Part shown: positions 1 through 43,454 of the stretch, piece after piece
Layout: each line of letters opens with the position of its first letter
Numbering within the stretch: position 1 is the stretch's first letter
Assembly (NCBI GenBank): GCA_903881545.1
Contig: CAIRTQ010000119.1
Span: forward strand, 1 to 43,454
Origin: an uncultured Elusimicrobia bacterium
Lineage (GTDB): Bacteria > Elusimicrobiota > Elusimicrobia > UBA1565 > UBA9628
Length of the DNA stretch: 43,454 nucleotides
Reading direction: 5' to 3'
Position numbers and translations under genes: made by a program
Notes under the pieces: generated by a model
What the model saw: the letters and a program-made list of their open reading frames with translations, nothing else
The model's database searches: none
What the model was told of the DNA's origin: nothing

Positions 1-53
1 CCCTGTCGTTTTTCCCCGGACAGGAGTGACAAACAATGTAATATTTAATCAAG

Positions 54-1525
54 ATGCGCATTTCTTGGGCTCGCGGGCACAGCGTGGCTCTTGGGTTCGG
101 GGTGTCGGCGCTCCTGGTTTGCTGCCGTCCGCTATCGGCCGTCGAGAATGCCCCTGCGCCGGAAATGGCCGAGAATGTGGACCGTCTATCGGAACTGGGC
201 GAGCGGTATCTCGTGGCGGGCGACGCGGCCGGGCTGGCTGCGGTGAAAAAGAAGCTGGCCGAGATGAAGACCGACCGGCCCGCGGCGCTGCTGGCGCTGG
301 GGAGGCTTCTCCATAGCGAGGAAAAGGACGCGGACGCTGCGGTCACCTTGGAAGAGGCTTTGGCGCTCCGGCCCAACGACTTCGACACCGAGCGCGAACT
401 GGGGGCGGTTTACAACGCGGTGGGGCAATACGAAAAAGCCTCTTTCATTATGAAGAAGGCGCTCAAGCAACGGCCGCAGGGCGACGGGCTTACCTTGAGT
501 TGGCCAGATGCTATGTCCGGATGGGACGGCTGGCGCAGGCCAAAGCGCTATTCGCGCAAGCCAAGAGTATGAACCGCAAGGAAGTAGCCCAGGCTTATAT
601 CACACTGGGCTACGCCTATCTGGACGCCGGCGAGTACGAGTATGCCCGGCGGGAGTTCGAGACTCTCATCGCGGTCGACACCGCAAGCCCCTACGGTTAC
701 CATCACATGGGCACCTATTCCTTCAAGCAGCGCCATTTTCATGAAGCGGAGGAATATTTCCGGCAGGCGGTGCAAAGGTCGGAGTCCAATCCTCTTTATA
801 ATTCGGTAGACCTGTATCATGCCCTTTCGTGGTTGGGGAGGGCTTTTTACGCGCAAGGAAGAATGGCTGAGGCCGAGGCGGTGTATCGTAAGGGTTTGGT
901 GCTAACCCATCTGGATATGGAATGGCGGTTGGTATTCTTAGGGGGTCTGGGAGCGGTTGCCCAAGAGCAGGGCAAGGTCACCGAGGTGGAGCAATTATAC
1001 AGGCAGGCGATAGCGGCGTGCGAGCCCGGGTTAGGATGCCTGCTCCACGCGGCGGAGGAGGCTTTCAGGTTGGGGACCTTATACGCCGCATCAGGGCGAA
1101 TGCCGGAGGCGGAGGCCGTGGCGGATCGGATTGGAAAATTATACGACGGCCGCCCTATCAATGAGGAGACCATCGGCGAAATCCTGCAATTAGGGGAGCT
1201 ATATAAGAATCTGGGCCAGAACGTTAAGGCCGAGGCGCTCTTGCGCCGGATACTCAAGGCGCGCGAAACCATGCCGACCCATGGGAGCATGGGCCGAGCG
1301 GAGGAGTCCTTGGCTGACATTTGCGCAAGGCAAGGCCGGTTGGCGGACGCGGAGGATATGTATCTGAAGGCGATTGAGGTTTATAGAGTCCAAGGCGACA
1401 TTGCCAGAGCGTCCGCAGCGCTGGGCAGTTTGGCCTCGGCCTATGAAAGAGAGGGCAAGTCTCAAAAGGCCGCGGCGGCGCGGTCGCAGGCGGAGGCTTT
1501 GATGGCGCAGGGCGGCAAATCGTGA
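54..1525 (+). pseudogene. Secreted TPR protein, family copy 1 (frameshifted)
   Basis: First of four tandem genes for one family of exported TPR proteins. The first part (54-572) has a hydrophobic signal-peptide-like N terminus ending near PLSAVEN, then the family's module with motif KKKLAEMKTDRPAALLALG. The reading continues in another frame from about 497 to 1525. Copies 2-4 read ACCGTTG where this copy reads ACCTTG (492-497), so one G is missing. Restoring it joins the two parts into a protein of about 490 residues with the full TPR array, the Cys pair (ACEPGLGC) and the C-terminal tail ending AQGGKS. The stop overlaps the next start by 4 bases. It could be a real pseudogene or a sequencing error. 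An internal TTG at 500 could start a shorter cytoplasmic product, but nothing supports its use. Partner and function are unknown. Confidence 0.8.
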
Positions 1526-3006
1526 AGGGTCCCTTGAATTTTCAGCGGAAGGGGTTGTTCTGGTTTGGCGTGTCGGCGTTATTGATCTGGCATGGCCCGC
1601 TGTCGGTCGCCGATAACGCCCCCGCGCCTGAGCTGGCCGAGGACGCGGGCCGCTTGGCGGAACAGGCCGAGCGGTATCGCGTTGCCGGCGACACGGTCGC
1701 GCTTGATGCGACGGAAAAGAAGTTGGCGGGTATGAAGACCGACCGGCCCGCGGCGCTGCTGGCGCTGGCGTGGCTCCTGAATGCTGAGGGAAAGAACGCT
1801 GAGGCGGAACAGGCCTTGTGGCAGGCTCTGGCGGATCCTGAGTTTTTCGGGTCCACATGCGAACTGCGGCCGGTGTCCTACGGACTGGGGCAATACGAGA
1901 AGGCGGCCCTGATTATGGAGAAGGCGCTCAAGCAGCGGCCGCAGGATTACTTTCTGACCGTTGCGTTGGCGAAATGCTACGTGCGCATGGGCCGCCTGGA
2001 ACAGGCCAAAGCCGCGTTTGCGCAAGCGAAAAGAATTAACGATAAGGGAGCCGAAGCCTATATTGCGCAAGGCTATACCTACATGAACATGGGTGAAGAC
2101 GATCAATCCCGGCGGGAATTCAAGAGCCTGATCGATGTGGACACCGCCAATCCGCTCGGCTATCTTCACATGGGAAGTTATCTCTACAAACAGCGCCATT
2201 CTCATGAAGGGGAGGAGTATTTGCAGCAGGCGGTGAAAATGCTGGAGGCCAAACCCTCTTCATATCCAGGTGAACTCGCTCATGCGCTATCGAACCTCGG
2301 AAATGCGCTTGCGCAACAAGGGAAGTCCTCTGAGGTCGAGGCGGTCTATCGTAAAGGCTTGGAGCAAACCCACCCGGATCTTCATTTTCGGTCGTACTTC
2401 TTGAATGAATTAGGAACGCTTGCCAACGCGCAAGGCAAGTTTGTTGAGGCGGAGCAATTATACAAGCAAGCGATGGCGGTTTGCGTGCCCACCGAGTTCG
2501 GCCCCAGGCTTGGATGCGTTCGTCAGGATTGGGCGGGTGCGGCATTCAATCTGGCGGTATTATACGCCGCGCAAGGTCGAAATCCTGAAGCGACCGCCTT
2601 GGCGAAGCGGATTGGGAAATCATACGACGGCCGGCCCATCGATGAGGATACCATCGATTATGTCTTGGGCCTAGGGAATCTATATGCGGAGCTGGGCCAA
2701 AGCGCCAAGGCCGAGGTAATCTGGCGTCGGATTCTGACGGCACGCGAGAACATGCCGACCCATATGAGCATGGCCCGGGCGGAGGTGGCCCTGGCCGGAC
2801 TCTGCGAGAGGCGGGGCCGGTTGGCGGAGGCGGAGAATCTGTATCTGAAGGCAATCGAGGTCTTTAGAAGGCATAGCGATGTAGACTCGGGGGTCCGCGC
2901 CCTATACGGCTTGGCCGCGGCTTATGAGAAAGAGGGTAAGTCTCGAGAGGCCGCGGCGGCGCGGCGGCAGGCGGAGGCGCTGATGGCGAAGGGCGGCAAA
3001 TTGTGA
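1522..3006 (+). CDS. Secreted TPR protein, family copy 2
   Basis: Intact 494-residue family member. Residues 1-30 form a signal peptide (basic start, hydrophobic core VSALLIW, likely cleavage near SVA-DN), so the protein should leave the cytoplasm. Then come an AEDAGRLAEQAERY helix, the module around TEKKLAGMKTDRPAALLALA (65-85), and TPR-like helix pairs to about residue 480. Typical TPR pieces are GQYEKAALIMEKALKQRPQ, GRLEQAKAAFAQAKRIN and AEAENLYLKAIEVF. Cys321 and Cys332 lie just before RQDW and recur in most copies. The GTG start overlaps the previous TGA (GTGA), which suggests translational coupling. TPRs bind proteins or peptides; the ligand cannot be told from the sequence. Confidence 0.85.
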   Translation: MKGPLNFQRKGLFWFGVSALLIWHGPLSVADNAPAPELAEDAGRLAEQAERYRVAGDTVALDATEKKLAGMKTDRPAALLALAWLLNAEGKNAEAEQALWQALADPEFFGSTCELRPVSYGLGQYEKAALIMEKALKQRPQDYFLTVALAKCYVRMGRLEQAKAAFAQAKRINDKGAEAYIAQGYTYMNMGEDDQSRREFKSLIDVDTANPLGYLHMGSYLYKQRHSHEGEEYLQQAVKMLEAKPSSYPGELAHALSNLGNALAQQGKSSEVEAVYRKGLEQTHPDLHFRSYFLNELGTLANAQGKFVEAEQLYKQAMAVCVPTEFGPRLGCVRQDWAGAAFNLAVLYAAQGRNPEATALAKRIGKSYDGRPIDEDTIDYVLGLGNLYAELGQSAKAEVIWRRILTARENMPTHMSMARAEVALAGLCERRGRLAEAENLYLKAIEVFRRHSDVDSGVRALYGLAAAYEKEGKSREAAAARRQAEALMAKGGKL

Positions 3007-4463
3007 AGGGTCCCTCAAATTACCAGCGGAAGGGGTTATTCTGGCTTGGCGTGTCGGCGTTATTGATCTGGCATGGTCCGCTGTCGGGCGCCGAGAATGT
3101 CCCTGTGCCTGAGCTGGCCAAGGACGCGGGCCGCCTGGAACAACTTGGCGATGCGGTCGGGCTGGCCGCGGTGGAAAAGAAGCTGGCCGGGATGAAGGCC
3201 GACCGGCCCCGAGCATTGCTGGCGTTGGGGAAACTCCTCCATGACGAGGGAAAGGACGCTCCGGCGGCAGAGGCACTGGAGCAGGCCCTGGCGCTACAGC
3301 CGGACGCCTTCGAGGTCGAACGCGAATTAGGGTGGGTTTACAATGCACTAGGCCAAAATGAGAAAGCGGCTCTGCTCATGAAGAAGGCGCTCAAGCAGCG
3401 ACCACAAGAATACGAGCTTACCGTTGAATTGGCGAAATGCTACGTGCGCATGGGCCGGTTCGAACGGGCCAAGGATGCGTTCGCTCAAGCCAAGAGAATC
3501 GACGGTAAGGCGGCCAAAGCCTACATCGAGCAGGGCTATGCTTATTTGGACGCCGGTCAGGATGTCCAGGCCCAGCGGGAATTCGAGGATTTGATCGCGG
3601 TGGACAGCGCAAGTCCCATCGGCTTCCATCATATGGGAACCTATTTCTTTAGGCGCCACCAATATCATGAGGCGGAAGAATACTACCGACGCGCGGTGCA
3701 GGGGCTGGAGGCCAAGCCTCTGCAGAATCCGGATGACCTGGATCATGCCCTTTCGAATCTCGGCATGACTCTGTTAGCTCAAGGGAAGTTCGCCGAGGCC
3801 GAGGTGGTCTATCGCAAGGGCTTGGAACAAACCCACCCAGATATTTATTGGCAGTCGGAATTTTTGCATGGTTTAGGAGTTATTGCCGAAGCGCAGGGCC
3901 AGACCGCCAAGGCGGAGCAATTGTACCAGCAGGCGATGGCGGCGCTCGATCCCGAGTTGGGGGTGGGCTTGTGTGTGATGTGGGCAAAGTCAGCCATCCA
4001 ATTGGCGGTCTTATATGCTGGACAGGGCCGGAAGGCGGAGGCGGAGGCGGAGGCTCTGGCGGAGCGGCTTGGGTATTTCTGCGGGAAAGTGCCGAACAAC
4101 GACGGAAGACTCTGCGATTTCGAGAAATTGGTGGACCTTTATATGGATTTGGGCCAGAGTGCCAAGGCCGAGGCGCTCTTGAACCGGTTCGTTGCCGTGC
4201 CCGAAGCTATGCAGAATCATCGGTGCATGGGTCCCGCGGCGGCGGTCCTGGCCGGACTCTATAAGAAGCAGGGCCGGTTGACGTTGGCGGAGGCTCTATA
4301 TCTGAAGGCGATCGAGGTTTTTAAAATCCAAGGCGGTATTGCCGAAGCGTCTAACGCGTTGCGCGGTTTGGCCGTGGTTTATAAAAGAGAAGGCAAGTCC
4401 CAAGAGGCTGCGGCGGCGCGGCGGCAGGCGGAGGCTTTGAGGGCGCAGGGCGGCAAATCATGA
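3003..4463 (+). CDS. Secreted TPR protein, family copy 3
   Basis: Intact 486-residue family member, starting with GTG inside the stop of copy 2 (GTGA overlap). The signal-peptide region is almost identical in DNA to copies 2 and 4. The segment between signal peptide and module is shorter than in its siblings: RLEQLGDAVGLAAVEKKLAG lacks the ERYLAAGD piece. The TPR array has the family pieces GQNEKAALLMKKALKQRPQ, YAYLDAGQDVQAQREFEDLI and AEAEVVYRKGLEQTHPD. The first cysteine of the conserved pair is replaced (AALDPELGVGLCVMW) and RxDW is degraded, so this copy probably cannot form the proposed disulfide. Periplasmic or surface protein-binding role inferred only from the fold. Confidence 0.84.
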   Translation: MKGPSNYQRKGLFWLGVSALLIWHGPLSGAENVPVPELAKDAGRLEQLGDAVGLAAVEKKLAGMKADRPRALLALGKLLHDEGKDAPAAEALEQALALQPDAFEVERELGWVYNALGQNEKAALLMKKALKQRPQEYELTVELAKCYVRMGRFERAKDAFAQAKRIDGKAAKAYIEQGYAYLDAGQDVQAQREFEDLIAVDSASPIGFHHMGTYFFRRHQYHEAEEYYRRAVQGLEAKPLQNPDDLDHALSNLGMTLLAQGKFAEAEVVYRKGLEQTHPDIYWQSEFLHGLGVIAEAQGQTAKAEQLYQQAMAALDPELGVGLCVMWAKSAIQLAVLYAGQGRKAEAEAEALAERLGYFCGKVPNNDGRLCDFEKLVDLYMDLGQSAKAEALLNRFVAVPEAMQNHRCMGPAAAVLAGLYKKQGRLTLAEALYLKAIEVFKIQGGIAEASNALRGLAVVYKREGKSQEAAAARRQAEALRAQGGKS

Positions 4464-5932
4464 AAGGTCTCTCTATTTTCCAGCGGAAGGGGTTATTCTG
4501 GCTTGGCGTGTCGGCGTTATTGATCTGGCACGGCCCGCTGTCGGCCGCCGATAACGCCTCCGCGCCTGAGCTGGCCGAGGACGCGGCCCGCCTGGCGGAT
4601 CTAGGCGAGCGGTATCTCGCGGCGGGCGATGCGGCCGGGCTGGCCGCGGTGGAAAAGAAGCTGGCCGGGATGAAGGCCGATCGGCCATCGGCGCTTCTGG
4701 TGTTGGGGCGGCTCCTACATCATGAGGAAAAGGACGCGGAGGCGGCACAAGTCTTGGAGCAGGCTTTGGCTCTCAAGCCAGAGGATCCCGAGACCGAGCG
4801 CGAGTTGGGGCCGGTTTACAGCAACCTGGGGCAATACGAAAAAGCGGCTCGCGTTATGAATGACGCGCTCAGGCAGCGGCCGCAAGACTATGGGATGACC
4901 GTTGACCTGGCGAGATGCTATGCCCGGATGGGACGGCTAGAGCAGGCCAAAGCGGAGTTCGCTTCCGCCAAGAGAATCAACGGCAAAGAGGCCGATGCTT
5001 ACATCTCGCAGGGCTACGCCTATTTAAACGCCGGTCAGGATGCTCAAGGCCGGCGGGAATTCGAGAGCTTCATCGCTGTCGATACAGCAAGTCCTTTCGG
5101 TTACCATCACTTGGGCACCTACTTCAAGAATCGTGGTCAATATCATGAGGCGGAGGAATATTTGCAGCAGGCAGTGAAAAGGCTGGAGTCCGACCCCCTT
5201 CATAATCCGGGCGATCTGGGACACTCCCTGTCGAAGTTGGGGAAGGTTCTTCAGGAGCAAGGGCGATTGGCCGAGGCTGAGGCGGTCTATCGCAAAGGCT
5301 TGGAGCAAACCCGCCCGGATCATCATTGGCGTTCGGAATTCCTGGTGGATTTAGGAGTGCTGGTCAAAGCGCAGGGCAAGCCCGCCGAGGCGGAGCAATT
5401 ATACAAGCAGGCGATGGCGGCGTGCGAGCCTAGGCTGTGGTGCTCGCGCCGGGACTGGGAGGAGGCGGCCTTCAAGTTGGGGGTGTTATACGCCGCGCAA
5501 AATAGAAATTCTGAAGCGATGGCCGTGGCGGAGTGGATCGGGAAATCATACGACGGCCGTCCTATTAATGAGGAGACCATCAACGGAATCCTGCAATTAG
5601 GGGTGCTATATACGGATCTGGGCCAGAACGTTAAGGCCGAGGCGCTCTTGCGCCGGATATTCAAGGCGCGCGAAACCATGCCAGCAAATCTGTGCATGGG
5701 TCACGCGGAGGCGGCCTTGGCTGACATCTGCCGGAATCAGGGCCGGTGGGCGGAGGCGGAGGACTTATATTTGAAGGCGATCGTGGTCTTTAGATTCCAT
5801 GGCGATGAAAGCGCTGCGGCCGGCGCGTTGGATGGATTGGCGACGGTTTACGAAAAAGAGGGCAAGTCCCAAGAGGCGGAAACGGCGCGGCGGCAGGCGG
5901 AGGCTTTGAGGGCGCAGGGCGGGAAATTATGA
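4460..5932 (+). CDS. Secreted TPR protein, family copy 4
   Basis: Intact 490-residue member and last of the left tandem array, starting with ATG in an ATGA overlap with copy 3. Signal peptide 1-31 (core VSALLIW, cleavage near SAA-DN), then LADLGERYLAAGDAAGLAAVEKKL, the fullest form of the N-terminal module. The TPR array follows with AEAEAVYRKGLEQTRPD, AEAEQLYKQAMAACEP, the cysteine pair ACEPRLWC with RRDW, then SYDGRPINEETINGILQLG and a C-terminal ARRQAEALRAQGGK tail. Because all its landmarks are present, this copy is the best reference for judging damage in the others. The gap to the next gene is about 40 bases on the same strand, so read-through into the phospholipase D gene is possible. 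Confidence 0.85.
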   Translation: MKGLSIFQRKGLFWLGVSALLIWHGPLSAADNASAPELAEDAARLADLGERYLAAGDAAGLAAVEKKLAGMKADRPSALLVLGRLLHHEEKDAEAAQVLEQALALKPEDPETERELGPVYSNLGQYEKAARVMNDALRQRPQDYGMTVDLARCYARMGRLEQAKAEFASAKRINGKEADAYISQGYAYLNAGQDAQGRREFESFIAVDTASPFGYHHLGTYFKNRGQYHEAEEYLQQAVKRLESDPLHNPGDLGHSLSKLGKVLQEQGRLAEAEAVYRKGLEQTRPDHHWRSEFLVDLGVLVKAQGKPAEAEQLYKQAMAACEPRLWCSRRDWEEAAFKLGVLYAAQNRNSEAMAVAEWIGKSYDGRPINEETINGILQLGVLYTDLGQNVKAEALLRRIFKARETMPANLCMGHAEAALADICRNQGRWAEAEDLYLKAIVVFRFHGDESAAAGALDGLATVYEKEGKSQEAETARRQAEALRAQGGKL

Positions 5933-5971
5933 TGCCGGAATCAGAATTCTGGAGTGCGATGCAATGAGCTC

Positions 5972-7423
5972 ATGCTGAATCCGCCCTACGGCCTCTGGCA
6001 GATATTTTTCTCGACATGCATCTTTCTGCTCGCCGTCCTGGCCTCCGGGCACGCGGTCCTCCATAATCGGGATTCCCGGGCCGCTATCGCCTGGGTCGGC
6101 TTCATTTGGCTGGTGCCCATCTTGGGCGCCGCGCTGTACTTCATCTTCGGAGTCAACCGCATTCGCCGCAAGGCCGCCTGGCTGCGCAGTGACCTGGATC
6201 GTTACCGCGCCGAGGCTGCCGCACCCGGCTGCCCGCCGGATGAGCTGGCCCAGCATCTGCCGGCGCATACCGGGCATCTCGCCGCGTTGGCACGCCTGGT
6301 TGCGGGAGTGGTAGACCGGCCGCTCTTGCACGGCAACCACATCGAGCCCCTGCTCAACGGCGACGAGGCCTATCCTGCCATGCTGGAGGCGATCAGCCAA
6401 GCTCGCCAGACCATCTCCTTCACGACTTATATCTTCAACCGCGACGAGGTCGGCCTGGCTTTCGCGCAAGCCCTGGGCGCGGCGGTCCGTCGTGGGGTGG
6501 AGGTGCGGGTGCTTATCGACGCGGTGGGGATAAGGTATTCCTGGCCCACCATCGGGCGAGCTCTGCGTCGCGAGGGCGTGCCGTACGCCCTGTTCCTCCC
6601 GTCCTTGGCCTTATGGCACCTATTGTCTTTGAACTTGCGCACTCATCGCAAGATATTGGTGGCGGACGGCCGCCTGGGATTCACCGGCGGCATGAACATC
6701 CGGAAGGAAAACTGTCTGCAAAGGCCGACCCGTCGGCCGGTACAGGACCTTCACTTTCGGTTGCAAGGCCCAGTGGTGGCCCACCTACAGGAAGTCTTTG
6801 CCGACGACTGGCAGTTCACAACCGGCGAGTCCCTGCGTGGCGAGGCGTGGTTTCCCAAGCTTGATGCGGCGGGGGCTATGTTGGCCCGGGGCGTGATCGA
6901 CGGCCCGGATGAAAATTTTGAGAAGCTGCGCTGGACCCTGCTCGGAGCGCTGGCCATCGCGCGGAAATCGGTCCGCATTGTGACCCCTTACCTGGTGCCC
7001 GACCACGCCGTGGTTTCGGCCTTGAACCTGGCGGCGATGCGGGGGGTGAAGGTCGACATCATCCTGCCCTCGCGGAGCAACCTGCCGTTCGTCCAGTGGG
7101 CGTCCCGGGCCATGTGGCGCCAGCTGCTGGAGCATGGCTGCCGCATCTGGCTGACCCCGCCGCCGTTCGACCATTCCAAGCTGATGCTTGTAGACGGCGG
7201 CTGGGCGCTGCTGGGTTCTGCCAATTGGGACGCGCGCAGTCTGCGCCTTAACTTCGAGTACAACGTGGAATGTTACGACGGCGAGTTCGTTGGCCGGCTT
7301 GACGCGCTGGTCGAGTCCAAGTTCAGGGGCGCCCATCCGGTCAGTCTGCGGGAAGTCGACGGCCGTTCTCTGCCCGGGCGTCTGCGTGACGGCGTCGCGG
7401 GCTTGCTGACTCCGTATCTATAG
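5972..7423 (+). CDS. cls: Cardiolipin synthase-like phospholipase D enzyme
   Basis: Likely makes cardiolipin by transferring a phosphatidyl group between two phosphatidylglycerols at the inner membrane. Two N-terminal membrane segments (IFFSTCIFLLAVLA and AIAWVGFIWLVPILGAALYF) precede two HKD motifs, HRKILVAD with GFTGG and HSKLMLVD with LLGSANWD, the paired catalytic halves of the phospholipase D superfamily. The length of about 483 residues fits bacterial Cls. An in-frame GTG at 5954 would add six residues. ATG at 5972 is preferred because MLNPPYGLWQ runs directly into the first membrane helix, but the ribosome site is weak for either. It follows the TPR array closely. Assignment to Cls rather than another two-HKD transphosphatidylase rests on the N-terminal helices. 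Confidence 0.9.
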   Translation: MLNPPYGLWQIFFSTCIFLLAVLASGHAVLHNRDSRAAIAWVGFIWLVPILGAALYFIFGVNRIRRKAAWLRSDLDRYRAEAAAPGCPPDELAQHLPAHTGHLAALARLVAGVVDRPLLHGNHIEPLLNGDEAYPAMLEAISQARQTISFTTYIFNRDEVGLAFAQALGAAVRRGVEVRVLIDAVGIRYSWPTIGRALRREGVPYALFLPSLALWHLLSLNLRTHRKILVADGRLGFTGGMNIRKENCLQRPTRRPVQDLHFRLQGPVVAHLQEVFADDWQFTTGESLRGEAWFPKLDAAGAMLARGVIDGPDENFEKLRWTLLGALAIARKSVRIVTPYLVPDHAVVSALNLAAMRGVKVDIILPSRSNLPFVQWASRAMWRQLLEHGCRIWLTPPPFDHSKLMLVDGGWALLGSANWDARSLRLNFEYNVECYDGEFVGRLDALVESKFRGAHPVSLREVDGRSLPGRLRDGVAGLLTPYL

Positions 7424-7427
7424 CCGC

Positions 7428-7508
7428 CTAGACTCCCAAAAGGTCGGCCACGCTCTGCATCCCCAGCTCGCGCCGTCGGGCTTCGCTGAGCCGCGCTGAT
7501 AAGGCCAT
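7428..7508 (-). CDS. Possible 26-residue ORF coupled to the YihY gene
   Basis: Its ATG shares a base with the YihY stop (TGATG), ideal for re-initiation. The product, starting MALSARLSEARRREL and ending MQSVADLLGV, looks like coding sequence, with an LRELG-x-x-x-VADLL flavour seen in helix-hairpin-helix segments. It could be a small protein, the remnant of a larger gene, or chance. No function is proposed. Confidence 0.25.
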   Translation of the reverse strand: MALSARLSEARRRELGMQSVADLLGV

Positions 7509-8746
7509 CACACGGCGTCTTGGCCTGCGGCATGGGTCGCGAAGGCGTCTTCCATCGCGGTGAATATCTCTTCCACACGCAGGTCTTCCAGCGGGCGCCC
7601 CGGGGTGAGGGCCTCCCCGTATGGCCCGGCCTCCATGAGGATGCCCCGCGCCACCAAGGCGGACCGGATGCGCGTCCACAGGGTATGGGGCAGCCCGGCG
7701 GCTTGCTCCAATTCAGCTGCGCCGGCCGGCCCCTGTCCCGCGCGGAATGCGCGGCCCGCGTGTAGGACGATGTTCAAGGCGGCCCAGGCCGGCTGGACCA
7801 CTGGGGCCGCCAGTCTGCGCCGCGTGACCGCGGTAAGCCAAGTCAGGTTCTGGAATGTGTAGGCCACCTCGGCGCCGCCCAGGACGATGATCCAGCCCAC
7901 CCAGACCCATATGAGGAATATGGGAAGCAGACCCAGGTTGCCGTAGATCTTCCCATACCCGACGGCGTTGCGTAGATAGAAAGCGAAGCCGAACTTGGCC
8001 GTTTCCCAGGCCGTGGCCGCGATGACGGCGCCGAGCAGTGCGCTCTTCTTGCGCACCGTCGCGGCCGGGGCCAGGCGGTAGACCAGCAGCAGCGCCACGA
8101 CCGGGCCCAACATGCGCACGCCGAGGCTTTCATATCCGGTCGGGGCATGCAGCCAGCGCGCCACATAAATCGACAAGGCGACCAGGAATGGGCCGAGCGT
8201 CAGGATGCCCCAGTACAGGGAGATGCGATGGATGAGACTGCGCCGGCTCTCTCCGCCCCAGATGTCATTGAGGCTGCGCTCCAAGGTCAGGGCCACGGCC
8301 ATGGCGGCGAGGAAGAGGCTGGCCAGGAAGATGAGGCTGACGCTATGGGAGCGCAGGGCTAGGTCGGCGTCTTCGATGATTTCCTGGATTTTGTCGCTGA
8401 GCTTGACATGGACGGCTTCGGCGCCGGCGCCCGGCTGGGGGATGCTCAGATGTATCTCGTCGGCGTTGAGCTGATGCAGGATGAGGACGGGGATGTCGCG
8501 GCCGAGGCTGGAGAGTCCTCCGAACGAACGGACCAGGAAGAGCGATAGGACGATGGTGGGCACGAGGGCGAATATGGTTTCGAACGCCAGCGTCGCCGCC
8601 GTCTGCGAGCAGTGGTTGCGTTGGAATTCCTGGGACGCCAGGTAGCAGAAGCGGGCCGGACGGGCCAGGGGCTCGGGCAGCAGCCAGGAGGACTGGCCCC
8701 GGCCGAAGAGCGTATCGAGCCAGGAGAATCCCTTTTTCGATGTCAT
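7508..8746 (-). CDS. YihY/BrkB family inner-membrane protein
   Basis: Polytopic membrane protein of the YihY/BrkB (virulence factor BrkB, once called RNase BN) family. The family signature appears near the N terminus (SQTAATLAFETIFALVPTIVLSLFLV), followed by further hydrophobic spans (VSLIFLASLFLAAMAVALTL, YWGILTLGPFLVALSIYV) and the conserved LLPIFLIWVWVGWIIVLGGAEVA helix. A C-terminal soluble extension of about 110 residues (from TRRRLAAPV) looks like a winged-helix-type domain, as in several relatives. At 412 residues it is longer than the ~300-residue core family. The biochemical role is not settled for the family. It has its own promoter and converges on the phospholipase D gene. Confidence 0.88.
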   Translation of the reverse strand: MTSKKGFSWLDTLFGRGQSSWLLPEPLARPARFCYLASQEFQRNHCSQTAATLAFETIFALVPTIVLSLFLVRSFGGLSSLGRDIPVLILHQLNADEIHLSIPQPGAGAEAVHVKLSDKIQEIIEDADLALRSHSVSLIFLASLFLAAMAVALTLERSLNDIWGGESRRSLIHRISLYWGILTLGPFLVALSIYVARWLHAPTGYESLGVRMLGPVVALLLVYRLAPAATVRKKSALLGAVIAATAWETAKFGFAFYLRNAVGYGKIYGNLGLLPIFLIWVWVGWIIVLGGAEVAYTFQNLTWLTAVTRRRLAAPVVQPAWAALNIVLHAGRAFRAGQGPAGAAELEQAAGLPHTLWTRIRSALVARGILMEAGPYGEALTPGRPLEDLRVEEIFTAMEDAFATHAAGQDAV

Positions 8747-8762
8747 GGCCAGACCTGATGGA

Positions 8763-8771
8763 ATGATACCA
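8763..8771 (-). promoter_or_regulatory. Extended -10 promoter of the YihY gene
   Basis: On the minus strand the bases read TGG TATCAT, an extended -10, 16 bases before the YihY start. The same string (TGGTATCATTCC) stands before the aldo/keto reductase fragment at 37976. No good -35 is visible. Confidence 0.5.
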
Positions 8772-8857
8772 AGTTGTCGGCCTAGTGGGGCACCAGTCCT
8801 TTGTTTAGACTCATTTTGTATTGGACAAGTCTAGCCAGCGCGCGAGGCTGCACTTTT

Positions 8858-8866
8858 TGATATAAT
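8858..8866 (+). promoter_or_regulatory. Extended -10 promoter of rpmE
   Basis: TGA TATAAT, a perfect -10 with the extended TGn element, 35 bases upstream of the rpmE ATG. No -35 match lies at 16-18 bases. A strong ribosome site (AAGGAAGG, 8886-8893) follows in the leader. Confidence 0.65.
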
Positions 8867-8901
8867 TGCCAGACAACTTTTAATCAAGGAAGGAACATAA
8901 T

Positions 8902-9267
8902 ATGAAAGCTGGCATCCATCCCGTCTATACCAACGCCAAGGTAATCTGCGCCTGCGGTAACGCCTTCGAGACCCGCTCCACCAAGCCGCTCATCAAGCTG
9001 GAGATCTGCTCCGCCTGCCATCCGTTCTACACCGGCCAACAGAGGCTCGTGGACACGGCCGGCCGCGTGGAACGCTTCAAGAAGCGCTTCGAATCCACGG
9101 GTGGCAAGACCGTGGTGCGCAAGCCGATCAAGACCGCGTCCAAGTCCCTCGAACAGGTCGGCGGCGGCAAGGCCATCCGGCGCAGCATCCTGAGCACCGC
9201 TCCCAAGCAGGAAGAAAAGGCCAAGGGCGCGGCCAAGAAGCCGGCCCCGGCCAAGAAAGAAGCCTAG
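8902..9267 (+). CDS. rpmE: 50S ribosomal protein L31 with lysine/alanine-rich tail
   Basis: Large-subunit protein L31. The start [20 protein letters not shown] is the classical L31 N terminus. The zinc-type cysteines are present as CAC near residues 15-17 and CSAC near 36-39, followed by [24 protein letters not shown]. Typical L31 is 65-90 residues. This one has 121, with an extra tail from about residue 70 rich in Lys and Ala ([14 protein letters not shown]), probably disordered and RNA-binding. Strong ribosome site and promoter upstream. The rpmE-prfA-prmC order is a common bacterial arrangement and supports the call. Confidence 0.95.
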
Positions 9268-9285
9268 GCCTCAGAAACCCTGATC

Positions 9286-9310
9286 AGCCCCGGCCCCTCA
9301 GGCCGGGGCT
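9286..9310 (+). terminator. Hairpin between rpmE and prfA
   Basis: Perfect 10-base-pair stem AGCCCCGGCC / GGCCGGGGCT with loop CCTCA, then GGCTATTATA. The T-run is weak, so it could be a partial terminator or attenuator. It ends only nine bases before the prfA ATG, and its right arm is the only G-rich stretch that could serve as a ribosome site for prfA. Confidence 0.6.
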
Positions 9311-9319
9311 GGCTATTAT

Positions 9320-10381
9320 ATGGACGCCAAGCTGCGCAAGTTGTGGACGGAGTTCCGGGATGTGGAAGCCCGGCTGACCGGCGGCGATCTCCCGGCGGCG
9401 CAGCTCCAGGAACTCTCGCGCCGCCACGCGGCCTTGGCGCCGCTGGCCGCGCGCGTCCAGGAGCTGGAGCGCCTGGAGAAAGAGCTCAAGGATCTGGAGG
9501 GCTGGCTCGTCGGAGGCGACGCAGAACTGCGCGAGCTGGCCGCCGCCGAGAAGCCCCTGGTCGAGGGCAAAGCCCGCGCCTTGGAGGGCGATTTACGCCT
9601 GGATCTTGTCCCCCGGGATCCGGCCGATGAGCGCAGCGTTTTCGTCGAGGTCCGTGCCGGTGCGGGGGGAGACGAGGCCGCTCTTTTCGCCGCCGAGCTC
9701 CTGCGCCTCTACACGCGCTTCGCCGAGAATCGAGGCTGGAAGCCGGAGCTTGTGGACCTCAGTTCCACGGGGCTCAAGGGCGTCAAGCAGGCCGTGCTTT
9801 ACATCCAGGGCCGCGGGGTTTATGCCTGGCTGCGCCACGAGGGCGGTGTGCATCGCGTCCAGCGTGTGCCCGTGACCGAGGGATCAGGCCGCATCCATAC
9901 CTCCACCGTGACCGTGGCGGTCATGCCCGAGGCCGAGGAAGTGGAGGTCGCCATCAAGTCGGACGACCTCAAGATCGATACTTACCGCGCCGGCGGCGCG
10001 GGCGGCCAGAATGTCAACAAGGTGGAGACCGCCATCCGCATCACGCACCTGCCCACGGGCCTCGTGGTGCAGTGCCAGGACGAGCGCTCCCAGCTCAAGA
10101 ACAAGATGAAAGCCCTCAAGCAGCTGGCGGCCAAGCTGGCCGATATCCAGCGCGCGAAGGCCGCGGCCGAGAGCGGTTCGGCTCGCCGCAGTCAGGTGGG
10201 TACCGGTGACCGCTCCGAGAAGATCCGGACCTACAACTTCCCCCAGAACCGCGTGACCGACCATCGCCTCGAGCAGTCCTGGCATAATCTGCCCGCGGTC
10301 ATGGCGGGCGAGATCGCCCCAGTCCTAGAAGCCCTGCGCGAGGAGGCTCGGCGCAGGGCCCTGGAGGCGGACCAGCCTTGA
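9320..10381 (+). CDS. prfA: Peptide chain release factor 1
   Basis: Ends translation at UAA and UAG codons. The codon-recognition tripeptide is P-V-T (residues 184-186, within [14 protein letters not shown]), which marks RF1 rather than RF2 (SPF). The catalytic GGQ motif is at 228-230 ([17 protein letters not shown]), followed by the usual basic [21 protein letters not shown] stretch. The 353-residue length is normal. The N-terminal coiled-coil domain (about 1-90) has an Ala/Leu/Glu-rich composition. The stop overlaps the start of prmC, whose product methylates the GGQ glutamine, so enzyme and substrate are co-expressed. Confidence 0.97.
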
Positions 10382-11289
10382 CCGGAGCGTCCAGGAAAGG
10401 GGCGGCGCTGCCGCGCCATCCCAGGGGCTGGAAGGGTTCGGTCGGGCAGTGGCTGGCCGACGCCGTCTTCTACCTGGAGCGGCGCGGCGTGCCCGAGGCT
10501 ACGGCCAATGCGGAGTTCATCATGGCCGCGGTCCTTGAGACCCGCCGCAACGAGGTGAAGCTGGGGTCCGCCCATCCCTTGCGCGAAAAGCAGGGCTTCC
10601 ATTTCTGGGAGCTGGTGGTTGCGCGCGGGGAGCGCGTTCCGCTGGCGTATGTCCTAGGCACTCAGAATTTTATGGGGCTTGAGATCGCGGTCACCCCCGA
10701 TGTCCTGGTGCCCAGGCCGGAAACCGAGGAGCTGGTGGCGCAAGCGCAGCTGCGGTTGCGCGCCTCGGGAGTGCCGAGCCCCGCGGTCCTTGAAATCGGC
10801 ACGGGCTCCGGATGCATCGCGATCGCCTTGGCCAAGACCTTTCCGGCGGCCGTCGTCTACGCCACGGAATCCAGTCCCGCGGCCTTGGCCCTCGCGCAGA
10901 AGAACGCCGAGGCCCACGGCGTCAGCCGCCGGATCCGATTCATCGACGAGGACGTTTTCAAGCCAGCGGTCTCTTCGGCGGGTTGGGCCGACCTCCTTAT
11001 ATCGAATCCTCCCTACATCCCGAGCGCCGAAGTAGCCAGCTTGGAGCCAGAGGTTCTCCGCGAGCCGGCCCTGGCCTTGGACGGTGGCCCGGATGGGCTG
11101 TGTGCGGTGAGGGCCATCGCGGCACAGGCGCCGGCGCGCCTGAAGCGGGGCGGCTGCCTGCTCTTGGAGATCGGCTGCACGCAAGGGGCCGCGGTCCGGG
11201 ATATCCTGTCGCGGTCCGGGGGCCAGGAGGTCGAGATACGCAAGGACCTCCAAGGCCTCGACCGCATTGCGGCCGCGCGCTTCGGCTGA
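10378..11289 (+). CDS. prmC: Release factor glutamine methyltransferase
   Basis: N5-glutamine methyltransferase that modifies the GGQ motif of release factors using S-adenosylmethionine. The SAM-binding motif I is LEIGTGSGC (138-146) and the catalytic NPPY is at 210-213 ([13 protein letters not shown]). The N-terminal substrate-binding domain carries [30 protein letters not shown]-type motifs typical of the family. Start TTG at 10378 overlaps the prfA TGA, implying coupling. The first about 18 residues (basic, Pro-rich) are not typical, so a slightly later start cannot be excluded. Length 303 fits. Confidence 0.95.
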
Positions 11290-11293
11290 GGCG

Positions 11294-13041
11294 ATGTCGG
11301 TCCGAGAGCAGGGTCCCGAGCCGAGATTGCCGCCGGCAGTTTGGGCGGCGCTCGGCGTCACGCTCGTCATCCTCTACATCTTGGCGGCCCGGGGACAGCC
11401 GGTCGGCGCCATAGGCGATGATTCGCTCAATATCATGTTGGCCCGCTCGCTGCGGCACGGCGCGTTCTCCTGGCCGGATGCGCGTGGGACTCCCAGCGCC
11501 GACCCCTTGCCGGGCTTCGCGGCCTTGTTGCTGCTTCCGGTCTGGATCGTCGAGCCGCGCTGGGATGCGCTGCGCTTCATCGGGTTGCTATCTATGCCTG
11601 CGGCCCTGTTCTTTTGCTGGCGCTTGGCCCGGCGTCTTCTTCCATTCGGCGCCGCTGCCGCGGTCGTTTGGTTTACGGCGCTCAATCCGCTTTTTGTCGG
11701 AAGGGCAGGCTTCGTCCTGCCCGATATCCCTTTCCTGGCCTTGTCGCTGGCCCTGTTCCATGCGCTGGATGCCAACCCTGCTCGGTCGGGATGGATGCTG
11801 GCCGGTCTGGGAGCGGCGGCGGCGACATTGCTGCGTCCGTATGGATTCATTCTGGCGCTGAGTTTGACCCTGCTGCTGTGGCTGCGGGGCGGCTGGAGAA
11901 AAGCCGCCGGTTTTTTCCTGGTCGCCGTTTTGCCTCTGGCCGGGTGGATGCTGCGCAACCGATTCAGCGTTGGGACCTGGGCCGGATATATCCCGCACAT
12001 GGGTTCGCAGGCGGCATCGCTCGCCCGCCCCAGCGCGCAGTTCTCCCATGCTGGCATGATGGCCGCCGCCTTTTTCGGGGACGGGCTGCTGGCCTGGGGG
12101 GGATCCCGCCGGAGGGGCTCATGGCCGCCGGTGTCGCGACAGTGATCATCGCTGGTTTCGGTGTCGTCCGGCTCTTGCGTCCGCGGGAGGATCCGCTGGC
12201 CTGCGCGCTGGCGGCTTACGCTATCGGTCTGCTGGCTCTGCATTCCCTCTGGCTGGCCGTCGCCCAGCGCTATGTCATGCCCATCATGCCGATCATGTGG
12301 ATATTCCTGGTTGCCGCGGCCCAACCGTTGCTGCGGCGCAGACGCGCGGCCGCCGGGGTCCTCATCGCGGCGATCACCATGCTCTTGTTTCGGGCGGATG
12401 CGGCTTTGGTCCGGTCCGCATGGTCGGCCCCGCCGCGTTATCAGGGCGAGACCATGTCCTGGATCCGGAGGCAGACGCCTGCCGATGTGCGTTTCCAGAG
12501 TATGGAGTATGTGACCCTGAGCCTCTTGGCCGGACGCCAGACGGAACTGCCGGCGCTCGACGCTGGGGCTTCCACCCGTGACGCTTGGCTGGCATCGTCT
12601 TTATCCAGGAAGACCGACTATCTGCATGTGGCCGCCGATTTGAAGGTCGACGGCTATTTCCCGGATTCCGCGAATACCTTGTTCGCCAATCTGGCCAGGT
12701 GGGCCCGGTCCAGCCCGTACCTGCGCGAAGTCTTTCGCAGTCCGGCGGACGGCACGGTCGTCTTCCGGTTCCAACATCCGGACCCTGCGCGATTTTTGCG
12801 GGGATGGCGCGCCTACGAACTCGCCGGTCTGGCCGTCCGGAGCGGCGCGAACAAGCGAATGGTCCGGCGCAAACTGCAAGAGGCCGTCCGTCTGGAGCCG
12901 ACATTGGCTTACGCTTGGGCCGCTCTCAGCCAATATGAGTACAGCCCCCAGGCGAGGCTGCATGACCTGGAAACGGCGGCGCGGGCCGACCCGACTTCGA
13001 CGGTGATCCGAGACGGGCTGGCGGCGCTACGGGGCAGATGA
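11294..13041 (+). pseudogene. GT-C-like membrane protein, paralogue 1 (frameshift at G7 tract)
   Basis: Large polytopic protein related to the intact genes at 20343-22046 and 26896-28665. The first part opens with a membrane helix (VTLVILYILAARG), then the signature GDDSLNIMLARSLRHG and DPLPGFAALLLLPVW, and reaches FFGDGLLAWGG. Here a run of seven Gs (12096-12102) puts the rest one frame off. It resumes as IPPEGLMAAGVATVII and runs to the family C terminus (TMSWIRRQTPADVRFQSM, HPDPARFLRGW) at 13041. Five or eight Gs would restore a protein of about 582 residues. The conserved acidic pair in the first loop recalls GT-C glycosyltransferases of the PMT/ArnT kind, but substrate is unknown. Start ATG 11294 has GAGG just upstream. 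Sequencing error, decay or slippage are all possible. Confidence 0.75.
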
Positions 13042-13046
13042 AGGAT

Positions 13047-13063
13047 CCCCGTTGCTCGCGGGG
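13047..13063 (+). terminator. Weak terminator-like hairpin before murA
   Basis: CCCCG / CGGGG five-base stem with loop TTGCTCG, followed by CTTTATG. It sits just after the GT-C gene stop and just before the murA -10. Short stem and poor T-run make it weak. Confidence 0.35.
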
Positions 13064-13070
13064 CTTTATG

Positions 13071-13076
13071 TATAAT
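13071..13076 (+). promoter_or_regulatory. -10 box (TATAAT) of murA
   Basis: Consensus TATAAT, 14 bases before the murA ATG. No Shine-Dalgarno sequence lies in the CTCCCTTCCCAATC gap, so the mRNA leader would be very short. Confidence 0.5.
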
Positions 13077-13090
13077 CTCCCTTCCCAATC

Positions 13091-14341
13091 ATGGACCGTT
13101 TCCTTATCGACGGCGCCCATCCCCTGCGCGGCGTCCTGCGCCTGAGCGGCTCCAAGAACGCCGCCCTGCCCATCCTTTTAGCCACGCTTTTGACCGACGA
13201 GCCCTGCGTCATCGAGAACGTCCCCACCCGGCTGCGCGACATCCGCTTCACTTTTCGCGTCTTGGAAGCCGTCGGGAAGCGCGTGGAAGTCTTGGGCAGC
13301 CGCGTACGTGTCCACGCGAATAAGCCCCTCAAGACCCGCGCTCCCTACGAGCTCGTCAAGCAGATGCGCGCTTCGGTCCTTGTGGCCGGCCCCCTGCTCG
13401 CCCGTTTCGGCTGGGTCCGCGTCCCCATACCAGGCGGCTGCGCCATCGGCTTGCGTCCCATAGACATCCACCTGCAAGCTTTTGAGGATCTCGGCGCCCG
13501 CCGCACCTTGGATCAGGGCGACATCATCCTTGATTCTCCTTTGCGGGCGGGGCCCGTCCGTCTTAAGTTCCCCAGCGTGGGCGCCACCGAGAATCTTATG
13601 ATGGCCGCTGCCGCATTGCCCGGCGTCACCACCATCCGCAATGCCGCGCGCGAGCCGGAGATCGAGGACCTCGCGCGTTGCTTGATCGGCATGGGAGCCC
13701 GGGTGAGCGGGGCGGGGTCCGCGACCGTGGTGGTGCGCGGCTGCCGGACCCTGCGCGGTGTCGTTCACAGCGTCATCCCGGACCGGATCGAGGCCGGCAC
13801 CTTCATGCTCGCAGCCGCGGCCACGCAGGGCAGCCTGAGGTTGCTAGACGCCCAGCCCGCGCACCTCAAAGCCGTCACGGCGGCCCTGCGGCGCGCCGGC
13901 GCCGTGGTGCGCGAGGGCAAGGGTGACATCCTGGTTTCCATGAAAGGCCGGCCCCGGCCCGTCTCGCTTTCGACGTCTCCCTACCCGGGCTTTCCCACCG
14001 ACCTTCAGGCGCCGTGGCTGGCTTGGATGTGCCTGGCGCGCGGCCGTAGCCGGGTCCGGGAGACCGTGTTCGAGAACCGCTTCCTGCACGCAGCCGAGCT
14101 TGGGCGCATGGGCGGCCGAGTCGCGGTCTCGGCAGACACGGCCGTAGTCGAGGGGGTGCCCGCTCTTTCTGGCGCGCCCATCATGGCTTCGGATATCCGA
14201 GCGGGGGCCGCGCTCGTCGTGGCGGCCCTGGCGGCGCGGGGGCGCAGCATCATCCAGCGCGTCTACCACATCGACCGCGGCTACGAGCGGGTGGAGGCCA
14301 AGCTGAGGTCCGTCGGCGCGCGCATTAGGCGCGTTAAGTGA
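13091..14341 (+). CDS. murA: UDP-N-acetylglucosamine 1-carboxyvinyltransferase
   Basis: First committed step of peptidoglycan precursor synthesis: adds enolpyruvate from PEP to UDP-GlcNAc in the cytoplasm. Lys22 in SGSKNAALP and the reactive Cys117 in PGGCAIGLRPID match the catalytic residues of the EPSP-synthase-like fold. The late motif YHIDRGYERVEAKL holds the conserved Arg. Cys117 is the residue attacked by fosfomycin in sensitive enzymes. Length 416 is normal. It has its own TATAAT and probably leads an operon with folC, whose start overlaps its stop. Confidence 0.96.
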   Translation: MDRFLIDGAHPLRGVLRLSGSKNAALPILLATLLTDEPCVIENVPTRLRDIRFTFRVLEAVGKRVEVLGSRVRVHANKPLKTRAPYELVKQMRASVLVAGPLLARFGWVRVPIPGGCAIGLRPIDIHLQAFEDLGARRTLDQGDIILDSPLRAGPVRLKFPSVGATENLMMAAAALPGVTTIRNAAREPEIEDLARCLIGMGARVSGAGSATVVVRGCRTLRGVVHSVIPDRIEAGTFMLAAAATQGSLRLLDAQPAHLKAVTAALRRAGAVVREGKGDILVSMKGRPRPVSLSTSPYPGFPTDLQAPWLAWMCLARGRSRVRETVFENRFLHAAELGRMGGRVAVSADTAVVEGVPALSGAPIMASDIRAGAALVVAALAARGRSIIQRVYHIDRGYERVEAKLRSVGARIRRVK

Positions 14342-15612
14342 TGACCTATCGGGCCGCGCTGGATGCCCTGGCCGAGCGCCAGGAGCACCGGATGCGCTTT
14401 GGCCTGGCGCGCTTGCGCCGCGTCTTGCGGCGGCTGGGCGACCCGCACCGGGCCGTGCCTTGCCTGCATACTGCGGGCACCAACGGCAAGGGTTCAACCT
14501 GCGCCATTCTGGAATCGGTCCTGCGCGCCGCGGGCTACCGCACCGGGCTCTACCTCTCCCCGCACGTCGAGTGTCTCCGCGAGCGCATCCAAGTCCGCGG
14601 CCGGCCCATCTCGGAGCCCCTGTTTGCCCGGCTTTTGGGCCGGGTCATCGCCGCGGATTCGGACCGCGAACTCACCTATTTCGAGCTGCTCACCTGCGCC
14701 GCCTTCCTGCATTTCCGGGAGCAGGCGGTGCAGGTCGCGGTGCTGGAGACGGGACTGGGCGGCCGTCTCGATGCGACCAATGTGGTGCCCAGACCATTGG
14801 CATGCGTCATCACCTCGATATCTTTTGATCATATGCAATGGCTGGGCGCCACGCTGCGTTCCATAGCGTCCGAGAAGGCCGGTATCATCAAGCCCCGGGT
14901 CCCGGTCTTCTGCCCGCGCCTGCCTGTCGAGGCCATGGACGTCCTGGCGGCCAAGGCCCGGTCGGCCGATGCTCCATTGACAGCGGTGCGGCGGTCTTGG
15001 AAGACCATTTCCGTGGATTGGCGGCGCAACCGGCAGGTCGTCGCCGACGGCCCCAGGCAATACGAGCTTTCGCTTTTGGGCGCGCGGCAAGGCCGCAACG
15101 CGGCTTTGGCCAAGGCGGTCTTGGACCGGGTGCTGCCCGTCGGAGAAGACGCCTGGCGCGAGGGACTGCGGCGGGTGCGCCTGCCCGGCCGTTGCGAGGT
15201 GATATCCCGAGGCGGCAAGACCGCGGTAGTTGATGGCGCGCACAATCTGGAGGCCATGGGCGAATTGGCGAGCGCCTTGGAGAGTTGGCCGGGGGGGCGT
15301 GGACGCGTGCGCTGGATCGTCGGCCTCATGAAGGACAAGGACAAGGTCGCCATTGTCAGGCGCCTGGCCCCGTTGCTTGCAGATGTGGTTGCGACCTCTC
15401 CGCGCCATCCCCGGGCGCTGGCGGCCGACGTGCTGGCGCGCGAACTGCGCCTTCAGGCGCCGTGGTCTACGGTTCGGGTCGAGGCCGACACCGGCAAGGC
15501 GTTGCGCGGCTGGCTGCGCGATCCGGCGGCGCCCCGGGTGGCGGTCATTTGCGGTTCCTTCTATCTGGCGGGCGAGGCTCTCCGGGCGCTCAGGAGAGGT
15601 AGACATTCCTAA
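14341..15612 (+). CDS. folC: Folylpolyglutamate synthase / dihydrofolate synthase
   Basis: Adds glutamate to (dihydro)folate or dihydropteroate with ATP. The P-loop HTAGTNGKGS is at about residues 43-52, followed by GLYLSPHVECLRERIQV and the Mur-ligase-family block VLETGLGGRLDATNVV. SFDHMQWLGATLRSIASEKAGIIK is the folate/Mg region, and VDGAHNLEAM the C-terminal domain start. About 423 residues, normal. ATG 14341 shares its A with the murA stop; a GTG at 14338 is an alternative start one codon earlier. The end overlaps the start of the ROK gene by 8 bases. A G7 run at 15291-15297 is in frame. Confidence 0.95.
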   Translation: MTYRAALDALAERQEHRMRFGLARLRRVLRRLGDPHRAVPCLHTAGTNGKGSTCAILESVLRAAGYRTGLYLSPHVECLRERIQVRGRPISEPLFARLLGRVIAADSDRELTYFELLTCAAFLHFREQAVQVAVLETGLGGRLDATNVVPRPLACVITSISFDHMQWLGATLRSIASEKAGIIKPRVPVFCPRLPVEAMDVLAAKARSADAPLTAVRRSWKTISVDWRRNRQVVADGPRQYELSLLGARQGRNAALAKAVLDRVLPVGEDAWREGLRRVRLPGRCEVISRGGKTAVVDGAHNLEAMGELASALESWPGGRGRVRWIVGLMKDKDKVAIVRRLAPLLADVVATSPRHPRALAADVLARELRLQAPWSTVRVEADTGKALRGWLRDPAAPRVAVICGSFYLAGEALRALRRGRHS

Positions 15613-16567
15613 AATCTCTTTCGGCGTCGACGCGGGGGGGACTTGCTTCAAGGCGGCTGCGGTCTCTGCCGATGGTTCCATCCTGCGCCTCGAGGAAGCG
15701 CCCACGGATGCCGGTGCCGGCCCTGCCGTTTTTGTCAACCGCGTCGCGGGCCTGCTCCAGGGCTGGCGCCGCCAGGGCCTCAAGGCGGACTCTTTTGGGT
15801 TCGCCGTGGCCGGTGACGTGGATAGTGGCGCCGGGCGCTTGCGCATGGCGCCTAATCTGCCGCTTTGGCAGGGCTATCCTTTCCGCGACGCCTTCCGCCG
15901 CCGTCTGGGGCTGGCCACAGTCATGGAGAACGATGCCAACGCCGCGGTCTGGGGCGTTTACGCCGTCGAACTCAAGCGCCGCCCACGCAGTCTCATTGGC
16001 GTCACCTTGGGCACCGGCGTGGGCGGCGGCCTAGTGATGGACGGCCGGCTCCAACGCGGGGTGACTGGAAGCGCGGGCGAGATCGGGCATACCCAGGTGG
16101 CTTTTCCTGGGGAACCATGCTCTTGCGGATCGCGCGGCTGTCTGGAGGCCTATGCCGGCACGCGTGCCATCCTGCGTGCGGCGCGGCGGCTCTTGCGCGC
16201 ACGACCGCGGGCGGGCCGCGTCCTGCGCGGCCTTTGCCCTGACCCCAAGGATTTGACCCCCAAGGTCCTCAAGATCGCCGCAGACCGAGGCGACCGCATC
16301 GCCCGCGAGGTTTGGGAGCGCGCCGGCGCCGCGTTGGCAATCGGACTCACTAATGCAGTCTTGCTGACCAACCCCGAGGCGTTGGTTCTTATGGGCGGCG
16401 TGTCCCGGGCTGGGCATTGGATTCTGGACCCCATACGCAGGGTTTTTCGCAGCCGGCCCTACGGCACCGCTCTGCGCGCGGTCTCCCTGCGCTGCGCGGC
16501 AGACCCTAACTGCGGCTGCGTGGGCGCGGCTCTGCTGGCCTGGGAGGAGCGTTCCTGCCGTCGCTGA
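15605..16567 (+). CDS. ROK-family sugar kinase, probable ATT start
   Basis: Cytoplasmic ATP-dependent sugar kinase of the ROK family (glucokinase-like). It begins almost at once with the phosphate loop GVDAGGTCFK (7-16). Catalytic Asp110 is in ENDANAAVWG, GTGVGGG follows at 137-142, the ExGH motif gives His162, and the zinc motif PCSCGSRGCLE supplies Cys172, 174 and 179. No ATG, GTG or TTG lies in frame for some 200 bases upstream of this point. A strong AGGAGAGG (15593-15600) sits just before an in-frame ATT at 15605, which is the best start (320 residues). The substrate is not readable from sequence; glucose or another hexose is plausible. Confidence 0.88.
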   Translation: MPKISFGVDAGGTCFKAAAVSADGSILRLEEAPTDAGAGPAVFVNRVAGLLQGWRRQGLKADSFGFAVAGDVDSGAGRLRMAPNLPLWQGYPFRDAFRRRLGLATVMENDANAAVWGVYAVELKRRPRSLIGVTLGTGVGGGLVMDGRLQRGVTGSAGEIGHTQVAFPGEPCSCGSRGCLEAYAGTRAILRAARRLLRARPRAGRVLRGLCPDPKDLTPKVLKIAADRGDRIAREVWERAGAALAIGLTNAVLLTNPEALVLMGGVSRAGHWILDPIRRVFRSRPYGTALRAVSLRCAADPNCGCVGAALLAWEERSCRR

Positions 16568-18669
16568 TATTCCTACCGTTGCTGTTATGGGTATCCGCCG
16601 TCGTCCAGGCGGCTCCCGGGACCCCGGTTTCGAGCGCTGCGGCCTCGGGCTATGAACTGCCGGCCGCGCCCACAGAGGATCACGTCGAATTCATGGCGGA
16701 CCACCTCGACTATGACCGCAGCCTCGACCTCGTGCATCTTCAGGGAGCGGCGCTCGTCAAGGATTCCACCTGGACTATCAAGGGCGACGAGCTTGGGCTC
16801 GACCTGCGCCGGCGCCTGGTCCGGTCCCCGGGTTTTGTCATCATTTCGGACAGCGCCAGCGCCGCTTCCGGCGCCTCGGGCGAGTTCGATCTGGCCGGCC
16901 ACTCGGGCCGGCTGGATCGCGCCTCGGCCGGCCATGGCGAATGGCGTGTGCATGCCCGGAGCATGACCGTCAACGCGAAGCGCCGCCTCCATTATGCGGA
17001 TGCGGATTTTACCAGCTGTAGCTATGATCCCAAGCCCCACTATTACTTTCACGCCGGCAGCATGGATGTCGTGCCGGATCAGTACCTCTTCGCGCGTAAC
17101 GTGGTCTTCGTGCTGGGCAGGCTGCCGCTGTTCTATACGCCCCTTCTCTACAAGTCTCTCAACCAGACGCATTCCATGATCTTCAGAGTCCAGCCGGGAT
17201 ACGACCGCCGCAACGGAGGCTTCTTAAAGACCGCTTTGGAGCTCCAGAATTCGCGCACCTGGCGCAGCAAGCTGTTCTTCGACTACTATTCGACGGAAGG
17301 GGTCGGGCTCGGCGCCGAGGTGAGCCACCGTGCCGGCAAGGATTCCCGGGGCATCCTCTCCGGCTATGAAATCAAGGAGGCCAAGGGCGGAGCCGAGCGC
17401 TGGTTCGTCAGCGGGGACCTCTACCAGGCATTCGCCAGCTCCTTCTCTGCCCAAGTCCGCCTGCAGACCATGTCTGACCCCAACTTCAACAACGACTACT
17501 CGCGCGCCAGCCCGTTTCCTATCACATCCTACCTCCTCAACAACAGTGCTTTGGTCTACCACCTGCCCCAGTGGACGACCCGTCTGAGCTATGCCCGCCT
17601 GGACAACGCGCTGGGCGTCTCCTCCTTCACCAAAGCCACGGAGGACCTGCCCCGCCTGGATGTGCAGTCGGCCCAGCTCAGGATCGGGAAACTGCCCTGG
17701 CTCAACACCCTCACCGGCTTCGCCGACAGCAATTATGATTCCAGCCGCGGCTACCAGCAGAAGTCTCTCGGCGGCAGTTGGGAGGCCACGCAATCATACA
17801 CCATCTCCCGCCATTTTAAATTCATGCCGCGGTTGCGCTACAGCGAGACCTTCTACGACCGGTATACGGACACCGTGGGCGTCACCTCGACCACCTTGAC
17901 CGATGTGGGAGTGGGCCGCTACCTGGGCGCCGGAACCCTGCGCGTGCGCACGCCCATGGGGGACACCGACTTGACCGAGACCTACAGCCGGCGCCTGAAG
18001 GCGGATTCCTTCGTCGACGACACGGCCGCGGTCGACCACGGCGTGGAGAGCAACCTCATGACGGTGCAGCACGCCTACCGGCCGGGGCGCGCCGTGCTCG
18101 TGCGCGTCAACTCCGGCTACGATTTCAGGGTCTACCGCAACCAGACCCTGGGCTGGCGTAACCGCGTACAGCCTATCGTCAGCGAGGTGTATTACACGCC
18201 CCACTCTCAGTTCAGCCTGATCCTGCGCGACGACTACAGGATCGCCGGCGGCAATGAGAATCTGGTCGTCAATGGCACCTGGGGTGACGAGCGCAAGACC
18301 TTTCTGAGCGCGGGCGCGGGCTACAATATCAGCAATTCCAACCGCTACTTCATCAACGCCGAGGCCGGTTGGCTGGTGCCGACGATTCATCTGCGTTTGA
18401 CCGGAGCCCTGCGCTCCATGGTTTTAAGCAATGGCGGTTTAGGAAACATGCACGGGGGACAGCTCTTTGACAAGGAATTGATGATCTTCAAGGAGTGGCA
18501 CGACTTCGCGGGACGGTTCGGCTGCCGTTTTCGTCCCGGCGATGTGAAGGAAGCCACGGTGCGCGTGGATATAAAGTTGGGCAGCTTCGAGGCTAACCGC
18601 CAGAAGGCCCACGATTGGGAGTCGGAATGGTTCCCGGAGCGCGCCTACGGAAAGGAAGACCGGCCCTAG
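16555..18669 (+). CDS. lptD: LptD/OstA-like outer-membrane LPS assembly protein
   Basis: Outer-membrane beta-barrel that inserts lipopolysaccharide into the outer leaflet. A signal peptide precedes an OstA-type jelly-roll region (about 35-150: VEFMADHLDYDRSLDLVHLQ, WTIKGDELGLDL, FTSCSYDPKPHYYF) and then a long aromatic-rich barrel with alternating strands to the C terminus. About 700 residues is usual. The standard reading starts at TTG 16579. However, GGGAGGAG at 16542-16549 is spaced seven bases from CTG 16555, which gives a better signal peptide (PSLIFLPLLLWVSAVVQA). The gene overlaps the ROK end if CTG is used. The LptD Cys pairs of Escherichia coli are not evident. LptD subfamily call is firm, exact substrate less so. 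Confidence 0.85.
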   Translation: MPSLIFLPLLLWVSAVVQAAPGTPVSSAAASGYELPAAPTEDHVEFMADHLDYDRSLDLVHLQGAALVKDSTWTIKGDELGLDLRRRLVRSPGFVIISDSASAASGASGEFDLAGHSGRLDRASAGHGEWRVHARSMTVNAKRRLHYADADFTSCSYDPKPHYYFHAGSMDVVPDQYLFARNVVFVLGRLPLFYTPLLYKSLNQTHSMIFRVQPGYDRRNGGFLKTALELQNSRTWRSKLFFDYYSTEGVGLGAEVSHRAGKDSRGILSGYEIKEAKGGAERWFVSGDLYQAFASSFSAQVRLQTMSDPNFNNDYSRASPFPITSYLLNNSALVYHLPQWTTRLSYARLDNALGVSSFTKATEDLPRLDVQSAQLRIGKLPWLNTLTGFADSNYDSSRGYQQKSLGGSWEATQSYTISRHFKFMPRLRYSETFYDRYTDTVGVTSTTLTDVGVGRYLGAGTLRVRTPMGDTDLTETYSRRLKADSFVDDTAAVDHGVESNLMTVQHAYRPGRAVLVRVNSGYDFRVYRNQTLGWRNRVQPIVSEVYYTPHSQFSLILRDDYRIAGGNENLVVNGTWGDERKTFLSAGAGYNISNSNRYFINAEAGWLVPTIHLRLTGALRSMVLSNGGLGNMHGGQLFDKELMIFKEWHDFAGRFGCRFRPGDVKEATVRVDIKLGSFEANRQKAHDWESEWFPERAYGKEDRP

Positions 18670-18676
18670 CCCTGCG

Positions 18677-18694
18677 GCCCCGGTCCGTCGGGGC
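18677..18694. terminator. Bidirectional terminator between lptD and the TMTC-like gene
   Basis: Stem GCCCCG / CGGGGC with loop GTCCGT, followed by ATCTTT on the plus strand, in the 30-base gap between two convergent genes. Confidence 0.55.
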
Positions 18695-18699
18695 ATCTT

Positions 18700-20289
18700 T
18701 CAGAGCGTACCGTGCTGGCCGAGCTGGGCCTGGGCGAGTTCCGCGTGCAGCCTCGTGGAGGACGGTTCATACTTGATTCCGCGTTCGAAGTGCCAGGCGG
18801 CCTTGGCGAACTCGCCCCGGGACGCGAACTCGAGGCCTATCTGCTCGTGGAAGCGAGCATGATCCCGGATCGTTGTCCCCGTCCTCTTGATGATATCTTC
18901 CAGGACCTGGCGCGCCGGGGCGTCCTGAGGATAGAGCCGTAGGTGTTCTTCTAGATAGAGGATCGCTTCCCCGAGCCGGCCTTTGGCGATGAGAGCCTCG
19001 GCCAGGTTCGGGCGTGCCATCCAGGACAAAGGATCGATTCGCAACTCCCGCCTCCAGAGCGACGCTGAATCCCGCCAGTACAGGAGTTCGGCGCGCGTCG
19101 CCGCCGCCAGTGCGCCGAGCAGGAGACAAGAAATGGCGACGGCAACACCGCGGCGCCGTCTCGCGAATTCCCTTACCCCGGCTCCGAAGAGCGCCGCCCA
19201 GGCCAAACCGGATAGATAAGAGTAGCGGACCGCCACTAACTCGTGGCCGATCTTGACGAATCCCAACACCGGGGCGAGCAGCAGCGTCTGGTAAGCCAGA
19301 GCGGCCAACAGCGGAGCGCGCAGGCGCCGCGACCAGGCCGCGAGGATCAGCAGGGCGGTCGTAGCAACGGTTCCGGCCCAGACCGCGGCGCGGATAGGTG
19401 GCCATTGCCAACCGTAGAACCCTAGTTCTGCCGGCCACAGTAGCTTGCCCAGGTAGAAGACAAGGCCTGCGCCGATTTGATAGGCGCGATCCCATGGTCG
19501 CGATTCGGCCCAGCCCATGATCGCCCCGCCCTTGGACTGCGCGGCAATCGCGAGCCCCGCGAAGGCCGCCGCGAGTGCCAGGAACGGTAGCTTTTCCTTC
19601 CAGACCGAAGGCGCCGCACCCCATCGCCGCGGCGCCGCGGGCAGGCGCCGCAGCGGCCAGATATCGAGCAGGATTAGGACCAGCGGCAGGGGCGCCGCGG
19701 CGGATTTCGCCAGCAAGGCGAGCAGGAATGCGCCGAGAGCCGCGGTCTTGCCGCGCGCGCCGTGCCACCAGCCGGGGCGCAGGGAGCGCAGCCAGAGCCA
19801 GAGCGTCAACAGGAAGAAGAAGCCGCAGAGCACATCCCGGCGCTCGGCGACCCAAGCAACGGACTGGACCCGCAGGGGGTGCCAGGCGAAGAAGAGCGCC
19901 GCGGCCACAGCCGCGGGTTGCGCGCCGTCTCGAGCCGCGGTCGGCTCCGATATCTCAAGCCAAAGGAGGCAGAACAGTGCCGCGTTGGCGGCGTGAAGCA
20001 GAATATTGCTCAGATGATAGCCGAATGGATCGAGGCCCCAGAGCGCGAAGTCGACGGAGAGGCTCAGCATGGACAGCGGGGCGTAGTTACAGTCGTAGAA
20101 GCTCGCGAACATCCGCCGCAGGGAGCCCGCCCCCAGTCCCCGGAACGGCGGGCCCAGGAATACGGGGTCGTCGTAATTGATGAAGCCGTTGTGTACCGCT
20201 CCCCAGAAAACTAGCGTCGTGGCGGCCGCGACGCACAGGGCGAGGGCCAAGCGCTGCGATTTTGATGCTGCCTTGAAGAAAGAGCCCAT
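18700..20289 (-). CDS. TMTC-like GT-C membrane protein with C-terminal TPRs
   Basis: 529-residue polytopic protein resembling bacterial relatives of TMTC O-mannosyltransferases. The first periplasmic loop after helix 1 carries INYDDPVFLG, the acidic DD being the usual GT-C catalytic position. Then come NYAPLSMLSLSVDFALWGLDPFGYHLSNILLH and HPLRVQSVAWVAERRDVLCG, the strongest family motif. About ten hydrophobic segments follow. The last ~120 residues hold TPR-like helices (ARPNLAEALIAKGRLGEAILYLEEHLRLYP, SRGEFAKAAWHFERGIKYEPSS). It may glycosylate exported proteins from a lipid-linked sugar, but no substrate is known. It is divergent from the GT-C paralogue 2, 53 bases away, so the two may share regulation. 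Confidence 0.82.
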   Translation of the reverse strand: MGSFFKAASKSQRLALALCVAAATTLVFWGAVHNGFINYDDPVFLGPPFRGLGAGSLRRMFASFYDCNYAPLSMLSLSVDFALWGLDPFGYHLSNILLHAANAALFCLLWLEISEPTAARDGAQPAAVAAALFFAWHPLRVQSVAWVAERRDVLCGFFFLLTLWLWLRSLRPGWWHGARGKTAALGAFLLALLAKSAAAPLPLVLILLDIWPLRRLPAAPRRWGAAPSVWKEKLPFLALAAAFAGLAIAAQSKGGAIMGWAESRPWDRAYQIGAGLVFYLGKLLWPAELGFYGWQWPPIRAAVWAGTVATTALLILAAWSRRLRAPLLAALAYQTLLLAPVLGFVKIGHELVAVRYSYLSGLAWAALFGAGVREFARRRRGVAVAISCLLLGALAAATRAELLYWRDSASLWRRELRIDPLSWMARPNLAEALIAKGRLGEAILYLEEHLRLYPQDAPARQVLEDIIKRTGTTIRDHARFHEQIGLEFASRGEFAKAAWHFERGIKYEPSSTRLHAELAQAQLGQHGTL

Positions 20290-20327
20290 GCATCACTTTA
20301 ACATACGCGGTACGGCCGCGGCAAAAT

Positions 20328-20336
20328 TGCTATTTT
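20328..20336 (+). promoter_or_regulatory. Extended -10 promoter of GT-C paralogue 2
   Basis: TGC TATTTT ends six bases before the GTG start of the next gene. Normal -10 to transcription-start spacing would put the first transcribed base at or beside the start codon, i.e. a leaderless mRNA. Confidence 0.5.
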
Positions 20337-20342
20337 AGGATC

Positions 20343-22046
20343 GTGAAGAAGGCGTTGCTGGCGGCCATAGCGGCCGCGTGCGTCTTTCAGGCCTGGATGG
20401 CCCTGCATGCTCCAGTCGGGATGTTCCAGGACGACGCCCTGCACCTCCTCTTGGCCCGAGCGATGCGGCACGGCGCTTTCGCTTTTCCCGACGGATCACC
20501 GGCTACCGATCCTTTGCCCGGATTCGCATTCTTGCTGGCTTTGCCGGCATGGCTCGTGGAGCCGCGCTGGGGACTTTTGCGCTGGCCGGCATTGGCCGCG
20601 GGCTGGGCCGCGCTGGGGCTGACTTGGCGGTTGGCCCGCCGGGTCCTGGGCGGGGAAGAGGCTTTAGCCGTGACCCTCGTGGTGGCGATGAATCCGGTCT
20701 TCGTTGAGAACGCGGGAGTGCTGCGTCCCGACATCCTCTTTCTCGCGTCGTCCTTGGGTGTCTGGGACCTCCTGGCCGAGGCTCGGCTCGGCCCCGCGGG
20801 GCTTCTGGCCGCGGGCGCCGCGCTCTTGCGCCCTCAGGGAGCTCTGCTGGTCCTGGGCGCGGCCGCGGCTTTGTGGCTGCGCCGGGGCGGCCGCGTCGCG
20901 GCCAAGTTCGCGACCGCCCTGCTCCTCCTGGCGGCCTGGACCGTCCGCAATGCCCTGGTCGCCGGGACGGCTTCGGGCTATGTCGAGAACTGGGCTCGGC
21001 GTGCCGCATCTTTGCGCGGCCTGGCGGGGCTCGCGCGACACTGGGGGCGCTTGGCAGCAGTCCTCGGTCACGGATTTACGGGCCTGCGCGCTCCTGGTTG
21101 GGCCCTTGCTATAATCGGCGCCGTGCTCTTAGTCGCGGTTGCGGCGGGAGCCTGGGACCTGTCTCGTGGTAGCCGCGAGCCGTCGCAGCCGGAGGTTTGG
21201 GGGCTGGCAGCGGCGATATTCGGCGCCTCGGTGCTGGCCTTGCATTTGACCTGGAGCGTGAGCGATCCGCGCTATGCCATCCCGCTGCTCCCTTTGTGCT
21301 GGATATTCGTTTTCTTTGCGCTGCGCAGGTTCCGGTCGGGATGCCGGATAGCGAGCTTGGCCATCACTGTGGCATTGGCCGTGGCGGCGTATCAGCAGGA
21401 TCGCGTCATGGCTCGGGTGCGGGCCCGGGCGCCCGCGGAACTATGGCCGCGGACCATGGCCTGGATCCGCAGCCAGATCCCGGATAACGCGCGTATCCAA
21501 AGTATGTTCGATATGCCGGTCATGCTCCTGACCGGGCGCCAGAGCGAAGAGCCGCCCTTGGTCTTCAACCGCGACTCGTGGCTGGCGCATTGCATTGGGC
21601 GCGGGGTCGGATATATCCATCTGGACCAGGATCTCCAGCGCTGGCGAACGTTGCCTCCGGAGCGTTTCGCCGTGCTCCTGAGCTTGCCCGCTTGGGCTCG
21701 GTCCATGCCATATGCCCGTGAAGTCTTCCGCGATTCGGAAGAAGGCAGCGCGATATGGAGGATCGCGCATCCTGACCCGTGGCGCTTCCGTCGGGCTTGG
21801 TCGGAATACGGCCTCGCCCTGGAGGAACTCTCCGCTGGCGCCGCCCCTCGCGCCGTCCGCGCGCGGCTGGAGTCTGCGGCACGGCTGGAGCCCGGTTTGG
21901 CCTTGCCTTGGGCCGTGATGGGACATTTGTCCGAGGGGCGCGGCGAAAAGATCCGTTGCCTGAAGAAGGCCCTGCTCTTGGATCCGACTTTGGATGGCGC
22001 GCGCGGGGAACTCCGGCAGGCTTTTCTTGGCCCGGCCGCGCGCTAA
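20343..22046 (+). CDS. GT-C-like membrane protein, paralogue 2
   Basis: Intact 567-residue member of the three-gene membrane family. N-terminal membrane helix, then the signature QDDALHLLLARAMRHGAFAF and DPLPGFAFLLALPAWLVEPRW. Eight or more hydrophobic segments follow, then a soluble C-terminal part (TMAWIRSQIPDNARIQSM, HPDPWRFRRAWSEYGLALEEL) ending in a TPR-like pair. The paired acids in the first loop match the position of catalytic acids in PMT/ArnT-type GT-C transferases, which use lipid-linked sugars on the periplasmic side. That function is inferred from topology, not shown. GTG start is chosen because it lies at the promoter and opens a signal-anchor helix. Confidence 0.8.
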   Translation: MKKALLAAIAAACVFQAWMALHAPVGMFQDDALHLLLARAMRHGAFAFPDGSPATDPLPGFAFLLALPAWLVEPRWGLLRWPALAAGWAALGLTWRLARRVLGGEEALAVTLVVAMNPVFVENAGVLRPDILFLASSLGVWDLLAEARLGPAGLLAAGAALLRPQGALLVLGAAAALWLRRGGRVAAKFATALLLLAAWTVRNALVAGTASGYVENWARRAASLRGLAGLARHWGRLAAVLGHGFTGLRAPGWALAIIGAVLLVAVAAGAWDLSRGSREPSQPEVWGLAAAIFGASVLALHLTWSVSDPRYAIPLLPLCWIFVFFALRRFRSGCRIASLAITVALAVAAYQQDRVMARVRARAPAELWPRTMAWIRSQIPDNARIQSMFDMPVMLLTGRQSEEPPLVFNRDSWLAHCIGRGVGYIHLDQDLQRWRTLPPERFAVLLSLPAWARSMPYAREVFRDSEEGSAIWRIAHPDPWRFRRAWSEYGLALEELSAGAAPRAVRARLESAARLEPGLALPWAVMGHLSEGRGEKIRCLKKALLLDPTLDGARGELRQAFLGPAAR

Positions 22047-22047
22047 A

Positions 22048-22056
22048 TGCTAGAAT
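22048..22056 (+). promoter_or_regulatory. Extended -10 promoter of the epimerase gene
   Basis: TGC TAGAAT, seven bases before the epimerase ATG and overlapping the stop region of the preceding gene. The spacing again predicts a leaderless or nearly leaderless message. Confidence 0.55.
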
Positions 22057-22063
22057 TTTTTTC

Positions 22064-23038
22064 ATGAAAAACAAGCAAAAGCTGTGGCTGGTGACGGGCG
22101 GCGCCGGATTCATCGGTTCGAATATCGCTTCGGAACTGGTTCGCCGCGGCGAGCGCGTGCGGGTGCTCGACAGTTTGGTCACGGGCAAGCTCGAACACAT
22201 GGCTTCCTTTAGGGATAAGATCGAATTTCTTCGGGGCGACATCCGTGAGATCGCTGATTGCCGGCGGGCCACCAAGGGCGCGTCCTATGTCATCCACCAG
22301 GCCGCCCTGCGCTCTGTTCCCAAGTCCGTCGACAACCCTGCCGGTTCCCACGACACCAACGCGACCGGCACCCTGAACATGCTCATCGCGGCGCGCGAGG
22401 CCAAGGCCGAGCGGTTCGTCTATGCATCGTCGAGCTCCGTCTACGGAGACGCCAAGCTTTTCCCCCAGTGCGAAGCCCATTTGCCCCGGCCCGTTTCGCC
22501 CTACGCGGCCCAAAAGCTCGCCGGCGAGCACTACGCAATCCTCTTCACCAAGACCTACGGATTGGAGACGGTCAGTCTGCGCTATTTTAACGTTTTCGGG
22601 CCGCGCCAGGACCCGGAGTCTCTCTATTCCGCGGTCATCCCCAAGTTTATGGAGTCCGCCTACCTGGGCAAGCCTCTCGACGTGCATTGGGACGGCCGGC
22701 AGTCTCGGGATTTCACCCATGTGGCCAATGTGGTCGCGGCCAACCTCCTGGCGGTGAAGACCAGAAAAGGCGTGGGAGAGGCCTTCAATATCGCCAATGG
22801 CATGTGCTATTCGCTGCTCGACATCATCCGAGGTATTGAAGGAATCGTGGGACACAAGCTGGAGCGCCGGCACCATCCCATGAGACAGGGCGATGTGCGC
22901 AAAACCTATGCGGACATCTCGCGGGCCCGCCGTTTGCTGGGCTACCGGCCCTGCATGGGGCTCGAGCCCGGCCTGCGCGATACCTGGAGCTACTTCGCGG
23001 AGCAGTATTTCCGCAGGCACAAGGCGAAGGCGGCTTGA
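22064..23038 (+). CDS. UDP-sugar C4-epimerase (extended SDR, GalE/WbpP-like)
   Basis: NAD-dependent epimerase of nucleotide sugars. The Rossmann motif TGGAGFIGS is at residues 11-19. The catalytic triad is visible as Ser in SSSSVYG (about 123-125) and Tyr147/Lys151 in SPYAAQK. The HQAALRSVPKSVDNP and LRYFNVFGPRQDP blocks resemble WbpP/TviC-type UDP-GlcNAc or UDP-GlcNAcA 4-epimerases more than plain GalE. 324 residues. The chosen ATG follows a -10 box closely and gives the standard distance to the glycine loop; the same frame is open further upstream but only over the preceding gene. Its stop overlaps the rfbB start (TGATG), so both enzymes probably feed one surface polysaccharide. Confidence 0.88.
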   Translation: MKNKQKLWLVTGGAGFIGSNIASELVRRGERVRVLDSLVTGKLEHMASFRDKIEFLRGDIREIADCRRATKGASYVIHQAALRSVPKSVDNPAGSHDTNATGTLNMLIAAREAKAERFVYASSSSVYGDAKLFPQCEAHLPRPVSPYAAQKLAGEHYAILFTKTYGLETVSLRYFNVFGPRQDPESLYSAVIPKFMESAYLGKPLDVHWDGRQSRDFTHVANVVAANLLAVKTRKGVGEAFNIANGMCYSLLDIIRGIEGIVGHKLERRHHPMRQGDVRKTYADISRARRLLGYRPCMGLEPGLRDTWSYFAEQYFRRHKAKAA

Positions 23039-24066
23039 TGCGTCTGCTCGTCACGGGCGGCCTGGGATTCATCGGCTCGAATTTCATTCGGCATATGCTT
23101 GCCGCCGACCGCAAGGTCAGCATCGTCAATCTCGACCTGCTCACCTACGCGGGCAACCCGGCCAACCTTTCAGATGTCGTGGGCGACTATGGTGGCAGGT
23201 ATCGCTGGGTCAAGGGCGACATCGCGGACCCGCGTGTGGTGCGACGCTGCATGGCGGGCGCTGACGCCGTGGTCCACTTCGCGGCCGAGACGCACGTGGA
23301 CCGCTCTATCCTGGACGCTTCGGCCTTCATACGCTCCAATGTGGTGGGCACCCAGATCCTTCTGGATGCGGCCCTGCGCCATAAGGTCGGCCGCTTCGTG
23401 CATGTTTCGACCGATGAGGTTTACGGCAGCGTGGCCTCGGGTTGGTCGCGCGAGGACGACCGGTTGGAGCCCAACAGCCCCTATGCGGCATCCAAGGCGG
23501 CATCGGATCTTCTGGTGCGTTCCTATGTGGTCACCCACGGCCTGCCCGTAGTCATCACCCGCGCTTCTAACAATTTCGGCCCCTATCAGTATCCCGAGAA
23601 GGCCTTGCCGCTTATGATAACGAACTGGCTGGACGGGAAGGACTTTCCCCTCTATGGAAACGGGGGCAATGTCAGGGACTGGCTTTTCGTTGTAGACCAC
23701 GCCCGCGCCTTGGAGTTGGTCTTGCGCCGCGGTCAGATCGGCGAGATCTATAACATCGGAGGGACGCACTCCTGCACGAACCGGGAGCTGGTCGAGCAGG
23801 TGCGCGCCCTTATGGGCATCAATGCGCGGCTCGTACGCCGCGTGCCGGACCGGCCGGGGCATGACCGGCGCTATGCCTTGGATTGCTTCAAGCTCAAGAA
23901 GCTGGGCTTCAAACACGCCTACGGGTTTGTTGAGGCCCTACAGTCCACCGTGGGTTGGTACCGCGGGCACGAGGCCTGGTGGCGGCCCCTCAAGAAGGGT
24001 GGCGGCTACCAGAAATATTATAGCCGGCAGTACGCCGCCAGGCTCCAGGGGCGGACCGCCGGATGA
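23038..24066 (+). CDS. rfbB: dTDP-glucose 4,6-dehydratase
   Basis: Second step of dTDP-rhamnose and other deoxysugar pathways: converts dTDP-glucose to the 4-keto-6-deoxy sugar with bound NAD. TGGLGFIGS (6-14), HFAAETHVDRSI, the STDEVYG block (Thr125, Asp126, Glu127) and Tyr149/Lys153 in SPYAASKA define the dehydratase. The RASNNFGPYQYPEKALP block is diagnostic. 342 residues, normal. No rfbA, rfbC or rfbD is in the window. ATG 23038 shares a base with the epimerase stop; its own stop overlaps tdk (ATGA). Confidence 0.94.
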   Translation: MRLLVTGGLGFIGSNFIRHMLAADRKVSIVNLDLLTYAGNPANLSDVVGDYGGRYRWVKGDIADPRVVRRCMAGADAVVHFAAETHVDRSILDASAFIRSNVVGTQILLDAALRHKVGRFVHVSTDEVYGSVASGWSREDDRLEPNSPYAASKAASDLLVRSYVVTHGLPVVITRASNNFGPYQYPEKALPLMITNWLDGKDFPLYGNGGNVRDWLFVVDHARALELVLRRGQIGEIYNIGGTHSCTNRELVEQVRALMGINARLVRRVPDRPGHDRRYALDCFKLKKLGFKHAYGFVEALQSTVGWYRGHEAWWRPLKKGGGYQKYYSRQYAARLQGRTAG

Positions 24067-24677
24067 GGCGCGCCGGGGCGACGCCCGGCCGGCTGCGCGC
24101 GCCTTTGCTGCGGCCAGTGGCGCCCCTGCACTGGGGGCAGGCCGGGGGCTGGATCGAGGCCGTGGTCGGCTCGATGTTTTCGGGCAAGACCCAGGAGCTC
24201 ATCCGCCGTCTGCGTCTAGCCGTCATCGCCCGTCAGAGGGTCCAGGTATTCAACCACGCCCTGGACAGCCGTTACGCCAAGAACCAAATCGTATCGCACG
24301 ATTTGGCCAAGGTCCCCGCGCGGGCGGTGGCCAAGGCTAAGGACATCCTGGCGTTGGTGCAGCCGGATACCCAGGTCGTGGGCATCGACGAGGTCCAATT
24401 TTTCGACGAGGCCATCGTCGAGGTCTGCGAATCCCTGGCGGATCGGGGCCGGCGCGTCATCGTGGCGGGCCTTGATCAGGATTACCGGGGAGTCCCTTTC
24501 CCGGTTACTTGCCGGCTTATGGGAGTGGCCGAGTTCGTGACCAAGAACCTGGCTATTTGCTCGGTGTGCGGCAACCCGGCCAACCGTTCGCAACGGCTCT
24601 CCACCAACAAGAAGCTTATCGAGGTGGGCACGGGAGACGAGTACGAGGCCCGGTGCCGTGTCTGCTTCCGGCGTTGA
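24063..24677 (+). CDS. tdk: Thymidine kinase (type II, zinc-containing)
   Basis: Phosphorylates thymidine to dTMP in the salvage pathway. P-loop GSMFSGKT (36-43), catalytic Glu110 in GIDEVQFFD, and four zinc cysteines at 166, 169, 198 and 201 (CSVC, CRVC) fit the type II family. From the ATG the protein has about 28 extra residues before GGWIEAVVGSM. A GTG at codon 19 (24117) would give a start closer to relatives, though the ATG overlaps the rfbB stop neatly. Its 3' end overlaps the next gene by 20 bases. Its place among sugar genes may reflect dTTP supply for dTDP-sugars. Confidence 0.94.
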   Translation: MRRAGATPGRLRAPLLRPVAPLHWGQAGGWIEAVVGSMFSGKTQELIRRLRLAVIARQRVQVFNHALDSRYAKNQIVSHDLAKVPARAVAKAKDILALVQPDTQVVGIDEVQFFDEAIVEVCESLADRGRRVIVAGLDQDYRGVPFPVTCRLMGVAEFVTKNLAICSVCGNPANRSQRLSTNKKLIEVGTGDEYEARCRVCFRR

Positions 24678-26370
24678 GCGCCGTTCTTTTCTAGTCCGGA
24701 GCCTGCCCTGGTTCGGTCTGCTGGCGGCGGCCGGGGCGTTCCTTTCGCCCATCCGCAATCCGGATCTCTACTGGCATCTCAGCGCCGCGGATTTTATCCT
24801 TCGGGGGGGACGGCTGCCGCGGCTGGATTGGCTTTCCCACACCTGCGCGGGTTGTCCTTGGCGTGATTTTGAATGGCTGGCCCAGCTCCTGTACCGCGCG
24901 GTGCATGCCGCGGCGGGCTGCGGGGGGTTGGTGGTCTTGCGCATGGCGCTCATGTTATCTGTTCTGGCTGTTGCCATGAGGCTCCTGCGGCTTTACGGCG
25001 CTGGTCCGGCCGGCCGGGGGCTGGCGGCCTTGCTGTTGGGAGCCGCTTTGTTCCCTTTTTCTGATCTGCGGCCGGATAATTTCTCCCTGTTGTTCTTCGC
25101 CCTGCTTCTGCTCGCTTTGGAGGCGCGGCGGTTGGAACGTCTGGAGTTTGGCGGTCTCGCTATCCTGGCCGTGCCCGCCTTTTTCGCGCTATGGGCGAAC
25201 CTGCACTTGGGACTTGCCTTCGGTTTGGCGCTGGCGGCCTGCTATGCGGGGGGGGAAGCGGCGGAGGCCTTGCTACCTTGGATTTATAGGAAAGGCCATC
25301 CGGGGCCCTGGACGCGTTGCGTCGATTATCTCAAGGTCCTGGCTTTGGGCGTGCTGGGCAGCCTGCTCAACCCATATGGCTGGCGGCTTTACTCGGTTGC
25401 GGTGGACCATGCGCGGCAGATGGATTTTTTACAGGCCTCCATTTGCGAGTGGATGCCTCCGGACTTGGCCAAGTTCTGGACTTGGCCTTACTGGCTGATC
25501 TTGCTGCTCTCCGTGGGGCTGATCTTGGCTCATTTTCTTAAGACCCGCCGCACACCGTATCCCGTGATGCTTGCGCTAGGCGCCCTGGCCATGTTTTCTT
25601 CAGGACACCAGAGGCATCTGCCCTATTTCTGCCTGGTCGCTGTCCCCATCCTGTTCTGGGCGGCTAGGGAACTCAATGCGGCGGTCATGGATTGGGGCGC
25701 GAGGGTCTTGGCCGCCTGGCTGGTGTTCTTCCTGGCCGCGTATGTCTGGCCTTTGGCCGCGGCTTCGGCGCAGGGGGCCTGCCCGCCCGCAGCCCGGCAG
25801 ATGGCCGTCTTCCTGGCCGCGCAGGCCGATGGAATCCGGGGCCGCCGTCTCTACAACTCATGGAGCGACGGGGGCTACCTGGGGCTGGCCCTGGCTCCCC
25901 GCTACCGGATATTCTGCGATGGCAGATATATCTTCCATCCCCTCTTTGAAGAAACCGTGGCCGCAGCGCGTACTGCGGCCCTCTGGCGGGAATTCATGGA
26001 CCGACGCGGCGTGGAAGTGGCGTGCCTGAAGCGGTCGCTCAAGAACTCGGCCGCGGAAATCCTGGTCGCGCGGGGCGGGTTGCGCTTCGCGGTGCCGCGG
26101 CCTTATCACGTGGCCTATATGCCGCGCGCGGCTTGGGCTTTGGTGTATTGGGATGTCGAGAACCTAGTGCTGGTGCGCCGTGCTTCGGCCGAGCCGATAT
26201 GGCTGCAACGCAACGAGTATCTGTACTTGGGCCCCGACGACGGCTTATTTCTGGCCGAACGAATTAGGCTGGGGCAGGTCCCGTTGGCGGCGGCGCGGCG
26301 CGAAGTGGAGAGGCATCTGGGCCAAAGTAAAAGCTCAGACGATGACTTATTCCGGGCTTTGCTGCGTTGA
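24658..26370 (+). CDS. Polytopic membrane protein, GT-C-like
   Basis: 570-residue protein with about ten hydrophobic segments. After the first helix comes NPDLYWHLSAADFILRGGRLPRLDWLSHT, followed by WLAQLLYRAVHAAAG. A loop with an acidic residue, His and aromatic residues right after helix 1 is typical of GT-C-fold transferases and of a widespread uncharacterised membrane family. A soluble C-terminal part (RLYNSWSDGGYLGLALAPRYRIFCDGRY onward) ends with a helical segment. It is not closely related to the three-paralogue family. GTG 24658 lies inside tdk, giving MSASGVERRS before the helix. A G8 run at 25248-25255 is in frame. Function unassigned. Confidence 0.75.
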   Translation: MSASGVERRSFLVRSLPWFGLLAAAGAFLSPIRNPDLYWHLSAADFILRGGRLPRLDWLSHTCAGCPWRDFEWLAQLLYRAVHAAAGCGGLVVLRMALMLSVLAVAMRLLRLYGAGPAGRGLAALLLGAALFPFSDLRPDNFSLLFFALLLLALEARRLERLEFGGLAILAVPAFFALWANLHLGLAFGLALAACYAGGEAAEALLPWIYRKGHPGPWTRCVDYLKVLALGVLGSLLNPYGWRLYSVAVDHARQMDFLQASICEWMPPDLAKFWTWPYWLILLLSVGLILAHFLKTRRTPYPVMLALGALAMFSSGHQRHLPYFCLVAVPILFWAARELNAAVMDWGARVLAAWLVFFLAAYVWPLAAASAQGACPPAARQMAVFLAAQADGIRGRRLYNSWSDGGYLGLALAPRYRIFCDGRYIFHPLFEETVAAARTAALWREFMDRRGVEVACLKRSLKNSAAEILVARGGLRFAVPRPYHVAYMPRAAWALVYWDVENLVLVRRASAEPIWLQRNEYLYLGPDDGLFLAERIRLGQVPLAAARREVERHLGQSKSSDDDLFRALLR

Positions 26371-26383
26371 GAGACGGAAACCG

Positions 26384-26833
26384 CTACGGCATCAAGTCGG
26401 TGGTGCAGGACGCGTTGCTACAGCTCAGAGGCGAAGCAGCGTTGCGGTCGTAGGTCACGCTATAATTGCTGTAGAGCGATGGCAGCGGTGCTTGCCGCGT
26501 AATCGTCATGGACCAGCCCGGAGCGCCCGCGGTGCCGGCCGTTCCAGCGGACATGGCGCTGGGGGAGAAATACTTCATGGAGCCCGGGTCCACATCGAAG
26601 CCGCAGGCGCCGTAGGCGCCTGCGGTGCAATAGGAGCTGTTCTTGACCAAGAGGCGCTCCTGCGCGCTTCTGACCACGTCGACCCAGGAGGTGGATTCGG
26701 CAAAGCGGCCTTTCTCTACAATCCTAAAGTACTGGGGGATGGCAATCGAGGCGAGGATACCGATGATGAGTACGACTACGAGCAATTCGATGAGGGTAAA
26801 GCCCCGCATTTTGTTTTGGAATTCTTTGTTCAT
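26384..26833 (-). CDS. Type IV pilin-like (pseudopilin) protein
   Basis: 149-residue prepilin. The leader MNKEFQNKMRG is cut by a prepilin peptidase between Gly11 and Phe12; the mature start FTLIELLVVVLIIGILASIAIP carries the essential Glu at mature position 5 and the hydrophobic assembly helix. The globular part has two Cys pairs (YCTAGAYGAC and SCSNASC) that may form disulfides. Such a protein forms pili or a type II secretion pseudopilus in the inner membrane and periplasm. No peptidase, ATPase or secretin gene is in the window. The upstream region (26834-26895) has TATACT on the minus strand and a GGGGG ribosome site. It converges on the preceding gene 13 bases away. Confidence 0.93.
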   Translation of the reverse strand: MNKEFQNKMRGFTLIELLVVVLIIGILASIAIPQYFRIVEKGRFAESTSWVDVVRSAQERLLVKNSSYCTAGAYGACGFDVDPGSMKYFSPSAMSAGTAGTAGAPGWSMTITRQAPLPSLYSNYSVTYDRNAASPLSCSNASCTTDLMP

Positions 26834-26895
26834 TATACCCCCTGAGTATTAACGATTCAAGCATAGTATATGTAAATGGAATGAAGCAAGCGTAT

Positions 26896-28665
26896 TTAAG
26901 ATGCGGGGCGGTCCTGTACAGTGTGGTGGAGTTCCGCCGCGAGCAATTCGCGCAGTTCCTGGTCTCGCGGGTCCGCGGCGCAGGCGTGCCGCAGGTCGGC
27001 CCGGCGCTGGGAGGGGGACTCTTCAAAGAGAGCCAGGGCGGCCCAGGCATGGGCCAAGCTCGGCTCCTGGGCCACGGCCATCCTGAGCCTGCGTCGCACC
27101 TCCTCCGGACCGCGGCCGGAGCGGAAGGCGGTGCCGGCGGCCTCGTATTCTTTCCATGCCGCCAGGAACCGCGCCGGGGCAGGGTGGCGGATGCGGTAGA
27201 CGGCCGTGCCCTCTTCCGGATCCCTGTAGACCAAGGCCGCGAACGCGCTGGCGCCGGCCCAAGCGCAAAGGCGCGGCGCCAGCCGGCCGGCTTTGGCAGA
27301 GACGAGCCCTTCGGTGGCAGGAAAAGTGTCGACCGTGTGCAGATAGTCGGCGCCGCCGCGCAGAGCGAAGGCCAGCCATTCGTCGCGGTTCGCGGCGTCG
27401 AGATGCGGCACATGGCTGCGCCGCCCGGTCCAGAGGATGACGACGTGGCACTGTAGGCTCTCGACAACGGCCGTTCGCGGGGTGCGGGAGCGTATCCAGG
27501 ACATGGTCCGCGGCTGGAAGTGCGCCGGACCGCGCCAGCCCGCGCGGGCTAGGGCTAGGTCTCCAAGCAGGGCAGGCGCCAGCAGCGCCGCGAGCGCCCC
27601 GGCGCGCGCCGCGCGGCAGCGCAAGAAGGGCGTGGCGCCGGCGACGATGAACATCCAGGACGCGGGCAGGAGCGGCAGGGCGTAGCGGGGTTCGACCGCC
27701 ACCCAATCCAGATGGGCGCAGAGCCACGCAGCGGCCGAGCCGGCCAGGACGAAGGCGGCGGGGGCTTCCGGCGAGCGCATGAGCCGCCTGGCTCCCAGGC
27801 CCGCGAGGATGAGGGCGGTAGCGCCCAGCAGGGCCTGGACGGCAAAGGGCGCGTGGCCCAGACTCAGGAGGCCATCCCCGAAGAACGAGGCCAGCAGGGC
27901 GGCGGCGTGCCGGGCCATGGCACCGGGTTCGCCGAGCCGGGCCACCTGCGCGATCGCGTGGTCCATATACCGGGTGACGCTGCCGGCCAGTAGATGGTTG
28001 CGTGCGAGCCACGCGGCCAGCGGCGCCAGAGCCGCCGCCATGAAGACGGCCGCGCGTCGCGGGCCCTGGAGTCGTGCTAGAGCGGCGCCCATGAACAGGG
28101 GCAGGACGAGGCCGAGAGGGCGCAGCAGGGAAGCAAAGGCGGCTAAGGTAGCCAGCTTGGCGAGGCCCTGGGCGGAGTCGGCCGTGCGCAGGGAATCGCA
28201 AAGCCAGAGCGCAAAGGCCACGAACAGCATGTCGGGCACCACGAAGCCAGCGTGAGCGACGAAGCAGGGATTGAGCGCCAACAGCACGGCGGCGCAGTCC
28301 CCGCCGCCGCGTCCCAGGGCGCGTGCCGCCAGGCGCCGGAAAAAGAACAGTGCAGCAGCGGCGGCGGCCAGGCTGACGATTTTCAGCAGGTCCCAGCGCG
28401 GGGCCGCCAGCCAGGCCGGGACGGCCAGCAGGAAGGCGAAGCCTGGCATGGGGTCCGTGGCCGGATGCCCGCCGAAAGCGTCGGGCAGGGATAAGCCGCC
28501 GTGCCGGAGGGACTGCGCGAGGATGATATGGGTCGCGTCATCCTGCAGGGCACCGATCGGCAGGCCCCGGGCCGTCAGGAGATAGAGGGCGGCTAGGAGC
28601 AGGCCGCCCGCGGCCGGGGCCCAGGCCCAGCGGAGCCGTGACATCGGCGGTGGGGAAGGCGGCAT
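26896..28665 (-). CDS. GT-C-like membrane protein, paralogue 3
   Basis: 589-residue intact member of the three-gene family. After helix 1 it has QDDATHIILAQSLRHGGLSL and DPMPGFAFLLAVPAWLAAPRW, then about nine hydrophobic segments. The soluble end has TMSWIRSRTPRTAVVESLQC, HPAPARFLAAWKEYEAAG and TPR-like helices (EPSLAHAWAALALFEESP). Start 28665 lies 17 bases past the tolB stop; ATG 28644 is an alternative. The frame stays open back through tolB, but that extension is a shadow of the tolB gene. It is the last gene of the pal-cpoB-tolB run, so it may be co-transcribed with envelope genes. Sugar-transfer activity is inferred only. Confidence 0.78.
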   Translation of the reverse strand: MPPSPPPMSRLRWAWAPAAGGLLLAALYLLTARGLPIGALQDDATHIILAQSLRHGGLSLPDAFGGHPATDPMPGFAFLLAVPAWLAAPRWDLLKIVSLAAAAAALFFFRRLAARALGRGGGDCAAVLLALNPCFVAHAGFVVPDMLFVAFALWLCDSLRTADSAQGLAKLATLAAFASLLRPLGLVLPLFMGAALARLQGPRRAAVFMAAALAPLAAWLARNHLLAGSVTRYMDHAIAQVARLGEPGAMARHAAALLASFFGDGLLSLGHAPFAVQALLGATALILAGLGARRLMRSPEAPAAFVLAGSAAAWLCAHLDWVAVEPRYALPLLPASWMFIVAGATPFLRCRAARAGALAALLAPALLGDLALARAGWRGPAHFQPRTMSWIRSRTPRTAVVESLQCHVVILWTGRRSHVPHLDAANRDEWLAFALRGGADYLHTVDTFPATEGLVSAKAGRLAPRLCAWAGASAFAALVYRDPEEGTAVYRIRHPAPARFLAAWKEYEAAGTAFRSGRGPEEVRRRLRMAVAQEPSLAHAWAALALFEESPSQRRADLRHACAADPRDQELRELLAAELHHTVQDRPAS

Positions 28666-28682
28666 GGGGGCGGCGCCGCGTC

Positions 28683-29966
28683 TCAGTTCGACCAGGCCGG
28701 CGTGCGGGCGTTGCCTGGTATGTCCGCCATTCGGTGCGGGGTGGAGCCGTCGGCATCCATCACGAAGAGTTCGGCGCGCTTGTTTCGGGTGCTGCTGAAG
28801 GCGAGGAAGCGGCCGTCCGGCGACCAGACCGGGTCCTCGTTGTTGCCCTCGCCGTGGGTAAGTTGGCGAATCTGATTGCCGGTGATGTCCACCAGGAAGA
28901 TGTCCAACCGATCCGTGCTGCGAGCGCGGCCCGCGAAAGCGATCCATTCCCCGGTGGGAGACCAGGACGGCGAGTCGCACCAGTTGAGGACGGTGAGGCG
29001 CCGGACCCGCTGGGTCGTGAGGTCTAGGAGGTGTATTTGGGGGTTGCCGGAGCGGTCGGAGACGAAGGCAACCTGGGCTCCGTCGGGGGAGAAGGTCGGG
29101 GAGCTGTCGGCCCCGAAATGTTGGGTGAGCCTAGCCACGGAACCGTCGGCGAGGGTCATAAGGTAAAGATTGGGGCTCTTCTGGCGCGAGAGGGTCATGA
29201 GCAACTGGCTGCCGTCCGGGGAGAATCCGCCGGCCAGGTTGAGGCCCTGGTCCCGGGAAAGGGGACGAGATTTGCCGGTCGTCAAGTCGAGGAGAAAGAG
29301 GTCCGGATTGCCGTACTTATAGCTCGTGAAGACCAAGGACTTGCGGTCCGGGGAGAATCGTGGGAGCAGCGAGATGGAGTCGTAAGCCGTTAGTGCCCGC
29401 TGGCTGGCCCCGTCGTAGTCCATCAGGTATATCTCCTTGCGTCCCGTGGCGTCGCCAGAGAAGGCGAATTGGGTATGGGCGATGCCGTTCTTGCCGGTCA
29501 GGGCCAAAACCAGGTCGTCAGCCACGCGGTGCGCCAGGGAGCGCGGGAAGGATGCGCTCTGCCGGTAATAACGTTCGAACACGCTTTCGCCCGATCCGAG
29601 GTCAAGGAGCCGCACGGTCAAAGCGAGCTTGTCGCCGGACGCGCCGGCCTTGGCCGTGAGCAGCCAGCTGGCGGAGCGCGCCTTCCATGATGGCATGATG
29701 TCTTTGAGATTGGCTCCGTTGAAATGAGGGCCGTCCTCGATGATGCTGAAATAGCGCGAGAAGAGCAGGTCGTCGCGGACCACGTCGCGGAGCTGTTTGG
29801 CGGCCAGAGAGTCGGCCGGCTTTTTCGGGTCTTCGGCGATGAATGGCGGCAGCCCCAAGGTGATGGATGCAGTCTCGCCGCCGCGGCCGGCCAGGCTGAT
29901 GTAGACGTCCGGCGGGGCCGCAGCCGCCAGCCCCGCCCAAGCCAGGGCCAGGACCAGCGCGTTCAT
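28683..29966 (-). CDS. tolB: Tol-Pal system beta-propeller protein TolB
   Basis: Periplasmic protein linking Pal at the outer membrane to the Tol motor. A signal peptide (MNALVLALAWAGLAAAAPP) precedes an N-terminal domain (about 20-160) and a beta-propeller with repeated PDG-type blades: RFSPDRKSLVFTSYKYGNPDLFLLDL, GFSPDGSQLLMTLSRQKSPNLYLM, TFSPDGAQVAFVSDRSGNPQIHLLDL and VWSPDGRFLAFSST. 427 residues, typical. ATG 29966 overlaps the cpoB stop (ATGA) and gives the signal peptide; the longer open frame upstream overlaps cpoB and is not used. Confidence 0.94.
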   Translation of the reverse strand: MNALVLALAWAGLAAAAPPDVYISLAGRGGETASITLGLPPFIAEDPKKPADSLAAKQLRDVVRDDLLFSRYFSIIEDGPHFNGANLKDIMPSWKARSASWLLTAKAGASGDKLALTVRLLDLGSGESVFERYYRQSASFPRSLAHRVADDLVLALTGKNGIAHTQFAFSGDATGRKEIYLMDYDGASQRALTAYDSISLLPRFSPDRKSLVFTSYKYGNPDLFLLDLTTGKSRPLSRDQGLNLAGGFSPDGSQLLMTLSRQKSPNLYLMTLADGSVARLTQHFGADSSPTFSPDGAQVAFVSDRSGNPQIHLLDLTTQRVRRLTVLNWCDSPSWSPTGEWIAFAGRARSTDRLDIFLVDITGNQIRQLTHGEGNNEDPVWSPDGRFLAFSSTRNKRAELFVMDADGSTPHRMADIPGNARTPAWSN

Positions 29967-30781
29967 GGCGTGGTTCCGGCGGGAGCTGTCTTTTCCGCTG
30001 CCGGCAATTTCCTGAGGTGCTGCGCCGCGGCCTTGGCCTCGGGGCTGGAGGGGAAATCCTCTACCACTGATTCCAGGTACTGGCGGGCTTCGGCGGCGCT
30101 CTTGCCCAGGTGGATCAGGCAGAGCGCGTATTTGATGCGGGCGGAAGGTGTCAGGCTGCTCTTGGGATATTTCTCGAGGTATATCCCGAATTGCCGTCCG
30201 GCGGACTCCCATTTCTTGAGGCCGAAGTAGGCCTCGCCCAGGTCGAAGGTCGCCACGTCGACGAGGGCGCCCTTGGGGAAGCGGGAGAGATAGTCGCCGA
30301 AGCCCTTGGCCGCCAGGTCGAATGATTTCTTGGCCAGCCGCGCCTCGGCCGTCTGGAAGAGTTCCGTGGGGGTGACCTGCTGCATCTGGCTGGCCAAGGT
30401 CTCTTCCTGCTTGGCCAATGCCGCCTTCTGCTCGTCCAGGCCCTTGGCCTGGGTCGTGGTCAAAGTCGTGCCTATGGCGGCGACCTTGCTGGTGATGGTC
30501 GCGGCGAGATCGTCGATCTTGGAGGCGAGCTGACTCATCTCGCCTTCGGAATGGCGCGTGGTCTCTCCGAAGGCGGTGAGGCTTTCCTGTAGGCGCTTGA
30601 TCTGCACGCTGAGGTCCGCCTGGTTGCCCTGCATGGAGTTGACGGCGGTCTTGAGCTCGCTGACCTGATGCTTGAGCTCGTCGGTCTGGTTCGCGAGGTC
30701 CAGGACGTCTTGCTGCGTGGCCATACAGCCTGCCAGCAACAGGACGGGCGCCGCCAGGAAAGCGGCCAGGCCCAGCCTCAT
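29963..30781 (-). CDS. cpoB: CpoB/YbgF-like TPR lipoprotein
   Basis: Cell-division coordinator of the Tol-Pal machine. Unlike classical CpoB it has a lipobox LLLAGC (Cys19), so it should be membrane-anchored. A long coiled coil follows (about 25-125: LANQTDELKHQVSELKTAVNS). A C-terminal TPR domain of tol-pal YbgF type holds LFQTAEARLAKKSFDLAAKGFGDYLSRFPKG and further FDLGEAYFGLKKWESAGRQF and YALCLIHLGKSAAEARQYLESVV pairs. 272 residues. ATGA overlaps at both ends (pal upstream, tolB downstream) mark a tight operon. Confidence 0.88.
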   Translation of the reverse strand: MRLGLAAFLAAPVLLLAGCMATQQDVLDLANQTDELKHQVSELKTAVNSMQGNQADLSVQIKRLQESLTAFGETTRHSEGEMSQLASKIDDLAATITSKVAAIGTTLTTTQAKGLDEQKAALAKQEETLASQMQQVTPTELFQTAEARLAKKSFDLAAKGFGDYLSRFPKGALVDVATFDLGEAYFGLKKWESAGRQFGIYLEKYPKSSLTPSARIKYALCLIHLGKSAAEARQYLESVVEDFPSSPEAKAAAQHLRKLPAAEKTAPAGTTP

Positions 30782-31380
30782 GGCTGGATGCTTTCGGCGG
30801 CGGTGGCCGGAGCGGGCGCCGCGTGGGCGCGTACTTTGGTCTCGGCGCGGCGGTTACGGTTCCGGCACTCCTCAGTGGCGTCGGAGCACAGGGGGGATTC
30901 CTTCCCGTAGCTGATCGTGCCCAGGGCGGCGGCCGGCACGCCGAGGCGGATGTAGTATTCGCGCACTTCCTTGGCGCGCTTCTGCCCCAGGGCGAGGTTG
31001 TACTCGACCGTGCCGCGGTCATCGCAGGACCCGGCGACCAGCACCTCGAGCCCGGACTGGGATTTTAGATAAGCCGCATTCTTTTTGAGGGTCTGCGCCG
31101 CGGCGTCCGGTAGATTCGCGCTGTCATATTCGAAATGGATGGTCTCCAGTTCTGGGGCCGTCGCGAAGTCATTGCCGCGCACGCTGGCCTCGCTCACATC
31201 TACATCCGGGATTTCCGCCGCCTGAGTTCTCTCCTCCGCGACCGCGGCCTTGTCTCGCGCGGCTTTGGCCCTGGCCCGACGGCCGGCGGTGGCGCAGCCT
31301 GAGACGGCCAAAGCGCAAGCCGAAATCACGGCCAGTGCCTGGAGTCTGGTATGGGTTTCTTTCACCCTGATCGTTGACAT
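30778..31380 (-). CDS. pal: Peptidoglycan-associated lipoprotein Pal
   Basis: Outer-membrane lipoprotein with an OmpA-type peptidoglycan-binding domain. Lipobox AVSGC (Cys29), a Lys/Ala/Glu-rich linker (about 30-65), then the OmpA fold from about residue 78: IHFEYDSANLPDAAAQTLKKNAAYL, VAGSCDDRGTVEYNLALGQKRA and ECRNRNRRAE. GSCDDRGT/NLALGQ is the peptidoglycan-binding signature (usually GHCDERGT). 200 residues. GGAGAG ribosome site and an extended -10 upstream, so this is the promoter-proximal gene of pal-cpoB-tolB. No tolQ, tolR or tolA is present in the window. Confidence 0.93.
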   Translation of the reverse strand: MSTIRVKETHTRLQALAVISACALAVSGCATAGRRARAKAARDKAAVAEERTQAAEIPDVDVSEASVRGNDFATAPELETIHFEYDSANLPDAAAQTLKKNAAYLKSQSGLEVLVAGSCDDRGTVEYNLALGQKRAKEVREYYIRLGVPAAALGTISYGKESPLCSDATEECRNRNRRAETKVRAHAAPAPATAAESIQP

Positions 31381-31405
31381 GGGCTCTCCGTAGGAATACG
31401 ACGCT

Positions 31406-31414
31406 ATGATAGCA
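31406..31414 (-). promoter_or_regulatory. Extended -10 promoter of pal
   Basis: TGC TATCAT on the minus strand, 25 bases before the pal ATG. It sits in the 45-base gap after the response regulator gene. Confidence 0.5.
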
Positions 31415-31425
31415 AAAACGAGCGG

Positions 31426-31821
31426 CTACGACTTGCTGGGTCGCAGGGGGCTGTTCGACGCCAGGAGTTCCCGCACGCATCGGCGGAAGTCCTCCAAGCG
31501 GACGGGCTTGGCCAGGAAGCTTGCGCCGTCCGGAGAGGCAATCTCTCGGAGTATGTCCTCGCCGGAGGCTTCGCCGCTCATGAACAAGATGGGCGTGCGG
31601 CTGGTGGCCTGGTTGCGGCGTAGGGATTCGAAAAGGTGCGCGCCGGTCATGCCCGGCATGTGGTAGTCGAGGATGATGAGGTCTGGCTTGAGGGCGCGCG
31701 CCTTCTGCATGCCCACCACGGCCTCTCCCGCGCTCTCCACGCTGTGCCCTTCGCGGGCCAGGACATCGGTCAGCAACTCCACGATGGAAAAATCGTCGTC
31801 AATGATGAGTATCTTAGCCAT
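31426..31821 (-). CDS. Receiver-only (CheY-like) response regulator
   Basis: Stand-alone receiver domain of 131 residues. Acidic pocket Asp8-Asp10 (ILIIDDD), phosphoacceptor Asp52 in LIILDYHMPGMTG, the Ser switch in ILFMSGEA, and conserved Lys in FLAKPV are all present. There is no output domain, so it must act on a partner protein like CheY or in a phosphorelay. The ATG overlaps the DoxX gene end by 8 bases, so it is likely the third gene of the dsbA-doxX operon. No histidine kinase is in the window. Function of the link to thiol chemistry is unknown. Confidence 0.93.
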   Translation of the reverse strand: MAKILIIDDDFSIVELLTDVLAREGHSVESAGEAVVGMQKARALKPDLIILDYHMPGMTGAHLFESLRRNQATSRTPILFMSGEASGEDILREIASPDGASFLAKPVRLEDFRRCVRELLASNSPLRPSKS

Positions 31822-32317
31822 GGGGATATCCGGAGTCGCACCAGTTGTCCAGGCTAAACCGCTCGCGTCCGCGGCGCCAGGCTTGGAAGGCGCAAAGGGC
31901 CCAGAGGGCGTTGAGCCCCAGCTCTTGTGTGGGGCTGGGATGAAAGCCGAAGCCGAAACAGCCGCAGTTGACGAGCTTTATCCCTTTGATCTTGGTGGCG
32001 ATGATGGCGGCCGCGAAAGTCAGCGCCATCCCGCCAACGACTGCGGCGGAGGCGCGGGTCAGGAAACCGAAAACCAAGGCGAAGCCACAGACCACTTCCA
32101 GCCAGGGCAGGAATGTGGCCATTATAAGGATAAGGTCGTGCGAGGCCACCAGGTGGTAGTTCTCGATGACCCAGGCGAATTCTTCCGCCGGAGCCGCGGC
32201 CTTGAGCGTGCCGGAGACGACGAATACGAGGCCCAGGAGGACCCGGGCCGCGAGGCCGAGCCAGGAGTCCGCCCTCCGAGCCAAAATCAGTTCTTCTTTA
32301 GGATCTTGTCTATCCAT
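31814..32317 (-). CDS. DoxX/MauE family redox-associated membrane protein
   Basis: 167-residue four-helix membrane protein. Membrane segments are LGLAARVLLGLVFVVSGTLK, LILIMATFLPWLEVVCGFAL, AAVVGGMALTFAAAIIATKI and LGLNALWALCAF. The motif NCGCFG (Cys118, Cys120) is characteristic of MauE-type members that work with thiol-disulfide proteins. The start ATG 32317 (MDRQDPKEEL) overlaps the end of the DsbA-like gene by 31 bases, and the stop overlaps the response regulator start. It may re-oxidise or reduce the DsbA-like partner; that pairing is an inference from context and the cysteine motif. Confidence 0.85.
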   Translation of the reverse strand: MDRQDPKEELILARRADSWLGLAARVLLGLVFVVSGTLKAAAPAEEFAWVIENYHLVASHDLILIMATFLPWLEVVCGFALVFGFLTRASAAVVGGMALTFAAAIIATKIKGIKLVNCGCFGFGFHPSPTQELGLNALWALCAFQAWRRGRERFSLDNWCDSGYPHG

Positions 32318-32916
32318 ATCACGCCGGGCCCGGTCAGATTCGGGGAGCCGATGAAGCGCTTGCCGTTGATGAAGAAAGTGGGGGTGGAGAGTATCCAATG
32401 GTCGTTGCCATCCTTGAGGTCTTGGTCCACGAGTGCGGCCGCTGCGGGATCTTTGAGACAAGCGGAGAACGCGGCAAGGTCGAGGTTCAGGCTCTTGGCA
32501 TAGTCCTGCAGATTCATCCCGCCCGTATCCTTGGTCCAGGCTTCCTGCTTTTCGTAGATCAGGTCATGGAAGTCCCAGAACCGCCCCTGTCGTCCAGCGC
32601 ATTCGGCGGCGATCGCGGCGCCCTTGGCCAGCGGGTGCTGTATGAGGGGGAAATGCTTGAAGATGAAGCGCACGTCCTTGCCGTAGAGCGCGACCAGGTT
32701 CTTGGCGGGCCCTACGGCATAGCGGCAGGCCGGGCACTGGAAATCCGAGAATTCGACGATGATGATGGAAGCGTCGGCAGCGCCCTTCTGCCGATAGGCC
32801 GGAGCGTCGGGAGCGTAGGGCTTTTGGTGGCCGCGTACGGTCAGCACCGATGTCGCCGAAGCGGCCAGTATCACGATGGTGGCGCAGAGGCGGCGAACTA
32901 ATGATGGTTGGAACAT
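32287..32916 (-). CDS. DsbA-family thiol:disulfide oxidoreductase
   Basis: Periplasmic thioredoxin-fold protein of 209 residues. An N-terminal signal or anchor helix (LCATIVILAASATSVLTV) precedes the active site FQCPACRYA (Cys61, Cys64). The helical insert (LAKGAAIAAECAGRQGRFWDFHDLIYEKQEAW) and cis-Pro motif STPTFFINGKRF are those of the DsbA/BdbD family (Thioredoxin_4). It should introduce or shuffle disulfides in exported proteins; the secreted TPR proteins and the pseudopilin here have paired cysteines and are candidate clients, though unproven. It has its own extended -10 and overlaps the DoxX gene. Confidence 0.92.
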   Translation of the reverse strand: MFQPSLVRRLCATIVILAASATSVLTVRGHQKPYAPDAPAYRQKGAADASIIIVEFSDFQCPACRYAVGPAKNLVALYGKDVRFIFKHFPLIQHPLAKGAAIAAECAGRQGRFWDFHDLIYEKQEAWTKDTGGMNLQDYAKSLNLDLAAFSACLKDPAAAALVDQDLKDGNDHWILSTPTFFINGKRFIGSPNLTGPGVIWIDKILKKN

Positions 32917-32943
32917 GGCTTTCGGACGATAACGCGCAGCCGG

Positions 32944-32952
32944 ATTTTAGCA
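32944..32952 (-). promoter_or_regulatory. Extended -10 promoter of the dsbA-like gene
   Basis: TGC TAAAAT on the minus strand, 27 bases before the start, directly after the terminator hairpin of ssb. Confidence 0.5.
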
Positions 32953-32954
32953 CA

Positions 32955-33016
32955 TAAAAGGCGGACGCGTCCCACCGCTGGCCTGGCCAGGGCGGGACGC
33001 GCGTTACGGCCTTTTA
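32955..33016 (-). terminator. Terminator after ssb
   Basis: Long hairpin. Outer stem TAAAAGGC / GCCTTTTA (32955-32962 with 33009-33016), inner stem CGCGTCCC / GGGACGCG, tip CTGGCC / GGCCAG. On the minus strand it ends with a short T-run, and it spans the ssb stop codon. Confidence 0.7.
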
Positions 33017-33460
33017 GAACGGCGCGTCTTCGATCTCCTTGTCGTCGGCCGCGGAGGTCTTGGCCGGGGCGCTTTGGGCCGAGCCGGCCCTGCCGCCGCC
33101 GTCGCCTTCGCGCTTTTCGAGGAACTGCATGTCGTCCACATAGATCACCATCTTGGTCCGCGCCTTGCCGTCGTCCTTGCCGGTCCACTCTTCGAGGACG
33201 AGATGGCCCTCGAAGTAGACCTGCTGGCCCTTATGCAGGGACTGCTCGACCAGGTCGGCGAGTTTCCGGCCGGTGTCGCGGTTGAAAGCCTTGAGGTCCA
33301 GCCAGACCGGGACATCTTCCCATTGGCCGGTCTGCTGGTTCTTGCGGCGGTTGTTGACGGCGAAGCCGATGTTGGCGACCTTGCCTCCATTGCTGAATGT
33401 CTTGATCTCAGGGTCGCGGGTGAGGCGGCCGATGAGCATGACTTTGTTTAGATTTCCCAT
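33014..33460 (-). CDS. ssb: Single-stranded DNA-binding protein
   Basis: Coats single-stranded DNA in replication and repair. The OB-fold starts MGNLNKVMLIGRLTRDPEIK and runs to about residue 110 (VYFEGHLVLEEWTGKDDGKAR, VIYVDDMQFLEK). A short Gly/Ala/Ser linker leads to the acidic tip KEIEDAPF, which binds partner proteins. 148 residues. It lies 21 bases after an unrecognised gene and has an AAGGAG ribosome site, so the two probably form an operon ended by the hairpin above. Confidence 0.96.
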   Translation of the reverse strand: MGNLNKVMLIGRLTRDPEIKTFSNGGKVANIGFAVNNRRKNQQTGQWEDVPVWLDLKAFNRDTGRKLADLVEQSLHKGQQVYFEGHLVLEEWTGKDDGKARTKMVIYVDDMQFLEKREGDGGGRAGSAQSAPAKTSAADDKEIEDAPF

Positions 33461-33481
33461 GGATGAATCTCCTTAGCTGGT

Positions 33482-34153
33482 TTAGAAAAACGACAGGAAT
33501 CGGTCCTCGTACTCCGAGAAGAATCCGTACTCGCGCAGTTTGCGGCCGAGGAGCTCGACGGCGCTGTGGTCCGCGCGTGCCGCTGCGAAAAGCCGCTCGA
33601 TCTCTTGCCGGTGGCGGTCCTCCTCCTTGCGCACAGGGTCGAAGAGTCCGCGGCGTTCCAGGTCGCGCACCTGAACGGGAAAGGATCGGGCGGCATGGTC
33701 CAAGGTGAACTTCATGAGCGCCAGCCCCCAGGCCGCGTCCGGGCAGCCGATGACCGCCTCGTCCGGGGCCTCCCGGCGTTTGAGGTCCGCGATGATGCGC
33801 TCGGCTACCTCGGCCGGCCCGCCTGCTAGTACACGCGTGCGCAGGTCCTTATTCTTGAAATTGTATTCGAGGGCCCGCAGTAGGTCGCCGTAGGCGGGGG
33901 AGAGCCATTGCGCGAACTCCGAGGCTTTGCGTCCGAAGCCCTGGAAGCGCTCGGTCAGGGCTTCCGGGGTGAGGATCTTGGGCTTCTCCGAGAGCACCGT
34001 GCCTTTGCGCAGGCGGGTGCGGTCCTTCATGTCGTCGACGGGCGAAACGAGATGATAGGAAACGCGGGTGGCGCCGAAGGTCGCCAGCGCGTGGCTGGGT
34101 GCGTGCAGGACCTGTATCCGGTCCACAAGTTTGCGAAACGCGGCGGCGTCCAT
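33482..34153 (-). CDS. Conserved-looking protein of unknown function upstream of ssb
   Basis: 223 residues, soluble, charged, mostly helical. I do not recognise a family. The N-terminal part (MDAAAFRKLVDRIQVLHAPS, then FGATRVSYHLVSPVDD) looks like an alpha/beta start. The middle has FAQWLSPAYGDLLRALEYNFKNKDLRTRVL and an Arg/Glu-rich helix, and the end is KLREYGFFSEYEDRFLSFF. No metal motif, P-loop or DNA-binding motif is obvious. It has a good ribosome site (AGGAG) and its own -10, and ssb follows closely, so a link to DNA metabolism is possible but unsupported. Start is well placed by the ribosome site. Confidence 0.8.
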   Translation of the reverse strand: MDAAAFRKLVDRIQVLHAPSHALATFGATRVSYHLVSPVDDMKDRTRLRKGTVLSEKPKILTPEALTERFQGFGRKASEFAQWLSPAYGDLLRALEYNFKNKDLRTRVLAGGPAEVAERIIADLKRREAPDEAVIGCPDAAWGLALMKFTLDHAARSFPVQVRDLERRGLFDPVRKEEDRHRQEIERLFAAARADHSAVELLGRKLREYGFFSEYEDRFLSFF

Positions 34154-34160
34154 GACTCCT

Positions 34161-34169
34161 AGTATATCA
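34161..34169 (-). promoter_or_regulatory. Extended -10 promoter of the gene at 33482-34153
   Basis: TGA TATACT on the minus strand, seven bases before the ATG. The AGGAG in the gap would lie upstream of or at the predicted transcription start. Confidence 0.45.
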
Positions 34170-34177
34170 ATAATGCG

Positions 34178-34183
34178 TATAAT
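34178..34183 (+). promoter_or_regulatory. -10 box of the PAS gene
   Basis: TATAAT preceded by ATGCG, seven bases before the ATG at 34191. No ribosome site fits in the gap, so a leaderless mRNA is likely. It faces the divergent -10 at 34161-34169. Confidence 0.5.
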
Positions 34184-34190
34184 TCAAAGT

Positions 34191-34541
34191 ATGGAATCGT
34201 CAGATTGGACGGAGGAATTCGGCGCCGCGATCACGGTTTGCGACGCCTCCGGGGTGGTGCTGGCCATGAATCGCGCCGCGGGTGAGGTCTTCGCCAAGGA
34301 CGGCGGTCGGGTCTATATTGGCAAAAATATCCTGGACTGCCATCCCGAGCCGGCGCGCTCCATGCTGGCCGGTATGCTCAAGGAGCCCCGTGCCAACACC
34401 TACACGGTGGAGAAGCGCGGGGTCAAGAAACTCGTCCATCAGGCACCCTGGTATCGGGATGGCCGTTGCGCGGGTTTCGTGGAGCTTTCCATCGTCTTGC
34501 CCAAAGAGCTGGCGCACCGCGTGCGCTCGGAGAAACCATGA
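34191..34541 (+). CDS. Small single PAS-domain protein
   Basis: 116-residue soluble protein that is essentially one PAS fold: FGAAITVCDASGVVLAMNRAA (first strands), GKNILDCHPEPARSMLAGML (helical part), then TYTVEKRGVKKLVHQAPWYRDG and GFVELSIVLP as the last strands. PAS domains bind small molecules or cofactors and sense redox, oxygen or ligands; no heme or flavin motif is clear. Start ATG 34191 fits the promoter; an open frame upstream only crosses the divergent gene. Its stop overlaps the HD gene start (ATGA), so the two are likely a sensor-enzyme pair. That pairing is an inference. Confidence 0.82.
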   Translation: MESSDWTEEFGAAITVCDASGVVLAMNRAAGEVFAKDGGRVYIGKNILDCHPEPARSMLAGMLKEPRANTYTVEKRGVKKLVHQAPWYRDGRCAGFVELSIVLPKELAHRVRSEKP

Positions 34542-35110
34542 GCCAGGACACGAAGATGAGCCGGGAAGAGGCGTTGGCGCTCTTGCGCGAGCATGTGAAG
34601 AGCCTTGCCATGCTCAAGCACTGCCTGGCCTCCGATGTGGTGATGCGCGCGGCGGCCAAGAGGCTGGGACAAGATGAGGATTCCTGGGGCCTAGCGGGTC
34701 TGCTGCACGACCTGGATGTGGAACTGACGGGCGGCGACATGAAGACGCACGGCCTCAAGGCTGCGGAGATGCTGGCCGCGCGGGGCGTGGCCCCTGATAT
34801 CGTCGAAGCCATCCGCATGCACAACGAGACTGCGGCCGGGGCCAAGCGCAGCGCTATCTTTCATAAGGCGCTGGCCGCCTGCGAGACCATCACGGGCCTG
34901 GTAACCGCCACGACCCTGGTTTACCCCGACAAGAAGCTGTCGAGCGTGAAGCCCTCCTCCGTGGTCAAGCGCATGAAGGATAAGGCCTTCGCGGCGTCGG
35001 TGGACCGTGATGTCATCCGGGAGTGCGAAGCGATCGGTATATCCCTGCCCGAGTTCGCGCAGCTCGCTGTGTCGGCCATGTTGGCCATCGCCGGGGATTT
35101 GGGACTCTAG
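34538..35110 (+). CDS. HD-domain phosphohydrolase-like protein
   Basis: 190-residue protein of the HDIG-type HD family. Metal ligands are visible as HC at 28, HD at 57-58 (GLAGLLHDLDVEL), His71 in KTHGLKAAEMLA and His95 in IRMHNETAA. The YPDKKLSSVKPSSVVKRMKDKAFAASVDRD motif is found in a widespread family of short HD proteins of unsettled substrate, usually described as metal-dependent phosphohydrolases. It has a GGAGA ribosome site and an ATGA overlap with the PAS gene. Its TAG stop shares the palindrome CTAG with the converging YfhO-like gene. Confidence 0.88.
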   Translation: MSQDTKMSREEALALLREHVKSLAMLKHCLASDVVMRAAAKRLGQDEDSWGLAGLLHDLDVELTGGDMKTHGLKAAEMLAARGVAPDIVEAIRMHNETAAGAKRSAIFHKALAACETITGLVTATTLVYPDKKLSSVKPSSVVKRMKDKAFAASVDRDVIRECEAIGISLPEFAQLAVSAMLAIAGDLGL

Positions 35111-37440
35111 CGGCGGCGATGCAGCAGGCAAGGCGGTGGCTGCCGCTTCGCCCAGGCCGAGGAATACCGACCCTTGCAGTAGCCCGCCAGGATCAGCCAC
35201 AGGCCCACGCAGGCCAGGAAGAAGCCCCAGCGCAGGGATAGGGAGGCAAACTCCAAAATAACGGTGCGGCTTCCCGGCGGCACGGTGACGCCCTGGAGCG
35301 CGCCGTTGGCGCGCATCACTTCGGCCGGCCGCCCGTCCACCGTCGCGGTCCAGGACGGATAGTAGCCCTCGGAGATGACCAAGAAGCCTCCCTGCGGGGC
35401 GTCTACCGTGAAGGTTGCTCCGTGCTGCCGCCATTGCGCGGTCAGGACTTGGGCCGCGGGCAAGTGCCCGAACCGGCCGGAATCTACAAAAGCGCTGCGC
35501 AAGGGCGCTTGGTTGAACAACATCCCACTTGAGAAATCAATCGCTCCTCCCTGGTACGGAAAGAGCCCGCTTGCGAAGTAAGCCCGCGGCAGGGCCGAGT
35601 CGTTGGCGTAGAGGAGCGTTCGTCCTCCGGTCTTGACGAGGCGGTAGCCCCGAGCCTTCTCCACGATGCGGCGCGCCGCAGAGTCTCCCTTGCCGACGAG
35701 TACATAGCGCACGTTGAAGCTGCGCAGGAGATTGCTGTCGAGCGCGGGCGCCAGTACTTCTGGGTGAAGCGTCCCGAAGAGGTCCGTGGGCAGGCAGGCC
35801 ACATACCAGCGCAAAGCCAGGGGCGCGAGAAGGCCGGCGGCGCTGCGGTAGCCGTCATAGGTCGCCGACTCGGCGAGGCCGTATTCACGCAAGGCTGTCG
35901 GGCGGCCCTCGACTTGTTCCGGCAGCGGGCTTACGGTCAAGATGCGATACTCCGGGTCCAGTCCGCGCTGCTCTGGAGATGGCCCGTGGAATGGTTCGTC
36001 ATAGGTCTTGAGGCCAAGATGGTGGCAGACGCCCACCCAGCCCGTCGCTGACGCTACGGTCAGGGCCAACAGACAGAGCCGGGCGGGCCTGGAAGCGGCC
36101 AGTGCCACGCAAGGGATGCTGGCGCAGCCGGCCAGCAGCGCCAGCATCCCTGCTGGGGTGCGCAGATTTGGGGAGGCTCCGATCGCTAAGCAGGCCAGCG
36201 CCGTGGCGAGCGCCAGGCCGGCGACTGCCAAGGCGCGGCGCCGCGCGCGCAGGGTTACGATCCTCCTGGCGCAGAGTTCAAGGCCCAATCCCGCGCACAT
36301 GGCCGTCAGCGCCTCCGCGAGGAGCAGGAAGCGGAACGGCCATCTAAATGAGGACCAGACCGGCAGGATGCGCGTCCAGGGATAGATGAAGCCATACTGC
36401 CCGAGAGCGAAGAGGAGGAAGAGGACCGACAGGGCGGCCGCGACGCTGAAGCTCCGGGCTAGAGCGCGGTTCTGGTCTGTGGCCGCGACTCCGCTCTGAA
36501 GGCTGAGCGTGCCGAGCAGGATCGCTGGCAAGGCCCAGAAGCCCGCATGCGGCATGGCCGCGGCGGAAAGAGGAAGGAATCCGCCGCGCGCGGCGCCTAG
36601 CGGTTGCAGCAGTGCCGTCAATGCCGCCGGCCGCGTTGAGCGCGATACGAATTCGGAGGTCGTGAAAACGCCGCGCAGAGAGAAGTGCCAGAGTTCCCAG
36701 GCGGGAAGCAGAATCGGGCCGCAGAGCAGGGCCGCCGCGGTCGCGGGCAGCGCTAGAGCCGCGGCCTGCCGCGGTTTCTGAAGCACAAGCGCCGCATGAA
36801 GCGCGCCCCAGAGGAAAGCGAATAGCCAGGCATAGGCCGCCATCTGCGGGTGACCCACCGCAGCCACGGCGCAGAGGGCCGCGGTCAAGAACAAATTCCA
36901 GCCGCGTCCCGCCTTTTCGACGACCCGAATGGCCGCCCAGGCGAGCCAGGGCAGCCACGCTCCCACGGCCATCATGAATATCCAGACCGAGGAGACGGCC
37001 GTAAGGAAGCCGCCGCACATGGCTCCAATCGCGGTCACCGCGGCTAGGATGGGGCGCACCCCAAAAGCGTTCATCAGCAGGTACCAGCCCAATGCGCCCA
37101 GGCCCATGTGCAGGGTGACGATGCAGGTCGTCAGCGCGCCGTCGTCGAGGCCCAGGCCGTGGACGAGCAGGTAGCAGAGGGTGTAGGGTAGATAGAACGT
37201 GCCGCCTTGCGCGCCGGCGTGGAGCGGTTCTCCGAGCCTTTGGCAGCGATTCCAAAGGGGCAGGGCGCCACGCGTCAGCTGGCGGTTGGTCTCGAGGATT
37301 GGGGCGAGTTGGGATTCGAAGTTGTCCCAGCGGTTGTAGGATAGGCGCGGCTCCAGAGCAGCGGCCGCAGCCAGGATACCCCAGCACAATAGTGCCGTAC
37401 CCAGAGGCCGGAGCCACGCGCCCGAGGGCGGCACCGTCAT
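35107..37440 (-). CDS. YfhO-family polytopic membrane protein
   Basis: 777-residue membrane protein with about 12 hydrophobic segments and a large C-terminal soluble region. The first loop carries RLSYNRWDNFESQLAPILETN and LTRGALPLWNRCQRLGEPLHAGAQGGTFYLPY, typical of bacterial YfhO proteins. The C-terminal part has SFNVRYVLVGKG, DAPQGGFLVISEGYYPSWTATVDGRP and LQGVTVPPGSRTVILEF before a final helix, the clearest family block. YfhO members are GT-C-type proteins implicated in glycosylating wall or lipid polymers; substrate here is unknown. ATG 37440 opens the first helix; the frame is open upstream over the aldo/keto reductase fragment only. It converges on the HD gene. Confidence 0.88.
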   Translation of the reverse strand: MTVPPSGAWLRPLGTALLCWGILAAAAALEPRLSYNRWDNFESQLAPILETNRQLTRGALPLWNRCQRLGEPLHAGAQGGTFYLPYTLCYLLVHGLGLDDGALTTCIVTLHMGLGALGWYLLMNAFGVRPILAAVTAIGAMCGGFLTAVSSVWIFMMAVGAWLPWLAWAAIRVVEKAGRGWNLFLTAALCAVAAVGHPQMAAYAWLFAFLWGALHAALVLQKPRQAAALALPATAAALLCGPILLPAWELWHFSLRGVFTTSEFVSRSTRPAALTALLQPLGAARGGFLPLSAAAMPHAGFWALPAILLGTLSLQSGVAATDQNRALARSFSVAAALSVLFLLFALGQYGFIYPWTRILPVWSSFRWPFRFLLLAEALTAMCAGLGLELCARRIVTLRARRRALAVAGLALATALACLAIGASPNLRTPAGMLALLAGCASIPCVALAASRPARLCLLALTVASATGWVGVCHHLGLKTYDEPFHGPSPEQRGLDPEYRILTVSPLPEQVEGRPTALREYGLAESATYDGYRSAAGLLAPLALRWYVACLPTDLFGTLHPEVLAPALDSNLLRSFNVRYVLVGKGDSAARRIVEKARGYRLVKTGGRTLLYANDSALPRAYFASGLFPYQGGAIDFSSGMLFNQAPLRSAFVDSGRFGHLPAAQVLTAQWRQHGATFTVDAPQGGFLVISEGYYPSWTATVDGRPAEVMRANGALQGVTVPPGSRTVILEFASLSLRWGFFLACVGLWLILAGYCKGRYSSAWAKRQPPPCLLHRRR

Positions 37441-37456
37441 GGTTCTCTCTGCAAGA

Positions 37457-37939
37457 TCAGGCTGTCGCGCGGCGCCAAGCGCAAGCCGGCCAGTTGCCCT
37501 TGCCTTCCTGCACGAGCCGCGCCATGGCCCCGACCGTATCTTCAATGGGCGTGGCCGGGTCGGGGCGGTGCTGATAGAAGAGGTCGATGTAATCGGTGCG
37601 CAGGAGCTTCAGCGATCCTTCCAGGGCGCGGTGCACGTTGGCTGGGCTGCCGTCGAGCTTGATGCGCTCTCCCTGCGGGCCGAGCTGCCACGCGAATTTC
37701 GTGGCCACAATGACTTCATGCCTGCGGCCTTGGAGCGCGCGGCCAAGAAGTTCCTCATTCTTGTAGGGCCCGTAGATCTCGGCGGTGTCCCAGAAATTGA
37801 TGCCGAGGTCGAGGGTTTTGAGCAATGTGCGCAGGCACTCGGATTCGTCGGCCGGGCCGTAGGCGAAGGACATACCCATGCAACCAAGCCCGATGGCGGG
37901 GACGACGAGGCCGGTACTACCGAGTTTGCGCTGTTCCAT
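37457..37939 (-). pseudogene. Aldo/keto reductase, 5' half only
   Basis: Starts as a normal AKR (EQRKLGSTGLVVPAIGLGCM) with a perfect GGAGG site and its own extended -10. The catalytic set is present: Asp51, Tyr56 (DTAEIYG), Lys81 (ATKFAW) and His124 (FYQHRPDP). After AMARLVQEGK (about residue 147 of the usual 320 or so) the homology stops; the frame adds 13 unrelated residues and ends. Missing are strands 5-8 of the barrel and the NADPH-binding loops. A short tail in another frame (LRLAPRDSLILQREP, then stop) overlaps the YfhO start in an ATGA fashion and may be the end of a lost gene. Probably a recombination remnant without reductase activity. Confidence 0.82.
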
Positions 37940-37967
37940 AGCGGCGCCTCCTGAATCCTGCTCCGGA

Positions 37968-37976
37968 ATGATACCA
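37968..37976 (-). promoter_or_regulatory. Extended -10 promoter of the aldo/keto reductase fragment
   Basis: TGG TATCAT on the minus strand, 28 bases before the ATG; identical to the YihY promoter over 12 bases. Confidence 0.45.
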
Positions 37977-38028
37977 TAGCCGGGCAGGCCTTCCCGTCCA
38001 CGCCGAACCTGTGCGAGCCGATGCGAAT

Positions 38029-39468
38029 TTATCTGATTAGGCCTTGGGACCGCAGAGCGCTCAGGAGATTTTCGGCGATAAGCCGATTTCCTTTCATCGT
38101 GCAGTGCCCCCACGTCTTGTAGTTCGCGTCGATAAAATAGTCCCAGTAGCGGCCGTGGGCGAGGGCTTGTCCAAAATTCCCGGCGTTGCCAACGAAGATG
38201 ATTCCGGAGTTCGCAGGGAAGGCGCGTTCCAGCTCGTGGACGTCCTTCCGCGGATACTGCATGGCTATGAGCCGGCAGCCGTGTGATTGTGCCAGTTCCC
38301 AGATCTTCCGGTAATTCGCCATGGTGACGGCTTGCTCGCTTGTCGTTGCGCGTAGCGCTTCCAGTTCCTTGTTTGTGAGACTTCCAATGCGGAAATCGGA
38401 GCTTCCCGCTATGCTTCTGGAAAACGCCGCGGTTTTTTCGAAGCATTCCGCCGACTGGCTGATGGATAAGGCTGCGGCCTCTCCGAAGCATTTCGCGGTC
38501 AGGCTGCTGGAGAAGGCTGCGGCTTTTTCGAAGCATTCCGCCGCCTTGCGCTGACGGCCTTCTAGCCAATAGAGCTGCGCTAGCAACACCATGCCCTCGG
38601 GGGCCAAATCTTTTTCAAGTCGCGCCTTCGCAAACCCTTGCTCCAGGACTTCCCGGGCCCGGACCGGTTTGCCTTCCATGAATAGGGATTGCCCCAGCTC
38701 CACATAAAAGTTGAGGGACTTCGGGTTGCGCTTGAGAGCTTCAAGATAGTATGCGATGGCTTGGTGTATTTGCCACTGCTGATGATGGATGTCTCCTATG
38801 AAAAGGTACGGCAGCGGATCTTGCGGATCATCGACGATTCTTTTCCTGCACAGAGCTTCTAATTCCGCATAGCGGCCTGAATTGAGGTAATAGTGACCGA
38901 CCCGGACGAAAGGCGATTCCCGGGCTTCCTTTCCCGAACTTGGCTTATAGCGTTTCAGGTTTTCATAACAGTATCGAATGAATTTGCAGGTCTTCCGGAG
39001 GCTTAAAATCCCAAGAATCCCCGTTTCAAACCGGACGACGCCGAATTGGCCGCCCTGCCAGCCCAAGTCGTTGACTCCGATCATGGTGATCAGCAGTTGG
39101 GGGCGGTATTGGTCCAGATAACCGGGCAAGGCGGCCAATAGCACGCCGGAGGTGACACCGGGCCGGCCTTCATTGATTACTTTAAAATTTGAGCCCCCTG
39201 GCTGGGTTTTCAGCAGTCGTTCCAATTGTGCAGGCCAGGAATAGTCGTTCATGCCGAAGCCGTCTTTTGGAGCCGTGGTGGACTCCCCCAAACAGAGAAT
39301 CCGGAAAGCCCCTTTTTCCCAGCCTTGGTTGGACCGCGCCATCCTGCGCGCAACGGCCCATGAAGCAGCCCGCAGGCCGATTTCCGCGCAGAGGAGGCCT
39401 AGAAATAGGCCGGAAAAAAGCAGAAGGCCATTTTTTAGCCAACGACGAAATGCTTGACGCATTCCCAT
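38029..39468 (-). CDS. SGNH/GDSL-like hydrolase with inserted TPRs
   Basis: About 479 residues. An N-terminal signal anchor (LKNGLLLFSGLFLGLLCAEIGL) places it in the periplasm. SGNH block I is LGESTTA (Ser63), block II NEGRPG (Gly101), block III GVND (Asn133), and the C-terminal block has FIDANYKTWGHCTMKGN with the candidate His near 455. Between blocks III and V sits a TPR array (HYYLNSGRYAELEALCRKRIV, AIAYYLEALKRNPKS, SLFMEGKPVRAREVLEQGFAKA), ending in three 15-residue repeats of AECFEKAAAFSxS type. Such enzymes cleave esters, for instance acetyl groups on polysaccharides; this target is not known. Start 39468 (or 39462) is chosen; the frame remains open upstream through non-coding repeat-like DNA. 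Confidence 0.82.
   Translation of the reverse strand: MGMRQAFRRWLKNGLLLFSGLFLGLLCAEIGLRAASWAVARRMARSNQGWEKGAFRILCLGESTTAPKDGFGMNDYSWPAQLERLLKTQPGGSNFKVINEGRPGVTSGVLLAALPGYLDQYRPQLLITMIGVNDLGWQGGQFGVVRFETGILGILSLRKTCKFIRYCYENLKRYKPSSGKEARESPFVRVGHYYLNSGRYAELEALCRKRIVDDPQDPLPYLFIGDIHHQQWQIHQAIAYYLEALKRNPKSLNFYVELGQSLFMEGKPVRAREVLEQGFAKARLEKDLAPEGMVLLAQLYWLEGRQRKAAECFEKAAAFSSSLTAKCFGEAAALSISQSAECFEKTAAFSRSIAGSSDFRIGSLTNKELEALRATTSEQAVTMANYRKIWELAQSHGCRLIAMQYPRKDVHELERAFPANSGIIFVGNAGNFGQALAHGRYWDYFIDANYKTWGHCTMKGNRLIAENLLSALRSQGLIR
38411..38545. repeat. Three tandem 45-base repeats in the SGNH gene
   Basis: Units 38411-38455, 38456-38500 and 38501-38545. In the encoded protein they read AECFEKAAAFSSSLT, AKCFGEAAALSISQS and AECFEKTAAFSRSIA. 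The outer two are most alike. Confidence 0.75.
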
Positions 39469-39568
39469 TATAATCACATATCGCTCGCCCGCGGGGCAAG
39501 CCTGCCTGCCTCCGGCACAGAGAGCGCCTCCGGCAGAGAGAGGCACGGCTCCGTACGCGACAATAACT

Positions 39569-39576
39569 GATATAAT
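39569..39576 (+). promoter_or_regulatory. Extended -10 upstream of TPR copy 5
   Basis: GATATAAT preceded by T (TGA TATAAT from 39568) in the 144-base gap between the divergent SGNH gene and the TPR remnant. An AGGAATG lies at 39593-39599, but the frame it opens is not the TPR frame. Confidence 0.45.
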
Positions 39577-39612
39577 CGTGATAATAATCGTTAGGAATGA
39601 TGATGGTTCATT

Positions 39613-40387
39613 TTGGGCGCTCGGATATGGATGCATCAATCGTTCTGTGGAATGACCACCCTATCGAGCTTGCGGCTCTCCGGCGTGCTGGCTGCGGTAG
39701 AGAAGAAGCTGGCCGCTCCGAAGACCGACCGGCGGGATGCTTTGTTGGCGCTGGGGCGGCTGTTGCATGACGAGCCTGCCGCCCGATCCGGATGTCCTGG
39801 GCCATGCCCTGGGTTGGCTAGTTAATGCTCTTTGCGGGCAAAAGAGACCCGCCGAGGCTGATGCGGTGTACCGCAAAGCTGTCGAGGGGAGCCCCATCAG
39901 CCCCTTTTGGCGGGCTTGGGGCGAACTGGTTGCTGGGCAGGGCAGGGCCGTTGAGGCAGAACGGTCTATCCAGCAGGCGCTGCGGACGGCAACGGATTGC
40001 GCGGCGGCCCGAGGATGTTCGCGACTGGATTGGGCAGATATCGTATGCGAGGTGGGGATGTATTACGCTACCCAGGGCCGCAGGACTGAAGCAGTGACCT
40101 TGGCGGAGCGTGCCGGCGATGCGTATGAAGCAATCCCGTGCGATGAGAATAACATCTGGCAGATGGGCGAACTCGCGGACTTATACATCAAGCTGGGAGA
40201 TAGCGCCAAGGCCGAGGGTCTTTTGCGCCGGATTCTTGCCGTGCGCGGCGCCCGGCCAGCCGATCCTTTCATAGTCCATGCAGAAGTGGTCTTGGCTACT
40301 GCCTTTGAAAAGGAGGGCCAGGGGCCTAAGTCAGCGGCGGCGCGGCGGCAAGCGGAGACTCTGAGGACGCAGGGGAACAAATCTTGA
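39613..40387 (+). pseudogene. TPR family copy 5, internally deleted
   Basis: Family remnant. The first part encodes GVLAAVEKKLAAPKTDRRDA and LLALGRLLHDE, then jumps out of frame at about 39770-39785. The second frame opens with DPDVLGHALGWLVNALCGQK, which matches copy 4 about 170 residues further on. The rest follows the family to the end: AEADAVYRKAVEG, DCAAARGCSRLDW (cysteine pair present), AKAEGLLRRILAVRGARP and a final ARRQAETLRTQGNKS. The signal peptide is missing. So about 170 codons were deleted and the frame broke. A 216-residue ORF from ATG 39737 could in principle still be made. The flanking genes do not suggest a function. Confidence 0.75.
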
Positions 40388-40428
40388 AGACCACATCAAG
40401 CTTCGGGCAGCCAGCTGGACATGGGTAG

Positions 40429-42969
40429 ATGATCCTGAGGCATCACGGCGTGTGCGCACGGAGGGCGTTGTTTTGCATGGGCCCGGTGGTACTGCTGGCG
40501 CTGGGGTGGCCTGGGCATGCGCAAGGCAATGGCGCGCAAGCGGCTGCCACCCCGGAGCAGGCTGCGGCCCTCCCGCCAGACTACTTCGAGGTCCAGCGCA
40601 TGATGGCGCGGGTCTACGAAGAGTCGGGCCAATATGGGAGGCAGGCTCTCGCTCTGGAGCAGATGTTCAAGCAGAAGCCGCAGGATTATGAGCTTGCCAT
40701 AGGCCTAGCGAGATCCTATCTTCACATGGGCCGGTTGGACAGAGCCACGGAGGTGTTGGCTCAAGCCAAGAGAATTAACGCCAAGGCATCCATCGCTTAC
40801 CTTGAGCAGGGCCGCGTTTACGCGCAATTGGGCGCCTACGCGCAGGCCAAACAGGAGGTTGAGAGTGGCATCGCAGTGGACACCGCAAGCCCCCGTGGCT
40901 TTCTCCTCCTGGGAAGCTATTACGAGAAGCTTCAGCATCCCCAGGAAGCCGAAGCGAACTATCGGCAGGCGCTGCAGAGGCTAGAGGCCAAGCCCTTATC
41001 CGATCCAGCGCAGTTGAAGGAGGCACTCCTTCAACTGGGGCTCAATCTGCTCCTGCAGAAGCGGTTGGCGGAGGCCGAGGCGGTCTGTCGCCGAGGCTTG
41101 GAGGAGTCCGGACGCGACCCGCATTGGCGGACAGGCTTCTTGGATGCTTTGGGTGATGTGTTAACCGCCGAGGGCAAATCCACGGAGGCGGAGGAATCGT
41201 ACCAGCGGGCGGCGGCATTGTGCGAGATTAAGTCCGGGTGCGCGCGTCAGGACTGGGCGGAGGCGACCGTGCGATTGGTGACATTCTACGCCATACAGGG
41301 GAGAAAGTCCGAGGCCAAGGCCCTGGCGGAAAGGCTGGCGACGGCCTACGAAGGTGTGGCGATCAATGAGGACAATGTCGGATGGTTCGTCCGCCTTGCT
41401 GATTTATTCTTCATAGTGGGCGATCGCGCCAAGGCCGAAACGTTCTCGCGCCGGATACTTGTGGCGCGCGCAGGGTTGCCGAGCGATATGCTTGCGGCCC
41501 AGGCTCAAAAGATCTTGGCGCGGGTCCGCCTAGCGCAGGGCCGGCGGGCGGAAGCGGTGGAGCTCTTTATGAAGGCGCTCGCGGTCTTCACGAGTCACGG
41601 CGACAAAGGCTCTGAGGCCGACGCACGGCCCGGCTTGGTCCGGGCTTATTATGAAGAAGCGGGCAAGGATCCGGGGGCTGCGGCGGCGCGCCGGCAGGCG
41701 CTGGGACTGGTCGATGATGCCGAAAGCCTGGGCAGATTGGGGGACCTTTGTAGGGCGGCGGGAAACGCGGCCGGTCTAGCCGAGGTCGAGAAGAAACTGG
41801 CGGGATTGAAGGCCGACCGGCCGGCGGCGCTGGAGGTCCTGGCAGGGCTGTTCCGGTCCGAAGGCAAGAACGCTGAAGCGTTGACCGCCTTGGAGGAGGC
41901 TTGGGCCCTCAAGCCGGAGGAAGCCGGCGTCGTTAGTGCGTTGGGCATGGCTTATCACGACCAGGGCCAGTATGAGAAGGCTGTTCCGATGCTGCGCAAA
42001 GCGCTCAACCGGGAGCCGCAAATAATCCAGCTAGCCATAACCTTGGGGAAAAGTTACTCAGGTCTAGGCCGGTGGAACTTGGCTCAAGAGGCGTTTGACC
42101 AGGCCAAGAGAATCAATCGTAGAAACCCTCAGGCTTATCTGGGGCAGGGCAACGCCTACTGGGAGGCGGGCGATCACGCGCGGGCCGAGCGGGAATTTGG
42201 GACTCTCATCGCATTGGACACCGCAAGCCCCCTTGGCTACCTTAGCATGGGTAACCTTTATTTTGAGCTTCAGCGCCCTCGGGAGGCGGAGGCAGACTTC
42301 CGGAAGGCGTTGCAGAACCTGGAAGCCCTGCCTGCATCCGCTGCAACAGTCGCGAGGGCGACTATTCTTGTTCGCATCGGAGCGAGCTTACAGCGGCAAG
42401 GGCAATTGGTGGAGGCAGAGCGATTCTATCGGCAGGCCTTGGCCGCTTGCGGGCCAGGGCCGGAATGTCCGCGCCCGGACTGGATGGACGCGGCCATTGC
42501 TTTGGGGGATATTTACATCGCGCAAGGGCGCAAGCCTGAGGCGGAAGCTCTGGTGGAGCGGCTGTGGAAGGCGTACGAAGGAATGCCGGTCAATACAGAA
42601 AGCATCGGAGTCGTCTCGCGGATCGCGCAGATGTACCTGAAGCTGGGCGATAATTCCAAAGCCGAGGATCCGTTGCGTCGGATGCTGGCGGCGCGCGGCT
42701 TGCGGCCGGCCGATCCGGCCATGGCCAAGGCGGAGGCGGTTTTGGCGGGACTCTACGAAGCACAGGGGCAGTGGGGGGAATTGGAGGCTCTGTTCCTTAA
42801 GGAGATAGAGTTCTTCATGGGTCGTGGCGATAAGGGACTGGCGGCCGGCACGCTGGCGCGGTTGGCGGCGGTCTATGAAGAAGAGGGCAAGGGGGCGGAT
42901 GCCGCGGTGGCGCGCCGAAAGGCGGAGGCTCTGCGAGCGCAGGGTGGGAAATCGGGAGGCCCGCAATAA
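40429..42969 (+). CDS. Double-length secreted TPR protein, family copy 6
   Basis: 846 residues made of two full-family units in one frame. The signal peptide is unlike that of copies 2-4 (RALFCMGPVVLLALGWPGHAQG). Unit 1 (about 40-430) starts in the middle of the module with YFEVQRMMARVYEESGQYG and ends ARRQALGLVD. Unit 2 (from about 435) starts with the usual AGNAAGLAEVEKKLAGLKAD and ends ARRKAEALRAQGGKSGGPQ. Both units keep the cysteine pair with RxDW (CEIKSGCARQDW and CGPGPECPRPDW). The joint lacks a second signal peptide, so the simplest history is fusion of two tandem genes with loss of the intervening stop and leader. Secreted TPR scaffold; ligand unknown. Confidence 0.82.
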   Translation: MILRHHGVCARRALFCMGPVVLLALGWPGHAQGNGAQAAATPEQAAALPPDYFEVQRMMARVYEESGQYGRQALALEQMFKQKPQDYELAIGLARSYLHMGRLDRATEVLAQAKRINAKASIAYLEQGRVYAQLGAYAQAKQEVESGIAVDTASPRGFLLLGSYYEKLQHPQEAEANYRQALQRLEAKPLSDPAQLKEALLQLGLNLLLQKRLAEAEAVCRRGLEESGRDPHWRTGFLDALGDVLTAEGKSTEAEESYQRAAALCEIKSGCARQDWAEATVRLVTFYAIQGRKSEAKALAERLATAYEGVAINEDNVGWFVRLADLFFIVGDRAKAETFSRRILVARAGLPSDMLAAQAQKILARVRLAQGRRAEAVELFMKALAVFTSHGDKGSEADARPGLVRAYYEEAGKDPGAAAARRQALGLVDDAESLGRLGDLCRAAGNAAGLAEVEKKLAGLKADRPAALEVLAGLFRSEGKNAEALTALEEAWALKPEEAGVVSALGMAYHDQGQYEKAVPMLRKALNREPQIIQLAITLGKSYSGLGRWNLAQEAFDQAKRINRRNPQAYLGQGNAYWEAGDHARAEREFGTLIALDTASPLGYLSMGNLYFELQRPREAEADFRKALQNLEALPASAATVARATILVRIGASLQRQGQLVEAERFYRQALAACGPGPECPRPDWMDAAIALGDIYIAQGRKPEAEALVERLWKAYEGMPVNTESIGVVSRIAQMYLKLGDNSKAEDPLRRMLAARGLRPADPAMAKAEAVLAGLYEAQGQWGELEALFLKEIEFFMGRGDKGLAAGTLARLAAVYEEEGKGADAAVARRKAEALRAQGGKSGGPQ

Positions 42970-43099
42970 ATCCCTGGCCCAGTACGCTGCCAGCAGAGCG
43001 GAAGGCGCGGTTTCTTCATTTGAGGGGTGGAGAATCGGGGTGCTGAAATCGAACCTCTGGTGTTTTTCCCGCTGTAAGGCATCACCATCGCTGCATTGT
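42970..43099. other. Non-coding stretch after TPR copy 6
   Basis: The whole gap from the end of copy 6 to the partial transposase is about 415 bases. In this first part I see no gene, terminator or RNA. The remaining part holds a TPR remnant and the left end of an insertion sequence, listed separately. Confidence 0.5.
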
Positions 43100-43240
43100 G
43101 GCACGCTTCCGAGTGCCACGTATATGGGCCGGGCGCAAAAGGTCTTGGCTGATGTCCGTTTGGCGTAGGGCCGCTGGGCGGAAGCGGAGGCCAAGACGGC
43201 GGAACGACAGGCGCAGGAGCTGCGCAGCGTCAAGCCATGA
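43100..43240 (+). pseudogene. TPR family remnant with in-frame stop
   Basis: The plus strand reads GTLPSATYMGRAQKVLADVR, then LA, stop, GRWAEAEAKTAERQAQELRS. This matches copy 6 unit 1 (LPSDMLAAQAQKILARVRLA, QGRRAEA) with TAG at 43166-43168 where relatives have CAG. It is the C-terminal end of another family member, the rest being lost. It stands about 75 bases from the insertion sequence, which may have driven the loss. Confidence 0.65.
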
Positions 43241-43353
43241 AGCCGGGCGAGAAGCTGCTCGGCCCTTGAGTCCCCGCCCCCAATCCTCAAACAAGGATGA
43301 TCAATAAGAAATAGGGGCTTCCGGGTTTGCCGTGGGTAGCCGTGTAGGGTAAG

Positions 43354-43386
43354 ATAGTGGCTTCCGGAACAGGAGGAAGCCACTAT
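43354..43386 (+). promoter_or_regulatory. Hairpin sequestering the transposase start
   Basis: Perfect 12-base stem ATAGTGGCTTCC (43354-43365) with GGAAGCCACTAT (43375-43386), loop GGAACAGGA. The stem includes the A and U of the start codon, and the GGAGG ribosome site straddles loop and stem. Folded RNA read in from outside would hide the start, a known way to limit transposase synthesis. Confidence 0.65.
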
Positions 43387-43454
43387 GCAAGACACCGCGC
43401 TCTATCAGTACCTGCTGGGCCTGAAGTCACCGTGGGCGGTAAGCCGCGTGAATC
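43385..43454 (+). CDS. Transposase, ISL3-like, N-terminal fragment (runs off the window)
   Basis: 23 codons visible: MQDTALYQYLLGLKSPWAVS and a few more residues. The pattern M-x-D-x-x-LY-x-x-LLGL-x-SPW-x-V is the usual opening of ISL3-family transposases. ATG 43385 has AGGAGG just upstream within the hairpin described above. The zinc-finger and DDE catalytic parts lie beyond the window end, so integrity cannot be judged. Confidence 0.7.
   Translation, partial: MQDTALYQYLLGLKSPWAVSRVN

Follow-up and report, generated by a model that had tools for sequence, protein, structure and literature searches.

Results

The window analyzed here, i.e., the whole stretch of 43,454 nucleotides, is contig C119 of the draft genome of an uncultured Elusimicrobia bacterium (GCA_903881545.1, contig CAIRTQ010000119.1), which comprises 2.94 Mb in 158 contigs and is 93% complete. 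Four genes follow each other on its forward strand between positions 13091 and 18669: murA (13091–14341), folC coding for folylpolyglutamate/dihydrofolate synthase (14341–15612; TIGR01499, 341.6 bits at a cut-off of 162.65), a ROK-family sugar kinase gene coding for 320 residues (15605–16567; PF00480, 193.2 bits at a cut-off of 22.9) and an lptD-like gene, the frame of which extends from 16564 to 18669 (PF04453, 24.0 bits at a cut-off of 22.4). The folC gene starts with ATG 14341, which adjoins GTG 14338 and is aligned with ATG in five relatives of the same genus, and ends with the stop codon TAA at 15610–15612. The murA, folC, ROK kinase and lptD-like frames are adjacent in same-genus relatives as well, and this conserved neighbourhood may hint at an envelope-related role of the kinase.

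The translation of the kinase gene contains the motifs DAGGT, EIGH and CSCGSRGC, which we take to be ROK signatures, and hence both the DxGGT loop and the CxCGxxGC motif. Assignment to the ROK glucokinase subfamily was not obtained, since the score for TIGR00744 of 192 bits was below the cut-off of 260.35, and no NCBIfam cut-off for any specific ROK kinase was reached. The best match of solved structure was the glucokinase 3vgk, and the top solved relatives were glucokinases and N-acetylmannosamine kinases. The two closest named relatives of the kinase among the contigs searched stem from Elusimicrobia metagenome genomes (L032 with 70% and L037 with 72% identity). These two of 80 loci were inspected for the start; judged by their length, they are the same contigs as L005 and L004 and, being no independent sequences, were not counted in the comparisons below.

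The kinase gene lies in an open frame from 15332 to 16567 that is preceded by the stop codon TGA 15329. In a first-pass annotation, ATT 15605 (15605–15607) had been proposed as its probable start codon because the glycine loop of the kinase starts within seven residues of it, a Shine-Dalgarno-like sequence lies just before it and ATG, GTG and TTG are absent in frame for about 200 bases upstream. All three observations were reproduced: with ATT 15605 taken as codon 1, the loop motif GVDAGGT starts at residue 7, the Shine-Dalgarno-like sequence AGGAGAGG is located at 15592–15599, five bases before ATT, and the nearest upstream canonical codon is TTG 15389, 216 bases away inside folC, followed further upstream by ATG 15383, TTG 15377 and TTG 15353. 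The nearest canonical codon downstream is GTG 15806, i.e., codon 68, which lies beyond the phosphate-binding loop; a start at this residue would remove the loop. ATC 15614 (codon 4) was rejected, as it lies 14 bases past the Shine-Dalgarno match and is aligned with no start in the genus. ATT 15605 is in frame, and no canonical start is able to give the conserved N-terminus; translation from it would yield the N-terminus (M)PKISFGVDAGGT..., with proline as residue 2. The ROK start and the folC stop overlap by eight bases, ATTCCTAA, at 15605–15612 of the forward strand.

The start position was compared among relatives. Of 57 genomes searched with the protein, 52 gave a match, the own genome being one of them, which leaves 51 relatives; loci were fetched for 29 of these and 28 were parsed (L014 from G012 was unparsable), while the other 22 relatives lie outside the comparison. 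A canonical start (ATG, GTG or TTG) was present 8–16 codons before the aspartate of DxGGT in all 28 parsed relatives. Five orthologues from the same genus were fetched; their alignment with the window is gapless from start to loop, and the codon aligned with ATT 15605 is ATG in G002, G003, G005 and G006 and GTG in G004; the sixth same-genus genome, G001 (79% complete), provided only a match of 31% identity and was not counted. The inspection of close homologues suggested by the first-pass annotation therefore supports ATT 15605 as start position, since ATG or GTG occupies exactly this site in 5/5 orthologues and none of them has its ATG at a different site. By contrast, the accompanying remark that such starts often have a regulatory role found no support here, because the non-canonical codon is not kept among close relatives: ATT occurs in none of the five orthologues.

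The comparison also bears on translation from further upstream, i.e., from TTG 15389, ATG 15383, TTG 15377 or TTG 15353, by which 72–84 residues encoded inside folC would be added to the kinase. The frame is indeed open there, the mechanical list of open reading frames has it start at TTG 15353, and in 12 of the 28 relatives the frame is likewise open for at least 80 codons upstream of the aspartate. However, an in-frame stop codon within 80 codons blocks such an extension in the remaining 16 relatives, with just 12 open codons between the upstream stop and the aspartate in G004, and the match to Pfam ROK does not set in before residue 6 of the protein translated from ATT. We consider an upstream start extremely improbable.

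The overlap of eight bases between the folC stop and the ROK start, an arrangement as looked for in translational coupling, is present in all six same-genus members examined, own genome included, and reads ATGCCTAA in G002, ATGTCTAG in G006, GTGCCTAA in G004 and ATGCCTGA in G005 and G003. Base 15607 is the difference between ATT and the codon of the four ATG relatives, and it is at the same time the first base of the last FolC codon, which is TCC (Ser) in the window, whereas four relatives have GCC (Ala) and the fifth has GTC (Val).

The lengths of the encoded proteins are close to those of the relatives, namely 416 residues as compared to 417–419 for MurA, 423 as compared to 405–432 for FolC and 320 as compared to 316–322 for the ROK kinase. 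Nei-Gojobori dN/dS values for the kinase gene were 0.24–0.30 in the five pairs of the window with a same-genus relative and 0.20–0.46 in the other ten pairs, and the FastTree branch length of the window was 0.30 for ROK, 0.36 for folC and 0.16 for murA. The kinase gene is intact and a sign of decay is absent. This is of importance for the possibility that the start has been lost and that the ROK gene is silent or becoming a pseudogene in this species. Replacement of ATG by ATT can lower translation severely, as described for rsbW of Listeria monocytogenes (PMC13068326), but the full-length frame, its dN/dS and its unremarkable branch speak against such a loss, which we regard as very unlikely, with the reservation that a very recent loss would stay invisible to these measures.

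A serious rival is an error of assembly or base calling, or a minority strain variant, in which case the organism would truly have ATG at 15605. According to a survey of 36 prokaryote genome triplets, a switch to AUU was recorded for 1 in 61,358 ancestral AUG starts and for 1 in 5,080 ancestral GUG starts (PMC5622118). Such switches do occur, which speaks for the ATT start, but their rarity makes a base error in the draft the main competitor. Moreover, of the six same-genus members compared, the window is the only one to deviate, and a single base in a single draft genome of 158 contigs is decisive. On the other hand, murA, folC and ROK are full-length and align with the relatives, so that gross errors are not seen here, and it is unlikely that a random error would hit precisely this base, though the finding was chosen for its oddness. 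Weighing both sides, we judge an error or a strain variant to be unlikely, while taking it more seriously than either a lost start or an upstream start.

To evaluate the Shine-Dalgarno sequence, the 16S tail of same-genus G002 (L160), GGATCACCTCCTTT, served as anti-Shine-Dalgarno sequence, the own draft being without a 16S match. The best duplex upstream of ATT was modest at -8.0 kcal/mol, as compared to -10.5 to -11.9 kcal/mol in the five relatives, and the poor codon is thus not compensated by a stronger match. The best 8-base duplex amounted to -7.4 kcal/mol; when 400 random 20-base stretches were drawn from positions 13100–18600 of the window, 8% of them attained this value. The sequence lies at a workable distance from ATT, but the match by itself is not decisive as evidence for the ATT start. 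No repressive RNA structure beyond that of shuffled sequences was found at the start in the window (z 0.05), and the region is not unusually open. Among the six same-genus sequences, the ROK start region of G005 (L006, 1468–1527) folds far better than its shuffles (z -3.13), which is not the case for the other five.

The lptD-like gene downstream probably starts with CTG 16564, as suggested by the codons aligned in the relatives; this codon overlaps the ROK stop TGA in the tetranucleotide CTGA (16564–16567), and GGGAGGAG at 16542–16549 is a possible Shine-Dalgarno sequence for it. Other candidate starts are CTG 16555 and TTG 16579, the latter five codons on. In 20 of the 29 parsed ROK loci, own locus included, an open frame of about 500 codons, truncated where the locus ends, has a four-base overlap with the ROK stop, and nine loci are without it. 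The codon at this junction is ATG in four, GTG in four, TTG in seven and CTG in four loci (own, G002, G006 and G013), which together make up 19 of the 20; the twentieth, G003, has ATA, followed by ATG in TAATG. The frames of G002 and G006 lack a canonical start both upstream in frame and in the 25 codons that follow, and that of G013 has none within 25 codons downstream and only distant ones, at least 81 codons away, upstream. When five of the lptD-like frames were tested with Pfam, those of the own genome, G002, G006 and G004 passed the LptD or LptD_N cut-off and that of G013 failed.

NTGA has been described as clearly more common than any other spacing motif between adjacent genes (PMC12548453). 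A survey of about 577 kb from six same-genus genomes, for which a home-made coding score was used and in which the window's own lptD junction was not retained, yielded 34 NTGA junctions with ATG in 15, GTG in eight, CTG in seven and TTG in four. A canonical codon follows within 14 codons downstream in five of the seven CTG cases, and only the lptD cases of G002 and G006 have none within 25 codons. CUG is given as 0.024% of bacterial initiation codons with a yield of 0.86% of that of AUG (PMC11497404). No paper containing both 'lptD' and 'CTG start codon' was found in one open-access library, which is not proof of absence.

Initiation factor IF3 represses non-canonical starts, as stated in the available text of PMC5472188, and infC was not found in the own draft, nor in the less complete same-genus genomes G001, G003 and G006, but G002, G004 and G005 do carry it. 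In G002, the IF3 match is directly followed by an rpmI-like frame, called by eye, and then by rplT. On contig C54 (L137) of the own genome, the rpmI-like frame starts 67 bases from the contig end with rplT behind it, and the 66 bases before it (L137: 1–66) showed, by eye, no resemblance to the C-terminus of IF3. As the expected position of infC is at a contig end, its absence from the draft is probably a gap, and loss of IF3 was rejected as cause of the ATT start.

Discussion

Here, the ROK kinase gene of an uncultured Elusimicrobia bacterium was found with ATT at the position at which its same-genus orthologues carry ATG or GTG. We consider it likely that ATT 15605 is the start of an intact kinase gene, that it is derived from an ancestral ATG or GTG and that it supports low-yield AUU initiation, the latter being the likely reading in view of a protein that displays no decay. 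Following this, we propose that the ancestral start, ATG or else GTG, changed to ATT in this lineage, most simply by one G-to-T substitution at 15607, which would also have altered the last residue of FolC. The ordinary fMet initiator tRNA probably initiates on AUU, with AGGAGAGG setting the position, and ribosomes that finish folC at its stop codon may help initiation of the kinase across the overlap. The expected result would be less kinase than with ATG, since little protein was made from AUU starts in the measurements found, such as those on rsbW; the yield may be partly rescued by the ribosomes arriving from folC. As to this last step, overexpression of IF3 also lowers re-initiation in Escherichia coli according to the accessible text of PMC2268962, which argues against assuming that re-initiation escapes IF3.

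The ATT start of the ROK gene is new as an instance, AUU starts as such being already known. For E. coli pcnB, the title of a study reportedly states that the AUU start limits expression; this start was shown by experiment, whereas that of the ROK gene is deduced here from sequence comparison. The case of L. monocytogenes rsbW is similar in that ATG was turned into ATT by one base within a gene overlap (17 bp between rsbW and rsbV) with a changed residue in the upstream protein, and expression followed the order ATG > ATA > ATT; in contrast to these mutants of a regulator gene, which arose in a selection experiment, the case described here concerns a natural assembled sequence, a putative sugar kinase and no known selection (PMC13068326, available part). 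The AUU start is likewise shared with E. coli infC, but the latter encodes IF3 and its start is embedded in a feedback loop, (PMC5472188), whereas nothing of this kind comes with a kinase as such. Staphylococcus aureus cvfC1 also combines an AUU start with a Shine-Dalgarno motif; there, the motif is described as very strong and extended, and motif and non-canonical codon are conserved among staphylococci (PMC13009471, available part), unlike in the ROK gene with its modest match and with ATT in one genome only. A case of an ATT start in Elusimicrobia was not found among the titles listed from one open-access library (10 of 2,721 papers in one search), which does not prove absence.

In the folC-ROK-lptD row, each of the two genes behind folC begins at an overlap with the preceding stop, and each may have drifted to a non-canonical start, namely ROK to ATT in this species and the lptD-like gene to CTG in this species, in G002 and G006 of the same genus and in G013 of another genus of the same family. 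Re-initiating ribosomes may tolerate poor codons at such overlaps, by which selection on the start codon would be relaxed; we put this forward as a tentative and rather doubtful idea.

The ATT start alone changes nothing in the understanding of translation; if no sequencing error lies behind it, it is a real though minor peculiarity of a known kind. It allows a clear comparison in which a start codon changes from ATG or GTG to ATT at a fixed position, and a start predictor that accepts no codons other than ATG, GTG and TTG would err here by adding 72–84 spurious residues. Taken together with the CTG of the lptD-like gene, the ATT of the ROK gene offers a small testable case on the question whether overlaps of stop and start relax the choice of start codon.
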